From a bacterium (GTDB taxonomy: Bacteria > Actinomycetota > Aquicultoria > Aquicultorales > Aquicultoraceae), in NCBI GenBank assembly GCA_902810715.1, contig CADDYS010000003.1, forward strand, positions 1-58,785: a stretch of 58,785 nucleotides of DNA, written 5' to 3'. The translations under genes were made by a program, and so were the position numbers. Under the pieces are notes generated by a model. The model did no database searches and had not been told where the DNA came from. It worked only from the letters and a program-made list of their open reading frames with translations. Positions 1-58,785 of the stretch are shown here, one piece after another (the stretch's first letter is position 1; every line of letters starts with the position of its first letter).

Positions 1-917
1 GAGCGGCTGACCCGAGGGTTCATCTCGATTACCACGATTCGCCCGTTTTCTGGATGGATGGCAAACTGGATGTTCGACCCGCCCGTCTCAACACCTATCT
101 CGCGCATAATCTCGATTGAGGCGTTGCGAAGACTCTGGTACTCAACGTCGGTTAGAGTCTGTGCGGGAGCAACCGTGATTGAGTCGCCTGTATGTACCCC
201 CATCGGGTCGAAGTTCTCAATAGAACAGATGATAACGACATTGTCTTTGAGATCGCGCATCACTTCAAGCTCGTACTCTTTCCAGCCGATTACCGACTCC
301 TCTACCAACACTTCTGAGACCGGGCTTAGCATAAGCCCGTTTGAGACTATGTTTATATACTCTTCCTTGTTGAAGGCTATGCCGCCTCCCGTTCCGCCAA
401 GGGTGAAGCTCGGGCGGACGACAAGGGGAAATCCAAGCTCGTCGGCCAGGGAGAGCGCGTCATTTAAGTTGTAGGCAAAGCCGCTTTGCGGCACCTCAAG
501 GCCGATTCTTTCCATCGCCGCCTTAAACTCGCTTCTATCCTCGGCTTTTCGAATAGCGGGGAGTTTGGCGCCGATAAGTTCAACACCGTATTTATCGAGC
601 ACCCCGCTCTCGGCAAGGGCAACTGCGGTATTTAAGCCGGTTTGCCCGCCAAGTGTGGGTAGAAGCGCCTGCGGCCTCTCCTTTGCAATAATCTTCTCAA
701 CGACCTCGGGGATGATCGGCTCGATGTAGGTGCGGTCGGCAAACTCGGGATCGGTCATGATTGTTGCCGGGTTGCTATTTACAAGCACTACCTCATAGCC
801 ATCCTCTTTCAACACCTTGCATGCCTGGGTACCGGAATAGTCAAATTCACAAGCCTGCCCGATAACGATCGGCCCCGAGCCGATGATTAAAATTTTCTGG
901 ATGTCGTTTCTTCTCAT
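1..917 (-). CDS. carB: Carbamoyl-phosphate synthase large subunit, N-terminal part (cut by window edge)
   Basis: The large subunit makes carbamoyl phosphate from bicarbonate, ammonia (from CarA) and two ATP, the first step of pyrimidine and arginine synthesis. About 305 codons are visible from an ATG at 917; the product starts [16 protein letters not shown] and continues with the first ATP-grasp half ([41 protein letters not shown]). The rest, including the second ATP-grasp half and the allosteric domain, lies beyond position 1. It is the last visible gene of the pyrR-pyrB-pyrC-carA-carB operon. A 205-bp spacer with a repeat element separates it from carA, and its Shine-Dalgarno sequence is weak (GCGAG). 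Confidence 0.96.
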
Positions 918-1122
918 AATCTCGCTTTCCGATAGCTAGTTTTCTTACCAACTTTTATAATGTTCGGGGACTTGTGCCCCGTTCCTCGGTTCGGCCAAAA
1001 GGCCACTGATACTTGGGTCTAGATTGTGGGTCCGTCAAAAGGCCAAAAGGTGAAAAGATAAAGAAGATTTTAAAATCCCCTTTTGGCCTTATGGCCTTTT
1101 CGCCTTTTGGCGAGCCATCGTT
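918..1122. repeat. carA-carB spacer with inverted repeat of family C (AAAAGGCC / CGCCTTTT words)
   Basis: The spacer carries quasi-tandem words of period about 9, AAAAGGCCAAAAGGTGAAAAG at 1037-1057, and an inverted copy at about 1077-1112 (CCTTTTGGCC, CCTTTTCGCC, TTTTGGCG). A shorter GGCCAAAAGGCC lies at 993-1004. The arms could form a long imperfect hairpin in the operon mRNA just after the carA stop codon. A related block is at 23627-23657 after ftsQ. No gene is seen in this spacer. Confidence 0.7.
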
Positions 1123-2286
1123 CTAGACCCTCATCATTTCTATGAATTGCTGGAATAGATATCTTGCATCATGCGGTCCCGGAGATGCCTCGGGGTGATA
1201 CTGCACTGAAAACGCCGGGATTTCCAGGCAGTGCAGCCCCTCAACCGTGCCGTCGTTTAGATTTATATGTGTAACTTCGATTTTGCCGAAGTCGCTTTTT
1301 CCGCTCCAGCCACCCAATGGGATGGTTTGGCCGACTTGCCAAGGCTTTTCTTCAATATTAAGAGACTTTGGGTCGACCGCAAATCCGTGATTCTGGCTGG
1401 TTATCTCAACTTTTCCGGATAGGAGATTCTTAACCGGTTGATTTCCCCCGCGATGCCCAAATTTTAACTTGTAGGTCTGTCCACCGACCGCAAGAGACAA
1501 AAGCTGGTGCCCAAGGCATATACCAAATATTGGCTTCTTGCCAAGCAACTCGCGAATGGTCTTTACAGCATAAGTTACCGCCGTGGGGTCGCCGGGCCCG
1601 TTGGACAAAAACACGCCATCCGGATTCATTGCAAGAACCTCGCCGGCGGGCGTTGCGGCAGGAACAACTTTTACATCGCAGCCGGCATTTACCAGACAGC
1701 GGAGGATATTTAACTTGATTCCAAAGTCAAAGGCAACAACCTTGTACTTACCCTTGTTTTCATTACTCCATTCGTAAGGCTCACCGGTGGTTACGCCTTT
1801 AACAAGGTCAAGCCCTACGATTGATGGAACGTTTCGCGCTTTTTCAACAACTGCGGCCTCGCTGTCTCCGTTGGTTGAGATTACGCCACGCATAGCGCCG
1901 ACACTTCGGATGTGCTTGGTGAGAGCGCGTGTGTCGACTCCTTCAATACCGACAATGCCGTTTTCCGCCAGGAAATCCTGAAGCGAGCCGTCTGCGCGCC
2001 AGTTACTGTAGACCGCGGATGCCTCGCGTACAATAAATCCCTCAACAAACGGTTTTTTTGACTCAAAGTCGTCTTTGTTTACACCGTAGTTGCCGATTAA
2101 CGGATAAGTCATTGTTACGACCTGCCCTGCGTAGGAAGGATCGGTTAAAATTTCCTGGTACCCGGTCATGCTCGTGTTAAAGACTACTTCCCCGCCGGTC
2201 TCCCCCGCTGCCCCGAATCCGTATCCATAAAATACCGTTCCGTCTTCAAGTGCAAGTATCGCCTTCTTTTTATTTAGTATGCTCAT
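1123..2286 (-). CDS. carA: Carbamoyl-phosphate synthase small (glutaminase) subunit
   Basis: This subunit hydrolyses glutamine and channels ammonia to CarB. It has the CPSase small-chain N-terminal domain ([25 protein letters not shown]) and a C-terminal class I glutamine amidotransferase domain with the nucleophile motif GICLGHQLL and the catalytic HPE in [10 protein letters not shown]. Full length of about 387 residues is normal. An in-frame GTG at 2292 overlaps the Shine-Dalgarno AAGGGG, so the ATG at 2286 ([10 protein letters not shown]), six bases downstream of it, is taken as the start. It lies in the pyr operon between pyrC and carB. Confidence 0.97.
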
Positions 2287-2312
2287 TGCCACCCCTTGAA
2301 AAATACCTTATA

Positions 2313-2400
2313 GGCCCGCAGTTGCCTGATTTATCAGGCGTGCACTTGCACAGATTTGTGATTGCCTGATGAATCGGATAACTACAAATCGAGCAACTAC
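2313..2400. repeat. Repeat family D, degenerate triple copy at the pyrC stop codon
   Basis: Three diverged units of the GCCCGATTTATCGGGC/CAACTAC type lie here: 2321-2340 (GTTGCCTGATTTATCAGGC), 2360-2386 and 2386-2400. On the minus strand the pyrC TAG stop (2399-2397) is part of the unit, reading TAGTTGCTCGATTTGTAG. The same register of stop codon and repeat occurs at murG and pgk. Confidence 0.7.
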
Positions 2401-3740
2401 ACTTTAAACGCCCCACTAAAGCTTTTTGTCCTATTGTCCTTAACAAAATCCCCGTCTCTTATAACGGGATTGCCCCCACAAAAGATATCCGATACAACGC
2501 CTTTTAATCTCCACCCACCGTAAGGTGTGTTGATGCTTTTTGACTCAAACCTGCTAGGGTCAACCTCAAGTATAACGTTAGTATCGATGATTACCAGGTC
2601 AGCGATATCGCCAATCCCAATACTGCCCTTTGGTATACCCAGTATCTTAGACGGGTTGAGACTCATCTTAGCTATTGCCTCACTGAGGCTCACCACTCCT
2701 TTATCAACAATCTCTGTCAGGATCAATCCAAGGGTCGTCTCAAGACCGATTAAACCAAACGGTGCGTAGTCAAATTCCATCTCTTTTTCATGGCGGGCGT
2801 GGGGTGCGTGATCACTTGCAATAGTATCAATTACACCATCCTTCAAACCCTGGCGAAGCGCCTCGACATCTTGTCTCGTGCGAAGCGGCGGGTTTACTTT
2901 GAAGTTGGTATCATACCCCTGCAGATTTTCATCGGTTAAGATGAGATGGTGTGGTGTAACTTCACAGGTTACATTGATCCCCCGCTCTTTCGCCCGGCGC
3001 ACCAGCTCAAGGCTTCCCGCAGTGCTTAAGTGCGCGATATGAAGCCTCCCGCCGGTTAGCTCGGCAAGGATTATGTCTCGCGCCACAACGACTTCTTCCG
3101 CCGCAGCCGGTATTCCTTTTAGGCCAAGAACGGTCGACCAGTAACCTTCGTGCATCTGCCCGCCTCGGGCCAGATCGGCTTCCTCAGCATGAGATATAAC
3201 CGGCTTATCCCAAATCTTTGAGTACTCAAGAGCCCGCCTCATGAGTTGAGCATTCATTACGCACCTGCCGTCATCTGAAAACGCCACCGCACCGGCTTTA
3301 ACCATATCTCCCATCTCAGAGAGACGCTCTCCTGCAAGACCTCGGGTAATCGCGCCTATCGGGTAGACATTTCCAAAACCGACATCTGCAGCTTGATGTT
3401 TTATGTACTCAACAACCGAAGCCGAGTCGGTCACCGGGTCGGTATTGGGCATGCAGGCAACGCTTGTAAAGCCGCCCTTTGCCGCAGCATGAAGGCCGCT
3501 CTCCACAGTCTCCTCATCGGCCCTTCCCGGATCGCGCAAGTGAACGTGCATGTCCACCAGGCCCGGGGCCGCTATTTTCCCCGAAGCATCGATTACCTCG
3601 GCACCCGCCGCAACTTTTTTGCCGGCAAGGTTCTTGCTAACGGCGGCTATCCTGCCGTCTTCAATTAAAATATCCAGGTCGGCATCGACATGATTTGCGG
3701 GGTCGATAACCTGCCCGCCCTTAATCAGATACTTACTCAT
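2397..3740 (-). CDS. pyrC: Dihydroorotase
   Basis: Dihydroorotase cyclises carbamoyl-aspartate to dihydroorotate. The sequence is a type I amidohydrolase: metal ligands in DMHVHLRDPG (HxH), catalytic region SHAEE, HIAHLST and the metal/catalytic Asp in ASDHAPH. Translation starts at the tandem ATG-ATG at 3743/3740, four to five bases after GCAGGA; MSKYLIKGGQVIDP is the usual N-terminus, so a longer reading upstream is rejected. It overlaps the pyrB stop codon by a few bases, which indicates translational coupling. The stop codon is embedded in a family D repeat. Confidence 0.96.
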   Translation of the reverse strand: MSKYLIKGGQVIDPANHVDADLDILIEDGRIAAVSKNLAGKKVAAGAEVIDASGKIAAPGLVDMHVHLRDPGRADEETVESGLHAAAKGGFTSVACMPNTDPVTDSASVVEYIKHQAADVGFGNVYPIGAITRGLAGERLSEMGDMVKAGAVAFSDDGRCVMNAQLMRRALEYSKIWDKPVISHAEEADLARGGQMHEGYWSTVLGLKGIPAAAEEVVVARDIILAELTGGRLHIAHLSTAGSLELVRRAKERGINVTCEVTPHHLILTDENLQGYDTNFKVNPPLRTRQDVEALRQGLKDGVIDTIASDHAPHARHEKEMEFDYAPFGLIGLETTLGLILTEIVDKGVVSLSEAIAKMSLNPSKILGIPKGSIGIGDIADLVIIDTNVILEVDPSRFESKSINTPYGGWRLKGVVSDIFCGGNPVIRDGDFVKDNRTKSFSGAFKV

Positions 3741-4665
3741 CATTTCCTGCACCACCCAGCAGTAGATACAATACCGCCATTCTAACCGCAACCCCGTTTG
3801 TCACCTGAGTTGTTATAACCGCCTGCGGCATATCGGCAATCTCAGGCGCAATCTCAACTCCCCTGTTTATAGGGCCGGGGTGCATAACTATTAAGTCGGG
3901 TTTAGTCATCTGTAACCGCTTCTTATTCAACCCGTAAAGAACCGCATACTCGCGAAGCGACGGAAAAAGAGGCTCTCCTTGACGCTCAAGTTGTATCCTT
4001 AACAGATATAGGATATCTATCTCGTGAAGTACTGAGTCCAGGTTGTATGACACCTTTACGCCCAGCTCCTCAACATCTTTTGGGATAAGGGTCGGTGGGC
4101 CTACAACAATAACATCCGAGCCCATTTTCTTTAAAGCCAGGATATTTGACCTCGCCACCCGGCTGTGCAGAATATCGCCCACTATCGCGACTTTCAGTCC
4201 GTTTAACGTGCCGAATTCCTGGCGGATTGTAAAAAGATCGAGCAGCGCCTGCGTGGGATGCTCATGTGAACCGTCGCCGGCATTTACAACACTGCATTCC
4301 ATGTATTTTGCAAGAAGCTCGGCCGATCCTGAGGCCGAGTGTCTGATAATTACCAAGTCGGACGACATCGCCTCTATCGTCTGCGCGGTGTCTTTGATAC
4401 TCTCGCCCTTTGCAACCGCACTTGTGCTCTTTGAGATGTTAACCGTATCCGCGCTGAGCCGCTTTGCGGCAAGCTCAAAGGATGTTCTGGTTCTCGTACT
4501 AGGTTCTAAGAAAAGCGTGACTATGGTCCTTCCTCTAAGTGTCGGAACCTTTTTAATCGGCCGCTCAGAAATTTCCTTAAACGACTCAGCCATATCAAGG
4601 ATAAGCGTTATCTCATCACCTGTTAGTTGGTTAATGCTGACCAGGTCTTTATGCCTTAAGCCCAT
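3733..4665 (-). CDS. pyrB: Aspartate carbamoyltransferase catalytic subunit
   Basis: This enzyme joins carbamoyl phosphate and aspartate to carbamoyl-aspartate, the committed pyrimidine step. Visible motifs are EPSTRTRTSFE (carbamoyl-phosphate site), HPTQALLDLF, and HPGPINRGVEI near the C-terminus. At 310 residues it is a normal catalytic chain. No pyrI regulatory subunit is present, so control probably lies in PyrR attenuation. The start ATG overlaps the pyrR stop by one base (TAATG). Confidence 0.97.
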   Translation of the reverse strand: MGLRHKDLVSINQLTGDEITLILDMAESFKEISERPIKKVPTLRGRTIVTLFLEPSTRTRTSFELAAKRLSADTVNISKSTSAVAKGESIKDTAQTIEAMSSDLVIIRHSASGSAELLAKYMECSVVNAGDGSHEHPTQALLDLFTIRQEFGTLNGLKVAIVGDILHSRVARSNILALKKMGSDVIVVGPPTLIPKDVEELGVKVSYNLDSVLHEIDILYLLRIQLERQGEPLFPSLREYAVLYGLNKKRLQMTKPDLIVMHPGPINRGVEIAPEIADMPQAVITTQVTNGVAVRMAVLYLLLGGAGNDE

Positions 4666-5207
4666 TACTCTTCTTCTCCGATTGCAACCAAGTCTTCACC
4701 ATCAACTTCCGCTACATGTACCCGTACATGTTCTTTCCGCGATGTCGGGATGTTTTTGCCGATGTAATCCGCCCGTATGGGAAGCTCCCGGTGACCACGG
4801 TCTATTATGACGGCAAGTTGCACCGCTGCCGGCCTTCCGTAATCCATGATCGCATCCATGGACGCCCTCGTCGTGCGCCCGGTAAAAAGGACATCGTCTA
4901 CCAGGATGATCGTCTTTCCCGTAACATCAAACGGTATTTCGGTCTTATATATCTTTGGGTGCGAATACATGGCCACATCGTCGCGGTAGAAGGTCACATC
5001 TAGCGCACCCACCGGAAGTTCGACGCCCTCGATATCCTTAATCTTACTTGCCAGCCTCTGGGCAAAAAAAATACCGCGGTTGCGGATACCTACTAAAGCT
5101 AAATTCTCCGCACCACGGTTCTTCTCCAAAACTTCATGGGCGATCCTGGTGATGGCCCGCCCCATGGCTTCGCTATCCATTACCAGTGCTTTTTCCTTAA
5201 AACCCAT
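4665..5207 (-). CDS. pyrR: PyrR, bifunctional pyr operon attenuation regulator / uracil phosphoribosyltransferase
   Basis: PyrR binds UMP and the pyr leader RNA and causes early termination when pyrimidines are plentiful; it also has uracil phosphoribosyltransferase activity in the family. The PRPP loop IILVDDVLFTGRTTRAS is clear. The ATG at 5207 (MGFKEKALVMD) has Shine-Dalgarno GGGAGC six bases upstream, so a longer reading from 5231, which would start inside the attenuator tail, is rejected. The upstream leader contains an exact PyrR-binding loop and a terminator, described separately. It is the first gene of the pyr operon. Confidence 0.96.
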   Translation of the reverse strand: MGFKEKALVMDSEAMGRAITRIAHEVLEKNRGAENLALVGIRNRGIFFAQRLASKIKDIEGVELPVGALDVTFYRDDVAMYSHPKIYKTEIPFDVTGKTIILVDDVLFTGRTTRASMDAIMDYGRPAAVQLAVIIDRGHRELPIRADYIGKNIPTSRKEHVRVHVAEVDGEDLVAIGEEE

Positions 5208-5229
5208 TGTTAGCTCCCTATCTTTACGC

Positions 5230-5263
5230 AAAAAAATACCTTCTCTGCAGGCTGCACGAAGGT
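5230..5263 (-). terminator. Intrinsic terminator (attenuator) of the pyr operon leader
   Basis: On the minus strand ACCTTC, an inner TGCA/TGCA pair, then GAAGGT are followed by ATTTTTTT. This hairpin plus U-tract ends about 23 bases before the pyrR start codon, the position expected for a PyrR-controlled attenuator. Confidence 0.85.
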
Positions 5264-5312
5264 GGGCTTGTTAAATAGCGATATTAAACCGTATTCTTTT
5301 ACCATCCTTACC

Positions 5313-5326
5313 AGCCTCGCAGGACT
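5313..5326 (-). promoter_or_regulatory. PyrR-binding loop (anti-antiterminator) in the pyr leader
   Basis: The minus strand reads AGTCCTGCGAGGCT, which agrees at every position with the known PyrR binding consensus ARUCCNGNGAGGYU. It is flanked by CCTT and AAGG, which can pair to form the anti-antiterminator stem. It lies between the candidate promoter (5346-5374) and the terminator hairpin (5238-5263). Confidence 0.9.
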
Positions 5327-5345
5327 AGACTTAAAGGTCTCAATA

Positions 5346-5374
5346 ATATTATCAGAAAGCCGGATACAGTGCAA
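5346..5374 (-). promoter_or_regulatory. Candidate sigma-A-type promoter of the pyr operon
   Basis: On the minus strand TTGCAC (-35) and TAATAT (-10) are separated by 17 bases. The promoter sits just downstream of the preceding membrane-protein gene and just upstream of the PyrR loop, as expected. Confidence 0.6.
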
Positions 5375-5392
5375 CCGGTTTTCGATGTCTTG

Positions 5393-5743
5393 TCACATTT
5401 TACTCAACGAAAAAAGAGCGAGCAGGAGAACCGGAACGAAGATGGAGAGAACAGCAAAAATTATTAGGGTTCTCTCTCGCGTGAGTAAAGCCCCTACACA
5501 TAAAGCAAAAGGTAGTAAAAAGAACGTAAAAGGAAAACTAAATGGTAGCATGAGAGAGCTGACTACTCCTCTTCTATCAATGATTTGGCCCGAGCTAGTA
5601 AATAATAGGGTGATATTAAATATAAGAGCTACCAAAGTAAACAAGGCTAGAAACCAAATAAATTTGCGCTTTGTTTTAAGTGCCGTTATTGCTAAGCCAA
5701 TAAAATAAAATAAAAGCAATAACTGCACTACCGGTAGTCTCAT
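5393..5743 (-). CDS. Small integral membrane protein of unknown function
   Basis: I do not recognise this 116-residue protein. It is strongly hydrophobic with about four predicted membrane segments (LLLLFYFIGLAI, FLALFTLVALIF, a stretch around SFPFTFFLLPFALCVGALL, and IIFAVLSIFVPVLLLALF). The ATG at 5743 follows GTGAGGT by five bases; a GTG at 5755 overlaps that Shine-Dalgarno and is rejected. It starts 18 bases after the stop of the metalloprotease gene, so the two are probably one transcription unit. The opposite strand also has an open frame, but that one lacks a ribosome-binding site and membrane pattern. Confidence 0.6.
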   Translation of the reverse strand: MRLPVVQLLLLFYFIGLAITALKTKRKFIWFLALFTLVALIFNITLLFTSSGQIIDRRGVVSSLMLPFSFPFTFFLLPFALCVGALLTRERTLIIFAVLSIFVPVLLLALFSLSKM

Positions 5744-5761
5744 AACCGACCTCACTGTAAT

Positions 5762-6682
5762 TTATTCATCCGCCCCATCGTCTACATTCTCAAGATTACG
5801 TAATTGCCTGCGCTTCCTTATTGGCGCAATAACGATTACCAGAATTACAAGACCACCAAGAATATACCACCCGACATCGCGAAGTTGCGTTAGCCAGATG
5901 TTGGTGGCTTGGCTGTGTGCGTACTCCTTCCATTTAGCGTTTATTGTGTCCTGGCTAAGCCCTAGTTCCTGCATAAGGGCATCGTTAAAACTTGCGCCTG
6001 CCTGCATCCTCCCGATCGCTTTGTAGAGCTTTTGCTCGCCAAATTTGCTCACAATAAAGTTTACGACCATGTAACCTTGAGCATAATCCTGCCTGCTGGC
6101 CGAAGTATCGAGAGATTGACTCGCACTGCCGACAAGGTCGGGAATATCTCGTGTCAAAGCGTACTTTTCAATTTCCGCAGCCTCAGCTCCAGGTTGAGAG
6201 TCATATATCGCTAAGCCTTCAATAAACCATATAGGTACGGTATTTATCCTGGGCACGCTGCGCATAAACATAATATGGCTTATCTCATGCCCCAAAGTTA
6301 TGGTTGAGTTTCCCGTGCCAAGAAAAACCGCAATAAGGTTCTGGCTAGGAGAGGCATACCCTGCGGCATCGCTAGAGGGACTTCCGCTTAAAAACGCTGC
6401 CTGGTCGGTGTATATATATAGGTTGATGGGCTGGCTCTGGTTGTATTTATAGCGCAAAGCCATTTCGGAGTAGATTCCCTCAGCGATCCGACCTATCTGT
6501 TCTACGTCCGCCCTTTTTGTCGCGTGGATTACAAAATGTGGAGTGCTGATTGTGGCCCAGTCATTTTGGGAAGTTATAGCAAAAGAGCTAAACGGAGTGA
6601 GTATTAAAACAAGGATCGCCAATGCCACAACCCCTGCCAAAAAAGCCTTAACACTCACCTTGTGCGATGACATTTTCTGCAT
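5762..6682 (-). CDS. Membrane-anchored peptidase MA-like metalloprotease
   Basis: The product has an N-terminal signal-anchor (residues about 8-35), an extracytoplasmic domain with the zinc motif HEISH followed by WFIEGLAIY (third ligand Glu in a gluzincin-type arrangement), and a second membrane segment near the C-terminus (WYILGGLVILVIVIAPI) followed by a charged cytoplasmic tail. This architecture matches the peptidase MA family of putative membrane zinc proteases. The substrate is unknown. The ATG at 6682 has a loose AAGGAAAT upstream. It is followed by the small membrane protein and lies divergent from the nuclease gene at 6886. Confidence 0.8.
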   Translation of the reverse strand: MQKMSSHKVSVKAFLAGVVALAILVLILTPFSSFAITSQNDWATISTPHFVIHATKRADVEQIGRIAEGIYSEMALRYKYNQSQPINLYIYTDQAAFLSGSPSSDAAGYASPSQNLIAVFLGTGNSTITLGHEISHIMFMRSVPRINTVPIWFIEGLAIYDSQPGAEAAEIEKYALTRDIPDLVGSASQSLDTSASRQDYAQGYMVVNFIVSKFGEQKLYKAIGRMQAGASFNDALMQELGLSQDTINAKWKEYAHSQATNIWLTQLRDVGWYILGGLVILVIVIAPIRKRRQLRNLENVDDGADE

Positions 6683-6885
6683 CTAGTTTATTTCCTTAAC
6701 TATCTCCACCAGCGCTGGGACGCATTAATTCTTGTTCCTTTTAATCGATAAGCATTCTTCTACTGATAGTAGCCTGTAAAAAGTAAACCATCAATTTATA
6801 TGTGACGCTGTACCTTGACCCCCTTCAACTGCTCAGGTAAACTGGTCAGGTGTAACCTACCAACCTGTAACCTTCAGGAGCAAAC

Positions 6886-8085
6886 GTGAGACTAAGTTAT
6901 TCAGCGATATCAACATACCAGAAATGCCCTCTCTCCTACAAATTTTTATATGTTGATAGACTGCCCACCAAACCATCGCATCACTTAAGTTTTGGAAGCA
7001 GTATTCACTCTGCGCTTGAGTTTTTCTATAACGTAGAAGTTGCCGAGCCTTGTAGTCTGGATCGCCTGCTTGAAGAGCTTGATAATGTCTGGCTTAGTGA
7101 AGGATACGAGAATGAATCTCATGAAGTGCAGTATAAGGAAAAAGGGCGGGCGATTCTTACACAGTTTTATAATGAAAACGTTCTCGCTTTCGCTGTACCC
7201 ATCGCAGTAGAAAAACGATTTGCCTTGGATATGGATGGTATAACGCTCAGTGGCATAATCGACCGTGTCGATAGACTTTCAAACGGTGGGATTGAGATCA
7301 TCGATTATAAGACGAACGAAAAACTACCACCAAAAACCAAGATCAATACCGACCTGCAACTCCCTATTTACCACATGGCAATCGAGGAATTATATGGGAC
7401 AGCCCCAGAAAAACTTACGCTTTATTTTTTGGTTCCTAACCGGCAAATTAGCACCCGCAAGACAAAAAACGATGTAACAAAAGCCAAGGACACGATTTTT
7501 AAGGTCGCCGATAATATCCGGTCGAAAAAATTTGATCCTTTCAAAAACCCACTCTGCCCCTGGTGCGATTTTATCGAGCTTTGTCCGCTACATAAAGACG
7601 ACCCGGTTATACTGGCTAGGGCTGCCGCAAACGGTAAGACCTCTACGGGCAAAAGCTTAAAAACTGCCGAGCCCAAGGCCGCAATTGAAGAGCTAAAAAA
7701 GAGTGCGACCGAGATAGAAAATGCAGTTGACGAGTATCTTGAGTTGATAGAGAAGATAAACGGGGCACGGTCACGCCTGGGTGAGCTACAGTCGATCATC
7801 CACAACTACTGTGAATCGAACGGCCTTGCTTCAGTTAGCGGCACGCGGGGAGAGCTTAGTAGAGAGGCGCGTAAAACCACTCATTATAACATTGATAAGC
7901 TACGTGAGCTTTTGGAACCGCGTGGGCTATGGGAGAAAGTTCTCGATGTTAACGGCCATCTTCTGAAAAAGCTTCTTGACGATGCGTCCTCGCAAGGAGA
8001 ACTGCGCAAAATTATTGAGACCGCCAAAGAAGTTGAAGAAATAAGTTATGTGCTGTATGTGAAAGATGAGCCGACAGAGGAATAA
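6886..8085 (+). CDS. Stand-alone PD-(D/E)XK nuclease of the RecB/AddB/Cas4 type with Fe-S cysteines
   Basis: The N-terminal 240 residues form a RecB-like nuclease: SYSAISTYQKCP start motif (Cys14), His41, GIIDRVDRL with Asp126, IIDYKT (Asp140, Lys142), QLPIYHMA (Gln158, Tyr162) and the C-terminal cysteines 224, 227 and 233 in CPWCDFIELC. The four cysteines match the 4Fe-4S clamp of AddB and Cas4. Residues about 260-399 are a charged, partly coiled-coil extension I do not recognise. There is no helicase domain and no Cas neighbour, so a DNA-repair or unknown role is likelier than CRISPR adaptation. It starts with GTG, supported by CAGGAG five bases upstream. It is the only plus-strand gene between 1 and 43 kb. 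Confidence 0.85.
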   Translation: MRLSYSAISTYQKCPLSYKFLYVDRLPTKPSHHLSFGSSIHSALEFFYNVEVAEPCSLDRLLEELDNVWLSEGYENESHEVQYKEKGRAILTQFYNENVLAFAVPIAVEKRFALDMDGITLSGIIDRVDRLSNGGIEIIDYKTNEKLPPKTKINTDLQLPIYHMAIEELYGTAPEKLTLYFLVPNRQISTRKTKNDVTKAKDTIFKVADNIRSKKFDPFKNPLCPWCDFIELCPLHKDDPVILARAAANGKTSTGKSLKTAEPKAAIEELKKSATEIENAVDEYLELIEKINGARSRLGELQSIIHNYCESNGLASVSGTRGELSREARKTTHYNIDKLRELLEPRGLWEKVLDVNGHLLKKLLDDASSQGELRKIIETAKEVEEISYVLYVKDEPTEE

Positions 8086-8113
8086 AAGAAATTCAAAATT
8101 ATCTATCCCTCAA

Positions 8114-8992
8114 TCAAAACTCTCCCCTAAAACAATAACCTATCAACTTATATATAAGTTTTGCCGCAAGAAAATCGCTCGCCGGGTTTCCCGGGATGGG
8201 ACAAAGCTCGACTAAATCAAAGCCAATGATCCTTTTATGAAATGTGACCTCCCGCAGGATATCAAGGATTTCGTACCAGCTCAAGCCTCCCGGCTCGGGG
8301 GTGCCGACTGCCGGCACCTCGGACGGGTCGAAAACATCCATATCAATCGTTACGTAAACGGTATCGGTTAAGGCATCAACGATCTCTTCTACCCCGTAGT
8401 AACCATAGCGATACTGCCTGGCCGTCACCGAGAAAATATTGTTCGCCTTGATAAATTTAGCCTCTTCTTTACTACTATTTCGTATACCGACCTGAGCGAT
8501 CTTTATCCCCTCGTCGTAGATACGTCTCATGACGCAGGCGTGACTGTACTGCGTGTTCTCGTACTCCTCGCGAAGATCGGTATGCGCATCAAGTTGCAAA
8601 ACGCTGATCTCAGGATAGAAGTCTTTAATTGCCCGAGCAGCCCCGATAGTAAGCGAGTGCTCACCACCTATCATAACCGGGAATTTCTCCGCCTCAAGAA
8701 CGTCGAGAAACACCCGCCGTATCATTTCAGACTCGTATTTCGGCCCCTCCATATTTGGCATAACTTCGTTAAAAGTGTGGATGCCGACTTTGTCGTAGAT
8801 CTCTGTCTCTAATTCCTCATCATAGAGCTCTACCTGCCGGGATGCATTAATAATCGCAAGCGGAGCCTCCCGGGTGCCGGCCCTGAAAGAGGCCGTGGAA
8901 TCATAAGGTACCGGCAAAATCACAACCTTGGATTCCTCAAAAGAATTATGCGTATCAATTCCTAAAAAATTAAATGGTAAGGTTGAATACAA
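8114..8992 (-). CDS. speB: Agmatinase / ureohydrolase family enzyme
   Basis: Agmatinase releases urea from agmatine to give putrescine. The manganese-binding motifs of ureohydrolases are all present: GGEHS, DAHTDLR and TIDMDVFDP, followed by the GTPEPGGLSW signature. A TTG at 9004 precedes the Shine-Dalgarno; the TTG at 8992 (MYSTLPFNFLG) has GGAGG five bases upstream and is chosen. It lies downstream of the DHS-like and speD genes but behind a strong terminator (9069-9101), so it may be only partly co-transcribed. Agmatinase is preferred over arginase or guanidinobutyrase by sequence and context. Confidence 0.88.
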   Translation of the reverse strand: MYSTLPFNFLGIDTHNSFEESKVVILPVPYDSTASFRAGTREAPLAIINASRQVELYDEELETEIYDKVGIHTFNEVMPNMEGPKYESEMIRRVFLDVLEAEKFPVMIGGEHSLTIGAARAIKDFYPEISVLQLDAHTDLREEYENTQYSHACVMRRIYDEGIKIAQVGIRNSSKEEAKFIKANNIFSVTARQYRYGYYGVEEIVDALTDTVYVTIDMDVFDPSEVPAVGTPEPGGLSWYEILDILREVTFHKRIIGFDLVELCPIPGNPASDFLAAKLIYKLIGYCFRGEF

Positions 8993-9068
8993 TAAAACCT
9001 CCAATTAAGAAATCAGCCCTGCTAAATAGCAGAGCATCCACTCTATTATACCTTAAATTAAAAATATA

Positions 9069-9101
9069 AAAAGTTCTCCCCGCTTCACGGAGCGGGGAGA
9101 T
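9069..9101 (-). terminator. Rho-independent terminator after speD
   Basis: A perfect 10-bp stem TCTCCCCGCT / AGCGGGGAGA with a 6-base loop is followed on the minus strand by ACTTTTTATATTTTT. It lies about 45 bases after the speD stop and before the speB ribosome-binding site. Confidence 0.88.
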
Positions 9102-9144
9102 TAGTTGAGTAACATAAAATCCGCCTTGTCTTAAGTTTACATTT

Positions 9145-9495
9145 CTAGAATCTAGGAACGTGTTTTACCACAACATCCTCTTTCTTGATATCTAGCTGCC
9201 TGCAAACCGACTCTAAGATTGTTTCGCAGCTCGTAGCGCCGCAAGTAAACACATCAAGGGCCATTTTGCCATCGTCTGCATATGTATGGATTGAAACATG
9301 GCTCTCATCGAGCATGATAAATGCGGTACAGCCCGGTGATGAGTTATGCCCGAAGTGATACCTTGACTGGTTGATAATGTTTGCGCCGGCTTCATTTGCC
9401 GCGTTCACTATTGTCTGAAGCAGCAGTTTGTCATCCACAAGCACATTAAAGTCCATGTTGCGGATGTCTACAATTAAGTGATTACCCTTGTTCAT
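9145..9495 (-). CDS. speD: S-adenosylmethionine decarboxylase proenzyme (class 1b)
   Basis: SpeD makes decarboxylated AdoMet, the aminopropyl donor for spermidine. It is a pyruvoyl enzyme: autocleavage at Glu64-Ser65 in DESHVSIHTY would create the pyruvoyl group, and His70 and Cys85 (FTCG) match the known catalytic residues. The length of 116 residues is usual for the short bacterial/archaeal form. The ATG at 9495 overlaps the upstream stop codon as ATGA, so it is translated together with the DHS-like gene. No spermidine synthase (speE) is present in the window. Confidence 0.95.
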   Translation of the reverse strand: MNKGNHLIVDIRNMDFNVLVDDKLLLQTIVNAANEAGANIINQSRYHFGHNSSPGCTAFIMLDESHVSIHTYADDGKMALDVFTCGATSCETILESVCRQLDIKKEDVVVKHVPRF

Positions 9496-10532
9496 CTCCC
9501 AATCCTTTCTAGTTGATCTCCAACCCAACTAAAGTTTCTATATCTCACGAAATTCTTATTGGATTGCAAAAACGCACCCACAATGAGCGGCAATCCGATG
9601 GTCGAGTCTATATATACGGTTGCCATTTGCGCTTCTTTGGAGATTTTGCCCCAAGACTGCGCTTCTTCGAATGTACAACCGCTAAGACCACCCCATTTCG
9701 GATCATCAGTAGTAATCTGAATGGCATACTTATGCCCATTCACATCGCGATAGCCCATTGTGTCCAGCAACGGCTCAAGTTGCTGGATATAGTTCTTTGG
9801 CACGCCACCGCCGACATAGATCGCTCCGGTTTCCTCAGATTTAAGCTTTATCTGAGCGATCTCATAGTTGTCCCTGATTTGATCAATGAAAGGACCTTGT
9901 CCTTGACCGTTCGAGTCTTTTTGAGCGTAAAGATGTGTGAGACCGATGCCTATTGCGCTGTCGCAAAGCGCCGGGCAAAACACCGGCACGCCCTCTTCAT
10001 AAGCCGTATGAAGTATCGAATCGGGGTCTTCAACTTTAGAGCCTAGAAAAGCCAAAAACTCGCGCGACGAGTAGCTGCGCGGCTCAAGCTCTGAAGCAAA
10101 CTTCGATATAGTAAGCTCGACCGTTTCAAATTCCTGGTTATCTACATAGGTATCGTAAATACGGTCGATTTTTAGATCCTCGAGAACCTTGTCATCCACA
10201 TGAGCTGAGCCGACATAGTGGTGGTAGCCCATGGCTTCGATAAAATCGTGGGTGAGATTCGCACCGGTTGAAACAAGCACGTCAACTATATGATTCTTAA
10301 TCATGTCGCGAATTACCTTGCGAAGTCCCCCCGGAACAACAGCCCCAGCTATACCGAGGAAAATTGTTGCCTTTTCGTCCCTCACCATGTTCTGAAGAAC
10401 GATTCTTGATTTTGCGAGGTTACGGCTCTGGTAAGACGTAGCCTCGAACCCCCGGAGTAGCTGGTCCAAATCGCCGATATTATTTAGATCCAGGTGCTGG
10501 ATCGGAAATTTTAACAAGTTGTGTTTTTTCAA
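9492..10532 (-). CDS. Deoxyhypusine synthase-like enzyme, likely a polyamine aminobutyl transferase
   Basis: The product belongs to the deoxyhypusine synthase family: NAD-binding fold (VSTGANLTHD), TTDDPKWGGLSGCTFEEAQSWGK, and the nucleophilic lysine in YVGGGVPKN (Lys246). In archaea and eukaryotes the enzyme transfers an aminobutyl group from spermidine to eIF5A; bacteria lack eIF5A, and characterised bacterial relatives (SpeY) make homospermidine from spermidine and putrescine. Linkage to speD and speB supports such a polyamine role, but the product is not proven. It starts with TTG, preceded by GAGGAGGT, and has its own promoter at 10579-10607. Confidence 0.85.
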   Translation of the reverse strand: MKKHNLLKFPIQHLDLNNIGDLDQLLRGFEATSYQSRNLAKSRIVLQNMVRDEKATIFLGIAGAVVPGGLRKVIRDMIKNHIVDVLVSTGANLTHDFIEAMGYHHYVGSAHVDDKVLEDLKIDRIYDTYVDNQEFETVELTISKFASELEPRSYSSREFLAFLGSKVEDPDSILHTAYEEGVPVFCPALCDSAIGIGLTHLYAQKDSNGQGQGPFIDQIRDNYEIAQIKLKSEETGAIYVGGGVPKNYIQQLEPLLDTMGYRDVNGHKYAIQITTDDPKWGGLSGCTFEEAQSWGKISKEAQMATVYIDSTIGLPLIVGAFLQSNKNFVRYRNFSWVGDQLERIGR

Positions 10533-10578
10533 CTGACCTCCTCACAAAGCTAAACCTTGGTTCAAATTCAACCTTTAT

Positions 10579-10607
10579 ATAATAACGCTAAAAATTCTAA
10601 TACTCAA
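10579..10607 (-). promoter_or_regulatory. Candidate promoter of the polyamine operon
   Basis: On the minus strand TTGAGT and TATTAT are separated by 17 bases. It is placed in the 132-bp gap between rluD and the DHS-like gene, about 45 bases before the TTG start. Confidence 0.55.
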
Positions 10608-10664
10608 TATTTTATTGCCAAACAAAAGATTGCATAACAAAAGCCTGCCCTAATTCTTAAAAAA

Positions 10665-11642
10665 TTACAATTCTTCAAGATACATCTTTTTAAGTCTATC
10701 CAAGGCCTTCTGCAGGTCCGGCGGAAGTTTATCCTCAAAAACCATTTTTTTACCTGTCTTTGGGTGGGTAAACTCCAGTTTGTAGGCATGCAAGAACTGC
10801 CGGTCGAGCCCCAGGTCGCGCTTTGATTTGCCGAAGCCGTAGAGCTGGTCACCAACTACCGGGTGGTTGATGTATTTCATGTGCACTCTAATCTGGTGTG
10901 TCCTTCCGGTTTCAAGGCTTACCGAGACCAGGCTGTAGTCGTCATACACCGCCAGTACGTGGTAGCGGCTTACCGCCTCGCGGGCGGCTGTGCCCATTAC
11001 AACCATTTTCTGTCTAAATTTTGGACTTCGGCCGATAGGGGCATTAACTGTACCTTCTTTTTCTTTAAATCGCCCGTGGACAAGCGTAAGGTAGGTACGC
11101 TTAATTTTTCTGTCCTTTAACTCTTGGCTCAAGGCCTGATGAGAAAAGTCGTTTTTCGCAACGATCATTAATCCAGAGGTGTCTTTATCAAGGCGGTGAA
11201 TTATACCCGGCCTGACGACACCGCCTATCCCGGAGAGCTCCGGCGTGTGCGCAAGAAGGGCGTTTACCAGAGTGCCGGTTGCGTGCCCATATGTGGGGTG
11301 AACCACCATACCTGCCGGTTTTGACAAAACAATCAGGTCGTCATCTTCGTATTTAATATCAAGAGGTATAGACTCGGGCTTTACCTCAGTAGGCTCGGGA
11401 GGGGGAATTGCAACGTCAATCATCTGCCCGGCTTTCAGTCGGTAGTTCTTACCTACCTCTTTGCCATCGATGAGAACCAGGCCTTTTTCTATTAAATTTT
11501 GCGCAAAACTTCGCGACGTAATCTCAGGGTTTTTTGAAAGCAAAACGTCTATTCGTTGACCGGAGTCTTCCGGCTCAACAACAAGCGAGAATTCAAAAGT
11601 CTCCCGCTCCTCATTAAAAGTCCCTCTCTCTTCGAGGTGCAT
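10665..11642 (-). CDS. rluD: RluA-family 23S rRNA pseudouridine synthase
   Basis: The enzyme isomerises specific uridines in large-subunit rRNA to pseudouridine. Residues about 19-85 form an S4 RNA-binding domain (GQRIDVLLSKNPEITSR), followed by the catalytic domain with HRLDKDTSGLMIVAKN (catalytic Asp) and GRTHQIRVH. Length and layout fit the RluD/YlyB group; the exact target uridines cannot be told from sequence. The ATG directly follows the lgt stop codon (TAAATG). The rluD-lspA neighbourhood is usual in Gram-positive bacteria. Confidence 0.93.
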   Translation of the reverse strand: MHLEERGTFNEERETFEFSLVVEPEDSGQRIDVLLSKNPEITSRSFAQNLIEKGLVLIDGKEVGKNYRLKAGQMIDVAIPPPEPTEVKPESIPLDIKYEDDDLIVLSKPAGMVVHPTYGHATGTLVNALLAHTPELSGIGGVVRPGIIHRLDKDTSGLMIVAKNDFSHQALSQELKDRKIKRTYLTLVHGRFKEKEGTVNAPIGRSPKFRQKMVVMGTAAREAVSRYHVLAVYDDYSLVSVSLETGRTHQIRVHMKYINHPVVGDQLYGFGKSKRDLGLDRQFLHAYKLEFTHPKTGKKMVFEDKLPPDLQKALDRLKKMYLEEL

Positions 11643-12431
11643 TTATTCGTCAGCCTGCCTCGCCTCAAGTGAGTTTGCCCGGAAGTAGTAGCCAAATATA
11701 ACGATAAGACCCGTTACCAGCAAGAACAAGCTAAATATCTGGGACCTGCCCAATCCCAACGCGAAGGTTGGATTTGTGCGGAAAAACTCCACGATAAACC
11801 TGGAGAGCCCGTACATGGAGATATATATCCAGAATATCAAACCATCGCTTTTAATGCGGGGCCTGGCCCACAGCAGGAGACCCAATATAATAATATTATA
11901 CGTAAACTCGTAAAGCTGGGTAGGATGCAGCGGAACGCCCAATGGACTTGCGCTTGATTGGCTGCTGGTAAACTTAACTCCCCAGGGCAATGTGGTCTCT
12001 TTGCCGCAGCAGCAGCCGTTGGCAAAGCAGCCGAGCCTGCCGATAGCTGAGCCAAGAGCCAGGGACGGAGCTATCATGTCGGCAACCTTTCCGAGAGGCA
12101 GCTTTCTAAACTTAATCAGACCAAGAACCGCCAGCGCGCCCCCAACAAAACCGCCGTAGAACACGAGCCCTCCCTGCCAGATTGCAAAAATCTGCATTGG
12201 GCTGCCGGTAAATTCATGCCAGTAACCGATTACGTAAAATAGCCTGGCGCCGACGATTCCGCCGACCATTGCAAAAAGAACGATATCGTAGGCAAGATCG
12301 GGATGAAAACCTTTTCTTTTTGCTTCACTACGTATTAAAAATATACTGGCTAAAAAAGCCGCTGCTATTGCCACACCGTAAGTATGTACAGAAACCGAGC
12401 CTATTTTAAAAAGTATTGGTAACACGAGCAT
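11643..12431 (-). CDS. lgt: Phosphatidylglycerol-prolipoprotein diacylglyceryl transferase
   Basis: Lgt attaches diacylglycerol to the lipobox cysteine of prolipoproteins at the membrane. It shows seven or so membrane segments and the family motifs GGIVGARLFYV, GGLVFYGG, GRLGCFANGCCCG (signature) and HPTQLYE. Its place between lspA and rluD is not the standard actinobacterial order and groups both lipoprotein-maturation enzymes. Lipoprotein substrates in this window are the peptide-binding protein at 44547 and the deacetylase at 58307. Confidence 0.96.
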   Translation of the reverse strand: MLVLPILFKIGSVSVHTYGVAIAAAFLASIFLIRSEAKRKGFHPDLAYDIVLFAMVGGIVGARLFYVIGYWHEFTGSPMQIFAIWQGGLVFYGGFVGGALAVLGLIKFRKLPLGKVADMIAPSLALGSAIGRLGCFANGCCCGKETTLPWGVKFTSSQSSASPLGVPLHPTQLYEFTYNIIILGLLLWARPRIKSDGLIFWIYISMYGLSRFIVEFFRTNPTFALGLGRSQIFSLFLLVTGLIVIFGYYFRANSLEARQADE

Positions 12432-12457
12432 CCATCCTTTAACCTTACTAAATTTAA

Positions 12458-12913
12458 CTAAGAGGTCTGTGCAGGTTCTTTGCGGGTACTATTTATAAAG
12501 ATAAAACCAAGCAATACCACACCTATAACAATTGATGAGTCGGCTAAATTAAAAACCGGCCATACACGAAAGTCAATAAAATCCGTAACCTTTCCCAGCA
12601 AGAAACGATCGATTATATTGCCAACCGCCCCGCCAAGCAAAAGGCCAAGCGCCAGCGTTTGCAGTCGGTCCGTAATATTTAATCGCCGATGGTAATATAA
12701 TATAAATATTATAATCGCAAGGCTTATTATTAAAAATACAATTTTTTGATCAGGCAACAAACCGAATGCGCCTCCCGGATTTCTAACATGGGTTATATGC
12801 AAGACTTCCGGGATAAGCGGAACGGAATCGCCAACCGGCATAAAGTTGCGGATAAGTGCTTTTGTGACCTGGTCAACCGCTACCACCAATATTGCTATGA
12901 TTATTAATAACAA
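12458..12913 (-). CDS. lspA: Lipoprotein signal peptidase (signal peptidase II)
   Basis: LspA removes signal peptides from lipidated prolipoproteins. Four membrane segments and the catalytic aspartates are visible in GNIIDRF and VFNLADSSI. An open frame continues 15 codons upstream to 12958, but that part is read from a family A repeat and has no ribosome-binding site. The TTG at 12913 has GGAG eight bases upstream and gives the usual spacing to the DQVTK motif, so it is chosen. It is followed by lgt after 44 bases up to 12431's ATG region, forming a maturation pair. Confidence 0.93.
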   Translation of the reverse strand: MLLIIIAILVVAVDQVTKALIRNFMPVGDSVPLIPEVLHITHVRNPGGAFGLLPDQKIVFLIISLAIIIFILYYHRRLNITDRLQTLALGLLLGGAVGNIIDRFLLGKVTDFIDFRVWPVFNLADSSIVIGVVLLGFIFINSTRKEPAQTS

Positions 12914-12950
12914 GGAACCATCTCCATCTAACCACCCTTGAGTAAGCCAA

Positions 12951-13045
12951 TTAGCCAATAGCCTTTCTCAAGCCAATTAGCCAATAGCCAAGTAGCCAAT
13001 AAGATTTAGTATTATCATTGGCTACTTGGCTATTGCCTATTGGCT
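12951..13045. repeat. Repeat family A, copy 1: long hairpin between traR and lspA
   Basis: Quasi-tandem AGCCAAT words form a perfect 19-bp inverted repeat: 12982-13000 (CAATAGCCAAGTAGCCAAT) with 13017-13035, around a loop containing AAGATTTAGTATTAT. The right end abuts the traR stop codon (TAAAAGCAGCCAA on the minus strand). Copy 3 at 48263-48361 shares the loop word AAGATTTAG. Confidence 0.85.
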
Positions 13046-13049
13046 GCTT

Positions 13050-13418
13050 TTACCAGCTTCTTTCCTCGGCCTTTTTGTCCTCGATGCATAGATCGGTGTA
13101 TGGCAAAACTTCAAGCCTTTCTTTTTCAATAGGCCTCCCACACACCCTACAATAGCCGTAGGTTCCGTCCTCTATCCTTTTTAAAGCATCGTTTACCTTT
13201 GACAGCAAATCCCGCACATTAAGAGAAAGCGACAGGTCGTTTTCTCTCGAAAACGTCGCGCTACCCAGGTCTCCCATGTGGTTGTCGTACTGGTTCTCAC
13301 CCGTCCACTCACTCTGCGACCGGTCCATAGTGCTCTCAATATACTCCAGCTCACCCTCAAGATCCGCTTTTTCTTTCAACAACCGTTCCCTGAACTTACT
13401 TAGCTCTTTCTCGTCCAT
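13050..13418 (-). CDS. TraR/DksA-type zinc-finger protein
   Basis: The 122-residue protein has an N-terminal coiled coil (ELSKFRERLLKEKADLEGELEYIES) and a C-terminal zinc-finger region CRVCGRPI...LPYTDLC. The fourth ligand position of the classic C4 finger is Asp (CIED) rather than Cys, as in many Gram-positive members (YteA-like). The family includes RNA polymerase secondary-channel regulators, but the role here is unproven. ATG with a strong AAGGAGG. It lies between ileS and lspA, the position occupied in Streptomyces. Confidence 0.88.
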   Translation of the reverse strand: MDEKELSKFRERLLKEKADLEGELEYIESTMDRSQSEWTGENQYDNHMGDLGSATFSRENDLSLSLNVRDLLSKVNDALKRIEDGTYGYCRVCGRPIEKERLEVLPYTDLCIEDKKAEERSW

Positions 13419-13430
13419 GGGAACCTCCTT

Positions 13431-13480
13431 TATCAGTAACCCGTTTCTTTGGTTTCTGATCTCTTTTCTGTTATCTGATA
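13431..13480. repeat. Repeat-like block of TCTGAT/TTTCT words between ileS and traR
   Basis: The spacer carries TATCAG at 13431 and CTGATA at 13475-13480 with repeated TTTCTTTGG, TTTCTGATCTC, TTTTCTG words between them. It resembles the other quasi-tandem spacer repeats in style, but only one copy is present in the window. Confidence 0.4.
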
Positions 13481-13505
13481 TATACCCGTAATGAACAAGT
13501 AGCTA

Positions 13506-16310
13506 TCAGACCTGCACTAACACAGCCGCACACCTAGCGCAAAGGCCGGGGTGCTCGGCAATGTGGCCGACAGTTTCTTCGTATCGCCAGCATCTCTCAC
13601 ACTTTGCGCCCGGGGCCGGCGATATCTTTATAGCAAGGTCAAGCACCAACTCGCTCCTGTAGGCATCGACAGGCGCCTCAAAATATGGATGGAGCCTAAC
13701 ATTTGAAACAATCATGACCTGTGCAAGAAAATCCTCGTAGCGGCCAAGAAACTCCCTCATAGAATCATCGGTATAAAGGTCTACTCGGGCCTCAAGAGAG
13801 TTTCCTATCATCTTCTCATTTCTGGCCTCTTCCAGAGCTTTTGCTACTTCACCCCTTACACGCAAGATCTTATTCCATATTCCGTCGATTTCCGGATTTA
13901 TATACCTCTCATTTGGTTCCGGCCAGGCCGCCAGATGAACGCTCTTTTTGTCTCTAACCGGCTCCGGTATATAGGACCAAACCTCTTCGCATGTGAAAAC
14001 AAGTACCGGCGCCAGAACTTTTGTAAATGTAACAAGCATTTCGAAAAGAACGGTCTGTGCCGCCCTTCTCTCAACCGAGCCTGCGGCCGAGGCATACAGC
14101 CTGTCCTTAATTATGTCCATATAAAGAGCGCTGAGTTCGTTGGTGAAGAAATCGTATAGCGCGCGGTATACCGCATGGAACCTATAATCCTCGTAGCCTG
14201 ACCTAAGGCCCTTAAGGAGACCGGTCATTTCGTGAAGAGCCCACTTATCAAGCTCCTGCAGCCGGTCATAGTCAACATTGTCCACACCCGGTTTAAAATC
14301 GTAGAGATTTCCCAGCATGAACCTGAATGTGTTTCTTATTCTCCTGTAAGCCTCGCCGACATGCTTCAGGATATCCGGAGAGATCGCAACATCAACCGTG
14401 TAGTCGCTTGATGCTACCCAGAGACGCAGTATATCGGCACCGGATTTAGCAATTACATCCAGCGGATCCACAACATTGCCAAGCGATTTAGACATCTTAC
14501 GCCCCTCGCCGTCTACAACAAAGCCGTGGGTCAGCACGGATTCATAAGGCGCCCTGTCATGTACACCCACAGAAGTCATAAGGGACGACTGGAACCAGCC
14601 CCGGTGCTGGTCGCTTCCCTCGCTGTAAAGGTCTGCAGGCCACTTAAGATCGGGCCGGGTCTTTAAAACCGCCTCATGGCTTACGCCGGATTCAAACCAA
14701 ACATCAAAGATGTCGGTCTCCTTGGTTAGCTCTTTTCCACCACACTTTGGGCAAGTGAAGCCATTCGGCAGAATCTCCTCGGCGCTCTTAGCAAACCAGG
14801 CATCTGCACCATCAATGTCAAAAAGTCTCACAACGGTATCGATAGTTTCATCCGTTACGACTTCTTCCTGACAATCGACGCAGTAAAATACCGGTATCGG
14901 CACTCCCCAAGACCTCTGCCTGGAGATACACCAATCCGGCCTGGTCTCAACCATGCCGGTAATCCGCCGGATGCTCCAATCCGGAATCCAGTTTACCTTG
15001 TTGATTGAGTCAAGAGCTCCACCACGCAGATTGTGGATATCCATCGATATAAACCACTGCTCTGTCGCCCTGAAAATAACCGGCTCTTTGCAGCGCCAGC
15101 AGCACGGGTAGGCGTGGGTGATTTCTGAAGCGTAAGGAAGGAGTCCTTTGTCCTTCAAAAAATTGATTATCACTTTGTTTGCATCAAAGATATCCATGCC
15201 GGCAAACCGGCCGGCTTCTTTAGTAAAATGCCCCGTCGCATCAACGGGCATGGGAGACGGCAGGTCGTATTTCAGCCCCGTCATATAATCTTCCTGGCCA
15301 TGGCCGGGGGCTGTGTGGACCGCCCCGGTTCCGGTATCCAGACCGACATAGTCGGCAAGCACAACTACCGACTCTTTATCCGGGAACAGCGGGTGCCTGC
15401 ATTTAAGGTACTCCATTTCGGACCCCTTAAACCTGGCAACAATCTCGTAGCCGCCCAGTTTAATCTCCCCGGCAACCTCATCCAGTCTGGCTTCTGCAAA
15501 AATTAGAATTTCGCCGCCCGTTTTTACTGCGATATACAAAGCATCCGGGTGAACGGCTACTGCTACATTTGCCGGAAGCGTCCACGGGGTTGTAGTCCAG
15601 ATTACTATAAATTTCGGCTCGCTAAATCCTTTTACGGGTTCAAATTCACTCTCTAGAGGAAATTTAACGTAGATAGAAGGAGAAGTGTGCTCTTTGTATT
15701 CTATCTCCGCCTCGGCAAGGGCGGTCTGGTCTTGGATACACCAGTGGATCGGCTTGCGGCGCTTGTACACAAGCCCTAGCCTGTAGAGCTCGCCGAAGAT
15801 TCTTATATTTGTTGCCTCATACTCGTGGTTAAGCGTGAGATAGGGATTAAACCAGTCACCCGAGACCCCCAGCCTCATGAACTGCTCGCGCTGCTTATCA
15901 ACAAAGCTCAGCGCGTACTCGCGACATAGCCTCCTGAAATCGACCTGCGAAATCGTCTTGGCTTTCTCACCAAGCTGCCTTTCGACATTGTGCTCGATAG
16001 GCTGGCCGTGACAATCCCAACCCGGCACATACGGGCTGTCAAATCCCGCCATGGTTTTGTATTTAACAATGATATCCTTCAGGATTTTATTCATAGCCGT
16101 ACCGACGTGAATGTTGCCGTTTGCATAAGGAGGGCCGTCGTGCAGAATGAATTTTGGCTTCCCCTTGGATTCCTCACGGATTAAACGGTATATATCTTTA
16201 TCACGCCAGTTTTTAAGCGTTTCCGGCTCTCTTTGCGGCAGATTTGCTTTCATCGGAAAATCTGTCTGCGGCAAATTCAACGTCGCTTTGTAGTCCGGCT
16301 TTTCGCCCAT
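13506..16310 (-). CDS. ileS: Isoleucyl-tRNA synthetase
   Basis: Charges tRNA-Ile with isoleucine. Class I motifs are [13 protein letters not shown] (HIGH variant) and [10 protein letters not shown]; editing-domain sequences ([14 protein letters not shown]) lie between. The C-terminal zinc ribbon is intact ([13 protein letters not shown]...CARCAAV). The 934-residue length is full. ATG with GAGG four bases upstream. No T-box leader (no TGGNACCGCG-like element) was found in the upstream 160 bases. Placed between divIVA and traR as in actinobacteria, with wHTH and yggU genes inserted. Confidence 0.98.
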
Positions 16311-16330
16311 TATGCCTCATCACCCCGTGT

Positions 16331-16480
16331 TAGCTCATAGCTGACAGTTCATAGCTCAAAGATTAATTAAAAAGCCCTCTCCCACATTAAGCGGCGGAAA
16401 AGGCGACTCTAAAGTAAAAAAATTCTCGTTGTCTTTATTCTTCTTCATTATACTGCGAGCTTTCGGCTGTGAGCTATTTA
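16331..16480. repeat. Repeat family B, copy 1: AGCTCATAGCTGACAG arms upstream of ileS
   Basis: A left arm at 16331-16361 (TAGCTCATAGCTGACAG, TTCATAGCTC) and an inverted right arm at 16457-16480 (GAGCTTTCGGCTGTGAGCTAT) flank about 95 bases without a gene. The right arm reaches the stop codon of the winged-helix gene (TAAATAGCTCACAGC on the minus strand). Confidence 0.6.
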
Positions 16481-16812
16481 TCCAGTACTTCTGATAAAAT
16501 CCATAACCGAAGATCGCGGATGTCTAACGCGTCCACAAACGCGTTAACCTGCTCGCGTAAGTCCGGGCTTGGTTCATACGTGTATACCGCATCACCGCCG
16601 GCTTCTTCTCTTCTTAGAAAACCCTTTACAGTGAGATACTCGACCGCTCTTTGAATATCGTCCTCACGCCTGCCCAGGTGACGAGATAGATCGGGAACCC
16701 TATCTCTAACGCCCGGGTTTTGATGGTAGAAGACTATAACCGCCCATACAATAAGAGAATTGACGTATGAACGGACGAAAGATTTAAGGTTATCGTCTAC
16801 CGTCTTACTCAT
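16474..16812 (-). CDS. Small winged-helix DNA-binding protein
   Basis: The 112-residue protein has a predicted winged-helix fold: PDLSRHLGRREDDIQRAVEYLTVKGFLRREE looks like a recognition helix plus wing. I cannot assign it to a characterised regulator family. It is predicted cytoplasmic and has no ligand domain. ATG with AGGTG eight bases upstream; 33 bases after yggU. It may be co-transcribed with yggU and ileS. Confidence 0.65.
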   Translation of the reverse strand: MSKTVDDNLKSFVRSYVNSLIVWAVIVFYHQNPGVRDRVPDLSRHLGRREDDIQRAVEYLTVKGFLRREEAGGDAVYTYEPSPDLREQVNAFVDALDIRDLRLWILSEVLDK

Positions 16813-16845
16813 TAAATTTGCACCTGCGAATTCCCTGCAAGAACA

Positions 16846-17145
16846 CTATGAAGAACGCACCGCATTCTCCAAATTCATTATAACTTTTTCGGGGGTTATT
16901 CCGGCTATAAAGATGCTTTTTTGTCGACCCCATTGCCCCGATTTTATCGTAAATTGCCGTTTTGGCAAACCTAAAATATCAGATAAAAGCTCGATACATT
17001 CCTCATTTGCCCGCCCCTCAACCGGCGGAGACTTCACAGTGATCTTTATGCTATCACCATGAAAACCGACGATTTTCGCTTTGGAGGCCCTTGGTTGAAT
17101 CCATACTTTCAACAGCGTACCGTCTTTGTAAGCGTTAGCGTACAT
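16846..17145 (-). CDS. yggU: DUF167 (YggU family) protein
   Basis: A 99-residue conserved protein with the DUF167 pattern: LLKVWIQPRASK at the start and VKSPPVEGRANEECIELLSDILGL. The family is a small alpha/beta fold of unknown biochemical role, frequently next to yggT, proC and yggS. It lies just downstream of divIVA, fitting that neighbourhood. Confidence 0.9.
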   Translation of the reverse strand: MYANAYKDGTLLKVWIQPRASKAKIVGFHGDSIKITVKSPPVEGRANEECIELLSDILGLPKRQFTIKSGQWGRQKSIFIAGITPEKVIMNLENAVRSS

Positions 17146-17163
17146 ACAAATCAGCCACTCGCA

Positions 17164-17934
17164 CTAAAAGGTCAGGCTGTCAAAATCTGATTTATCCAGA
17201 TTTTCGGCCCCCTTGTCCTTCTTGGCCTCCTTTTTGACTTCCTTAAGCGGGCTTTTAAGAGAGGGCTCGTTAGAGCCTGGAAAATCAGGAATGAAATTAT
17301 CCGGCAGGAAAGTCTCGCCGATAAAACTACCTGATAATAACTCCTGCATCTCTGTCTCTTCTTCTACCTTGGCCATCCCGATCTTTGGAAGCTCATACTC
17401 GGTTGTAGGGTCCTTTTCAACCGGGGCCTTGTCAAGCTCGAAAGGAGGCTCATCGTTAATACCCACAATGTTGTTCCCTATATCGGCCAAAACAGCTGTG
17501 CTGTCCGCAATTCGTATATATGACTCAAGCATTGATTTAAACCTGCCTCTAAATTCTTCCTCGGCTTGCTTCAAGTGGTTTAAAGTTGACTCATATTTAT
17601 GCTTTAAGTCATAAGCGTCCTGGATAACCTCCTTAGCCTTAAGATCGGCATCTCTTTGGACCAATTCTGCCTCTTTTTGTGCATGAAGAATAATTTCCTC
17701 GGCTGATTTCTGAGCAGCAAGCAACGCATTTTGCAGCGTTTTTTCCATGCTAACGTAGTTCTCCAGGTCTTGTTTGGCTGTTTCAATCTGCTCTTTTAGA
17801 TCGATATTTTCTTTAAACACGCGCTCGAACTCTTCGGCAACCTCGTCTAGAAACTTATCAACCTCTTCTTCGTTATAACCTCGAATCGCTCTATGAAACT
17901 CTTTGTGATGAATGTCAAGGGGTGTTAGCTTCAT
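17164..17934 (-). CDS. divIVA: DivIVA-family polar/septal coiled-coil protein
   Basis: DivIVA binds curved membrane at poles and septa and organises cell-wall growth. The N-terminus MKLTPLDIHHKEFHRAIRGYNEEEVDKFLDEV is the membrane-binding DivIVA domain; residues about 30-150 are coiled coil; the C-terminal 100 residues are acidic and less ordered. The 256-residue length lies between Bacillus DivIVA and actinobacterial Wag31. In actinobacteria it drives polar growth, so the same is possible here. Operon with sepF, yggT and yggU. Confidence 0.93.
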   Translation of the reverse strand: MKLTPLDIHHKEFHRAIRGYNEEEVDKFLDEVAEEFERVFKENIDLKEQIETAKQDLENYVSMEKTLQNALLAAQKSAEEIILHAQKEAELVQRDADLKAKEVIQDAYDLKHKYESTLNHLKQAEEEFRGRFKSMLESYIRIADSTAVLADIGNNIVGINDEPPFELDKAPVEKDPTTEYELPKIGMAKVEEETEMQELLSGSFIGETFLPDNFIPDFPGSNEPSLKSPLKEVKKEAKKDKGAENLDKSDFDSLTF

Positions 17935-18003
17935 CTACGAACCCTCCTCTAACGAAAACCTACAGATTATCCTTCGACCACTGTTACAAATATATTTCCC
18001 CGA

Positions 18004-18300
18004 CTAACGTAAAAAGAGCCCTAAAACCTGAACAATTACAGTTCGAATAATACTAAGCAACAACATTGCCAGGATTGGTGATAGATCCCACCCCATACCT
18101 CCGATCATGACGGGAGGTATAATATTTCTTACAAGCCTAAGTATAGGCTCCGTAACATCGTAAATAAAGTTAAGAATCGGCCTGGTTATATTATTTACCG
18201 GAATTGATATCCAGGACAATATAATTCTTACAAGTATAAAGATGTAAAGCAGCCGAAATACCACGTTTATTATTCCAAAAATACTAAACGGCACCCACAA
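18004..18300 (-). CDS. yggT: YggT family membrane protein (SepG-like)
   Basis: Two blocks of YggT-type membrane sequence are present (IINVVFRLLYIFILVRIILSWI and SPILAMLLLSIIRTVIVQVL) with the PILRLVRNIIPP linker. In Streptomyces the homologue in this place (SepG) helps localise FtsZ and SsgB; in other bacteria the function is unknown. The TTG at 18300 follows GGAGG by three bases; a GTG at 18294 is the alternative start. Confidence 0.9.
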   Translation of the reverse strand: MWVPFSIFGIINVVFRLLYIFILVRIILSWISIPVNNITRPILNFIYDVTEPILRLVRNIIPPVMIGGMGWDLSPILAMLLLSIIRTVIVQVLGLFLR

Positions 18301-18310
18301 ATTCCTCCAA

Positions 18311-19120
18311 TTAAGCCAATTCCTCGGCTCTTTTTATTGCAGCTTTCACTGCTTCTTGTACTATATACCGAAATTCATGTTTAGAAAATACCTGTAAGGC
18401 TGCTGCTGTAGTGCCGCCCGGTGAAGTTACTTTTTCTCTAAGCTCGCCGGCATTCTTCCCGGTCTCTTGCAATAATGCTACGGAGCCCGCCATCGTCTGT
18501 ATAACCAGCTTACCGGCAACATCCTTGTCTAAGCCGGCTTTTATGCCCGCCTCTATCAATGATTCTACCATTAAAAAGAAATAAGCAGGCCCGGAGCCGC
18601 TAACGGCCGTCGCCTGATTTTGCAGATTTTCCGGCAGCTCAACCGCCACGCCTACGGAGGAAAAAAGCTTCAATGCAATTTCGGCGGATAGATCATCCGC
18701 ATATCTCCCCCGGCTAATCACCGACATCCCCTTTCCGACCAGGGCAGGGGTGTTTGGCATCACGCGAACAATGGGTAAATCCTTACCGATTATACTATAT
18801 ATTTTTTCCGTTTTAACTCCGGCAGCTATCGAAATTATCAGCTGATCTATACGAAAAATTTCTTTTATTCCGGCTAAAACTTGTTCTATCTGTTGGGGTT
18901 TTACGGCAAATAAGACGATGTCGCCGCCTTCAACCGCCTTACGGTTGTCTGTCGTGAACTCAACTTGGTACTTAGCCCTTAGGGATTCGAGACGCTCAAG
19001 ATTAACATCGCTAAGGAGAATTTGTTTAGCTTCCAGTACTCCGGATTGGATAAAACCTTTTACAAGAGCCTCACCCATCTGTCCGGCCCCAATAACAGAG
19101 AGCTTTTTCTCTCTCAACAA
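18311..19120 (-). CDS. proC: Pyrroline-5-carboxylate reductase
   Basis: ProC makes proline from pyrroline-5-carboxylate with NAD(P)H. Motifs: Rossmann VIGAGQMGEALVKG, VMPNTPALVGKGM, VSGSGPAYFF and TSPGGTTAAALQVF. At 269 residues it is full length. TTG start with AGGAGG five bases upstream; that Shine-Dalgarno overlaps the sepF stop, indicating coupling. proC in the sepF-yggT neighbourhood is common outside Streptomyces. Confidence 0.96.
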   Translation of the reverse strand: MLREKKLSVIGAGQMGEALVKGFIQSGVLEAKQILLSDVNLERLESLRAKYQVEFTTDNRKAVEGGDIVLFAVKPQQIEQVLAGIKEIFRIDQLIISIAAGVKTEKIYSIIGKDLPIVRVMPNTPALVGKGMSVISRGRYADDLSAEIALKLFSSVGVAVELPENLQNQATAVSGSGPAYFFLMVESLIEAGIKAGLDKDVAGKLVIQTMAGSVALLQETGKNAGELREKVTSPGGTTAAALQVFSKHEFRYIVQEAVKAAIKRAEELA

Positions 19121-19129
19121 TTAATCCTC

Positions 19130-19621
19130 CTAAAGCTGATTAAAAAACCCTCTTTCTTGCAAACGCCTTCTCTCCTCAGCAGAGACCTCGACGGTACTCG
19201 GCGTCAACAAAAATACTCTGTCGGCGATTTTTTGCATACCGCCATCAAGGCCATAAGTTAGACCGCTCGCAAAATCTACGAGCCTTTTTGATAGATCGCT
19301 ATCGCTATGCTGCAGATTTATGATTACGGGGGTGTTCGCTTTAAACTTGTCGGCAATCTGCTGGCATTCATTAAAGCTGTTTGGTTCCACGATATGGACT
19401 TTAACCGGCGGCGGCGGTGAGATTGACCGCAGAGATGTGCTGGTTGTCGTCCTATGGGTTCTCTCAAGATCAGGGTAGCGTGTAATCTTGCGCACTGTTG
19501 GCGCCTGGTCAAAGTCCTCAAAGCCATCATCTTCGTAAACGTCTTCGAAAGTGTGCTCAAATGGTTCTTCTTCTGTTAGCTTGAAATAATTCAGCGTTTT
19601 GCGCCAGATGCTCTCCCGCAT
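19130..19621 (-). CDS. sepF: SepF, membrane anchor and assembly factor of FtsZ
   Basis: SepF tethers FtsZ to the membrane in bacteria that lack FtsA. The N-terminal amphipathic region (MRESIWRKTLNYFKL) and the C-terminal SepF domain (KVHIVEPNSFNECQQIADKFKANTPVIINL, DFASGLTYGLDGGMQKI, FLLTP) are clear, joined by an acidic and proline-containing linker. ATG with GGGAGG. The absence of ftsA from the whole division cluster makes SepF the likely sole FtsZ anchor. Confidence 0.95.
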   Translation of the reverse strand: MRESIWRKTLNYFKLTEEEPFEHTFEDVYEDDGFEDFDQAPTVRKITRYPDLERTHRTTTSTSLRSISPPPPVKVHIVEPNSFNECQQIADKFKANTPVIINLQHSDSDLSKRLVDFASGLTYGLDGGMQKIADRVFLLTPSTVEVSAEERRRLQERGFFNQL

Positions 19622-19634
19622 ATATTTCTCCTCC

Positions 19635-20315
19635 CTAAGGTCTAAAAATAGCTGTCCCGATCCTTACCATGTTCGATCCTTCTTCAATTGCTACTTCAAA
19701 ATCTCCTGTCGTACCCATTGAAAGGTAGCGCATCTCAAAGTTTGGCTCATGTCGGCTATATAGATCATCAAACATCTCTTTTAGCTCTGCGAAATATGGC
19801 CTTAACTGCTCTCTGTTATCTAGCAAAGGCGCCATCATCATCAGCCCCTTTATATAGATGTTTTTCAGTTGCGCTAGCTCTTCTATAGCAGGCACTACTT
19901 CCTTGGGCGAGAAGCCGTATTTTGTTGCTTCACCTGAAATATTCACTTCCAGCAGGATATCCTGCACTTTTTCGATTTTTGCCGCTCTTTTGCTTATTTC
20001 TTCAGCTAACGCTGTACTGTCTACCGACTGTATAAGGTAGACGAACGGTATTATGTATTTTACTTTATTTCTCTGTAAATGACCAATAAAATGCCAATTT
20101 ACATCACCGTCTACCGCTTTGTACTTGGCTAGCAGCTCCTGGTTCCTGTTTTCGCCGATATCTCTTATGCCCGCCTTGATTACTTCTTCTACAGCTGATA
20201 CCGGCCGATTTTTTGTTACAGCCACCAGTGTTATATCTTCCGGATCTCTCCCGCTTCTTTTTGCCGCGTTTTTTATCCTCTGTCTTACCGACTGGATATT
20301 CTCATTAATAGACAT
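19635..20315 (-). CDS. yggS: PLP homeostasis protein (YggS/YlmE family)
   Basis: A single-domain alanine-racemase-fold protein that binds pyridoxal phosphate and affects vitamin B6 and amino-acid balance. The PLP lysine is in VAVTKN; IGENRNQE, NWHFIGHLQRNK and the phosphate-binding MGTTGDFEVAIEEGSNMVRIGTAIF follow. The usual MGMS is MGTT here, a mild change. Located between phoU and sepF, its standard division-cluster position. Confidence 0.93.
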   Translation of the reverse strand: MSINENIQSVRQRIKNAAKRSGRDPEDITLVAVTKNRPVSAVEEVIKAGIRDIGENRNQELLAKYKAVDGDVNWHFIGHLQRNKVKYIIPFVYLIQSVDSTALAEEISKRAAKIEKVQDILLEVNISGEATKYGFSPKEVVPAIEELAQLKNIYIKGLMMMAPLLDNREQLRPYFAELKEMFDDLYSRHEPNFEMRYLSMGTTGDFEVAIEEGSNMVRIGTAIFRP

Positions 20316-20724
20316 AGCATACGTACTTCTTACAAAAAGCTAATTATCCGGTTATCCCATTCATAGTGGGTTCCATGAACAACTTTAAATCTGAACATGC
20401 CCTTTATGCCTTAGAAATAAGGATAATAGATAAATGGACAGTTGGCTAGCGGTAATTTAGTATTATAGTGTTGATTTGCAATTTTCTATACCCCAAGTAT
20501 AGCTTTAGAGATTATCCTATTCCTGCTTTAGGTGCAACTTTAGGCTATATGAACCCTGCATATAAGGGCTGAAAATTATGGAGCTGGGGGTAAGTAGATA
20601 AAGGAGCGAATTACGTCTAAAAAAACTTACCATAATATAACAAAAAATTTTTTTAAAATTTTTTTTGATACTTTTATCTCCAACAACCCTGATATTTAGT
20701 CTCTAACCTTTCGGCATCCGGTCT
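20316..20724. other. 409-bp non-coding gap between phoU and yggS
   Basis: No gene is seen. The gap holds an A/T run at about 20640-20672 (poly-A followed by poly-T blocks, possibly the end of the phoU transcript) and a small inverted repeat CCCATTCATAGTGGG near 20357. It presumably carries a promoter for yggS-sepF-proC, but no convincing -35/-10 pair was identified. Confidence 0.5.
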
Positions 20725-21384
20725 CTAATTTACCTGGCTGCCGTCCGGTATTTGACCGGTTACTAGGTAGTTAATTCTCTCGGCGATGTCGACGCAGTGG
20801 TCTGCAATTCGTTCTAGATAGCGACTTGCGAGAAGTATGCTTCCAATCCACTCCATAGATTCGTTGCTCTGATATTTTGAAAGCTGCTCGAAAATGTTCT
20901 TATGCATGCGGTCTATCACATCATCCATTTCAATTAGCTTTCCGGCGATCTCCAGATCTTTTTCTTCATAGGCCTTAAGACATGTATCTACTAAAACCAG
21001 CGTTTGTTGGCCCATTTGGTCTATGTGCTTGATCACTTCAGCGACCGCCCCAACCGGGCAAACTCGTTTAACACCTTTCGCCATATTTACGCACAAGTCG
21101 GCCATCCGTTCGAGGTGCAAGGCAATATACATGGTTGTCCAACAGAGACGAAGGTCACTTGCAACCGGGGCCTGCCTGGCTATGACAAGCATCGCATGTT
21201 CTTCAATATCGTAGTTAAGCTCATCTATTTTATCATCCAGCGCGATGACCTCGTCGGCAAGCACCACATCGCAGTCCACAACTACTTTAACTGCATTTTC
21301 TATTGCTTGCCTGGTGATCCTCCCCATCGTTAATACATTGCGCTGGAGGTCATCAAGTTCCTCATGGAAGCCCTTTCTTAACAT
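20725..21384 (-). CDS. phoU: PhoU-like phosphate regulatory protein
   Basis: Two PhoU repeats of three helices each are visible, with the metal-binding-type motifs LDDKIDELNYDIEE and EMDDVIDRMHKNIFE, and ARxLERIADHCVDIAE at the end. PhoU normally links the Pst transporter to the PhoR kinase, yet no pst or pho gene is nearby. It sits between pgeF and yggS, interrupting the usual ftsZ-pgeF-yggS-sepF order. ATG with GAGGCGG. Confidence 0.93.
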   Translation of the reverse strand: MLRKGFHEELDDLQRNVLTMGRITRQAIENAVKVVVDCDVVLADEVIALDDKIDELNYDIEEHAMLVIARQAPVASDLRLCWTTMYIALHLERMADLCVNMAKGVKRVCPVGAVAEVIKHIDQMGQQTLVLVDTCLKAYEEKDLEIAGKLIEMDDVIDRMHKNIFEQLSKYQSNESMEWIGSILLASRYLERIADHCVDIAERINYLVTGQIPDGSQVN

Positions 21385-21471
21385 CTTACCGCCTCTTCTA
21401 ACGTCATTCCTAATACATATAATTTCGGATACCGGTAATCAAATATTAGTAAATTATATCCACCTTTTATG

Positions 21472-22329
21472 CTAAGGTCTAGGGTGGGATGAAGGTTTCC
21501 TTAATATTGCTGCTATTGCTGCCTGACGGCCGGTAGTGCCCCTACCGGCCCTATGCGAGAAAAAGACCTCGTTATGGCAGGATGTACAGCAATCTTCGCA
21601 TATGTATATATTAGGGGCTGCCATGCCGCTTTCTATAAGCTGCATCCTGACGATCTCTCCCAAATCAATCCTATCGCCATGGAGCCAGTTCTTGCTGTTT
21701 GCAAACCGTTGAGAAAACATCCTTATTAAATCACCGCCAACCTGGTAACAGCAACCGCCAATCGAGGGCCCTATGAAGGCCAGCAACCCGGCGGCCAACT
21801 CAGACCGGGGAGAGACCATTGATTTAATAACATTCCCAACAATGTTCCCGTAAACTCCCCTCCAACCCGCATGAGTTACGCTTACGACGCGTTTTTCCGG
21901 CTCAACCAGGATAACCGGCACGCAATCCGCAAAGAAAAGTGTGAGCGGGGTAAACGGTTGATCTGTTATGAGTGCATCGACATCCCTGACCGAACTCTCC
22001 AGAGATAAAGCGCCCTTTCCAATGTCGCGCTTTCCAACAATAGCAACCTTGGTGCCGTGCACCTGTTCTGCGCAAACCATGCGCCTGAAATCAAGATCAA
22101 ACAGGCTGCAAACCAGATCGCGGTTCTTCAAGACCGATTTGCGGTTGTCTCCCACATGAAAAGCCAGATTCATCGATGAATAGGGTTCACGGCTTACGCC
22201 ACCTTTCCTGGCTGTAAATACAGCCAGGATTCCATCCATCTCAAGAAGAGGCCTTGAGATGTAATAGCTTATGCCGCTAACAGTTTCAAGAGTTAAATCA
22301 TAATTTGTAGGTTGTTGTGAAGGACTCAC
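21472..22329 (-). CDS. pgeF: Peptidoglycan editing factor / multicopper-oxidase-like (YfiH, YlmD)
   Basis: PgeF removes wrongly incorporated amino acids (L-Ser) from UDP-MurNAc in E. coli; relatives act as purine nucleoside phosphorylases. Motifs: CAEQVHGTKV, FADCVPVIL, THAGWRG, GPSIGGCCYQVG and CEDCCTSCH near the C-terminus, giving the His/Cys metal-site set. The start is a GTG nine bases after the ftsZ stop with no clear Shine-Dalgarno, so translation is probably coupled to ftsZ. Confidence 0.92.
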   Translation of the reverse strand: MSPSQQPTNYDLTLETVSGISYYISRPLLEMDGILAVFTARKGGVSREPYSSMNLAFHVGDNRKSVLKNRDLVCSLFDLDFRRMVCAEQVHGTKVAIVGKRDIGKGALSLESSVRDVDALITDQPFTPLTLFFADCVPVILVEPEKRVVSVTHAGWRGVYGNIVGNVIKSMVSPRSELAAGLLAFIGPSIGGCCYQVGGDLIRMFSQRFANSKNWLHGDRIDLGEIVRMQLIESGMAAPNIYICEDCCTSCHNEVFFSHRAGRGTTGRQAAIAAILRKPSSHPRP

Positions 22330-22337
22330 GGAGCGGT

Positions 22338-23402
22338 CTACTTTCTTCTTAAGAAAGTCGGGATATCGAGGTCTTCGGTATCAAAGGTTGGGATCGGGCC
22401 CACAGGCTCCTCAACCTGTTTTTGTTTCTGTACGAGTTCAAGCTTTTCTTGCTTTCTAAGGTCAAATCCAGTGGCGATTACGGTGACTTTAACCTCTTCG
22501 CCCAGTGTATCGTCTATAACCGCACCAAATATAATGTTAGCCTCCGGGTGTGCTGCGTTTGCAATAACCTCGGCGGCCTCGTTTACCTCAAAGAGACCGA
22601 GATCCGACCCACCTGAAATATTTAGAAGAACGCCCTGCGCCCCGTCTATTGACGCCTCAAGGAGCGGGCTTGCTATGGCGTTCTTTGCGGCATCAACCGC
22701 ACGGGTCTCGCCACTTGCGATACCAATTCCCATAAGCGCCGAGCCTGCATTTGACATAATGGTCCTGACATCCGCAAAATCCAGGTTGATTAAACCGGGA
22801 ACCGTGATTAGATCGGTTATACCTTGGACGCCCTGGCGAAGCACATCGTCCGCCATTCTAAACGCCTCGACGATCGAGGTTTTTTTCTCTGCAACATGTA
22901 GAAGTCTGTCATTGGGGATAATTATAAGGGTATCTACATACTCACGAAGTTTCATAATACCCTCGTCGGCCTGCATGGAGCGTTTTCTTCCCTCAAAACT
23001 AAACGGCCTTGTAACAACGCCGACCGTTAGCGCTCCTAGAGATTTTGCAATCTCCGCTATTACCGGGGCGGCGCCGGTTCCTGTTCCGCCACCTTTGCCT
23101 GCGGTTACAAAAACCATATCCGCGCCCTGAAGGGCTTCTTTTATGTCTTCTTTGCTTTCCTCTGCGGCTTGGTAACCGATCTCCGGATCGGCTCCAGCTC
23201 CAAGACCTTTGGTTAGTTGAGCGCCGATGTGTACTTTATAGTCGGCATCTGACATTAGAAGGGCCTGTGCATCTGTGTTGCATGCGATGAACTCTACTCC
23301 CCTGAGGCCGGCTTCGATCATCCTGTTTACAGCATTTGTGCCGCCTCCTCCTATTCCAACAACTTTGATTACTGCTAAATAATTGGCGCCCGCGTCCAAC
23401 AT
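22338..23402 (-). CDS. ftsZ: Cell division GTPase FtsZ
   Basis: FtsZ polymerises into the division ring. The tubulin signature [12 protein letters not shown], the T7-loop area ([11 protein letters not shown]) and the C-terminal conserved peptide [11 protein letters not shown] are present. The linker before the peptide is short; total 354 residues. The ATG at 23402 follows AAGGAGG by seven bases; a TTG one codon upstream is rejected. Next to it are ftsQ (upstream) and pgeF (downstream). Confidence 0.98.
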
Positions 23403-23659
23403 CAAATAGCCTCCTTCCTGTTGCCTCGAGTTTTACTTGACCCTTACATTTATAGTCTCTAGCGTAACTATAGCATTTATTGACCTGGACCTTAGCAATA
23501 ACCTTATCCTATCCAAGTAAAAAAAGCAACCTTCTTTTTGATAAAAACATAGCTAAAATCCAAAAGAGTAAGCAACTTGCAGGTTAAGACAACTACGTTG
23601 CTGAGCTGGTATTATTTAGGTTATTTTCCCTTTTTGGCCTTTTCGCCTTGCGGCTTTTC
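23403..23659. promoter_or_regulatory. ftsQ-ftsZ spacer with likely ftsZ promoters and a family C repeat
   Basis: The 257-bp spacer carries, on the minus strand, an extended -10 (TGCTATAGT, 23467-23475) without a good -35, and a weaker pair TTGCTT-18-TATGTT further upstream. The 5' part (23627-23657) is a family C repeat (CCTTTTTGGCC, CCTTTTCGCC on the plus strand) that begins right at the ftsQ TAA stop. Promoter calls are tentative. Confidence 0.4.
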
Positions 23660-24451
23660 TTACGGGACGGAATCCATGCGCCTTAATACCGGGTCGGAAT
23701 GGGGATAACTTCTTATATCAATGAAAATAACTTGCTTGCCCTGTTCCTTAAGGATGGTCTGCAAAACCTTGTTTTTATCATCCGTTTGCTTTGCCTCTCC
23801 GTAAAGTATCTCAACGTTGCTTTTATTATATAAAGACAACTTATCGGGCGACGACGCGGATATAAGACTTATCGTCTTTCTGAATTCGGGATCCATTGAT
23901 TTTATACATTTAACAGCGTTTTCCAAAGAGTTATTTGTCAGCCGTTCGCCAACCCTTATTTTATCAACCGGAAGATTTGTGATGGTTGGGATGTCGCTAT
24001 TGTCGGCATATTGGCGATCTGACAGTACAAAGAGATCGTCATCAACTAAGTAGAACTTTCCACCCTGGGATATGATGGCTAACGGAACCCTCTCCTGCAC
24101 TTCCACCCTAAGCGTATGCGGAAATACCCTCTTGATGGTTACGTTTTTTATCCAAGGGTCTTTAAGAATCCTGCCGCTTATATCGCCTGTTGAAACGCTT
24201 AGAAGACTTGTGTGCTCGCCCACCCTGCAGGCTTTGATAATCTTGGTCGAAGGAACCGATTTGTTCCCGGAAACCTCGATTTTCTTAACATTAATTAACC
24301 CCGACCTATAAAGCTGGAAGACGCCTAAAATGAGAATCAGCAAAACAGCAATAATAACGGATAGCTGAATGCGCCGCCGACGTCTTATAAGGACTAGTTT
24401 TTGCTGCCTTTCCTGCGCTTTGGATTTTGCTATCTTTTGTCCCTCAAACAA
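23660..24451 (-). CDS. ftsQ: Cell division protein FtsQ/DivIB
   Basis: A bitopic division protein: basic cytoplasmic N-terminus (IRRRRRIQ), one membrane segment (LSVIIAVLLILILGVFQLY), a POTRA domain (VKKIEVSGNKSVPSTKIIKAC) and the FtsQ beta domain (LRVEVQERVPLAIIS). It links FtsB/FtsL to the periplasmic divisome. The start is TTG with AGGGG eight bases upstream. Between murB and ftsZ as in most dcw clusters. Confidence 0.93.
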   Translation of the reverse strand: MFEGQKIAKSKAQERQQKLVLIRRRRRIQLSVIIAVLLILILGVFQLYRSGLINVKKIEVSGNKSVPSTKIIKACRVGEHTSLLSVSTGDISGRILKDPWIKNVTIKRVFPHTLRVEVQERVPLAIISQGGKFYLVDDDLFVLSDRQYADNSDIPTITNLPVDKIRVGERLTNNSLENAVKCIKSMDPEFRKTISLISASSPDKLSLYNKSNVEILYGEAKQTDDKNKVLQTILKEQGKQVIFIDIRSYPHSDPVLRRMDSVP

Positions 24452-24495
24452 ATGCTGTTCCCCTGTAGTTTAACTATGTAACTTATTGGCTGCCA

Positions 24496-25434
24496 TTATT
24501 TTAGCATTAAGGCTTCGTCAAACTCACCTATAAACTCAATCTCTGGTTCTAGAATTATGCCACGATGCTCAAAAACTCTCTTTTGAACGATCCTCAATAG
24601 CGCGTAAACCTCAGAAGCGGTCGCATGGCCACGGTTTACTATAAAATTTGCATGCTTGGCAGAGACTTCAGCATCGCCAATGCTCATGCTTTTACATCCC
24701 GCCTCTTCAATCAACTTACCGGCCGATGTTCCTTTTGGGTTCTTAAAAACACTGCCCGCGTTTGGAAGTTGCAACGGCTGGCTGTTTTTCCTTTTAGCAA
24801 AGTACTCCTCCATTTGATGCTTTATTGCATCCATATCGGCGATGTCAAGAGACAGCGTTGCCTCAACAATTATATCATCCTTTTCAAGGTTGGTTCTTCT
24901 ATATTCAAAGCTTATTTGGTTCTTCTCAAGAACTTTAAGCTCGCATTTTTTTGAACAGGTTATAACGTTGGCGACCAAGTTACCGATACAGCTTCCATGG
25001 GCACCTGCGTTCATAACTAACGCCCCTCCAAGACTACCGGGAATTCCTACGGCAAAGCACAAGCCGCCGAGAGAGTGCCTTGAGGCTATTTGTACAAGTG
25101 AAGGCAGTGTTGCCGCCGCCCCGGCACGGATCTTGCTTCCATTGGCTCTTTTAACCATAAAGTCCCTGCCAAGGCGAAGGACAATGCCTGAGAAGCCTGA
25201 GTCCGATACTAAAAGGTTAGAGCCCTTGCCCATAATAAAAAGCGGGAGGTCCCACTCTTGCGCTGTATCAAGAACGACCTTTAAGTGATCAAGTGAATCG
25301 GCGACAACAAATATTTCCGCGGGTCCGCCGACCCTCATCGTTGTTTCCTTCGCCAGGATCTTGTCCTTGACAGCGTTTTCCCTTAAGAATTTTTGTAAGG
25401 TAGCAAAAGCCCTGTTCACATAGCGGTTGCTCAA
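24496..25434 (-). CDS. murB: UDP-N-acetylenolpyruvoylglucosamine reductase
   Basis: MurB reduces enolpyruvyl-UDP-GlcNAc to UDP-MurNAc, using FAD and NADPH. Motifs: TTMRVGGPAEIFV, GKGSNLLVSDSGFSG, GIPGSLGGALVMNAGAHG and NAGSVFKNP (catalytic Ser); the C-terminal EPEIEFIG closes it (type II, no extra insert). The frame is open to an ATG at 25467 inside the murC end, but the TTG at 25434 (MSNRYVNRAF) has AAGGAG six bases upstream and is chosen. Confidence 0.95.
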   Translation of the reverse strand: MSNRYVNRAFATLQKFLRENAVKDKILAKETTMRVGGPAEIFVVADSLDHLKVVLDTAQEWDLPLFIMGKGSNLLVSDSGFSGIVLRLGRDFMVKRANGSKIRAGAAATLPSLVQIASRHSLGGLCFAVGIPGSLGGALVMNAGAHGSCIGNLVANVITCSKKCELKVLEKNQISFEYRRTNLEKDDIIVEATLSLDIADMDAIKHQMEEYFAKRKNSQPLQLPNAGSVFKNPKGTSAGKLIEEAGCKSMSIGDAEVSAKHANFIVNRGHATASEVYALLRIVQKRVFEHRGIILEPEIEFIGEFDEALMLK

Positions 25435-25450
25435 TTTAGGCTCCTTACAT

Positions 25451-26848
25451 TTACTCTGAGGATGCAAGTTTAAGGAAGTCCTCGCCGATTGTGCTAATAT
25501 CGCCCGCGCCCATAGTAAGGATAAGGTCTCCCTCTTTTACTGTTTCCAGCAAGAATTTAGGAATCTCGGTCTTTTTAGGCAGGTAAATGATATTTTTTCT
25601 TGGACTCTCTGCAAGGACCGCATCGACTATAACTTTGCCGGTTACACCGGGGATCGGTTCTTCACCGGCTGCATATACGTCTGTGAGCACTATTATATCC
25701 GCCTCATTGAAGGCTGATCCGAATTCCTTACCTAAGAACTTGGTTCTTGTATATCGGTGGGGTTGGAAAATACATATAAGACGGTTCCAGCCACCCGACC
25801 GCGCCGCGTTTAGCGTAGCCTTGACCTCGGTTGGATGATGCGCATAGTCATCGACCAGCGTCACTTCTGAGGTTCTCCCGATTATCTGAAAACGCCGCTT
25901 CACTCCCGAGAACTGGCTCAGTGCATCTATAACCTCATCCGTATCCAGCTCCAGGGTAATACTTAATGCAATAGTCGAGAGCGAGTTGTAGACGTTGTGG
26001 ATGCCGGGAACACCAAGCTTAACGGTGCCGATATACCCATCCCTAGCGTATATTTCATAGGTACTGCCAAGCTTTTGCAAGTTTATGTTGCGGGCCACGA
26101 AATCACAGTCTTTTGGGTGGCCGTTGCCGTCCATCTCAATGCCGTAAGTTACAAATCTCTTGTTTGATCTCCCTATCAAGCGGTTTACGCCGGGGTTATC
26201 CGCGCAGGCGACAACAAAACCGCTTACCGGTAGAGCCTCGACAAAAGTCAGGAAAAGGTCTTCTATCGCTTCGAGCGAACTGTAGTAGTCGAGATGATCT
26301 GCTTCGATGTTGGTTATTACTATAACTTCGGGTTGTAGATAAAGCAGAGAGCCATCGCTTTCATCGGCCTCCGTGATAAAAAATTCTCCGCTGCCATATT
26401 TAGCGTTGCTTCCTATATCGTTTAATTCACCGCCGATAAGGAATGTTGGGTCTAGCCGCAGATTTTCAAATGCGAGGGATATCATCGAAGTGGTTGTTGT
26501 TTTGCCATGTGTCCCGGCGACGGCGATACTTCGCATGTTCCTGCCCAGCCAGGCAAGCATCTCCGCCCTGCGAACAACAGGAATGTTGAGTTCCCGAGCG
26601 CGCCTCACCTCCGGGTTTAACTCAGGGATCGCCGAAGATATCACAACAACGTCCGGGTTCTCAATGTTGCCGTGATTATGGCCGATCGAGATGACCGCAC
26701 CCATATCTTTGAGAGTTTTTGTGTAGCGTGAGTCTTTTAAGTCCGAGCCGCTGACTTTATAGCCCATTTCAAGTAGAACTTTTGCGATACCGCTCATGCC
26801 GGCGCCGCCTATACCAACAAAGTGAATATGCATCAAGTTTTCAGCCAT
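25451..26848 (-). CDS. murC: UDP-N-acetylmuramate--L-alanine ligase
   Basis: MurC adds L-alanine to UDP-MurNAc. N-terminal MIHFVGIGGAGMSGIAKVL-type Rossmann motif (here HIHFVGIGGAGM), ATP loop GTHGKTTTTSM, EADESDGSLL and C-terminal domain HHPTEVKATL, FQPHRYTRT. Full 465 residues; ATG with GAGGAG. Between murG and murB. Confidence 0.97.
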   Translation of the reverse strand: MAENLMHIHFVGIGGAGMSGIAKVLLEMGYKVSGSDLKDSRYTKTLKDMGAVISIGHNHGNIENPDVVVISSAIPELNPEVRRARELNIPVVRRAEMLAWLGRNMRSIAVAGTHGKTTTTSMISLAFENLRLDPTFLIGGELNDIGSNAKYGSGEFFITEADESDGSLLYLQPEVIVITNIEADHLDYYSSLEAIEDLFLTFVEALPVSGFVVACADNPGVNRLIGRSNKRFVTYGIEMDGNGHPKDCDFVARNINLQKLGSTYEIYARDGYIGTVKLGVPGIHNVYNSLSTIALSITLELDTDEVIDALSQFSGVKRRFQIIGRTSEVTLVDDYAHHPTEVKATLNAARSGGWNRLICIFQPHRYTRTKFLGKEFGSAFNEADIIVLTDVYAAGEEPIPGVTGKVIVDAVLAESPRKNIIYLPKKTEIPKFLLETVKEGDLILTMGAGDISTIGEDFLKLASSE

Positions 26849-26914
26849 TGTATCTCCTCTAGTTTTGCTACTAATTCATGCCTTGTTCCTTAAAACTAGC
26901 CCGTGCTACATTTT

Positions 26915-26937
26915 CGCCCGATAAATCGGGCAACTAC
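26915..26937. repeat. Repeat family D, perfect hairpin at the murG stop codon
   Basis: On the minus strand the murG TAG stop (26936-26934) starts the unit TAGTTGCCCGATTTATCGGGCG. The GCCCGA/TCGGGC arms give a small perfect hairpin directly after the stop. Confidence 0.8.
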
Positions 26938-28052
26938 GTGGTAGTTATTTCTGCTGTCTCTATAACCAAAGCGGCCAATGCCTCTGCGGCATCCGGCCTT
27001 CCAAATGTCTTTGACGACTCCGCCATTTTCGCAAGTTTACTCCTATCGAATATAAGAGACTTGACGACCTCAAACAGAGATTTGCCGCTGAGGTCCCTAT
27101 CCAGCAAAATTCTGGCCGCGCCCAGCTCTTCAAGCTGGCGGCTGTTTTTTTCCTGGTGGTTATCGGTTGCGTAAGGATACGGTATCAGTACCGATGGTAA
27201 ACCCCTGGCGGTTATCTCGGCGACTGTTGTTGCTCCCGAACGACATACCCCGAGATCAGCCACTGCATACGCGGCCCCCATGTCTTCAATGTAGGGATAG
27301 GCGTTATAGATTAATTCATCCCCTGCTGATTTTACCTTTTCAATTGCTTCTATAGTTGATTCATGGTTTATCTTACCTGTAGCATGTATTATCTGCAAGC
27401 CGTTCTCATGCCGCCAACCATCATATGCCTCGACAACCGCATCGTTTATCATCTTAGCGCCCCGACTTCCACCAAAGATAAGTAAAACCTTTCGCGATTT
27501 GCCTACGTGGAAGGTTTTCATCGCTTCACGCCTATTTGCAAGAAGAATCTCTTCCCTAATCGGATTTCCGGTAAACTTAATCCTCTTATTGGTTGGGAAA
27601 TAACTGCCCATATCGGGATAGGATACCGCGACCGCTGTCGCTACTTTCCCCAACACCCTGTTAACTAGACCGGGAACCGCATTTTGCTCATGGATTACGG
27701 TGGGAATTTGGCGCAGGACGGCGGCGCCTACAACAGGCAGGCTTACATAGGCGCCCATCCCTACCACAACATCCGGTTTAAACTGCCTGAGTATATTGGC
27801 CGACTCAAGCGTCCCCACGCCGGCGGAGAGCAACGTGGCAAGCGCCTTAAACGACGGTTTTCTTGGGAGCCCCCTGGCCTCTACAGCTTTAAACTCCAGG
27901 CCGGCTTGCGGCACAAGAGCCGACTCAAGACCTGCAGACGTCCCAATGTATAATATCTCAAGATTTTCTCTTGCTTTTTGAAGCGCCTTGGCGAGAGCCA
28001 GCCCTGGATACACGTGTCCTGCTGTCCCGCCTCCGCTTATTACTACTCGCAT
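26934..28052 (-). CDS. murG: UDP-GlcNAc:lipid I N-acetylglucosaminyltransferase
   Basis: MurG turns lipid I into lipid II on the inner membrane face. Motifs: SGGGTAGHVYPGLALA at the N-terminus, HEQNAVPGLVNR, FGGSRGAKMIND and CRSGATTVAEI, PYPYATDNHQEKNSRQLE near the donor site. The first 95 bases overlap the end of ftsW in another frame. The start ATG is fixed by the conserved N-terminal motif. The stop codon belongs to a family D repeat. Confidence 0.97.
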   Translation of the reverse strand: MRVVISGGGTAGHVYPGLALAKALQKARENLEILYIGTSAGLESALVPQAGLEFKAVEARGLPRKPSFKALATLLSAGVGTLESANILRQFKPDVVVGMGAYVSLPVVGAAVLRQIPTVIHEQNAVPGLVNRVLGKVATAVAVSYPDMGSYFPTNKRIKFTGNPIREEILLANRREAMKTFHVGKSRKVLLIFGGSRGAKMINDAVVEAYDGWRHENGLQIIHATGKINHESTIEAIEKVKSAGDELIYNAYPYIEDMGAAYAVADLGVCRSGATTVAEITARGLPSVLIPYPYATDNHQEKNSRQLEELGAARILLDRDLSGKSLFEVVKSLIFDRSKLAKMAESSKTFGRPDAAEALAALVIETAEITTT

Positions 28053-29283
28053 TAGCCTTGACTTTCTTGGTTTTTCTTTTGGTTAAACTTGCCGAACCGG
28101 CTTTCGAGGTACCAGATGACTTTGATGCGCCGGCTGGTTTAGATCTCGAAGAGCCGGCTGCTGTCTGGGAAGCTCCTCTTTCGTTCTCAATTGCGATACT
28201 GAGAAGTATCCCCACCGATGCGAGATTAACAATTAGGGAAGACCCTCCATAGCTTATGAAAGGCATTGGGATCCCTGTTACCGGGAGAACCGCCGTCACC
28301 GCCCCCATATTTACCAATGCCTGCAAGACAACCATGGATGTTAACCCCGCACCTAAAAGCCGCCCAAAAAGACTTTTCGACTGAAAGGATATTCTGATCC
28401 CATAATAGGCAAAAGCGGCAAAAAGCAAAACAGTAAAGAGCGTGCCCAAAAGACCGAGTTCTTCCCCGATAATCGCAAAAATAAAGTCTGTATGGGCTGC
28501 CGGTAGATAAAAATACTTTTGCCTGCTCATACCCAGACCAATGCCGAATAACCCGCCGGAGCCAAATGCTATCAGGCCTTGCCTTATGTGATATCCCGCG
28601 CCGAGCGGATCGGCCCCCGGGTTTAGAAAAGCGTTAAATCTTTCAAATCGATACTTCGCCGAGTAGACAGCATAGGTACCGACAATCAAGCCGGTGATTC
28701 CTATCCCGGCAATATATCTAAGGTTAAGCCCGCCAATAAAAATCAAAGCAAACGCGGTGAGGCATATTGAAACCGTTGTTCCCAAATCCGGTTGCTTTAA
28801 TACTAAAGCTGAGATAGCAACTATAACCAGCCCGTAAGGATAGATTAAATCGCGTATGTCGCTCAGGTCGTTCTTCCTCCTGGCTAAAAAATCGGCGGTA
28901 TAAAGGACAACCGCAATTTTAGCTAACTCCGAGGGCTGCAGGTGAAAGCCGGCCACCGGTATCCACCGGCTTGAACCGCCGGCGTTCTTACCCACTCCGG
29001 GCAACAGAACCGCGGCAAGCATGGCTATTACAATAAATATCCCATAAGGCGCCAGTTTCTGGAGACTCCGCGTAGAGATTTGAGAAAAGATAAGAAGCAT
29101 GACAAAGCCAAGCAGTAATGATAACAATTGCCTCTTTATATAGTAGTAGGTGTCACCGGTGCTTGCAAAAGCCCTGATGGAACTGGCGGAGAGCACCATG
29201 ACCAACCCAAACAGAATCATGACGACCACTACGCCAAGCAGTCTGTAATAATTTTTTCTATCCTTTAACTGTTTTTTTGCCAT
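27958..29283 (-). CDS. ftsW: Lipid II polymerase FtsW (SEDS family) with basic C-terminal tail
   Basis: FtsW polymerises septal glycan strands together with FtsI. Ten or so membrane segments and the SEDS motifs KNAGGSSRWIPV, LQPSELAK, KQPDLGTT, AHTDFIFAIIGEELG, MPFISYGGSS are present. After residue about 365 follows a 75-residue Ser/Ala/Lys/Arg-rich cytoplasmic tail, whose last 31 residues are encoded inside murG in another frame. The start overlaps the murD end by 26 bases. Confidence 0.95.
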   Translation of the reverse strand: MAKKQLKDRKNYYRLLGVVVVMILFGLVMVLSASSIRAFASTGDTYYYIKRQLLSLLLGFVMLLIFSQISTRSLQKLAPYGIFIVIAMLAAVLLPGVGKNAGGSSRWIPVAGFHLQPSELAKIAVVLYTADFLARRKNDLSDIRDLIYPYGLVIVAISALVLKQPDLGTTVSICLTAFALIFIGGLNLRYIAGIGITGLIVGTYAVYSAKYRFERFNAFLNPGADPLGAGYHIRQGLIAFGSGGLFGIGLGMSRQKYFYLPAAHTDFIFAIIGEELGLLGTLFTVLLFAAFAYYGIRISFQSKSLFGRLLGAGLTSMVVLQALVNMGAVTAVLPVTGIPMPFISYGGSSLIVNLASVGILLSIAIENERGASQTAAGSSRSKPAGASKSSGTSKAGSASLTKRKTKKVKANASSNKRRRDSRTRVSRAGSRQGASKSKRKS

Positions 29284-30646
29284 TTACTTCCCCAAGTGCC
29301 AGAACAGCTCGCTTAAACACCTCACCCCTATGCGCGTAGCTGTTGAAGGCATCAAAGCTCGCGCATGACGGGGAGAAGAGAACGATCTGCCCGGGTTCAG
29401 CAAGTTCACTCGCTAGCGCCACTGCTCCATCAACTGTTTTTGCATACTCCTGAAGAGTGTCTGTAGATATTGCTTCTAGGATTTCTCTACCGGCTTCACC
29501 AAAACCGATTACTGCTTTAACTTGGCTTTTTACACTTTGGGCAAGAGGCTTAAAATCATTTCCTTTATTTCTTCCGCCAACAAGAAGGATAATGGGCTTA
29601 TTGAAAGCAGTCAAAGCCTTTGCTGTAGCATCAACATTTGTTGCCTTTGAGTCGTTATAATAATCCACCCCATTTACGGTAGCAACATATTCGATTCTGT
29701 GTTCAAGGCCGGAAAAACTAGTGATTATTTTTCTTATGGCTTGAACATCGATGCCGGCAACCAGGCATGCTCCAGCAACAGCCATTATATTATCCAGATT
29801 GTGGTCTCCGTGGATCTTAATCTCATCCAGGCCACAAACGTCGATATCTCCCTGGGAGCTTGTTTTGAGGCCCTGTAACCTGGCTACAATGCGACCGTTT
29901 TTGGTAAACACTCCCCTCTCTAGTTCGTGTTTGCTGGTACCTATAACGCTCGCTTTTATATCCGGAACAAGCAACTCTACTACTTTATCATCAAGATTAA
30001 CAACAGCAAAGTCGCTACCAAGTTGATTCATAAAAATGCGACTTTTTGCCCGGATGTAATCCTCAAAATTTGGATGCCAGTTAAGATGGTCCTCGGTTAT
30101 ATTAAGAAAAACCGCGACCTTGGGCCTAAAATCTACAATTGTATCTAGTTGAAAACTGCTTATCTCAACAATAAGCACCTCAGAGTTATCATCAACCGCC
30201 GATACCAGCGGTGTACCTATATTGCCGGCGACGGATGCTTTTCTGCCGACGGCCTCGAACACCTTGCCGATTAAAGTCGTGGTTGTGGTTTTACCGTTCG
30301 TTCCGGTAATCGCGATGATCGGCTTGTTGGTCAGCCGGTAGGCCAATTCGACTTCACTCCACACGGGTAGATTTAAAGCCCTTGCGGCCTTAATTACCGG
30401 AACCTGGCTCGGAACCCCCGGGCTTACCACAACTAAATCCATCCCATCAAGGAGAGATTCTTCCTGTTTCCCAAGCCTCACGTCTATGCTGTTTTTATTT
30501 AGGTCACCGGCCACTTTTCTCATCTCATCGCTCTCGGATATATCGGATGCAAGCACCTTTGCTCCGAGCTCTTTGAGTTTTAGCGAAGCCGCTTTACCGC
30601 TTTTGCCGAGGCCTACGACCAGAACCTGTTTACCTAAGAGATCCAC
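29258..30646 (-). CDS. murD: UDP-N-acetylmuramoylalanine--D-glutamate ligase
   Basis: MurD adds D-glutamate to UDP-MurNAc-Ala. Motifs: VLVVGLGKSGKAA, SPGVP, ATP loop GTNGKTTTTTLIG, NITEDHLNWH, HRIEYVATVNGVDYYNDSKATN, FSPSCASFDAF. The frame is open upstream to 30718 inside mraY, but the GTG at 30646 (MDLLGKQVLVVGLG) overlaps the mraY TAG by one base, with AGGGG six bases upstream, and is chosen. Confidence 0.96.
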   Translation of the reverse strand: MDLLGKQVLVVGLGKSGKAASLKLKELGAKVLASDISESDEMRKVAGDLNKNSIDVRLGKQEESLLDGMDLVVVSPGVPSQVPVIKAARALNLPVWSEVELAYRLTNKPIIAITGTNGKTTTTTLIGKVFEAVGRKASVAGNIGTPLVSAVDDNSEVLIVEISSFQLDTIVDFRPKVAVFLNITEDHLNWHPNFEDYIRAKSRIFMNQLGSDFAVVNLDDKVVELLVPDIKASVIGTSKHELERGVFTKNGRIVARLQGLKTSSQGDIDVCGLDEIKIHGDHNLDNIMAVAGACLVAGIDVQAIRKIITSFSGLEHRIEYVATVNGVDYYNDSKATNVDATAKALTAFNKPIILLVGGRNKGNDFKPLAQSVKSQVKAVIGFGEAGREILEAISTDTLQEYAKTVDGAVALASELAEPGQIVLFSPSCASFDAFNSYAHRGEVFKRAVLALGEVNGKKTVKG

Positions 30647-31692
30647 TAGCTGCCCCTTGTAGCCATCATGAAGTAGAGACCAAATCCTATACCGGCAAGT
30701 ATCCCGGAGATAATCCAAAACCGCATCATAATCTGCGTCTCAGACCATCCTATCATTTCAAAATGGTGATGAATCGGCGCCATTTTCAGAATCCTGGTTT
30801 TAAACCAGCGATAACTTATAACCTGTGCGATTACCGAGAGTCCCTCGATGACATAGATACCCCCTATAAAAACCAGCAAGAGCTCAGTTTTGGTTAGAAT
30901 CGCTAGAATTGCAATTGCCCCTCCGAGACCCAAAGAGCCCGTATCCCCCATAAATATACTGGCAGGATAACTATTAAACCATAAAAACCCGATACTTGCT
31001 CCACCGATGGCGGCTGCGATTATGGCTAGGTCAAGCCTGCCCTGCCTGAAAGCTATACCTGCGTAGGCGAGCATTGTTATTGTCACGGTGCCCGCGGCAA
31101 GCCCATCAAGTCCATCGGTTAAGTTAACAGTGTTCGTGGTTGCAGTAATAATTAGAAAAACAAGAGCAAGGTATAAGAACGGGACCACGATGCCGACATG
31201 GCCGATAGAAAATTTTAACGCTGGGTTACCAAGCGGTATTATAACATGAGTTAACGGTATCTGTACGTTGGTTTCAAGTCCTGCGAAATTTACTGCCGCT
31301 AAACCTGCAAATATTGCTATCATAAGCTGCCACAGGATTTTCGACCTTGCTTTTAAGCCTAGCGACCTCGCCTTCACTACTTTGCTGTAGTCATCAACAA
31401 AGCCTACAAAACCGCAAGCTATAAGTGTCAAAAGAGCGATAAGGCTTCTCATGGTTGCCGATGCCATCATCGAGTAAACAGCGGCAACTGTAAATAGGAT
31501 AATTATCCCACCCATAGTTGGCGTACCCGATTTGGTGAGATGTTGCTGCGGTCCATCAATTCTTATAACTTGGCCTACGCCATCTTTGCGTAGCAGCTTA
31601 ATCCATATCGGTGTTAATAAAGCCGTTACGACCAGACCCAGGAGAGCAGCTAAAAATAATTGATAAGTCGGATATCTTAAGTATGTTATCAT
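30646..31692 (-). CDS. mraY: Phospho-MurNAc-pentapeptide transferase
   Basis: MraY moves phospho-MurNAc-pentapeptide to undecaprenyl phosphate, giving lipid I. About ten membrane segments; motifs GTPTMGGII, FVDDYSKV (two Asp), NTVNLTDGLDGLAAG, MGDTGSLGLGG and APIHHHFEMIGWSE. Full length of 348 residues. Between murF (15-bp gap) and murD (one-base overlap). Confidence 0.97.
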   Translation of the reverse strand: MITYLRYPTYQLFLAALLGLVVTALLTPIWIKLLRKDGVGQVIRIDGPQQHLTKSGTPTMGGIIILFTVAAVYSMMASATMRSLIALLTLIACGFVGFVDDYSKVVKARSLGLKARSKILWQLMIAIFAGLAAVNFAGLETNVQIPLTHVIIPLGNPALKFSIGHVGIVVPFLYLALVFLIITATTNTVNLTDGLDGLAAGTVTITMLAYAGIAFRQGRLDLAIIAAAIGGASIGFLWFNSYPASIFMGDTGSLGLGGAIAILAILTKTELLLVFIGGIYVIEGLSVIAQVISYRWFKTRILKMAPIHHHFEMIGWSETQIMMRFWIISGILAGIGFGLYFMMATRGS

Positions 31693-31707
31693 TTTTTACG
31701 AGACCCT

Positions 31708-33105
31708 TTATGTCTTAACCAGTGCTTTGACAACTTTTTCTAAACCAATCCCGCGTGAAGCTTTAACCAATATAACGTCTCCGGGTACAATAAGTTGCTT
31801 CAGAACTTCAGCTGCCGTATCTGAATCTAGGCATGTAATGATAGACTTAGAGTTCATACCCGCCTTCGCCGCGCTACCTGCCATCACCTGACCTTCTTTA
31901 CCTACAGCCACCAAGACATTTATACCAAGCGATGCTACTATCTCACCAATTTGCTTGTGGGCTTCGTTTGACGCCTGGCCAAGCTCCAGCATATCGCCCA
32001 GTACCGCTATGTGTCTTCCTTCCGTAGATATATCAACAAGGGTCAAAAGCGCCGCCTGCATCGAAGCCGGGTTGGCATTATAGGCATCGTTTAAGATTAG
32101 CACATTATCAAGTGTCGAGAAAATCTCCATACGCATGGCCGAAGGCCTGCATTTGGAAAGGCCAATCCTAATATCATCGATGCTAAAGCCCATTTGCAGT
32201 GCTATCGTAATAACGGCGAGAGCGTTATATACATTATGTTTGCCGGGTATGGATAGGCGAACTACGTAACCGGATCCCGTATCGGTGTTTAGCCTAAACG
32301 AGGCTCTTCCCAGCTCGTCAACATCGATCTCACAGGCCCGCACGTCTCCGTCGGCGATCCCGTAGGTCACAATTTTTGAACCGACAAAATCAGTTATATT
32401 AGGCGTCCAAAGGTCATCGGCGTTTAACACCGCAACCCCACTCTCCGGAATAGACTCGATCAACTCGGCCTTTGCCAAGGCTATCATTTCCTCCGAGCCA
32501 AGAAGCTCTATATGGGCCTGCCCGATGTTCGTTACCAAGCCGATATCGGGTTTTGCTATTCCGGCAAGCTCCTTTATCTGGCCTTTGCCGCGCATTGCCA
32601 TCTCAATTATTAATACTTCGGTTTCCGGGCCGGCCCGGAGTATCGTCAGCGGCACACCAATTTCGTTGTTGTAGTTTTTGTCGGTGCAGACCACCCTCTT
32701 TTTTTGCGAAAGGACACAATTTAGCATGTCTTTTGTCGTTGTTTTACCCGTGCTCCCGGTCACCCCTATAACCTTTGCCGGGAGCTTTGTCCGGTAATAC
32801 GCGGCTATGCTCTGAAGAGCTTTTAAGCCATTTTTAACCTCAATTACAAATTGCGCCCTGCTAAGCTTGATAAGCTTTTCTTTCTGGTACGCGCTGCTTT
32901 CAACTAAAAACCCGAGCGCCCCTTTTTTAAGCGCGTCGGATATATAAGCATGTCCATCAGTGTTTCCGTTTAGCGGAATAAACAGGTCGCCGGTAGATAT
33001 CGTCCTGCTATCTATACTTATGCCGGATACCTTAACATCAGGTGAGCCGCTTAAGATTATTCCTTCGGCGCTATCGGCGATCTCCCCGACAGTTAAAGGG
33101 ATCAT
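31708..33105 (-). CDS. murF: UDP-MurNAc-tripeptide--D-Ala-D-Ala ligase
   Basis: MurF adds D-Ala-D-Ala to the UDP-MurNAc tripeptide. N-terminal motif GISIDSRTISTGDLFIPL, ATP loop GVTGSTGKTTTKDM, NYNNEIGVPLTIL, NDAYNANPASMQAAL and LGDMLELG. 465 residues. The ATG overlaps the murE stop as ATGA, so the pair is translationally coupled. No ddl gene is in this cluster. Confidence 0.96.
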   Translation of the reverse strand: MIPLTVGEIADSAEGIILSGSPDVKVSGISIDSRTISTGDLFIPLNGNTDGHAYISDALKKGALGFLVESSAYQKEKLIKLSRAQFVIEVKNGLKALQSIAAYYRTKLPAKVIGVTGSTGKTTTKDMLNCVLSQKKRVVCTDKNYNNEIGVPLTILRAGPETEVLIIEMAMRGKGQIKELAGIAKPDIGLVTNIGQAHIELLGSEEMIALAKAELIESIPESGVAVLNADDLWTPNITDFVGSKIVTYGIADGDVRACEIDVDELGRASFRLNTDTGSGYVVRLSIPGKHNVYNALAVITIALQMGFSIDDIRIGLSKCRPSAMRMEIFSTLDNVLILNDAYNANPASMQAALLTLVDISTEGRHIAVLGDMLELGQASNEAHKQIGEIVASLGINVLVAVGKEGQVMAGSAAKAGMNSKSIITCLDSDTAAEVLKQLIVPGDVILVKASRGIGLEKVVKALVKT

Positions 33106-34565
33106 TTCATCATCTCCCCGAGCAACTCCCTCACAACTTCTACATCATCAAACGGGATTATTTTACCGGCGATTTCTTGACCTTGCTCGTGACCTTTTCC
33201 GGCAATTACAACGATATCTCCTTTACCGGCCCTTCCTATAGCCAACTTAATCGCCAGGCGTCTATCCTCCTCCGTTTCAAATCGCGCTCTCCCTAATTCA
33301 TTTATTCCACTTTTTATGTCCTTAATTATCTTCAAGGGCTCTTCATTTCTCGGATTATCTGATGTAATTATTGTGTAATCACTCAACTCTACTGCAATTC
33401 TTCCCATCGCCGGCCTCTTACCCCTGTCCCGGTCGCCGCCGCAGCCAAACACAGTGATCAACTTCTTCTGTGTCAACTGCCTTGCGGCAGTTATAATTTT
33501 TTCGAGACCATCTGGAGTATGCGCGTAGTCCACTATTACGCTGAAATCCTGCCCACAGTCCACACGCTCAAACCTCCCCGGAACCGACTCCAAGGACTCA
33601 AGCCCTTCTTTAATCTTATCTATATCAACGCCGAGTGCCACCGCAGCTCCTGCAGCAGCCAGCGCGTTGTATACATTGTAATACCCAGGCAGTTTTAAGG
33701 TGATATCAATATTACCGCCTGGGCTTTTTAGCTCAAAACTTGAACCATCGGTTTTTAACGTTATATTTTTTGCATGAAGCTCTACTTCGTCTTTAGTGCT
33801 ATACCTTAGCTGCCTGCATCCGCCCTTTCTTATAAGAGAACTTCCATATTCGTCATCTATATTAATGACTTGAGTTACATTTTCGTAAATTGTTGCATCA
33901 AAAATCCGCTTTTTTACCTCAAAATAGGCATCAATAGTCCCGTGGTAATCCAGGTGGTCCTGGCTAAGATTGGTAAAAACGACAACATCAAAATTGCATG
34001 CCTCAACCCTCAATAGGTCTATCGCATGAGAAGAGACTTCTATGACCGCTGTTTCAACACCGGCTTCCACCATTTCCGCAAACAATGCTTGCATGTCAAG
34101 AGACTCCGGCGTCGTTCGGCTAACGGCAAGTTTTTTGTCCCCTATCCTGTACTCAATCGTACCGAGAAGGCCGGTTTTTTGCCCCGCCGCAGTAAATATT
34201 CCTTCGGTCATGAAGCCGGTCGTTGTCTTTCCGTTGGTTCCGGTTATGCCAACCAGCCTTAACTTTTTTGTCGGGTGACGAAAAAACGCACTGGCTACCC
34301 GAGCCATTGCTTCGCGTGTATTACCTACAATTACCTGCGTTACCGAGAGATCCGGTTGGATGTTTTCAACAACTGCAGCAACTGCGCCGGCTTTTTCCGC
34401 CTTTTTTGCAAACCTATGTCCATCTGCTTTTAACCCTTTTATGCAAAAAAAGAGGTCTCCTTTTTTGACTTTTCTTGAGTCGTATGAAAGGCCTTTTATA
34501 TCTATATTTATATCTCCGATTATCTCGAGATAATTAGCTTCGGATAATAAATCTCTTAGACGCAC
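33102..34565 (-). CDS. murE: UDP-MurNAc-Ala-Glu--meso-diaminopimelate ligase
   Basis: MurE adds the third stem-peptide residue. Motifs: GLSYDSRKVKKGDLFFC, ATP loop GITGTNGKTTTGF, SRTTPESLDMQ, EVSSHAIDLLR, NLSQDHLDYHGT, VDYAHTPDGLEK, GCGGDRDRGKRPAMG and TSDNPRNEEP. The DNPR motif marks meso-diaminopimelate enzymes as opposed to lysine ones. It starts with GTG; GGAGGAG lies just upstream, and an ATG one base out of frame is closed at once. A 1-kb non-coding gap separates it from ftsI. Confidence 0.96.
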   Translation of the reverse strand: MRLRDLLSEANYLEIIGDINIDIKGLSYDSRKVKKGDLFFCIKGLKADGHRFAKKAEKAGAVAAVVENIQPDLSVTQVIVGNTREAMARVASAFFRHPTKKLRLVGITGTNGKTTTGFMTEGIFTAAGQKTGLLGTIEYRIGDKKLAVSRTTPESLDMQALFAEMVEAGVETAVIEVSSHAIDLLRVEACNFDVVVFTNLSQDHLDYHGTIDAYFEVKKRIFDATIYENVTQVINIDDEYGSSLIRKGGCRQLRYSTKDEVELHAKNITLKTDGSSFELKSPGGNIDITLKLPGYYNVYNALAAAGAAVALGVDIDKIKEGLESLESVPGRFERVDCGQDFSVIVDYAHTPDGLEKIITAARQLTQKKLITVFGCGGDRDRGKRPAMGRIAVELSDYTIITSDNPRNEEPLKIIKDIKSGINELGRARFETEEDRRLAIKLAIGRAGKGDIVVIAGKGHEQGQEIAGKIIPFDDVEVVRELLGEMMK

Positions 34566-35579
34566 ATTCTCCTCCGCTAACCATAATATCAGGGTTAGGC
34601 GTCCAGGGTCTAGATAAAGCCGCGTATCACCCTTGGTCTTAGGGATAAAGCGATTACTCCACTATAAGGCCTGACCTTAATGTCCAGTATCTTATTCTAA
34701 AGGCATATTTCGGCATATTTCAGTTTTCAAGGCATATTTCAACCTGGGCAGTCCCCTATTTTACGGGCATGCCTTACTGCCGCTGCTTTATTTTAGGTGC
34801 AGATTACCCCAGCACGCTTTGACCCGGCCCGCAGTCTTTCTCAAACCCTCAGCTCAAAGTCGTGTTTAAGCTCAAAGTCGTGTATCAAGGCCATGTATCC
34901 TCTGCCGCTCTCAGCTTGCCCAGATTAACGCGACTGTTAACACACCCAACTGTAAACACAACTGGACTTTCAGCGTGCTTTACCGTTATCGGCCTTATTT
35001 TTTAGTCATGCTCGACCATGCCTTTATAAAGTTAAGCATTAGAGTATGACATCTTGCACCTGCCTTCTCCGCAAGTCTTTGCCGTTAGCCCGCACGCATT
35101 TATTCTTTCGGCCTTGGCTACATAGATATCGCCAAAGGTCTATGTTTAAGACCTGTTCGCGCGATCTCTACGGTCTGCATGAACTCACCTTTGGCTAAAA
35201 GGGATTAGCCTAATTTTAAGGGATAAGCCGTGGTGTTGGATAAGATTTGGGGGTTTTAGGCATTTTGGGCACGTCTTATATGTCTTATATTATTGAGCTT
35301 CATGCCTTCCAAGCCTTTGGAACACCTCTTGCCGCATGATTGGCTACGAACAAAGGCCAAATGCTCTCCCGAAAAACCGATACCATATCATTGTCTTAAG
35401 GTGACAATGATGCCCTATTCAGTTGTCTGGAGCCGCCCGATTTATCGATTAATCGAAAAAATACAACCTTTTGTGGGAGACCGATAAATCGGGCTCATGC
35501 AATTTCATGGCAACCCACGTGTTTTCGCCTCCTTTCTAGTGCGTGATCATCATGTTTCGTCTCATGTTCCGAGTTGAGT
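34566..35579. other. 1-kb non-coding gap between ftsI and murE with short direct repeats
   Basis: No credible gene or known RNA is seen. Direct repeats are present: GGCATATTTC at 34702, 34712 and 34731, and a 15-bp AGCTCAAAGTCGTGT at 34851-34865 and 34869-34883. A perfect 8-bp inverted repeat TCATTGTC/GACAATGA lies at 35388-35410, and diverged family D words (CGCCCGATTTATCG, CCGATAAATCGGGC) lie between 35434 and 35494. A decayed gene or a repeat nursery are both possible. A promoter for murE probably lies here but was not identified. Confidence 0.6.
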
Positions 35580-37283
35580 TTACTGGGGCGGTATCTTTAG
35601 GTACCGCAGCGTAAACTCGGCAATCTTGCTAAATACAGGTGCTGCAACCGAACCACCGTAGATATTCTCCTGCGGCTCGTCGATTACAACCGAGATAATA
35701 AGCCTTGGGTCCTGGACCGGCGCCATTCCAATAAACGAGGCCACGTACTTATCCTTTTCATAGCCTCGACTGTTAACTTTCGCCTTTTGCGCGGTTCCGG
35801 TTTTGCCGCCAACCCTATAATTTAGAACCTTGGCTTGCGTACCGGTTCCATCAAGAACCGCGTTCTCAAGGATGCTTTTCATCTCCTCGCATGTTTTTGG
35901 ATCGACAACACGCTTCTCCTCCTGGGCAGCCGTAATGCTTTGCGTAACCCTTCCCCTCGGATCCGTTACATCAAGCAGAAAATGCGGCCTGGCGGATACT
36001 CCATCATTGGCGATAGTTGCGAACGCCTCGGCCATACGAAGCTGGGTGGTTGATATACCCTGGCCAAAGGGGATATTTGCCAATGACATCTGCGACCAAT
36101 TATCCACCTTAGGATAGTAGCCCTTGGCTTCCCCGGGAAAATCAACCCCGGTCTTACACCTAAAGCCGAATTTTTCCAGGTACTTGTCGATCTTGCTCCT
36201 TCCCATCATTAACCCAACTTTGACTATTCCTACGTTGCTAGATTCCTGGATAATCTTCGAGAAGGTAAAATTCTCCGCCGGCCTCGAATGAGCATCTTTA
36301 ATACTCTTCGGACCGATCTGAATTGTCGGCTCCAGGTAAAATTGCGTTAAAGGATTACATAGTCCCTCCTCTAGAGCCCCGCACGCAATTACGGCCTTCA
36401 TTGTTGAACCCGGCTCATACAGATCAGTAATAGCAATATTTCTTGAGTTGATATTGTTAATCGTATTTAGCTGGTTCGGATCGAAACTAGGCACGTTGGC
36501 CATCGCGTAGATTTCCCCGTTTTTGGGGTTCATCACAATTACACTACCTGATTTGGCCTTGTACTTCTGGACTGCGGCCGCCAGCTCAACCTCGGATTCA
36601 TACTGTATTTCCCGGTCAATACTAATACGAATATTTGAGCCGTCTACCGCCTTGTAAGAGTGTTGGATACTCTGGGGAATCGGTTTTCCGTTAGCATCGC
36701 GCTCGGCCTCGATACGGCCTGGCTTTCCGTAGAGTACGTTATCATAATAAATCTCTAATCCGGAAAGACCTTTGTTATCCATACCCACGAATCCCAACAC
36801 GTGTGAACCAAGCGACTGATTTGGATAATAACGCTTACTCTCCTTTAAAAACCCAATCCCTTTTATGCGGTTTTCTTGAACCGCTTTTTTTATTTCTTGG
36901 ACGGTTTGAGAGTCAGCTTTTCTTGCGAGATAAGTAAAGTTTCCCTGTTTCAGAAGCTTATTGAGTAGTTCGTGCTCGTCCACTTTAAGTATAGGGGCAA
37001 TCTTCTTAGCAAATCCTTCGCGATCCTCTATAAGGTAGGGCGTTGCGTAAATTGTGTCCATCATGACACTTACGGCAAGCTCATTGCCATTCCTATCGAG
37101 GATCCTCCCTCGCTCAGGGGGGATCTCAATCACGCAAAGCCGCTGTCGTTCAGCCTCTTTTTCGTATTTGGCGGCAGAGACCGCCTGGACAAAAAATAGG
37201 CGCCCCGAAATACCCACTATGCACATAAAAATAATCACTAGTAGGGCAATCAGCCGTCTTTCGACCCTGTGAATTATATTCAC
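35580..37283 (-). CDS. ftsI: Septal peptidoglycan transpeptidase (class B penicillin-binding protein)
   Basis: FtsI cross-links septal peptidoglycan. An N-terminal membrane anchor (LIALLVIIFMCIVGISGRLFF) is followed by the pedestal domain (PPERGRILDRNGNELAVS) and transpeptidase domain with SxxK (EPGSTMKA), SxN (ESSNVG) and KTG (VGGKTGTAQ). No PASTA domains are present at the end. 567 residues. GTG start with GAGG upstream. Follows ftsL; separated from murE by the 1-kb gap. Confidence 0.95.
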   Translation of the reverse strand: MNIIHRVERRLIALLVIIFMCIVGISGRLFFVQAVSAAKYEKEAERQRLCVIEIPPERGRILDRNGNELAVSVMMDTIYATPYLIEDREGFAKKIAPILKVDEHELLNKLLKQGNFTYLARKADSQTVQEIKKAVQENRIKGIGFLKESKRYYPNQSLGSHVLGFVGMDNKGLSGLEIYYDNVLYGKPGRIEAERDANGKPIPQSIQHSYKAVDGSNIRISIDREIQYESEVELAAAVQKYKAKSGSVIVMNPKNGEIYAMANVPSFDPNQLNTINNINSRNIAITDLYEPGSTMKAVIACGALEEGLCNPLTQFYLEPTIQIGPKSIKDAHSRPAENFTFSKIIQESSNVGIVKVGLMMGRSKIDKYLEKFGFRCKTGVDFPGEAKGYYPKVDNWSQMSLANIPFGQGISTTQLRMAEAFATIANDGVSARPHFLLDVTDPRGRVTQSITAAQEEKRVVDPKTCEEMKSILENAVLDGTGTQAKVLNYRVGGKTGTAQKAKVNSRGYEKDKYVASFIGMAPVQDPRLIISVVIDEPQENIYGGSVAAPVFSKIAEFTLRYLKIPPQ

Positions 37284-37301
37284 CGATGCCTCTTCCCTCT
37301 A

Positions 37302-37796
37302 CTAACGGGTCTTGGCGCTACCGCCCAAGCTACCGCGGGCGGTATTCTTTACCTGTACCTGCGCCTTGCCCCTGGTTACAGTATCCTCCGCGATCTTAAG
37401 GTATGATACTTTAGGTGCCTTTACCATCGAGAGTTTGTTTACAGCAACGAATTCAATCCTTTGGGGTGATTCAAGTATAGATTTTTGAGCAAGTAGCTTA
37501 TCTTGCGTCTGCTGAGCCGACTGGACCTCTTTTTTAATCGAATCAATCTGATAGCTCAATTGCGATATAAGGGCTTGCTGAGCCACATTGATAATGATCC
37601 CGGCCGTTATAACAGATACAGACATTACAAACACAGGAAACGGCATTTCAGGTAAAGCTAATGATTGTTGCCTCCTACCTTCTACGACCTTTAATTTCTT
37701 TTTTGGTCGTGGAAATTCACCACTATATGACCTTTCCTTATATCGTCCCTGCTGCTTGACCGCTAGTTTACGTGCTACTGCTTGTATTGTTCTCAC
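37302..37796 (-). CDS. ftsL: FtsL-like divisome protein
   Basis: Short bitopic protein with a long basic cytoplasmic N-terminus (KKKLKVVEGRRQQ), one membrane segment (FPVFVMSVSVITAGIIINVA) and an extracellular coiled coil (LISQLSYQIDSIKKEVQSAQQTQDKLLAQKSIL). Sequence similarity in this family is low; identity rests mostly on position between rsmH and ftsI and on topology. The GTG start overlaps a GAGG-like stretch, so the exact start is uncertain. A basic, Ser/Gly-rich tail follows. Confidence 0.82.
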   Translation of the reverse strand: MRTIQAVARKLAVKQQGRYKERSYSGEFPRPKKKLKVVEGRRQQSLALPEMPFPVFVMSVSVITAGIIINVAQQALISQLSYQIDSIKKEVQSAQQTQDKLLAQKSILESPQRIEFVAVNKLSMVKAPKVSYLKIAEDTVTRGKAQVQVKNTARGSLGGSAKTR

Positions 37797-37799
37797 CTC

Positions 37800-38738
37800 T
37801 TATAATTTTTCCGCTGCCCTCAACCGGGCGCTTTCAGCTCTTGGATTATCCGCTATCTCGCTGGGAGTAGGTCTTACAACTTTTTTCGTAATTGGTTTGA
37901 CTTCCGGCTTGTGCCCGCAATTGCATACCGGCAATCCAGGTGGGCAAATGCAGCCCCTGGAAAGATCGCTAATTACATTCTTTGCAGCCCTATCCTCCAG
38001 TGAATGATAGGATATAACTACAAGCCTTCCCCCCGGTTTTAACCACTTGATGGCATCACGAAAGCTCTGATCGAGAACTCTTATCTCGCCGTTAACCTCA
38101 ATCCTTATCGCCTGGAACGTCTGCTTTGCTGGATGACCGCCTCGGCGTCTGGCAGCCGCCGGTATCGCATTTTTTATAATGTCAACCAGCTCGAAAGTCG
38201 TTCTTATAGGACGATTCTGCCTGGTTCTTACGATCAAGGCGGCAACCCGTCCGGCCCAACGTTCCTCGCCGTATTCCTTGATAACACGTGCCAATTCCTC
38301 CTTTGAGTAAGTGTTTACTACATCAGCTGCTGTTAAGTTTTGACTCTGGTCCATCCTCATATCCAATGGAGCATCATATCGGTAACTAAACCCCCTTTCT
38401 GCTCTATCGAATTGGGTCGAAGAGACGCCCAAGTCGAATAAGATTCCATCAATAGCGTAAAGTCCCGCATCGGTTAAGATGCGATCTAGATCTTTAAAGT
38501 TGCCTTGAACTAAAGAAAAATTTTGCTGGCTGAAGCGTGCTAGTCTAACCCTTGCTGCGTTTAGTGCTGCGATATCTAGATCGATTCCTAGTAAGAAGCC
38601 TTTCGGCATAATTAAATCTATTATTGCTTCTGCATGTCCTGCCCCGCCCAAAGTGCAGTCGATGACCGTGCTACCATTAGTGCAACTTAAATACTTTAGG
38701 ACTTCAGCCAGCAAAACGGGTTTATGAAAATATTCCAT
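37800..38738 (-). CDS. rsmH: 16S rRNA (cytosine-1402 N4) methyltransferase
   Basis: RsmH (MraW) methylates C1402 in the decoding site of 16S rRNA. Motifs: FHKPVLLAEVL, DCTLGGAGHAEAI (SAM loop), DGILFDLGVSSTQFDRAERGFSY, and the C-terminal SYHSLEDRAAKN. 312 residues. Between mraZ and ftsL, as in almost all bacteria. Confidence 0.97.
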   Translation of the reverse strand: MEYFHKPVLLAEVLKYLSCTNGSTVIDCTLGGAGHAEAIIDLIMPKGFLLGIDLDIAALNAARVRLARFSQQNFSLVQGNFKDLDRILTDAGLYAIDGILFDLGVSSTQFDRAERGFSYRYDAPLDMRMDQSQNLTAADVVNTYSKEELARVIKEYGEERWAGRVAALIVRTRQNRPIRTTFELVDIIKNAIPAAARRRGGHPAKQTFQAIRIEVNGEIRVLDQSFRDAIKWLKPGGRLVVISYHSLEDRAAKNVISDLSRGCICPPGLPVCNCGHKPEVKPITKKVVRPTPSEIADNPRAESARLRAAEKL

Positions 38739-38750
38739 TTTAGTTTTTTT

Positions 38751-39182
38751 CTAGATGCCGAACTCAGCGATCTCCTCAGCAATCTCAGACCGCGATTGCT
38801 CAGCACTGTCTATGAACCTCTCATATCGCTCCTTTTCCCAAATTTCCAATTTATTTGCAACACCGACAATAACAATGTCTTTGTCTAATCCGCCGAATTC
38901 TCTTAGATTTTGCGGTATCGAGACCCTTCCCTGCCGACTTACCTCTCCTTCAACCGCGCTACCTATTAAAAATCTTTGAAAGTTTCTCACGCTTGCCTTT
39001 GTTGTTGGCAGGGTTCTTACTTTATCAACTAACTCAAACCAATCTTGCTTTGTATATACTAAGAGACAGTTATCAAACGACTTTGTTATAAAAAGACCGT
39101 CCGCCAGCATCTCCCTGAACTTTGCAGGTATGATTACTCTCCCTTTTTCATCTAACGAGTGGTAATACTCTCCAAAAAACAA
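38751..39182 (-). CDS. mraZ: Transcriptional regulator MraZ
   Basis: MraZ is a ring-forming DNA-binding protein of two AbrB-like repeats that controls the dcw operon. Repeat one has FFGEYYHSLDEKGRVIIPAKFRE, repeat two VEGEVSRQGRVSIPQNLREF. The frame is open to 39212, but the TTG at 39182 gives the canonical N-terminus MFFGEYYH and has AGGGG eight bases upstream. Its own operator lies at 39211-39240. First gene of the dcw cluster. Confidence 0.95.
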   Translation of the reverse strand: MFFGEYYHSLDEKGRVIIPAKFREMLADGLFITKSFDNCLLVYTKQDWFELVDKVRTLPTTKASVRNFQRFLIGSAVEGEVSRQGRVSIPQNLREFGGLDKDIVIVGVANKLEIWEKERYERFIDSAEQSRSEIAEEIAEFGI

Positions 39183-39210
39183 GATATTGTCCCCTTGGCG
39201 TTCGAACTGC

Positions 39211-39240
39211 AATCCACTCTACTCCACTTTATTCCACTTT
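39211..39240 (-). promoter_or_regulatory. MraZ operator: three AAAGTGG-type repeats with 10-bp period
   Basis: On the minus strand AAAGTGGAAT, AAAGTGGAGT and AGAGTGGATT stand in direct tandem, one helical turn apart, 29 bases before the mraZ start. Known MraZ sites are tandem GTGG/TGGG-core repeats with 10-bp spacing, so autoregulation is likely. Confidence 0.88.
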
Positions 39241-39667
39241 GCAACTACTTTTCTCCAAATTTTATCACTTTCCTGCCGATTTTTTAAAAATTCTTTCCCG
39301 ATTTTGCCCATGGATATTAAGCAGAAGATGTGTTGTCGCTGGATAAAGGGATCATAAAAGGACTAATTAGATTCCTTGCCTTCGCAAAAATTCTTTTTAA
39401 AATATTTTTAGTTTGGCCTCAGATGGAGGATTCCGCTTAATTAATTTGGGGCTAAAAGGGTGAGTAGCTTATTTACATGGGGTTTCACAGTCTAAGAAAT
39501 TGGGGGCCAGTATCAGCAGGGTCTTACTATTAATGACATTCATTGCAGAGACCACGTCTCAATTATTGTGCGTATATCCTATCCTGCTATTTTTGTCTAA
39601 TTCCATAGCTTATAATAAAGATTATCATTGCTAAACTTTAGTAGTTGCGACCTTATCTCAAGTCTTA
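39241..39667. other. Gap upstream of mraZ, between the dcw cluster and the HAD gene
   Basis: The 427-bp stretch has no gene. On the minus strand TGATAAAAT near 39262-39270 is a candidate extended -10 for mraZ, with only a poor -35. A short perfect palindrome GAGACCACGTCTC is at 39548-39560. It marks the boundary between the dcw transcript and the upstream operon. Confidence 0.45.
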
Positions 39668-40138
39668 CTACCTCCTAAGGGTTGCAATGATGCGGTTGGT
39701 ATTAAGGAGAAGATCCAATGCGTCCCGGGAGCTATTGACAATAATGTGTGCAACCTGAAGCGCCCCAACAGCACAGCCTTCTCGGTCTACAACCACAATT
39801 GCGAGACTTGCCTTCTTTAACATCTCAATGTCATTTGACCCGTTGCCGATTGCGACACAGCTTGAGGCATTGAGGCTTTCGATAAAATCAGCTTTTTGTT
39901 GCGCTTCCCCAGGTGGAGAGACGCGCTCAATTCTTGCTGCAATTTTGCCTTTTTGTGACTCAAGTTTTCCGTGCGTATCTGCTGTTATTAGATAGATATC
40001 TAGCACTTTGGATAGGCGACCTATGCGCTCAAGTATGTCATCCTGTATGATCCCGTCAACAGCGATGGTGCCGTTCATATCTAAAACTAAATTCTTAAGT
40101 TCGTATAGTCCTCTTCCTGGGATATCAATGCTTATCAT
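39668..40138 (-). CDS. HAD-superfamily protein, soluble P-type-ATPase-like
   Basis: A 156-residue single-domain HAD fold: motif I VLDMNGTIAVDG (Asp20, with Asn at the usual second Asp position), motif II TADTHGK, motif III/IV region GNGSNDIEMLKKA. This matches the group of small soluble proteins resembling the phosphorylation domain of P-type ATPases. Asn22 in place of the acid Asp, as in P-type ATPases (which have Asp-Lys-Thr), suggests altered or slow phosphatase activity. Last gene of the double-cubane operon; its role there is unknown. Confidence 0.8.
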   Translation of the reverse strand: MISIDIPGRGLYELKNLVLDMNGTIAVDGIIQDDILERIGRLSKVLDIYLITADTHGKLESQKGKIAARIERVSPPGEAQQKADFIESLNASSCVAIGNGSNDIEMLKKASLAIVVVDREGCAVGALQVAHIIVNSSRDALDLLLNTNRIIATLRR

Positions 40139-40219
40139 ATCAACTTACACCTCGCTTGTGTAAAAGTTTATATCGGTCGCCTTTTTATTATAGCTTTTAA
40201 GGTGTGCCGTTAAAATGAT

Positions 40220-40969
40220 TTACGGTTGATTACTGGCTGCCACAAGAGCGGCTCCCAGAGCGCCTACAATTTCAGGATTAGCGTAGGTATAGACTGGGCG
40301 ATCTAATTTCTGCTCAAATAGCTGCCTTATGCATGGATTCCGCCCGACTCCGCCTGATAGGATGATTTCATTAGCTACCCCAACACGATGCAACATAGAG
40401 CTTATTCTATCTACAACGGATTGGTGTAAGCCTAAGGCAATACTTCTTGGATTTTCTTTTTTCGCCAGCAACGATACTACTTCTGACTCGGCGAATACGG
40501 TGCACATGTTGTTTACTTTAACTGATCTTTCTGCTGCAAGCGATTGCACACCGAAATCATCTAGACTAAAACCAAGAGTCTTGGCCATAATCTCAAGAAA
40601 TTTTCCGGTGCCTGCCGCACAACGGTCGTTCATCTGAAAGTCGGCGATTTTTCCGCCTTCATCAAGCGAAATTACCTTACTATCTTGCCCACCGATGTCG
40701 ATGATAGTGCGGCAACTTGGAAAAAGAAAGCGGGCACCGACAGCGTGAGCCTTAATCTCAGTTATCACACCATCGGCGAAGTCTTCCCTGGCGAAGTGGC
40801 GACCATACCCGGTCGCCACAATTCTTTTGGCTTTATAGGTCTTTATCATCTCAAGCGATCGCTCATATGGATTAAATCCGGTATCGGTAACTTTAGAGTC
40901 CTCGACTCCATTACCGTTTAAAGCAACCACCTTTATACATCGAGACCCGATATCGATGCCGACATACAT
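40220..40969 (-). CDS. BadF/BadG/BcrA/BcrD-type ATPase, Fe-S activator of the double-cubane protein
   Basis: ASKHA-fold ATPase: GIDIGSRCIK, DIGGQDSK and LSGGVGRNP form the nucleotide site; Cys117 (DRCAAGTGKFLE) and Cys156 (NNMCTVFAESE) match the residues that hold one 4Fe-4S cluster between two subunits. Such activators (archerases) use ATP to push a low-potential electron into a partner enzyme. The partner is the gene directly upstream. Start ATG at 40969, one base after that gene's stop; the longer reading from 41044 lies inside it and is rejected. Confidence 0.92.
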   Translation of the reverse strand: MYVGIDIGSRCIKVVALNGNGVEDSKVTDTGFNPYERSLEMIKTYKAKRIVATGYGRHFAREDFADGVITEIKAHAVGARFLFPSCRTIIDIGGQDSKVISLDEGGKIADFQMNDRCAAGTGKFLEIMAKTLGFSLDDFGVQSLAAERSVKVNNMCTVFAESEVVSLLAKKENPRSIALGLHQSVVDRISSMLHRVGVANEIILSGGVGRNPCIRQLFEQKLDRPVYTYANPEIVGALGAALVAASNQP

Positions 40970-40970
40970 C

Positions 40971-42263
40971 TTAGAGGACAACTCCCTCGGTCTCCTTGAT
41001 GGTTTCCAGGAAAGCCTCAACCCTGGTCGAGAGCTGCCCGGCATCCTCCATACTGTAATCGGTCTCTATCTTAAGAACCGGGACACCGGCGTTTTTAAGT
41101 GCTTTATCTACGCTAGCATACTCGACGGTAAATGGGTCGCAGAACTGCAACGAGTAGTGAATCACGCCATCGGCCTTGTAGTCTTCAACAAGCCTCAAGA
41201 TATTATTTATTCTTTCCTTGTTAGGCGTAAAGCATGCACAATCTAATTTCATATAGCGATCGGCAATTGCCCCCAATTTATCATCCACTTCTGTGCCTGT
41301 ATCGCTTACCATATCTCTAAAGTAGCGGTGACCGATACAGGCTTCCTCGGCAACTATTGCTGCACCAGATGATTCGACAATATGGTGAAGTTTCCAATTC
41401 GGGATAGCCATAGGGCAGCCAGATACAAGAATCCGCGGAGCATCTTTTTCAAATACACCTACACCATTAGCAATTCTTTTTTCAAGCTCATCGCTTATCT
41501 TGTTTATCATCTCGGTAAAGCGGACCGGGTCATCGTAAAAGGCCACCTGCTGGATAAGAAGCGCATCTTTTCCACTAATAGGTACTGGATTTGCTTTTCT
41601 GGTATCATTAAGCCTTTTCAAAGCGGCACGTTTTGCGTTGACCATTGCAATTCCTTTTGCAAGAGCTAAAGAATCAATCTTGTTGCCGGTAAGTTCTTCA
41701 ATCTCATTTTTGAACTTTTCAACTTCTTCTAACCAAAGCCGGCGGCTTGAATCGTCCTTGGTTTGTGGAGTATGCATTACATAAACGTTGGTATACTCAC
41801 CAAGCACTTCATAAGTCTTTTTCTTTCCATCACAGGTCGTCTCGCCGACTATCATGTCGCTTGATTCGAAATAAGGGCAAACCTTTGCAAGCTTGAAACT
41901 CATAAAGGATTTTATGAGCGGACAAAGATTTCTTGGCAGAACTCTTTCTGCCTCATCGCTTGGCCAATCGGCACCACCGCAAATTCCAACACAAGCTGCG
42001 CCTGAAGCCAGAACTATTTCCTCCGGCACATATAGGCAAAAAGTACCTACGACTTTACCCCCTGAAGCCTTCAAGTCATTGAGCTCTTTTACCCTTAAGC
42101 CATGAATCTCTGACATTACAAAATCGAGATACGACATCCCCTCAGGACGATTCTTCTGGCTTAAGTACACATCCCCATAGATCTGGGGAATAACAGCCAA
42201 CAATTGGTCGTGGGCTTCCAGGTCTAAACCAAGTTCCTTCCACATTTCGCGATAATCTGACAT
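40971..42263 (-). CDS. Double-cubane-cluster-type protein (2-hydroxyacyl-CoA dehydratase D superfamily)
   Basis: The 430-residue protein belongs to the HgdB/BcrC superfamily. Eleven cysteines (76, 91, 95, 114, 129, 144, 283, 309, 342, 344, 375) include those in GTFCLYVPEE, ETTCDGKKK, SGCPMAIPNW and LQFCDPF. Single-gene forms next to one activator are known as double-cubane-cluster proteins; the Carboxydothermus one carries an 8Fe-9S cluster and reduces small molecules such as acetylene and hydrazine. True 2-hydroxyacyl-CoA dehydratases need two different subunits and a CoA transferase, absent here. ATG with GGGGGAGG. The natural substrate is unknown. Confidence 0.85.
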   Translation of the reverse strand: MSDYREMWKELGLDLEAHDQLLAVIPQIYGDVYLSQKNRPEGMSYLDFVMSEIHGLRVKELNDLKASGGKVVGTFCLYVPEEIVLASGAACVGICGGADWPSDEAERVLPRNLCPLIKSFMSFKLAKVCPYFESSDMIVGETTCDGKKKTYEVLGEYTNVYVMHTPQTKDDSSRRLWLEEVEKFKNEIEELTGNKIDSLALAKGIAMVNAKRAALKRLNDTRKANPVPISGKDALLIQQVAFYDDPVRFTEMINKISDELEKRIANGVGVFEKDAPRILVSGCPMAIPNWKLHHIVESSGAAIVAEEACIGHRYFRDMVSDTGTEVDDKLGAIADRYMKLDCACFTPNKERINNILRLVEDYKADGVIHYSLQFCDPFTVEYASVDKALKNAGVPVLKIETDYSMEDAGQLSTRVEAFLETIKETEGVVL

Positions 42264-42582
42264 TCTCTTCCTCCCCCTATACTTGCTTGGCTTGCAGGGC
42301 TTAAAAATAGTTAGCTTACGATATTCATCACCATTAATAATAATTTGTATATCATATACTTATCTATAATGCAAGCGTATTATTTATATTATCAGAATTA
42401 ATGATGCAAAACTTACCTGCATAGCCAGCATGAACTGCAATTACGCTATTAACACTTGAGGTGAAGTATAGGGTAAGGTCGGTGTTGATGGAGCTATTTC
42501 CTGGACCAGCATAAAACCCCTTTCAAGAGAAAGCTATAAGGCGGTAAGTCGTATTTGAAGATTTAGCCTGGTAGGAGCAAAA
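42264..42582. other. Gap upstream of the double-cubane operon
   Basis: The 319-bp gap holds the operon promoter (42346-42374). The part from 42400 to 42582 shows no gene, known RNA or clear terminator. Confidence 0.5.
42346..42374 (-). promoter_or_regulatory. Promoter of the double-cubane operon with overlapping palindrome
   Basis: On the minus strand TTGCAT and TATACA are 17 bases apart, and TGA before the -10 makes it extended. A perfect dyad GTATATGATATAC (6-bp arms) overlaps the -10, a plausible repressor site. The leader to the ATG at 42263 is about 75 bases. Confidence 0.65.
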
Positions 42583-42837
42583 TTAATGCTTGCCGAAAAT
42601 TGCCGACCAAATAGCGATGACTACGATGGAGCCGATCACGGCCAGTATGATGCTCGTTGTGTTTATACCGGTTACGGATTTTCCTAATAAGGCGTTACCG
42701 ATGTAGCCACCAATTACAGCGCCCACGATGCCTAAGACGATCGTGGTTATTAGCCCTCCCGGCTGTTTTCCGGGAATTAGCAGCCTTGCTATTGCCCCGG
42801 CAATTAGTCCGAGGATAATCCAGGTAAGAATACCCAA
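42583..42837 (-). CDS. GlsB/YeaQ/YmgE family small membrane protein
   Basis: 84-residue protein with three membrane segments and the family pattern GILTWIILGLIAGAIARLLIPGK near the start and GIVGAVIGGYIGN in the middle. Members are stress-induced in several bacteria and called transglycosylase-associated, without proven activity. The TTG at 42837 has AGGAG eight bases upstream and gives the usual N-terminus; a GTG three codons upstream overlaps the Shine-Dalgarno. Confidence 0.9.
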   Translation of the reverse strand: MGILTWIILGLIAGAIARLLIPGKQPGGLITTIVLGIVGAVIGGYIGNALLGKSVTGINTTSIILAVIGSIVVIAIWSAIFGKH

Positions 42838-42908
42838 TTCAACCACTCCTTTACTTCATATATTATTGATAAAAATGCTGCAGATAATATCCTAAACTGT
42901 AGCAAAGG

Positions 42909-43103
42909 TTAAGCAACTTTGGTTCTTGATCTTGATTTAGGTTTGTTCCTAAGGATTGCACTGACAAACTTATTAGTTCTTGTTACATAGCGCTCCGAGT
43001 CCTTCTTAATACGCTTGCTTATCCTATCACCTTCATTAACAAGCAAGCTCAGGGCGGTCCAAGTATCTGATATGGTTTTTCTGGGTTTCCACTTCTTCTG
43101 CAT
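42909..43103 (-). CDS. Small basic hypothetical protein
   Basis: A 64-residue, lysine/arginine-rich, soluble protein (MQKKWKPRKTISDTWTALSL) ending in KPKSRSRTKVA. I do not recognise it. The ATG at 43103 follows GGAGG by seven bases, good evidence for translation; the longer reading to 43139 is rejected. It lies upstream of the GlsB-like gene and may be co-transcribed with it. Confidence 0.6.
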   Translation of the reverse strand: MQKKWKPRKTISDTWTALSLLVNEGDRISKRIKKDSERYVTRTNKFVSAILRNKPKSRSRTKVA

Positions 43104-43228
43104 CTGTTTGCCTCCATAGATTGTTTTATGTTGTCCCACTAAAAATCTATATCGGATAATTTCTCTTGGGCTGAACCCCTAAAGTGGAACATAAACGCAA
43201 CCAGAAGGTTATCGAGATTTCGGCTTTA

Positions 43229-43234
43229 TATAAT
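43229..43234 (+). promoter_or_regulatory. Candidate -10 box for the gene at 43300
   Basis: A perfect TATAAT stands 65 bases before the TTG start. The matching -35 (around GGTTAT) is poor, so the call is tentative. Confidence 0.4.
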
Positions 43235-43299
43235 CGACATCGTTTGGTATCATTAAATAAAGCGGTTGTTCGAAAGCCGTTTAGATTAAGGAGAAACGC

Positions 43300-43746
43300 T
43301 TGAGAAAAGTAATGTATGTTATATCCGCAATACTCCTGGTCGCAAGCGGTTATATGTACTGGATTATGGATAAAAACCAGTTGCAATTGCAGTCGCCCGC
43401 GGTAAGCATTCTGTCAGGTGCGGAAGACCAAAATACAAAGCATACCGAAGATAACCCGTACGTCATAAGGAACGGTTCAAACGCCATGCCGAAGGGCATG
43501 GGACAAATGGATAAGGATCAGCAAAACCAGACGTTTATGCCGCAATGGCAAAAAGACAAGATAAAGGATTTGCGCGGAGACCCCTATCAGGGATCAGCAG
43601 GTAGCAGCCAGCAGGCCACCCCGCCCAGCACTACTCCGCCCAGCGCTACTCCGCCCAGCACCACCCCGGACGTAAACCAGGGACAAGGCGTTACACCCTC
43701 AACATTTAGCAAGGGTGATATTGGCACTCTAGCAAACGGGTTTTAA
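43300..43746 (+). CDS. Membrane-anchored or secreted small protein with Pro/Thr-rich repeats
   Basis: I do not recognise this 148-residue protein. It has an N-terminal membrane segment (VMYVISAILLVASGYMYWI), then a polar, Gln/Asp/Lys-rich region, and tandem TPPSTTPPSATPPSTTP repeats at residues about 108-123. It is probably exported and anchored. TTG start with AAGGAG six bases upstream. Its stop codon overlaps the convergent menG stop tail-to-tail by four bases. Confidence 0.7.
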   Translation: MRKVMYVISAILLVASGYMYWIMDKNQLQLQSPAVSILSGAEDQNTKHTEDNPYVIRNGSNAMPKGMGQMDKDQQNQTFMPQWQKDKIKDLRGDPYQGSAGSSQQATPPSTTPPSATPPSTTPDVNQGQGVTPSTFSKGDIGTLANGF

Positions 43747-44489
43747 AATGCTTCGTTATTCCCCTTCGTAGCAACGTGAAGGGCAACCGTCCCCGCGAAG
43801 AAGTTTCTGTATTCAACTTCGGCCCAGCCTGCCTCTTTCATCATTTGAGCAAGCTCTTTTTGCGGCGGGAATACCTCCATGCTGTCGGATAGATATCTAT
43901 ACGCCTGATAATTACTCGAGACGATCCTCCCGACAAACGGGACAAATGAGGAGATAAACCACCTGGACGGAGCCCTTAAGATCTTACATTCGGGCTGGCT
44001 GGATTCAAGACAGACCAGCTTGCCGCCCGGCTTGGTAACCCTGAGAAACTCACGAAGCACCACGCGGTAATCGGGAGTATTTCTCAACCCGAAACCAATG
44101 GTTACGGCATTAAACTCATTATCATCGAATGGAAGATTATCTACTGATGCTTCAACAAATGATATACACCTATCGATATCAGCCTTCACGATTTTTTCTC
44201 TGGCTATCTCAAGCATATCCTTGCTGAAATCAACGCCGATCACCTTCGCTCCGGTAACCGAGTTGACTGCTAGAGCAAGATCACCGGTGCCGGTGCAGGC
44301 ATCAAGAACAACCGACGTTTTACCGGTGCCGGTACTTTTTGCAGCGATTTTTCGCCAGCGCCGATCCATCCCCATGGTCATCAGGCGATTTATTAAATCG
44401 TAGTTGCCCGACACAACATCAAACATGGCTCTTATGCGATCCGGTGTTTTAATAGCTTTTTTAACGTAGTTTTTCGGAGTCTTACTCAT
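43743..44489 (-). CDS. menG: Demethylmenaquinone methyltransferase (UbiE/MenG family)
   Basis: Methylates demethylmenaquinone to menaquinone with SAM. Motifs: MFDVVSGNYDLINRLMTMGMDRRWR at the start, VLDACTGTGDLALA (SAM loop), FDDNEFNAVTIGFGLRN and LESSQP. Because Gram-positive anaerobes use menaquinone, MenG is the likelier role than UbiE. ATG with GAGG. No other men genes are nearby. Confidence 0.92.
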   Translation of the reverse strand: MSKTPKNYVKKAIKTPDRIRAMFDVVSGNYDLINRLMTMGMDRRWRKIAAKSTGTGKTSVVLDACTGTGDLALAVNSVTGAKVIGVDFSKDMLEIAREKIVKADIDRCISFVEASVDNLPFDDNEFNAVTIGFGLRNTPDYRVVLREFLRVTKPGGKLVCLESSQPECKILRAPSRWFISSFVPFVGRIVSSNYQAYRYLSDSMEVFPPQKELAQMMKEAGWAEVEYRNFFAGTVALHVATKGNNEAF

Positions 44490-44503
44490 AGCCTCTAATA
44501 TAG

Positions 44504-44537
44504 CAGAAGTCAGAAGCCGGAAGCCAGGAGTCAGAAT
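44504..44537. repeat. Repeat family E: GAAGTCAGAAGCCGG words between the peptide-binding gene and menG
   Basis: Quasi-tandem words of period about 8 (AGAAGTCAGAAGCCGGAAGC, then CAGGAGTCAGAA) fill part of the 57-bp spacer, in the same style as families A and B. One copy only in this window. Confidence 0.55.
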
Positions 44538-44546
44538 AAGATCGGC

Positions 44547-46169
44547 TTATTCCTTCGCAACCCACCATTTACTTAGATTCCAGAAAGGCCCCTCGTAAGT
44601 TGCGTTATTTACTACTCCGCCGATTCTTTTATCGTAGAGGATAACCTGTGGGTGCTGGTAAAGTGGGATAACCGCTAAGTCGTTGCTTATTTTTTCTTGG
44701 ATTTGGCGGTATAGGTTGGCCCTCTCGGAAATATCAATAGTCGTGGCCGCACTGCTTAGCAGACTGTCTATATCGGGGTTATGGTACCGGTAGTAATTTT
44801 GACCCGCAGGGGGTATTTTATCAGAAACAAACAGGTGCCCCAGGTTCGGTTCAGGGCTCTCCAGCCATGCCCAAACACCAAGTTCAAAGTTACCTTCGGG
44901 CAGCCAATGATTAAAAAAAGTATCGTCGTCTGTGTTTTTTATCTCCGCGTTTATTCCTGCATGAGCAAGATCATCTTTTATAATCTTTTCTATTTTTTCC
45001 CGGGTCGGGTTACCGGCCGTTGTACTTATCGTAATTACCAGCGGCTTTCCACCTTTTTCATAAAACCCACCGCTTCCTTTTTGATATCCCGCATCGGTTA
45101 GATAATCAGATGATTTTTTAGTGTCGTAACTGTACTTACTCCAAGCAGGCGTATAAAACATCCTTTGCTCGGGTACAAGTACACTATCTAACGCCTTGGT
45201 ATCGCCTACCGCTGCAAGCGATATTTTATTTCTATCAACTGCATAAGCAACAGCCTTTCTTACGTTGATATCATCTAGCGGCGGCTTGGAGAGATTAAAG
45301 CCTATATGCTCCCATAGCAGCCCTGGTCTTAAGTCTGCTTTCTTACCTTTAATCTCTTTTAGATTGGCCGGGGCTTCTTCATCTGCCGGTGAGTATTCTA
45401 CATCGATCTCGCCATTTTCAAGCGCGGCAAGCCTGATGTTTCTTTTCGGGATAAATTTAAACGTCACCATGCCGATACGCGGCTTGCCCTCCCAAAACGT
45501 CTCGTTTCTAACGATTACGAGCTGTTTCCCTCGATCCCATTTTTTGAATTTGTACGGCCCGCTTGCAAAAGTCAAAAAGTCATTCATGGCTTCGGTGAAT
45601 CTCTTACCCTCTAGTATATGTTTAGGTAATATCGGGTACGCTGTTGAAAAGAGGTTTCTATATGCAGCGTAAGGTTCCCTAAAGACAAGCCTTACAGTTT
45701 TTTCATAGGGGGTGTCTATTCTCTCTATTTTATCGTAGCCTGAGCGATCGGCTATCGGGTAGTTGCCGTTCATGATCATCTCCCAGGTAAATTTCACGTC
45801 CGCAGAAGTAATCGGTGTGCCATCGCTCCAGATGGCGTTCTTTTTAATATCGTAAGTCACTGTAAACGGGTCCTTTGTCACAAGACCGTTATCAAGCGTA
45901 GGCACCTGCTCTGCAATGCGCGGTGTATATTGAAGATCAGGGGTCACGGCAAGCAATCCCCAGAGGACATTTGAGGTCACGAGCTTAGTTGCAATTGATG
46001 TCCCATCCGGGAGAAATGGGTTAAGGATAGCCGGCTCCGTGTCGCAACCTATTGCGATGCTTCTCGGATTGGGCGATTTTGAGCTACTTTTACTACACCC
46101 CACCAATAAGGATGCTGCAAGCGATGCCGTAATTGAAAATACGAGAAAACAGATGAGTGACTTTTTCAT
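44547..46169 (-). CDS. Peptide/nickel-type ABC transporter substrate-binding lipoprotein
   Basis: Extracytoplasmic solute-binding protein of family 5 (Opp/Dpp). Signal peptide with lipobox LLVGC (Cys25), then ILNPFLPDGTS, the family signature region around KNAIWSDGTPITSADVKFTWEMI, and LRPGLLWEHIGFNLSKPPLDDINVRKAVAYAVDR. 540 residues. No permease or ATPase genes accompany it, so it works with a transporter encoded elsewhere or is an orphan sensor. 39 bases after secG. Confidence 0.92.
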   Translation of the reverse strand: MKKSLICFLVFSITASLAASLLVGCSKSSSKSPNPRSIAIGCDTEPAILNPFLPDGTSIATKLVTSNVLWGLLAVTPDLQYTPRIAEQVPTLDNGLVTKDPFTVTYDIKKNAIWSDGTPITSADVKFTWEMIMNGNYPIADRSGYDKIERIDTPYEKTVRLVFREPYAAYRNLFSTAYPILPKHILEGKRFTEAMNDFLTFASGPYKFKKWDRGKQLVIVRNETFWEGKPRIGMVTFKFIPKRNIRLAALENGEIDVEYSPADEEAPANLKEIKGKKADLRPGLLWEHIGFNLSKPPLDDINVRKAVAYAVDRNKISLAAVGDTKALDSVLVPEQRMFYTPAWSKYSYDTKKSSDYLTDAGYQKGSGGFYEKGGKPLVITISTTAGNPTREKIEKIIKDDLAHAGINAEIKNTDDDTFFNHWLPEGNFELGVWAWLESPEPNLGHLFVSDKIPPAGQNYYRYHNPDIDSLLSSAATTIDISERANLYRQIQEKISNDLAVIPLYQHPQVILYDKRIGGVVNNATYEGPFWNLSKWWVAKE

Positions 46170-46208
46170 AATGAAGCGCGTTTTAGATCTATGGACGATG
46201 GTTATGTT

Positions 46209-46448
46209 TTATAGACCGTGTCTCTGGCTGATATAGTAAAGTATAAGTGAGGTGACGCCGAAAGCAGAAGCTAACCCTACGGTTATACGGTTTAGGTTCT
46301 TTTCAATTATGCTCGTCCCGGAAAATGTTGACGGCAGTGCACCTCCAAATGCGCTTGATAAACCCGTTCCCTTTCCGGAATGAAGCAAGATGGCGACGAT
46401 TAAGCCGACCGCCAGAATACCATGAATTATTTCGAGTAAAACTACCAC
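46209..46448 (-). CDS. secG: Preprotein translocase subunit SecG
   Basis: Small two-segment subunit of the SecYEG channel. Typical layout: VVLLEIIHGILAVGLIVAILLHSGKGTGLSSAFGGALP, then GTSIIEKNLNRITVGLASAFGVTSLIL. GTG start with AGGAGG. Its place after the gapA-pgk-tpiA-gpmI genes is the usual Gram-positive one. Confidence 0.95.
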   Translation of the reverse strand: MVVLLEIIHGILAVGLIVAILLHSGKGTGLSSAFGGALPSTFSGTSIIEKNLNRITVGLASAFGVTSLILYYISQRHGL

Positions 46449-46534
46449 GTTAACCTCCTAATATTTATACCTTAAAAATAATAACATAAGCACTGCCAAA
46501 TCGGCAACCTTGATTCGTACCCGTAACCTAGCAT

Positions 46535-46670
46535 AAGCCAATAGCCAAATAGCCAATAATATGTCATTGCGGTGAGCCAAGGCCCGTTAGGGCCGCAGTC
46601 CTGAACGAAGTGAAGGAACTCGAAGCAATATATCTAGACCAACAAAACATTGGCTATTTGGCTGCTTTTA
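46535..46670. repeat. Repeat family A, copy 2, interrupted by a CATTGCG-type element
   Basis: Left arm AAGCCAATAGCCAAATAGCC (46534-46553) and inverted right arm ATTGGCTATTTGGCTGC (46649-46665) enclose an 80-bp insertion (46563-46640) that begins TGTCATTGCGGTGAGCC and ends CGAAGCAATATATCTAGACC. That insertion looks like the CATTGCGAGG...CGAAGCAATCT dispersed repeat known from many bacteria. The right arm touches the gpmI TAA stop (TAAAAGCAGCCAA). Confidence 0.75.
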
Positions 46671-48233
46671 CTCCCATTCAATCAATGACGTGCCCGTCAT
46701 TTCCTCAGGCTTCGGGATGCGCATTATATCTAGAATTGTCGGCGCGACGTCGGCGAGAATACCGGCATCCCGAAGCCTGAAATGCTTGTTGTTGACGATG
46801 GCGTATAAAGGTACCCTGTTGAGCGTATGTGCCGTCATCGGCTGGTTATGGGCAAAATCCATCATCTGATCGGCGTTGCCGTGGTCTGCAGTAATGAAAA
46901 CAGCACCGCCCTTTGACCTGGCCAAATCTACAATCTTTCCAAGGCAGGTGTCGACAGCCTCGACGGCTTTAACCGTGGCCTCAAAAATCCCGGTGTGCCC
47001 GACCATATCGCCGTTTGCGAAGTTTACAACAATAAAGTCATAATTGCCGGAATTTATAGCGTTAACCACCACATCGGTAACCTTAAATGCGCTCATCTGG
47101 GGCTTTAAGTCATAGGTTGCAACTTTCGGCGAGGGAACTAAAACCCTGTCCTCACCAGACTCCGGAGCCTCTTCTCCGCCGTTAAAAAAGAACGTGACGT
47201 GGGCGTATTTCTCGGTCTCTGCAGTGTGCAACTGCTTCAAGTTGTGCTCGGAAATAACATCTGAAAGCGTATTTTCAAGCTCTTGTGGCGGAAATGCTAC
47301 ACGGCAATTGGTAAAGGTAATGTCGTATTGAGTCATGCAGACATAGAAAACCTGCGGTGGGTTTGGCCCCCGATCAAACGCCTTGAAATCTTTTTCAATA
47401 AAAGCGCGGGTTATCTCACGGGCCCTGTCCGCCCGGAAGTTATAAAATATTACCGAATCGCCGTCTTTTACCTGGGCGACGGGCTCACCGGTTTTTTTAT
47501 CTATGATTACCGTCGGCTCGACAAACTCATCGACGACACCCTCCGCATAGGACTGCTCTACCGCCTGATCTGCCGAGTAGGCTTTTTTACCGGTTGAGTG
47601 AACCATCGCATCGTAGGCCTTCTTAACCCTCTCCCAGCGGTTATCCCTATCCATAGCGTAGTATCTTCCCATAACGGTCGCAACTTTACCTAGGTTATCC
47701 TGCGCCATTTTATCCTCTAACTGCCTAATATATGTAAGGGCGCTTTGCGGTGGTACGTCACGGCCATCAAGAAAGGTGTGGATGTAAGCGTTCTCGATCC
47801 CCTGCGCTTTTGCTAAATCAAGAAGCGCAAATAGGTGCGACTCAAGGCTATGGACCCCGCCGTCTGAGAGAAGGCCCATGAAATGCACAGCCGCGCCCCT
47901 CCTCTTTGCGTCTTGCATGGCTTCTATGAAAACATTATTATTAAAGAAGCCGCCGTCCCGGATGGATTTGCTGATCCTGGTGATATCCTGGTAGACGACC
48001 CGCCCCGCCCCGAGATTTAAGTGACCGACTTCGGAGTTACCCATTTGGCCCTCGGGCAGCCCTACCGCCTCACCTGCGGCCCCCAGGGTTGTAAAGGGAA
48101 ACTCTATTCTGAACTGATCCAGGTTGGGCTTGCTCGCAAAGGCGATGGCGTTTCCCACTTTATCAGGATTTTCGCCCCATCCGTCAAGGACGCAGAGAAT
48201 CACTGGTTTGGGACGCGTCTTTATCTCAGTCAT
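46668..48233 (-). CDS. gpmI: 2,3-bisphosphoglycerate-independent phosphoglycerate mutase
   Basis: Interconverts 3- and 2-phosphoglycerate with two manganese ions. Alkaline-phosphatase-fold motifs: LCVLDGWGENP, QMGNSEVGHLNLGAGR (catalytic Ser), FLDGRDVPP, FNFRADRAREI, VNFANGDMVGHTG and ITADHGNADQM. The frame is open to 48296 through a family A repeat; the ATG at 48233 (MTEIKTRPKPVIL) is the expected N-terminus although GGAGG lies 15 bases upstream. In the glycolytic cluster downstream of tpiA. Confidence 0.95.
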   Translation of the reverse strand: MTEIKTRPKPVILCVLDGWGENPDKVGNAIAFASKPNLDQFRIEFPFTTLGAAGEAVGLPEGQMGNSEVGHLNLGAGRVVYQDITRISKSIRDGGFFNNNVFIEAMQDAKRRGAAVHFMGLLSDGGVHSLESHLFALLDLAKAQGIENAYIHTFLDGRDVPPQSALTYIRQLEDKMAQDNLGKVATVMGRYYAMDRDNRWERVKKAYDAMVHSTGKKAYSADQAVEQSYAEGVVDEFVEPTVIIDKKTGEPVAQVKDGDSVIFYNFRADRAREITRAFIEKDFKAFDRGPNPPQVFYVCMTQYDITFTNCRVAFPPQELENTLSDVISEHNLKQLHTAETEKYAHVTFFFNGGEEAPESGEDRVLVPSPKVATYDLKPQMSAFKVTDVVVNAINSGNYDFIVVNFANGDMVGHTGIFEATVKAVEAVDTCLGKIVDLARSKGGAVFITADHGNADQMMDFAHNQPMTAHTLNRVPLYAIVNNKHFRLRDAGILADVAPTILDIMRIPKPEEMTGTSLIEWE

Positions 48234-48262
48234 TATTATCTTTAAGTTACCTCCCCACTGTA

Positions 48263-48361
48263 AAGCCAATAGCCAATAATTAAGCCAAGTAGCCAATTAG
48301 CCAAGAGCCAATAATAAGATTTAGCTTCTTCATTGGCTATTTGGCTATTGCCTATTGGCTA
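48263..48361. repeat. Repeat family A, copy 3: long hairpin between tpiA and gpmI
   Basis: AGCCAAT quasi-tandem words (left) and ATTGGCTATTTGGCTATTG (right, about 48331-48349) flank a loop with AATAAGATTTAG, shared with copy 1. A stray GCAGCCAATGAG unit follows the tpiA TGA stop at 48386-48396. Confidence 0.8.
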
Positions 48362-48396
48362 CCTTCCAACCTAGACCAACGTCTCATTGGCTGCCT

Positions 48397-49185
48397 TCAT
48401 CTCGCATTCTTAATGATATCGGCGAAACTATCGGCGTCCAGGCTCGCACCGCCTACAAGCGCGCCGTTTATCTCAGTCTCCGCCATAAAGTCGGCAATGT
48501 TGCCGCCCTTGACGCTGCCGCCGTAAAGAACCGGCACCGCTTTTGCGACATCAGTTCCAAACCTTGAAGCAAGAACTGTGCGGATGTGGCTGATAACATC
48601 GTTGGCATCCTCGGGAAGCGCGGTTTTTCCGGTACCGATCGCCCAAATAGGCTCGTAGGCGATTATAAAATTCTTCATATCATTTGCGGTAAGCCCCTCT
48701 ATCCCGCCAAGTATCTGCGACTCGATAAACGGCTCGGTCTTCCCTGCTTGCCGCTGCTCAAGGGATTCCCCGCAGCACATTATCGGCGTAATCCTGTGAT
48801 TTAGGGCCGCTTTTACTTTTTTATTAACCGTCTCGTCGGTCTCGCCAAAATACATGCGCCGCTCGGAGTGACCGATGATTACAAACTCGCACTCCAGGTC
48901 TTTTAGCATCGGCGGGGAGACCTCGCCGGTGTAGGCCCCCTCATCCTCCCAGAACATATTCTGAGCGCCGAGCTTTACCGGGGGTTTATCCTGCCACAAC
49001 ACGGTATAGATGCTCTTTAATGCCGTAAACGGTGGACAAACGATTATCTCTATCCCCTCGAGACCCTTACCATCATCGGCAAGAATATCCAACCTGTCCT
49101 CGAGACCCTGGACGAGATCGACGGCCTCTTTAGAGGTCTTGTACATCTTCCAATTACCCGCAATAATCCTGCGTTTGTCCTGCAT
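48397..49185 (-). CDS. tpiA: Triosephosphate isomerase
   Basis: Interconverts dihydroxyacetone phosphate and glyceraldehyde-3-phosphate. TIM-barrel motifs: AGNWKMYKT (Lys), IIGHSERRMYFGETD (His), AYEPIWAIGTGKTA (catalytic Glu) and LYGGSVKGGN. 262 residues. ATG with GAGGAGGAG. Between pgk and gpmI. Confidence 0.98.
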   Translation of the reverse strand: MQDKRRIIAGNWKMYKTSKEAVDLVQGLEDRLDILADDGKGLEGIEIIVCPPFTALKSIYTVLWQDKPPVKLGAQNMFWEDEGAYTGEVSPPMLKDLECEFVIIGHSERRMYFGETDETVNKKVKAALNHRITPIMCCGESLEQRQAGKTEPFIESQILGGIEGLTANDMKNFIIAYEPIWAIGTGKTALPEDANDVISHIRTVLASRFGTDVAKAVPVLYGGSVKGGNIADFMAETEINGALVGGASLDADSFADIIKNAR

Positions 49186-49338
49186 GTTGCTCCTCCTCTT
49201 TGCGCATTAACCTGAAATCTTAAAAATATATATGACTCCTCTTCACCATTTCACCCGAACCGTGGATCGCCCGATAAATCAGGCTACTACATCTTACGAT
49301 CCACCCGTTCACCGGTTTACCGATAAATCGGGCAACTA
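49186..49338. repeat. pgk-tpiA spacer with repeat family D
   Basis: The spacer holds two D units (CGCCCGATAAATCAGGCTAC at 49268-49287, and CGATAAATCGGGCAACTAC at 49321-49339) plus a perfect 8-bp inverted repeat GTGGATCG/CGATCCAC around the first. On the minus strand the pgk TAG stop (49338-49336) opens the unit: TAGTTGCCCGATTTATCGG. Confidence 0.75.
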
Positions 49339-50520
49339 CGCTAACAGCACCTCGACACCCGGGAGCTGTTTTCCTTCTAGAAGCTCAAGGGATGCTCCCC
49401 CGCCGGTTGAGACAAAGGAGACCTTTTCTTCAAGGTGATATTTCTTAAGAGCGGCTATCGAGTCGCCCCCGCCGACCACACTGGTAGCACCAGCTTGTGT
49501 CGCCTCTACAATCGCCTTTGCGATCTCTTCAGTTCCTCTTGAGAACTGATCGATTTCAAAGACGCCCATCGGGCCGTTCCAGAAGATTGTCCGGCCACCC
49601 CTTACCACTCCACGGTAGACGGATATGGTGTCGGGGCCGATGTCAAGACCCATCCAGCCGTCTGAGATCGAGCCAACAGAAACTACTCTGGCCTCGGTAT
49701 CCGGGCTGATTTCCTGGGCGATGACGATATCGGAGGGCAGGTACATATTTACGTTTTTCTCCTGAGCCTTCTTTATTGCATCGCGGCAGTAATCGATCTT
49801 ATCCTCTTCGAGGAGAGATTTCCCTATGTTGTAGCCCTGCGCCTTAAGGAAAGTAAAACACATCCCGCCCCCGATAAGTAACGAGTCGACAATATCCAAG
49901 AACTTATCGATAACACCTATCTTATCCGACACCTTGCTCCCGCCAAGAACGGCGACAAGAGGCCTCTTTGGGTTTTTAAGCAGCGACTCCAGGGTATCTA
50001 CTTCTTTTTCAAGCAGGAACCCGGCGACCGCAGGAATGTATCGGGCGACTCCGACTATCGATGCATGGGCCCTATGTGATGCACCGAAAGCGTCGTCTAC
50101 ATAGACATCCGCAAGACCTGCCAGCTCTTTTGCGAATTCAGGGTCGTTTTTCTTCTCGCGCTCGTCAAAGCGCAGGTTTTCAAGAAGCAACACGTCACCG
50201 GATTTCATCTTATCAACGGCCTCTTTTGCCTCGGGCCCTATGGTCTCATCAACTTTTTCAACCTCTTTGCCAAGGACATCCGCCAGGGTCTGCGCAACCG
50301 GATCAAGCCTGAGTTTATCCTCAACACCCTTGGGCCTACCCAGATGGCTCATCAGGATTACCTTGGCGCCGTGGTTAATAAGATACTCGATCGTCGGCAG
50401 GGCCGCCTTGACCCTGCTGTTATCCGTTACAACGCCGTTGCTAATAGGAACGTTAAAATCAACCCGTACAAGCACCCGCTTTCCGTGAACATCAACGTCC
50501 CGAACAGTCTTCTTCTCCAA
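49336..50520 (-). CDS. pgk: Phosphoglycerate kinase
   Basis: Makes ATP and 3-phosphoglycerate from 1,3-bisphosphoglycerate. Motifs: VLVRVDFNVPISNGVVTDNSR, LMSHLGRPKG, DDAFGASHRAHASIVG, VLGGSKVSDKIGV, GPMGVFE and GGGDSIAAL. The open frame reaches an ATG at 50544 contributed by a family B repeat; the TTG at 50520 (MEKKTVRDVDVHGKRV) has GGGGGG six bases upstream and fits the family start. 394 residues. Confidence 0.96.
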   Translation of the reverse strand: MEKKTVRDVDVHGKRVLVRVDFNVPISNGVVTDNSRVKAALPTIEYLINHGAKVILMSHLGRPKGVEDKLRLDPVAQTLADVLGKEVEKVDETIGPEAKEAVDKMKSGDVLLLENLRFDEREKKNDPEFAKELAGLADVYVDDAFGASHRAHASIVGVARYIPAVAGFLLEKEVDTLESLLKNPKRPLVAVLGGSKVSDKIGVIDKFLDIVDSLLIGGGMCFTFLKAQGYNIGKSLLEEDKIDYCRDAIKKAQEKNVNMYLPSDIVIAQEISPDTEARVVSVGSISDGWMGLDIGPDTISVYRGVVRGGRTIFWNGPMGVFEIDQFSRGTEEIAKAIVEATQAGATSVVGGGDSIAALKKYHLEEKVSFVSTGGGASLELLEGKQLPGVEVLLA

Positions 50521-50537
50521 GGTTATCCCCCCAAGTA

Positions 50538-50574
50538 AGCTCATAGCTCACAGCTGATAGCTCATAAGTCAAAG
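50538..50574. repeat. Repeat family B, copy 2, between gapA and pgk
   Basis: Tandem words AGCTCATAGCTCACAGCTGA then TAGCTCATAAGTC; it also generates the false ATG start upstream of pgk. Confidence 0.7.
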
Positions 50575-50650
50575 CAGATGACAACCGATACTTACCAAAA
50601 GCTAAATACCGGTCGGCACCTGCTACCGTAGATTCAAATATCTTTTATTG

Positions 50651-51685
<1,035 letters not shown>

Positions 51686-52636
51686 CTATCGGGACCGGCG
51701 TGAAACTTTAAGAAGGTTCTCTGCCAGCTGCGAAATGCGCCTAGCCCGGTGATAAACCGCTGATTTACTAAGAGGTGGATTGAATAGTTCTCCGAGTTCT
51801 CTTAGGCTCACATAGGGATATTCGACACGCACCCTGGCAAACTCCTGCAAACTAACCGGCAATTTTGCAATACCTATCTTAGATTCAATTATACCAATGT
51901 CGTCAATCTGCGCAGCCGCCGCATTTACAGCTTTGTTTAAATTGGCGGTATCGCAGTTAACCAAACGGTTGACCTGGGCACGCATCTCTTTCACAACACG
52001 CTCGTCTTCCCACTTAAGGAGAGCATTGTATGCGCCGATACGTGCGAGGAACTCTATGATCTCCCCGCTGTCTTTTATGTAAACGGCAAAGTTTTTCTTG
52101 CGGTCGTTTATCCTGGCATGCAGGCCCATTCTGTTTATAAGAGCCTGTAGATCGTGGGCAAACTCCGCGTTATCCGTCGTAAGCTCGAAATGGTAGTCGC
52201 CTTTCGGACTGCTTACAGAACCACCGCCCAAAAACGCGCCCCGCAGGTAGGACACAGCACAGCAATCCTTCTTTGTTATCCTGGGAAGGATGCCCGGAGC
52301 GACCACTATGTGGTCGTCCAGGATACCAAGCTCATTTAAAGCCTGGCCGATTCCGTCCTGATAAGGTACGTGTATAAGGTAGTTGTTTGATTTATGAAGA
52401 ACCGAGCGTCTTACGATAGACTCAACCTTGAGAGAAAAGGATACGGTTAAATACTTATATAAAAGGCGTGCCACCGCAGCGTTTTCTGTTGATATATCAA
52501 GCGCAAACCGCTCGTTTCCTAATATGTGCAGGCTGCCATCCATGTGGATGATAGCCGATGCCTCCGCCAACCGGCAGCACTTGCGTTTTGGCTGCAGCTT
52601 GGCAAGCTCACTTTTTACCTCAGTTGAAAATGGCAA
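51686..52636 (-). CDS. whiA: Sporulation/cell-division transcription regulator WhiA
   Basis: WhiA has an N-terminal degenerate LAGLIDADG homing-endonuclease domain (here SAIIHMDGSLHI, YLRGAFLGGGSVSSPKGDYHFEL) and a C-terminal helix-turn-helix (VSLRELGELFNPPLSKSAVYHRARRI). In actinobacteria it activates division genes including ftsZ and ftsW. The TTG start matches the family N-terminus PFSTEVKSELA; the AGGAG is about 12 bases upstream, rather far. Between yvcK and gapA. Confidence 0.96.
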   Translation of the reverse strand: MPFSTEVKSELAKLQPKRKCCRLAEASAIIHMDGSLHILGNERFALDISTENAAVARLLYKYLTVSFSLKVESIVRRSVLHKSNNYLIHVPYQDGIGQALNELGILDDHIVVAPGILPRITKKDCCAVSYLRGAFLGGGSVSSPKGDYHFELTTDNAEFAHDLQALINRMGLHARINDRKKNFAVYIKDSGEIIEFLARIGAYNALLKWEDERVVKEMRAQVNRLVNCDTANLNKAVNAAAAQIDDIGIIESKIGIAKLPVSLQEFARVRVEYPYVSLRELGELFNPPLSKSAVYHRARRISQLAENLLKVSRRSR

Positions 52637-52659
52637 CTCGGTTTATTGCTCCTTTCGAA

Positions 52660-52743
52660 TTAGCTCTTAGCTGACAGGAAGAAATTAGCCCACACCTCTT
52701 GCCCTAACCCCGTGAGCTGTGAACTATAATGCTATGAGCTATA
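52660..52743. repeat. Repeat family B, copy 3, between yvcK and whiA
   Basis: Left words TTAGCTCTTAGCTGACAGG and right words GTGAGCTGTGAACTATAATG, GCTATGAGCTATA. The yvcK TAG stop (52741-52739) is inside the right arm, reading TAGCTCATAGC on the minus strand. Confidence 0.7.
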
Positions 52744-53677
52744 CTAACTCTCTTAAAATGCTTGCCAATTTATCGGGATCGTGGCAAGATGGATTACCCT
52801 CATCCAGGACGTCCGCTAGAATAATGTTTATGCCCAGCGACTGGATGCTCTCGGTGGTTATCGATACCGGATACCTTCTGGACTCGGCGTAGCCTGTGAG
52901 TTTCTCGCCTGGAAGCGGGCGCGTATTTACAACTGCTACGTCTATCCAGTCGGCCGACCCGTGATCGATGATAGCAGTAACGTGATCGCAAGCAGTAAAT
53001 AAGTCGGTCTCCCCCGGCTGGGTCAGCACATTGCAAACGTATATTTTAATAGCCTTTGACTTGGCCAGAGCTCTACCGATTCCCGAAACCATCAAATTGG
53101 GAAGAATACTCGTAAAAACGCTGCCCGGACCTATTATGACCTGGTCGGCCTCCAGTATCGCCTCCACCGCAGCCGGATAGGCCTCAATATCGGGAGGATC
53201 CAGATAAACCGCCTTTAGCGGTTTTGATGTCTGGGCTATTTTGACCTGTCCGGTTATGGGCTCATCGTCAAAAGTCGCGGCCCGGAGTACGACGTTGCCC
53301 ACTGTCGATGGGAGGACCTGTCCCTGCACCGATAAAATCTCCGAGGCAACGCGGACCCCGTCTTCAAAACTCCCATGCAGGTCGGTAAGCGCGGCTATGA
53401 TCAAATTGCCGAGGTTGTGACCGGCTATACCGTCGCCCTGTGTAAAGCGGTATTTAAAAAGCCCGGCCATATCCTCGTCTTTCGCAAGCGCCACCAGGCA
53501 ATTTCTTATGTCACCCGGTGGAAGTATTCCTATATCCCTGCGAAGCCTCCCGGAGCTTCCTCCATCATCGGCAACGCTAACTATGGCCGTGACATTGCTC
53601 GCATATTGCTTTAAGCATCTTAGCACCACCGGCAATCCGGTTCCCCCGCCGATAGCTACCGCTTTTATATCCGGCAT
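52739..53677 (-). CDS. yvcK: YvcK/CofD-family (gluconeogenesis factor) protein
   Basis: The family binds UDP-GlcNAc and affects cell-wall precursor supply and central carbon use. Motifs: AVAIGGGTGLPVVLRCLK, VSVADDGGSSGRLRRDIGILPPGDIRNCLVAL, GHNLGNLIIAAL and IIGPGSVFTSILPNL. The frame is open to 53773 in rapZ, but the ATG at 53677 (MPDIKAVAIGGG) has GAGG four bases upstream. Between rapZ and whiA. Confidence 0.95.
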   Translation of the reverse strand: MPDIKAVAIGGGTGLPVVLRCLKQYASNVTAIVSVADDGGSSGRLRRDIGILPPGDIRNCLVALAKDEDMAGLFKYRFTQGDGIAGHNLGNLIIAALTDLHGSFEDGVRVASEILSVQGQVLPSTVGNVVLRAATFDDEPITGQVKIAQTSKPLKAVYLDPPDIEAYPAAVEAILEADQVIIGPGSVFTSILPNLMVSGIGRALAKSKAIKIYVCNVLTQPGETDLFTACDHVTAIIDHGSADWIDVAVVNTRPLPGEKLTGYAESRRYPVSITTESIQSLGINIILADVLDEGNPSCHDPDKLASILRELV

Positions 53678-53687
53678 AATTCCTCGT

Positions 53688-53732
53688 TCCTCGGAATTAG
53701 CTCTCAGCTCTCGGTTCACAGCTGTCAGCCCC
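53688..53732. repeat. Repeat family B, copy 4, between rapZ and yvcK
   Basis: Words TTAGCTCTCAGCTCTCGG and TTCACAGCTGTCAG, directly after the rapZ TAA stop on the minus strand. Confidence 0.6.
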
Positions 53733-54608
53733 TTACTTCTTCCTCTTAACGTCTCTGTGGCGAAGGACAACATTGTATTCCTTGTCCCTCAAGAACTTGG
53801 CGATCTCCTCGGCGATGGCGACGGACCGATGCGTGCCGCCCGTACACCCGATAGCAACGGTAAGATGGGTTTTCCCCTCGGAAACATACCTTGGCAGAAG
53901 AAACGCCAGGAGACTCTTAAACTTTCTTAAGAAAGTCTGGCTTTCGGCTCTGTCTAAAACAAATTCGCATACGTTTTCGTTGGTTCCGTCAAAGTGACGC
54001 AACGACTCGATATAGTGCGGGTTCGGCAAAAATCTGACATCGATAACAAGATCGGCATCAAGCGGCATGCCATACTTGTACCCAAAAGACATGACCGTTA
54101 TCATGATGCCCTTCTTTTGCTTGTCTTTTTTAAGTACTGCGGTTCTAATCTTGTCTTTAAGTTCAAACGGGGCGAGGTTGCTCGTATCTATCACCAGGTT
54201 GGCCTGGCCGCGAAGCTGCTCCATTATGTGCCTCTCCTGGTGAATGCCATCGACTATCGCACCTTCCTCGGCAAGCGGATGGCGGCGTCTGGTCTCTTTA
54301 AACCTCTTTATAAGAACCTCATCGGACGCTTCTAGAAACAGTATTGTGTACTTTACTTCCTGGGCCTTTAATTTTTGAAGTTCCCCAAGAAGTGCGTCGA
54401 AGAATTCCCGTCCCCTCACGTCGCAGACCATCGCGACCTGTCTTACTTTACTTCCCGGAAGAGTGCAGAGTTCCGCCATTTTGGGAATAAGCGATGGCGG
54501 AAGATTGTCAATGCAGAAGAAGCCCATATCTTCAAAGCACTTTATGGCCTCTGATTTACCGGCTCCCGATAGTCCCGTTATGATCGCAAACTCGATATTT
54601 TGATTCAA
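53733..54608 (-). CDS. rapZ: RapZ/YvcJ nucleotide-binding protein
   Basis: P-loop protein (GLSGAGKSEA) with a C-terminal domain containing GCTGGTHRSVAIAE. In E. coli RapZ directs decay of the GlmZ RNA, which controls glucosamine-6-phosphate synthase; in Gram-positives the role is less clear. 291 residues. TTG start with a weak GGAT. First of the rapZ-yvcK-whiA block. Confidence 0.95.
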   Translation of the reverse strand: MNQNIEFAIITGLSGAGKSEAIKCFEDMGFFCIDNLPPSLIPKMAELCTLPGSKVRQVAMVCDVRGREFFDALLGELQKLKAQEVKYTILFLEASDEVLIKRFKETRRRHPLAEEGAIVDGIHQERHIMEQLRGQANLVIDTSNLAPFELKDKIRTAVLKKDKQKKGIMITVMSFGYKYGMPLDADLVIDVRFLPNPHYIESLRHFDGTNENVCEFVLDRAESQTFLRKFKSLLAFLLPRYVSEGKTHLTVAIGCTGGTHRSVAIAEEIAKFLRDKEYNVVLRHRDVKRKK

Positions 54609-54709
54609 TTAACATCCAACCTCGCTGTTTGATTGCCTTATATATTATTTCGGCATTTCCTTGTTTGATGGTAATTTCTTTTCATTTTAGACCAACTTAA
54701 TTTTGTTTG

Positions 54710-55210
54710 CTATCGCGGCAAGACGCCCTCCAGAGTAAGCAGTCTCTCTTTCCATCCCCGCTTCCCGCTCCATCCGCCTATGCTTCCATCGCTCTTTAAA
54801 ACCCGGTGGCATGGGACAATTATGGGATAGGGATTTTTTGCCATTGCGTTTCCTACCGCTCTTGCAGCCCCCGGTCTTCCGCAGCGCCCCGCCAATTCCT
54901 TGTATGTAATAGTCTCACCATAAGGTATAGCCATTAAGGTTTCATACACAGTTCTTTCAAAGCCTGTTACTTTACTGTAATCCACCTGGTAATCGAATTG
55001 TACATGCTCTTTTGCGAAGTATCTACCTAAAGTTGAGCATAACTCTTTGCCTAAATCTTCCCTATAGACTGGTTTTCCGAACTTCTCGGCGATTTCTTTC
55101 TCTAATTGGAGCTCGTTCTCTTGCGGAAAGACAATTCCGGCAAGCCCTTTCTCGCTAAAGACAACGGCGCCGTTTCCCCACTCGGTTTTATATATATTAA
55201 AACTTTTCAA
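54710..55210 (-). CDS. ogt: Methylated-DNA--protein-cysteine methyltransferase
   Basis: Repairs O6-alkylguanine by moving the alkyl group onto a cysteine. The active site is IIVPCHRVL, with the helix-turn-helix GETITYKELAGRCGRPGAARAVGNAM before it and the closing GGWSGKRGWKERLLTLE. 166 residues, single domain. The TTG start overlaps the uvrC stop as TTGA. Linked with uvrC, so a small repair pair. Confidence 0.94.
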   Translation of the reverse strand: MKSFNIYKTEWGNGAVVFSEKGLAGIVFPQENELQLEKEIAEKFGKPVYREDLGKELCSTLGRYFAKEHVQFDYQVDYSKVTGFERTVYETLMAIPYGETITYKELAGRCGRPGAARAVGNAMAKNPYPIIVPCHRVLKSDGSIGGWSGKRGWKERLLTLEGVLPR

Positions 55211-57045
55211 CTTAAACCACCGCCTTGATGGAAGTGCCGGTAGACCCTCTCGGCGATTATGCCGGGTAGAGCCGGTACGGTTTCTAACTCCTCAAGGCTT
55301 GCTTCAGCAATCGCACCGGGTGAACCAAAGTGCTTGAGCAGCAGCCTCTTTCGTCCCTCACCCACTCCCGGGATTTTATCCAGGGTAGACTCAACCATCG
55401 CCTTCCCACGAAGGCGCCTGTGGTAAGTTATTGCAAAACGGTGCGCCTCGTCTCTTATCCTCTGCATTAGTTTCAATGAGTCAGAGTCACGATCAAGCCT
55501 TATCGGCTTGCTTAAACCCGGTGCGTAAATCTCCTCTTCCCTTTTTGCAAGACCAAAGACGGGTACATCGTTAAAGCCTGTCTCCTGAAGCGCAGATATT
55601 GCAGCAGATAGCTGTGGCTTACCGCCATCAACAATAACCAGGTCGGGCATATCCGAAAAGGATGGGTCAAGCTTGGCTTTCTGGTGTTCAAACCGGCGGC
55701 TTACAACCTCGCGCATCATTGCAAAATCGTTCATACCCTCAACATAAGCGATCTTAAATTTCCGGTAATCATCCTTAAACGGGCGCCCGTCCTTAAAGAC
55801 CACCATCGACCCAACTGAGTTGCGCCCGTAAATGGTTGATATATCAAAACACTCTATCCTTTTAGGCAGGCCAAGAAGACCTAAGTCTGCGGTAAGGGCC
55901 TCAAGAACCCTGGCCGAGGCCTCCTTCTCCCAGGAGTGCTTCATAATAGACATACTTAAGGCATACTGGGCGTTTGCAGCCGCCATATCTAAAAGCTCGC
56001 GCTTGTTTCCCCTCCGCGGAACTTTTAGCGAGACTTTGGTGCCCCTTAAGCTGCCCAGTAGCTCTTCTATTAACCCGCCGTCCTCAACCCCGGTGGGCAC
56101 GAGTACCTGCGGTGGTATCGAGGTGGAGTTAATATAGTTTTGCTTTATAAACGCGCTTAAGATGTCCTCGTTCGATTTGCCTCGATCCAAGATAAAGTTC
56201 TTGCTTCCGATAAGCTTGCCGCCACGCACCACCGAGAGATTTATGCATCCAATAGCCCCGTCGATGCTTAAGCCCAGGATATCGAAATCCTCGCCCGTCT
56301 CGGATACGATCTTTTGTTTCTGCAATACCAGCCTGGCGGCCTCGAGCCTGTCTCTGGCTCTTGCGGCATGCTCGAATTCCAATCTTGCCGACGCATCGTT
56401 CATCTCGGCCTCCAGCTGGCTGATTACCGGCTCGGGGTTGCCTTCCAAAAACATCTCGACTTTCTCAATCATCGCCCGGTACTTGCCTTTTGAGACAGCC
56501 CCAATACACGGGCCCAAACACCTTTTTATATGATAATTTAAGCATGGCGAGCCGGTTGACTTCCCGGGCTTGCCGCGCTTACACGTCCTAAACGAAAATA
56601 TCCGCCGTAACGTATCAAATGTCTCCCTGACCGCCTGCACACTCGTGTATGGGCCGTAATACTTCATGCCGCGCCGGTGGTGCTCCCTGGTTATCATGAC
56701 CCGTGGATAATCATCCTGCCAGGTTATCGCGATATACGGATAGCTTTTATCGTCTCGGTAGGACACATTGAAAGCCGGCCGGTATTTCTTTATAAGGTTC
56801 GCCTCAAGAACAAGCGCCTCGATTTCACTGCCCGTGACATAAAACTCAAAATCTGCAATCCGCTCAATAAGAGCCCTGGTCTTCGGCGAGTGGTCGCCGC
56901 TGTTAAAATACGAGCGCATGCGAGTTCTCAAGGACTTCGCCTTGCCCACATATATGACCCGGCCATCTGAGTCATGGTAGATATAAACACCCGGGTCGGC
57001 AGGTACGCTTTTTAGTTGTTCGACAAGCCTACTTCTGTTTTGCAT
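55207..57045 (-). CDS. uvrC: Excinuclease ABC subunit C
   Basis: Makes both incisions in nucleotide excision repair. Domains in order: GIY-YIG nuclease (GVYIYHDSDGRVIYVGKAK), Cys-containing region (CKRGKPGKSTGSPCLNYHIKRCLGPC), UVR motif, RNase H-like nuclease (IECFDISTIYGRNSVGSMVVFKDG, VDGGKPQLSAA) and C-terminal helix-hairpin-helix pairs (LDKIPGVGEGRKRLLLKHFG). 612 residues, complete. ATG with GAGAT upstream. Confidence 0.97.
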   Translation of the reverse strand: MQNRSRLVEQLKSVPADPGVYIYHDSDGRVIYVGKAKSLRTRMRSYFNSGDHSPKTRALIERIADFEFYVTGSEIEALVLEANLIKKYRPAFNVSYRDDKSYPYIAITWQDDYPRVMITREHHRRGMKYYGPYTSVQAVRETFDTLRRIFSFRTCKRGKPGKSTGSPCLNYHIKRCLGPCIGAVSKGKYRAMIEKVEMFLEGNPEPVISQLEAEMNDASARLEFEHAARARDRLEAARLVLQKQKIVSETGEDFDILGLSIDGAIGCINLSVVRGGKLIGSKNFILDRGKSNEDILSAFIKQNYINSTSIPPQVLVPTGVEDGGLIEELLGSLRGTKVSLKVPRRGNKRELLDMAAANAQYALSMSIMKHSWEKEASARVLEALTADLGLLGLPKRIECFDISTIYGRNSVGSMVVFKDGRPFKDDYRKFKIAYVEGMNDFAMMREVVSRRFEHQKAKLDPSFSDMPDLVIVDGGKPQLSAAISALQETGFNDVPVFGLAKREEEIYAPGLSKPIRLDRDSDSLKLMQRIRDEAHRFAITYHRRLRGKAMVESTLDKIPGVGEGRKRLLLKHFGSPGAIAEASLEELETVPALPGIIAERVYRHFHQGGGLS

Positions 57046-57055
57046 AAATCAATCT

Positions 57056-58117
57056 CTACTTGCCAAACACTTCTTTCTCCCTCAAATATTTTATAACCTC
57101 ACCGAAATTTTTATAAGGTACGTGCGGGATTCCTTTCTCTTTGCAGTGCTTAAGCAGGCTGTCCTTTGCAAAAACCAGGTCGGCATGCTCGGCAGCACAC
57201 CTGTCAGACAGTCCGTTCCCGATGTATATTACAAAATCCGCACTCTTTCGCTTTGCATCCATAACAAATTTTTTGCAGTTCGCACACTGAATGCACTCGG
57301 GGTGCTGGTTGCTAAACTCAAGGGTAGGCCTACCGCCTTCAAAGAAAAGCCGATTTGCATAGTACTCAAGATCGAAGTGGCCGTAGCGGCCCAGTATCCT
57401 CTCTATGAAATAATCAAAACCATCGCTTACCAAATAGATCGGGATATTGGACTTCTCGCTCTGCCGAACAAAGTCGCTGAAATGTGGGTCGATCTCCACC
57501 CCATCGACAAAAGCTTTTAGCTCGTCTTCGGTCGCATCGACCAGTGACCAGCACTTCTCGTATAGCTCGACCATAGATATCCTGCCCTCATGCCACTCCC
57601 AATCGATATCCGTCCACTTATCTTTAAGCCATACGGTAAAAATCGTATCGGATACATCATGCGTGCTGATGGTACCGTCAAAGTCGCAAAGTATCACGGG
57701 GTTTTTACGCACGGCCGCACGGACGCTCTCGGCCAGGATATCGGCAAGAGTCATGCTTTTTAGCTTGGATACGACCGCCTCTTGAACCTGGCCCATCGCC
57801 AACTCAAGCAGGTGCTCTATGATGTCGTAAGAGTCGCCTTCCTTAAGGCAATTGCTCAAGGCAAGCGGACCTTCAACAGCCTCGATTAATTCTAAGAGAC
57901 TTATCTTGGATGCCGGGCGGGCAAGGCCGTAGCCTCCCCCGATACCCCTCCTGGAGATTAGAATTCCCGCTTTTTTAAGCATCTGCAACGTCTTAGCCGC
58001 AAAAGAGACAGATAGATTCTGCGCTTCCGCGATCTCGCTTGTATCGCATGTTTTCGCGCTTTTTGCCAGGTAAAGCGCGCTTAGGATAGCGTACTCCGAT
58101 TTCTTGGTAAACTGCAT
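57056..58117 (-). CDS. Rrf2-family regulator fused to a HAD-type phosphatase
   Basis: Residues 1-134 are an Rrf2 winged-helix regulator (KKSEYAILSALYLAKS, LSVSFAAKTLQMLKKAGILISRRGIGGGYGLARP); only one cysteine (Cys90) is present where cluster-binding Rrf2 proteins have three. Residues 140-350 form a HAD phosphatase of the MtnX/SerB type: DFDGTIS (145-151), VSDGFDYF (230-237) and IGNGLSDRC (299-307), with CIQCANC at 275-281. The reading frame is continuous without an internal stop. ATG with AGGAGG. The fusion suggests a regulator that senses or processes a phosphorylated metabolite. Confidence 0.88.
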   Translation of the reverse strand: MQFTKKSEYAILSALYLAKSAKTCDTSEIAEAQNLSVSFAAKTLQMLKKAGILISRRGIGGGYGLARPASKISLLELIEAVEGPLALSNCLKEGDSYDIIEHLLELAMGQVQEAVVSKLKSMTLADILAESVRAAVRKNPVILCDFDGTISTHDVSDTIFTVWLKDKWTDIDWEWHEGRISMVELYEKCWSLVDATEDELKAFVDGVEIDPHFSDFVRQSEKSNIPIYLVSDGFDYFIERILGRYGHFDLEYYANRLFFEGGRPTLEFSNQHPECIQCANCKKFVMDAKRKSADFVIYIGNGLSDRCAAEHADLVFAKDSLLKHCKEKGIPHVPYKNFGEVIKYLREKEVFGK

Positions 58118-58160
58118 ATTCCTCCTGTTTATCTTGTTTATCCTTTAGAGCATAAAATCG

Positions 58161-58173
58161 GACAATTTTTGTC
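58161..58173. promoter_or_regulatory. Small palindrome, candidate Rrf2 operator
   Basis: GACAATTTTTGTC has perfect 5-bp arms and lies between the candidate promoter (58183-58209) and the start of the Rrf2-HAD gene. Rrf2 proteins often repress their own genes. Tentative. Confidence 0.3.
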
Positions 58174-58182
58174 TTGTTTTAA

Positions 58183-58209
58183 CTTATATCCTACCTGCAT
58201 GAATGTCAA
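58183..58209 (-). promoter_or_regulatory. Candidate promoter of the Rrf2-HAD gene
   Basis: On the minus strand a perfect TTGACA is followed after 15 bases by TATAAG. The spacer is shorter than optimal, which is common where a regulator assists or represses. Confidence 0.5.
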
Positions 58210-58306
58210 CACAGGAGCCCTGGCAAACCGTCTAAAAATTGGTGTGGCAGTATTAAAATACCTTGGGTATAGTAAATATATCGCCTAAGAAAGAGGCGGG
58301 TGTATT

Positions 58307-58785
58307 TTGAATCGCAAACTGCTGATACCAATACTAGTTATAGCATTTACTTTACCGGCTCTTGCACTTGGGGGATGCCTGCACCCTAATAAGGGCAGCC
58401 ATGTAAGAGCAGGCGGCTTTAGTGCGCGCAAAACATCTGCAACAGGCCGACCTTCAAACGCGACCCGGCGTGCGCCAAGGCGGGCCGATGCCGGCGAGAA
58501 CCCAAGACAGGTCGTGCCGGCGATTTTATACCATCACGTGGCCCCCAACATGCGCGACCCTTTAGTCGTAACCCCGGAAACATTTGAGAGCCATCTTAAG
58601 TTCTTGTCCGAGAACGGGTATAAGACAGCCAGCCTTGATGATTTTTATTCTTACCTGACAAAAGGCACGCCCTTGCCCTCTAAAACCGTTTTGATCCAGT
58701 TTGACGATGGCCGGAAGGACCAGTACGTTTACGCTGTCCCAATTCTGAAAAAGTATAACTTTACGGCAACGTTCTTCGTAAACCC
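58307..58785 (+). CDS. Polysaccharide deacetylase family lipoprotein, N-terminal part (cut by window edge)
   Basis: The reading frame from a TTG at 58307 starts with a signal peptide and lipobox (FTLPALALGGC), then a basic low-complexity linker (ATRRAPRRADAG) and the start of a NodB-type domain: VVPAILYHHVAP, VTPETFESHLKFLSENGY and the metal-site Asp pair in VLIQFDDGRKDQY. This resembles the PgaB/IcaB class of polysaccharide deacetylases. About 159 residues are visible; the end lies past the window. AGAGG upstream at a loose distance. It is divergent from the Rrf2-HAD gene. Confidence 0.88.
   Translation, partial: MNRKLLIPILVIAFTLPALALGGCLHPNKGSHVRAGGFSARKTSATGRPSNATRRAPRRADAGENPRQVVPAILYHHVAPNMRDPLVVTPETFESHLKFLSENGYKTASLDDFYSYLTKGTPLPSKTVLIQFDDGRKDQYVYAVPILKKYNFTATFFVN

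Follow-up and report, generated by a model that had tools for sequence, protein, structure and literature searches.

Does a single gene in this bacterium join a DNA-binding regulator to a phosphatase, and if so, what would such a protein control? The question arises from a stretch of 58,785 nucleotides (hereafter, the window) of an actinobacterial genome (G000; 2.43 Mb, 98% complete, draft, 153 contigs), for which a first-pass annotation had described an Rrf2 regulator and an MtnX/SerB-type phosphatase in one continuous frame. That description is borne out, as positions 57056-58117 of the minus strand form a single open reading frame of 353 aa with an ATG start and without an internal stop, and both domains score over their profile cut-offs. 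The features of the locus are as follows.

58183..58209, minus strand: promoter TTGACA-N15-TATAAG, just upstream of the candidate operator; kept in all five carriers of the fusion.
58160..58174, minus strand: palindromic candidate operator AGACAAAAATTGTCC, in all five carriers; resembles the IscR type-1 core.
57056..58117, minus strand: Rrf2-HAD fusion gene (P0001), 353 aa; from the open reading frame, Pfam/NCBIfam profiles, and relatives.
57731..58108, minus strand: Rrf2 winged-helix domain, residues 4-129; Ala41 aligns with Glu43 of E. coli IscR (recognition helix).
57062..57703, minus strand: MtnX-like HAD-IB phosphatase domain, residues about 139-352; DFDGT, VSDGF, C-x2-C-x2-C-K, GNGLSD.
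57272..57295, minus strand: CIQCANCK motif, residues 275-282; a usual feature of MtnX-like proteins.
55207..57045, minus strand: uvrC, 10 bases past the fusion stop; the next gene in the five carriers, and also after the free-standing HAD gene of the relative G011.
54710..55210, minus strand: Ogt-type alkylguanine-DNA methyltransferase, with a PCHRV active-site motif read from the sequence; overlaps uvrC; order the same in relatives.

In a draft of 153 contigs, an assembly error or frameshift might have fused two genes artificially, and the first-pass annotation had held that relatives with two separate genes and a stop between them would point to such an error. We found the fusion in one open frame, without a stop, in G000-G004, five species within a single actinobacterial family, one of which is also represented by the public actinobacterial record JAJYQA010000008.1. 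Because the same frame recurs in four other members of this family, an artefact is ruled out for practical purposes by five independent frames. Separate genes with an intervening stop were not seen within the family, and the free-standing HAD gene of G011 has no adjoining Rrf2 gene. Identity to the window's fusion over the whole length was 82% in G001, 66% in G002, about 65% in G003, and 56% in G004. Comparison of G000 with G001 indicated purifying selection on both the Rrf2 domain (dN 0.091 vs dS 0.69) and the HAD domain (dN 0.09 vs dS 1.0), and the linker is variable in length, being about 18-20 residues longer in the G004 fusion. No further Rrf2-fused MtnX-like HAD was detected in a sample of 396 genomes from the phylum, where the other proteins match from about residue 126-142, and a plasmid search returned neither a fusion nor a match covering 80% of the query. 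Coarse literature searches found no description of an Rrf2-HAD architecture and no relevant paper on MtnX-like phosphatases. We conclude that the fusion is real, conserved, and lineage-restricted.

The fusion was assigned to the Rrf2 family of regulators by Pfam Rrf2 (PF02082, residues 4-129; 107.3 bits vs a cut-off of 30) and NCBIfam TIGR00738 rrf2_super (97.4 vs a cut-off of 73.3), and its second part matched Pfam HAD (45.1 bits, cut-off 27, residues 142-310) as well as the MtnX-like HAD-IB profile TIGR01489 (99.5 bits vs a subfamily cut-off of 81.55), which places the phosphatase at about residues 139-350. The equivalog cut-offs for IscR (TIGR02010; 57.6 vs 207.55 bits), MtnX (103.4 vs 303.2 bits) and, by far, SerB (TIGR00338; 28.2 vs 144.15 bits) were missed. 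An AlphaFold2 model built from 50 aligned sequences showed two confident domains (mean pLDDT 92.1); the Rrf2 part matched the structures of RsrR, CymR, and IscR, and the HAD part matched B. subtilis MtnX (2fea) first, followed by phosphoserine phosphatase (1f5s).

Gene order places the fusion first in a tight predicted operon, fusion-uvrC-ogt, in which the 10-base gap between the fusion and uvrC in G000 compares with an overlap of 4 bases in G004. In G011, which belongs to another family of the same order, a free-standing MtnX-like HAD gene lies directly before uvrC and is followed by uvrC-ogt-rapZ-yvcK-whiA-gap-pgk, as at the fusion locus, suggesting that the free-standing gene looks like the ancestral state and that an Rrf2 domain was later added to it. 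The Rrf2 parts of the fusions formed one clade (support 99/96), consistent with a single origin of this domain. The fusion was absent from G005-G010; lepA is directly followed by uvrC in G006, G008, G009, and G010, and other sequence lies between the two genes in G005 and G007. Mapped on a UvrC tree, the presence of the fusion requires three changes, a pattern that would fit one gain and repeated loss of the whole gene within the family, although support is weak at several forks. The gene is dispensable, because several members of the family lack it, and this weighs against the regulatory reading favoured below.

The upstream regions suggest what the regulator domain may do. In 5/5 carriers, which do not amount to five independent cases since the regions of G000 and G001 are largely shared, a palindrome lies within about 10-20 bases downstream of TTGACA-N15/16-TATAAG, namely GACAAAAATTGTC in G000 and G001, GACTAAAATAGTC in G002, GACAAAAACGGTC in G003, and GACTAATTTAGTC in G004, where it is contained in a larger perfect palindrome (about 33 bp). 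The E. coli IscR type-1 consensus is ATASYYGACTRWWWYAGTCRRSTAT (PMC3899308). At the level of sequence, the arrangement expected of IscR-like autoregulation, a type-1-like operator at the gene's own promoter, was found with 11-13 of 13 positions of the core GACTRWWWYAGTC matched (13/13 in G002 and G004; 11/13 in G000, G001, and G003), the flanks being different. When the sequences were shuffled, a core score as high as that observed arose 0 to 29 times in 1000. Control regions, upstream of the G011 HAD gene and of uvrC in G005-G008, gave core scores of 8-10, no better than chance, and the palindrome is absent before the free-standing HAD gene of G011. This promoter and IscR type-1-like palindrome, common to all five carriers, are new in the present analysis. 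We regard the candidate operator as convincing, and its placement over the expected transcription start suggests repression.

The candidate operator is the only such site in the window, and exact matches are few genome-wide. Two further matches in G000 both lie within predicted coding regions and are probably due to chance, on which ground a wider regulon in the window's genome was rejected. In G004, three more near-identical intergenic palindromes were observed (C23:42471, C34:143309, and C34:221599; L131, L133, L134), one before leuC, one before aldolase-mtnA genes, and one elsewhere; these could belong to a regulon or represent a dispersed repeat.

Regulators of the Rrf2 family are known chiefly as sensors that carry an Fe-S cluster. 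The three cysteines of the Fe-S regulators IscR, NsrR, and RirA are incomplete in the window protein, which keeps one (Cys90), in the G002 fusion, which likewise keeps one, and in the G001 fusion, which keeps none; the G003 and G004 fusions keep all three, as C-x6-C-x4-C. The window's genus has thus lost the set that these two other family members keep. The earlier count of one cysteine out of three holds for the window protein, where the loss of two of the three ligands makes an Fe-S cluster unlikely, as had been supposed. All five fusions carry Ala at the position aligned with Glu43 of IscR. The E43A substitution lets apo-IscR bind type-1 sites, for which the cluster is otherwise required (PMC5411485; PMC3899308). 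However, NsrR also has Ala at this position and yet loses DNA binding together with its cluster (PMC5411485), so that Ala alone is no proof of cluster-free binding; Ala41 is consistent with, and only suggestive of, cluster-free binding to a type-1 site.

The window fusion shares with E. coli IscR the Rrf2 winged helix, a type-1-like operator core, and a place first in its own operon with autorepression, the latter being predicted for the fusion. Unlike the fusion, IscR has no HAD domain, and unlike IscR, the window protein is without two of the three Fe-S ligands, has Ala for Glu43, and reaches 57.6 of the 207.55 bits of the IscR cut-off. CymR is an Rrf2 regulator without the Fe-S ligand set that is regulated through a partner enzyme, CysK. 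The enzyme partner of CymR is a separate protein, whereas the window fusion carries a different enzyme, covalently joined.

The fused enzyme domain has HAD motifs I (DFDGT), II (VSDGF), and III (CK) in intact form. At motif IV, 4/5 fusions read GNGLSD, where Asn replaces the first Asp, as does the free-standing HAD of G011; the G004 fusion reads GDGNSD. The first-pass claim of a complete set of HAD motifs stands for motifs I-III and needs qualifying for motif IV. The Asn found in four fusions might be taken to mean that the domain is non-catalytic and acts only as a ligand-binding sensor, but we consider this quite unlikely, as the same Asn occurs in the free-standing enzyme of G011, G004 keeps the Asp, the nucleophile, general acid, Ser, and Lys are intact, and dN of the HAD domain is far below dS. 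The Lys of CIQCANCK is likely the HAD motif III residue, and the first-pass annotation had suggested that CIQCANC may bind metal. Because C-x2-C-x2-C-K was found in about 29/33 fused and stand-alone MtnX-like phosphatases, the motif belongs to the enzyme family and is rejected as a metal site peculiar to the regulator, although it may nonetheless bind metal.

With regard to the substrate, the HAD domain is closest, in both sequence and structure, to B. subtilis MtnX (2fea), with which it shares a cysteine-rich stretch before the Lys. Unlike MtnX, to which its identity is 28%, the fused domain misses the MtnX equivalog cut-off and occurs in genomes without acireductone dioxygenase. This enzyme (PF03079), which catalyzes the next step of the methionine salvage pathway after MtnX, was absent from 10/10 genomes searched, so that a role in methionine salvage is unlikely, and the methylthioribulose-derived substrate put forward earlier is disfavoured by both observations. 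MtnA is present in the family; its gene neighbour, read from the sequence, is either a class II aldolase-like gene or one for S-adenosylhomocysteine hydrolase.

The HAD domain might instead fill a gap in the serine pathway, as its phosphoserine phosphatase. In none of 15 genomes (G000 and 14 relatives) did a SerB score pass the curated threshold, SerA was over its cut-off in 12/13 genomes, and phosphoserine phosphatase is the second structural match. However, G005-G009 have SerA and no MtnX-like HAD, whether fused or free-standing, G037 has the HAD and also a histidine-phosphatase-like gene that separates serA from leuA, and the SerB score is 28.2 of 144.15; we find this role poorly supported and very unlikely. 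The histidine-phosphatase-like gene of G037 may supply the serine-pathway phosphatase in that genome.

MtnX-like HAD-IB phosphatases paired with a class III aminotransferase match the same TIGR01489 profile, with about 35-40% identity to the fused HAD; unlike the window fusion, they are free-standing and adjoin the aminotransferase gene. Such conserved gene pairs were observed, often, in distant lineages, namely Actinomycetota and Pseudomonadota plasmids (L042, L043, L145, L146, L147), and rhizobial pairs also occur with an arginase-family gene. The aminotransferase was rejected as a functional partner of the fused HAD, there being no orthologue in the window's family.

We favour the hypothesis, which we hold to be somewhat better than an even bet, that the fusion is an autoregulatory transcription factor with an attached enzyme domain, repressing the fusion-uvrC-ogt operon; autorepression is its most likely function. 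An Rrf2 dimer of the fusion would bind the palindrome, overlap the transcription start, and repress its own operon. The ancestral fusion probably held an Fe-S cluster, as the three cysteines in G003 and G004 suggest, and the window's genus would have lost it, with Ala41 allowing binding to the type-1-like site. The predicted output is the level of the fusion itself and of the repair genes uvrC and ogt, since the fusion stop lies 10 bases before uvrC and uvrC overlaps ogt. The HAD domain probably retains phosphatase activity or, failing that, binds phosphometabolites, and may either supply the derepressing signal or simply be an enzyme under its own control.

Metabolite sensing by the HAD domain is possible. 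The specific proposal that the HAD replaced the Fe-S cluster as the sensor in a cluster-free Rrf2 protein, so that occupancy or phosphorylation of its active site by a phosphorylated metabolite sets uvrC-ogt expression, seems to us unlikely. Alternatively, a working phosphatase and an ordinary Rrf2 autorepressor may be uncoupled, the joining only keeping both together. The variable linker, the intact catalytic motifs I-III, and the free-standing HAD of G011, which shows at the same locus that the enzyme does not need Rrf2, accord with this alternative; retention of the fusion in five species and loss of the Fe-S ligands in one genus, as if a new signal had been acquired, argue weakly against it, and we rate it as a genuine but doubtful possibility.

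Under the favoured autorepressor hypothesis, the relatives that keep or lose ligands over a similar operator offer a natural series from a cluster-dependent to a cluster-free repressor with a replacement signal, and the candidate operator is short and exact, which makes the idea testable in vitro. If sensing by the HAD domain were true, regulation of the genes for nucleotide excision and alkyl repair would be linked to a metabolite, and an Rrf2 repressor with such a sensing HAD domain would be a trigger enzyme of a new type.

A separate observation concerns mtnA (methylthioribose-1-phosphate isomerase; G000:C62:8953-9942, L060; also L058, L056, and L063), which contains a single in-frame TGA (ILHH*NAG). 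G005 and the three species of the window's genus carry this TGA, which sits exactly at the Cys of ILTHCNAG in G003, G004, G008, and G011, making it a candidate selenocysteine codon at what is probably the catalytic cysteine. Each genome with a TGA-containing mtnA has a tRNA-Sec match above the Rfam cut-off, the best match in G001 barely passing (47.3 vs 47), and a possible hairpin was observed 3' of the TGA.
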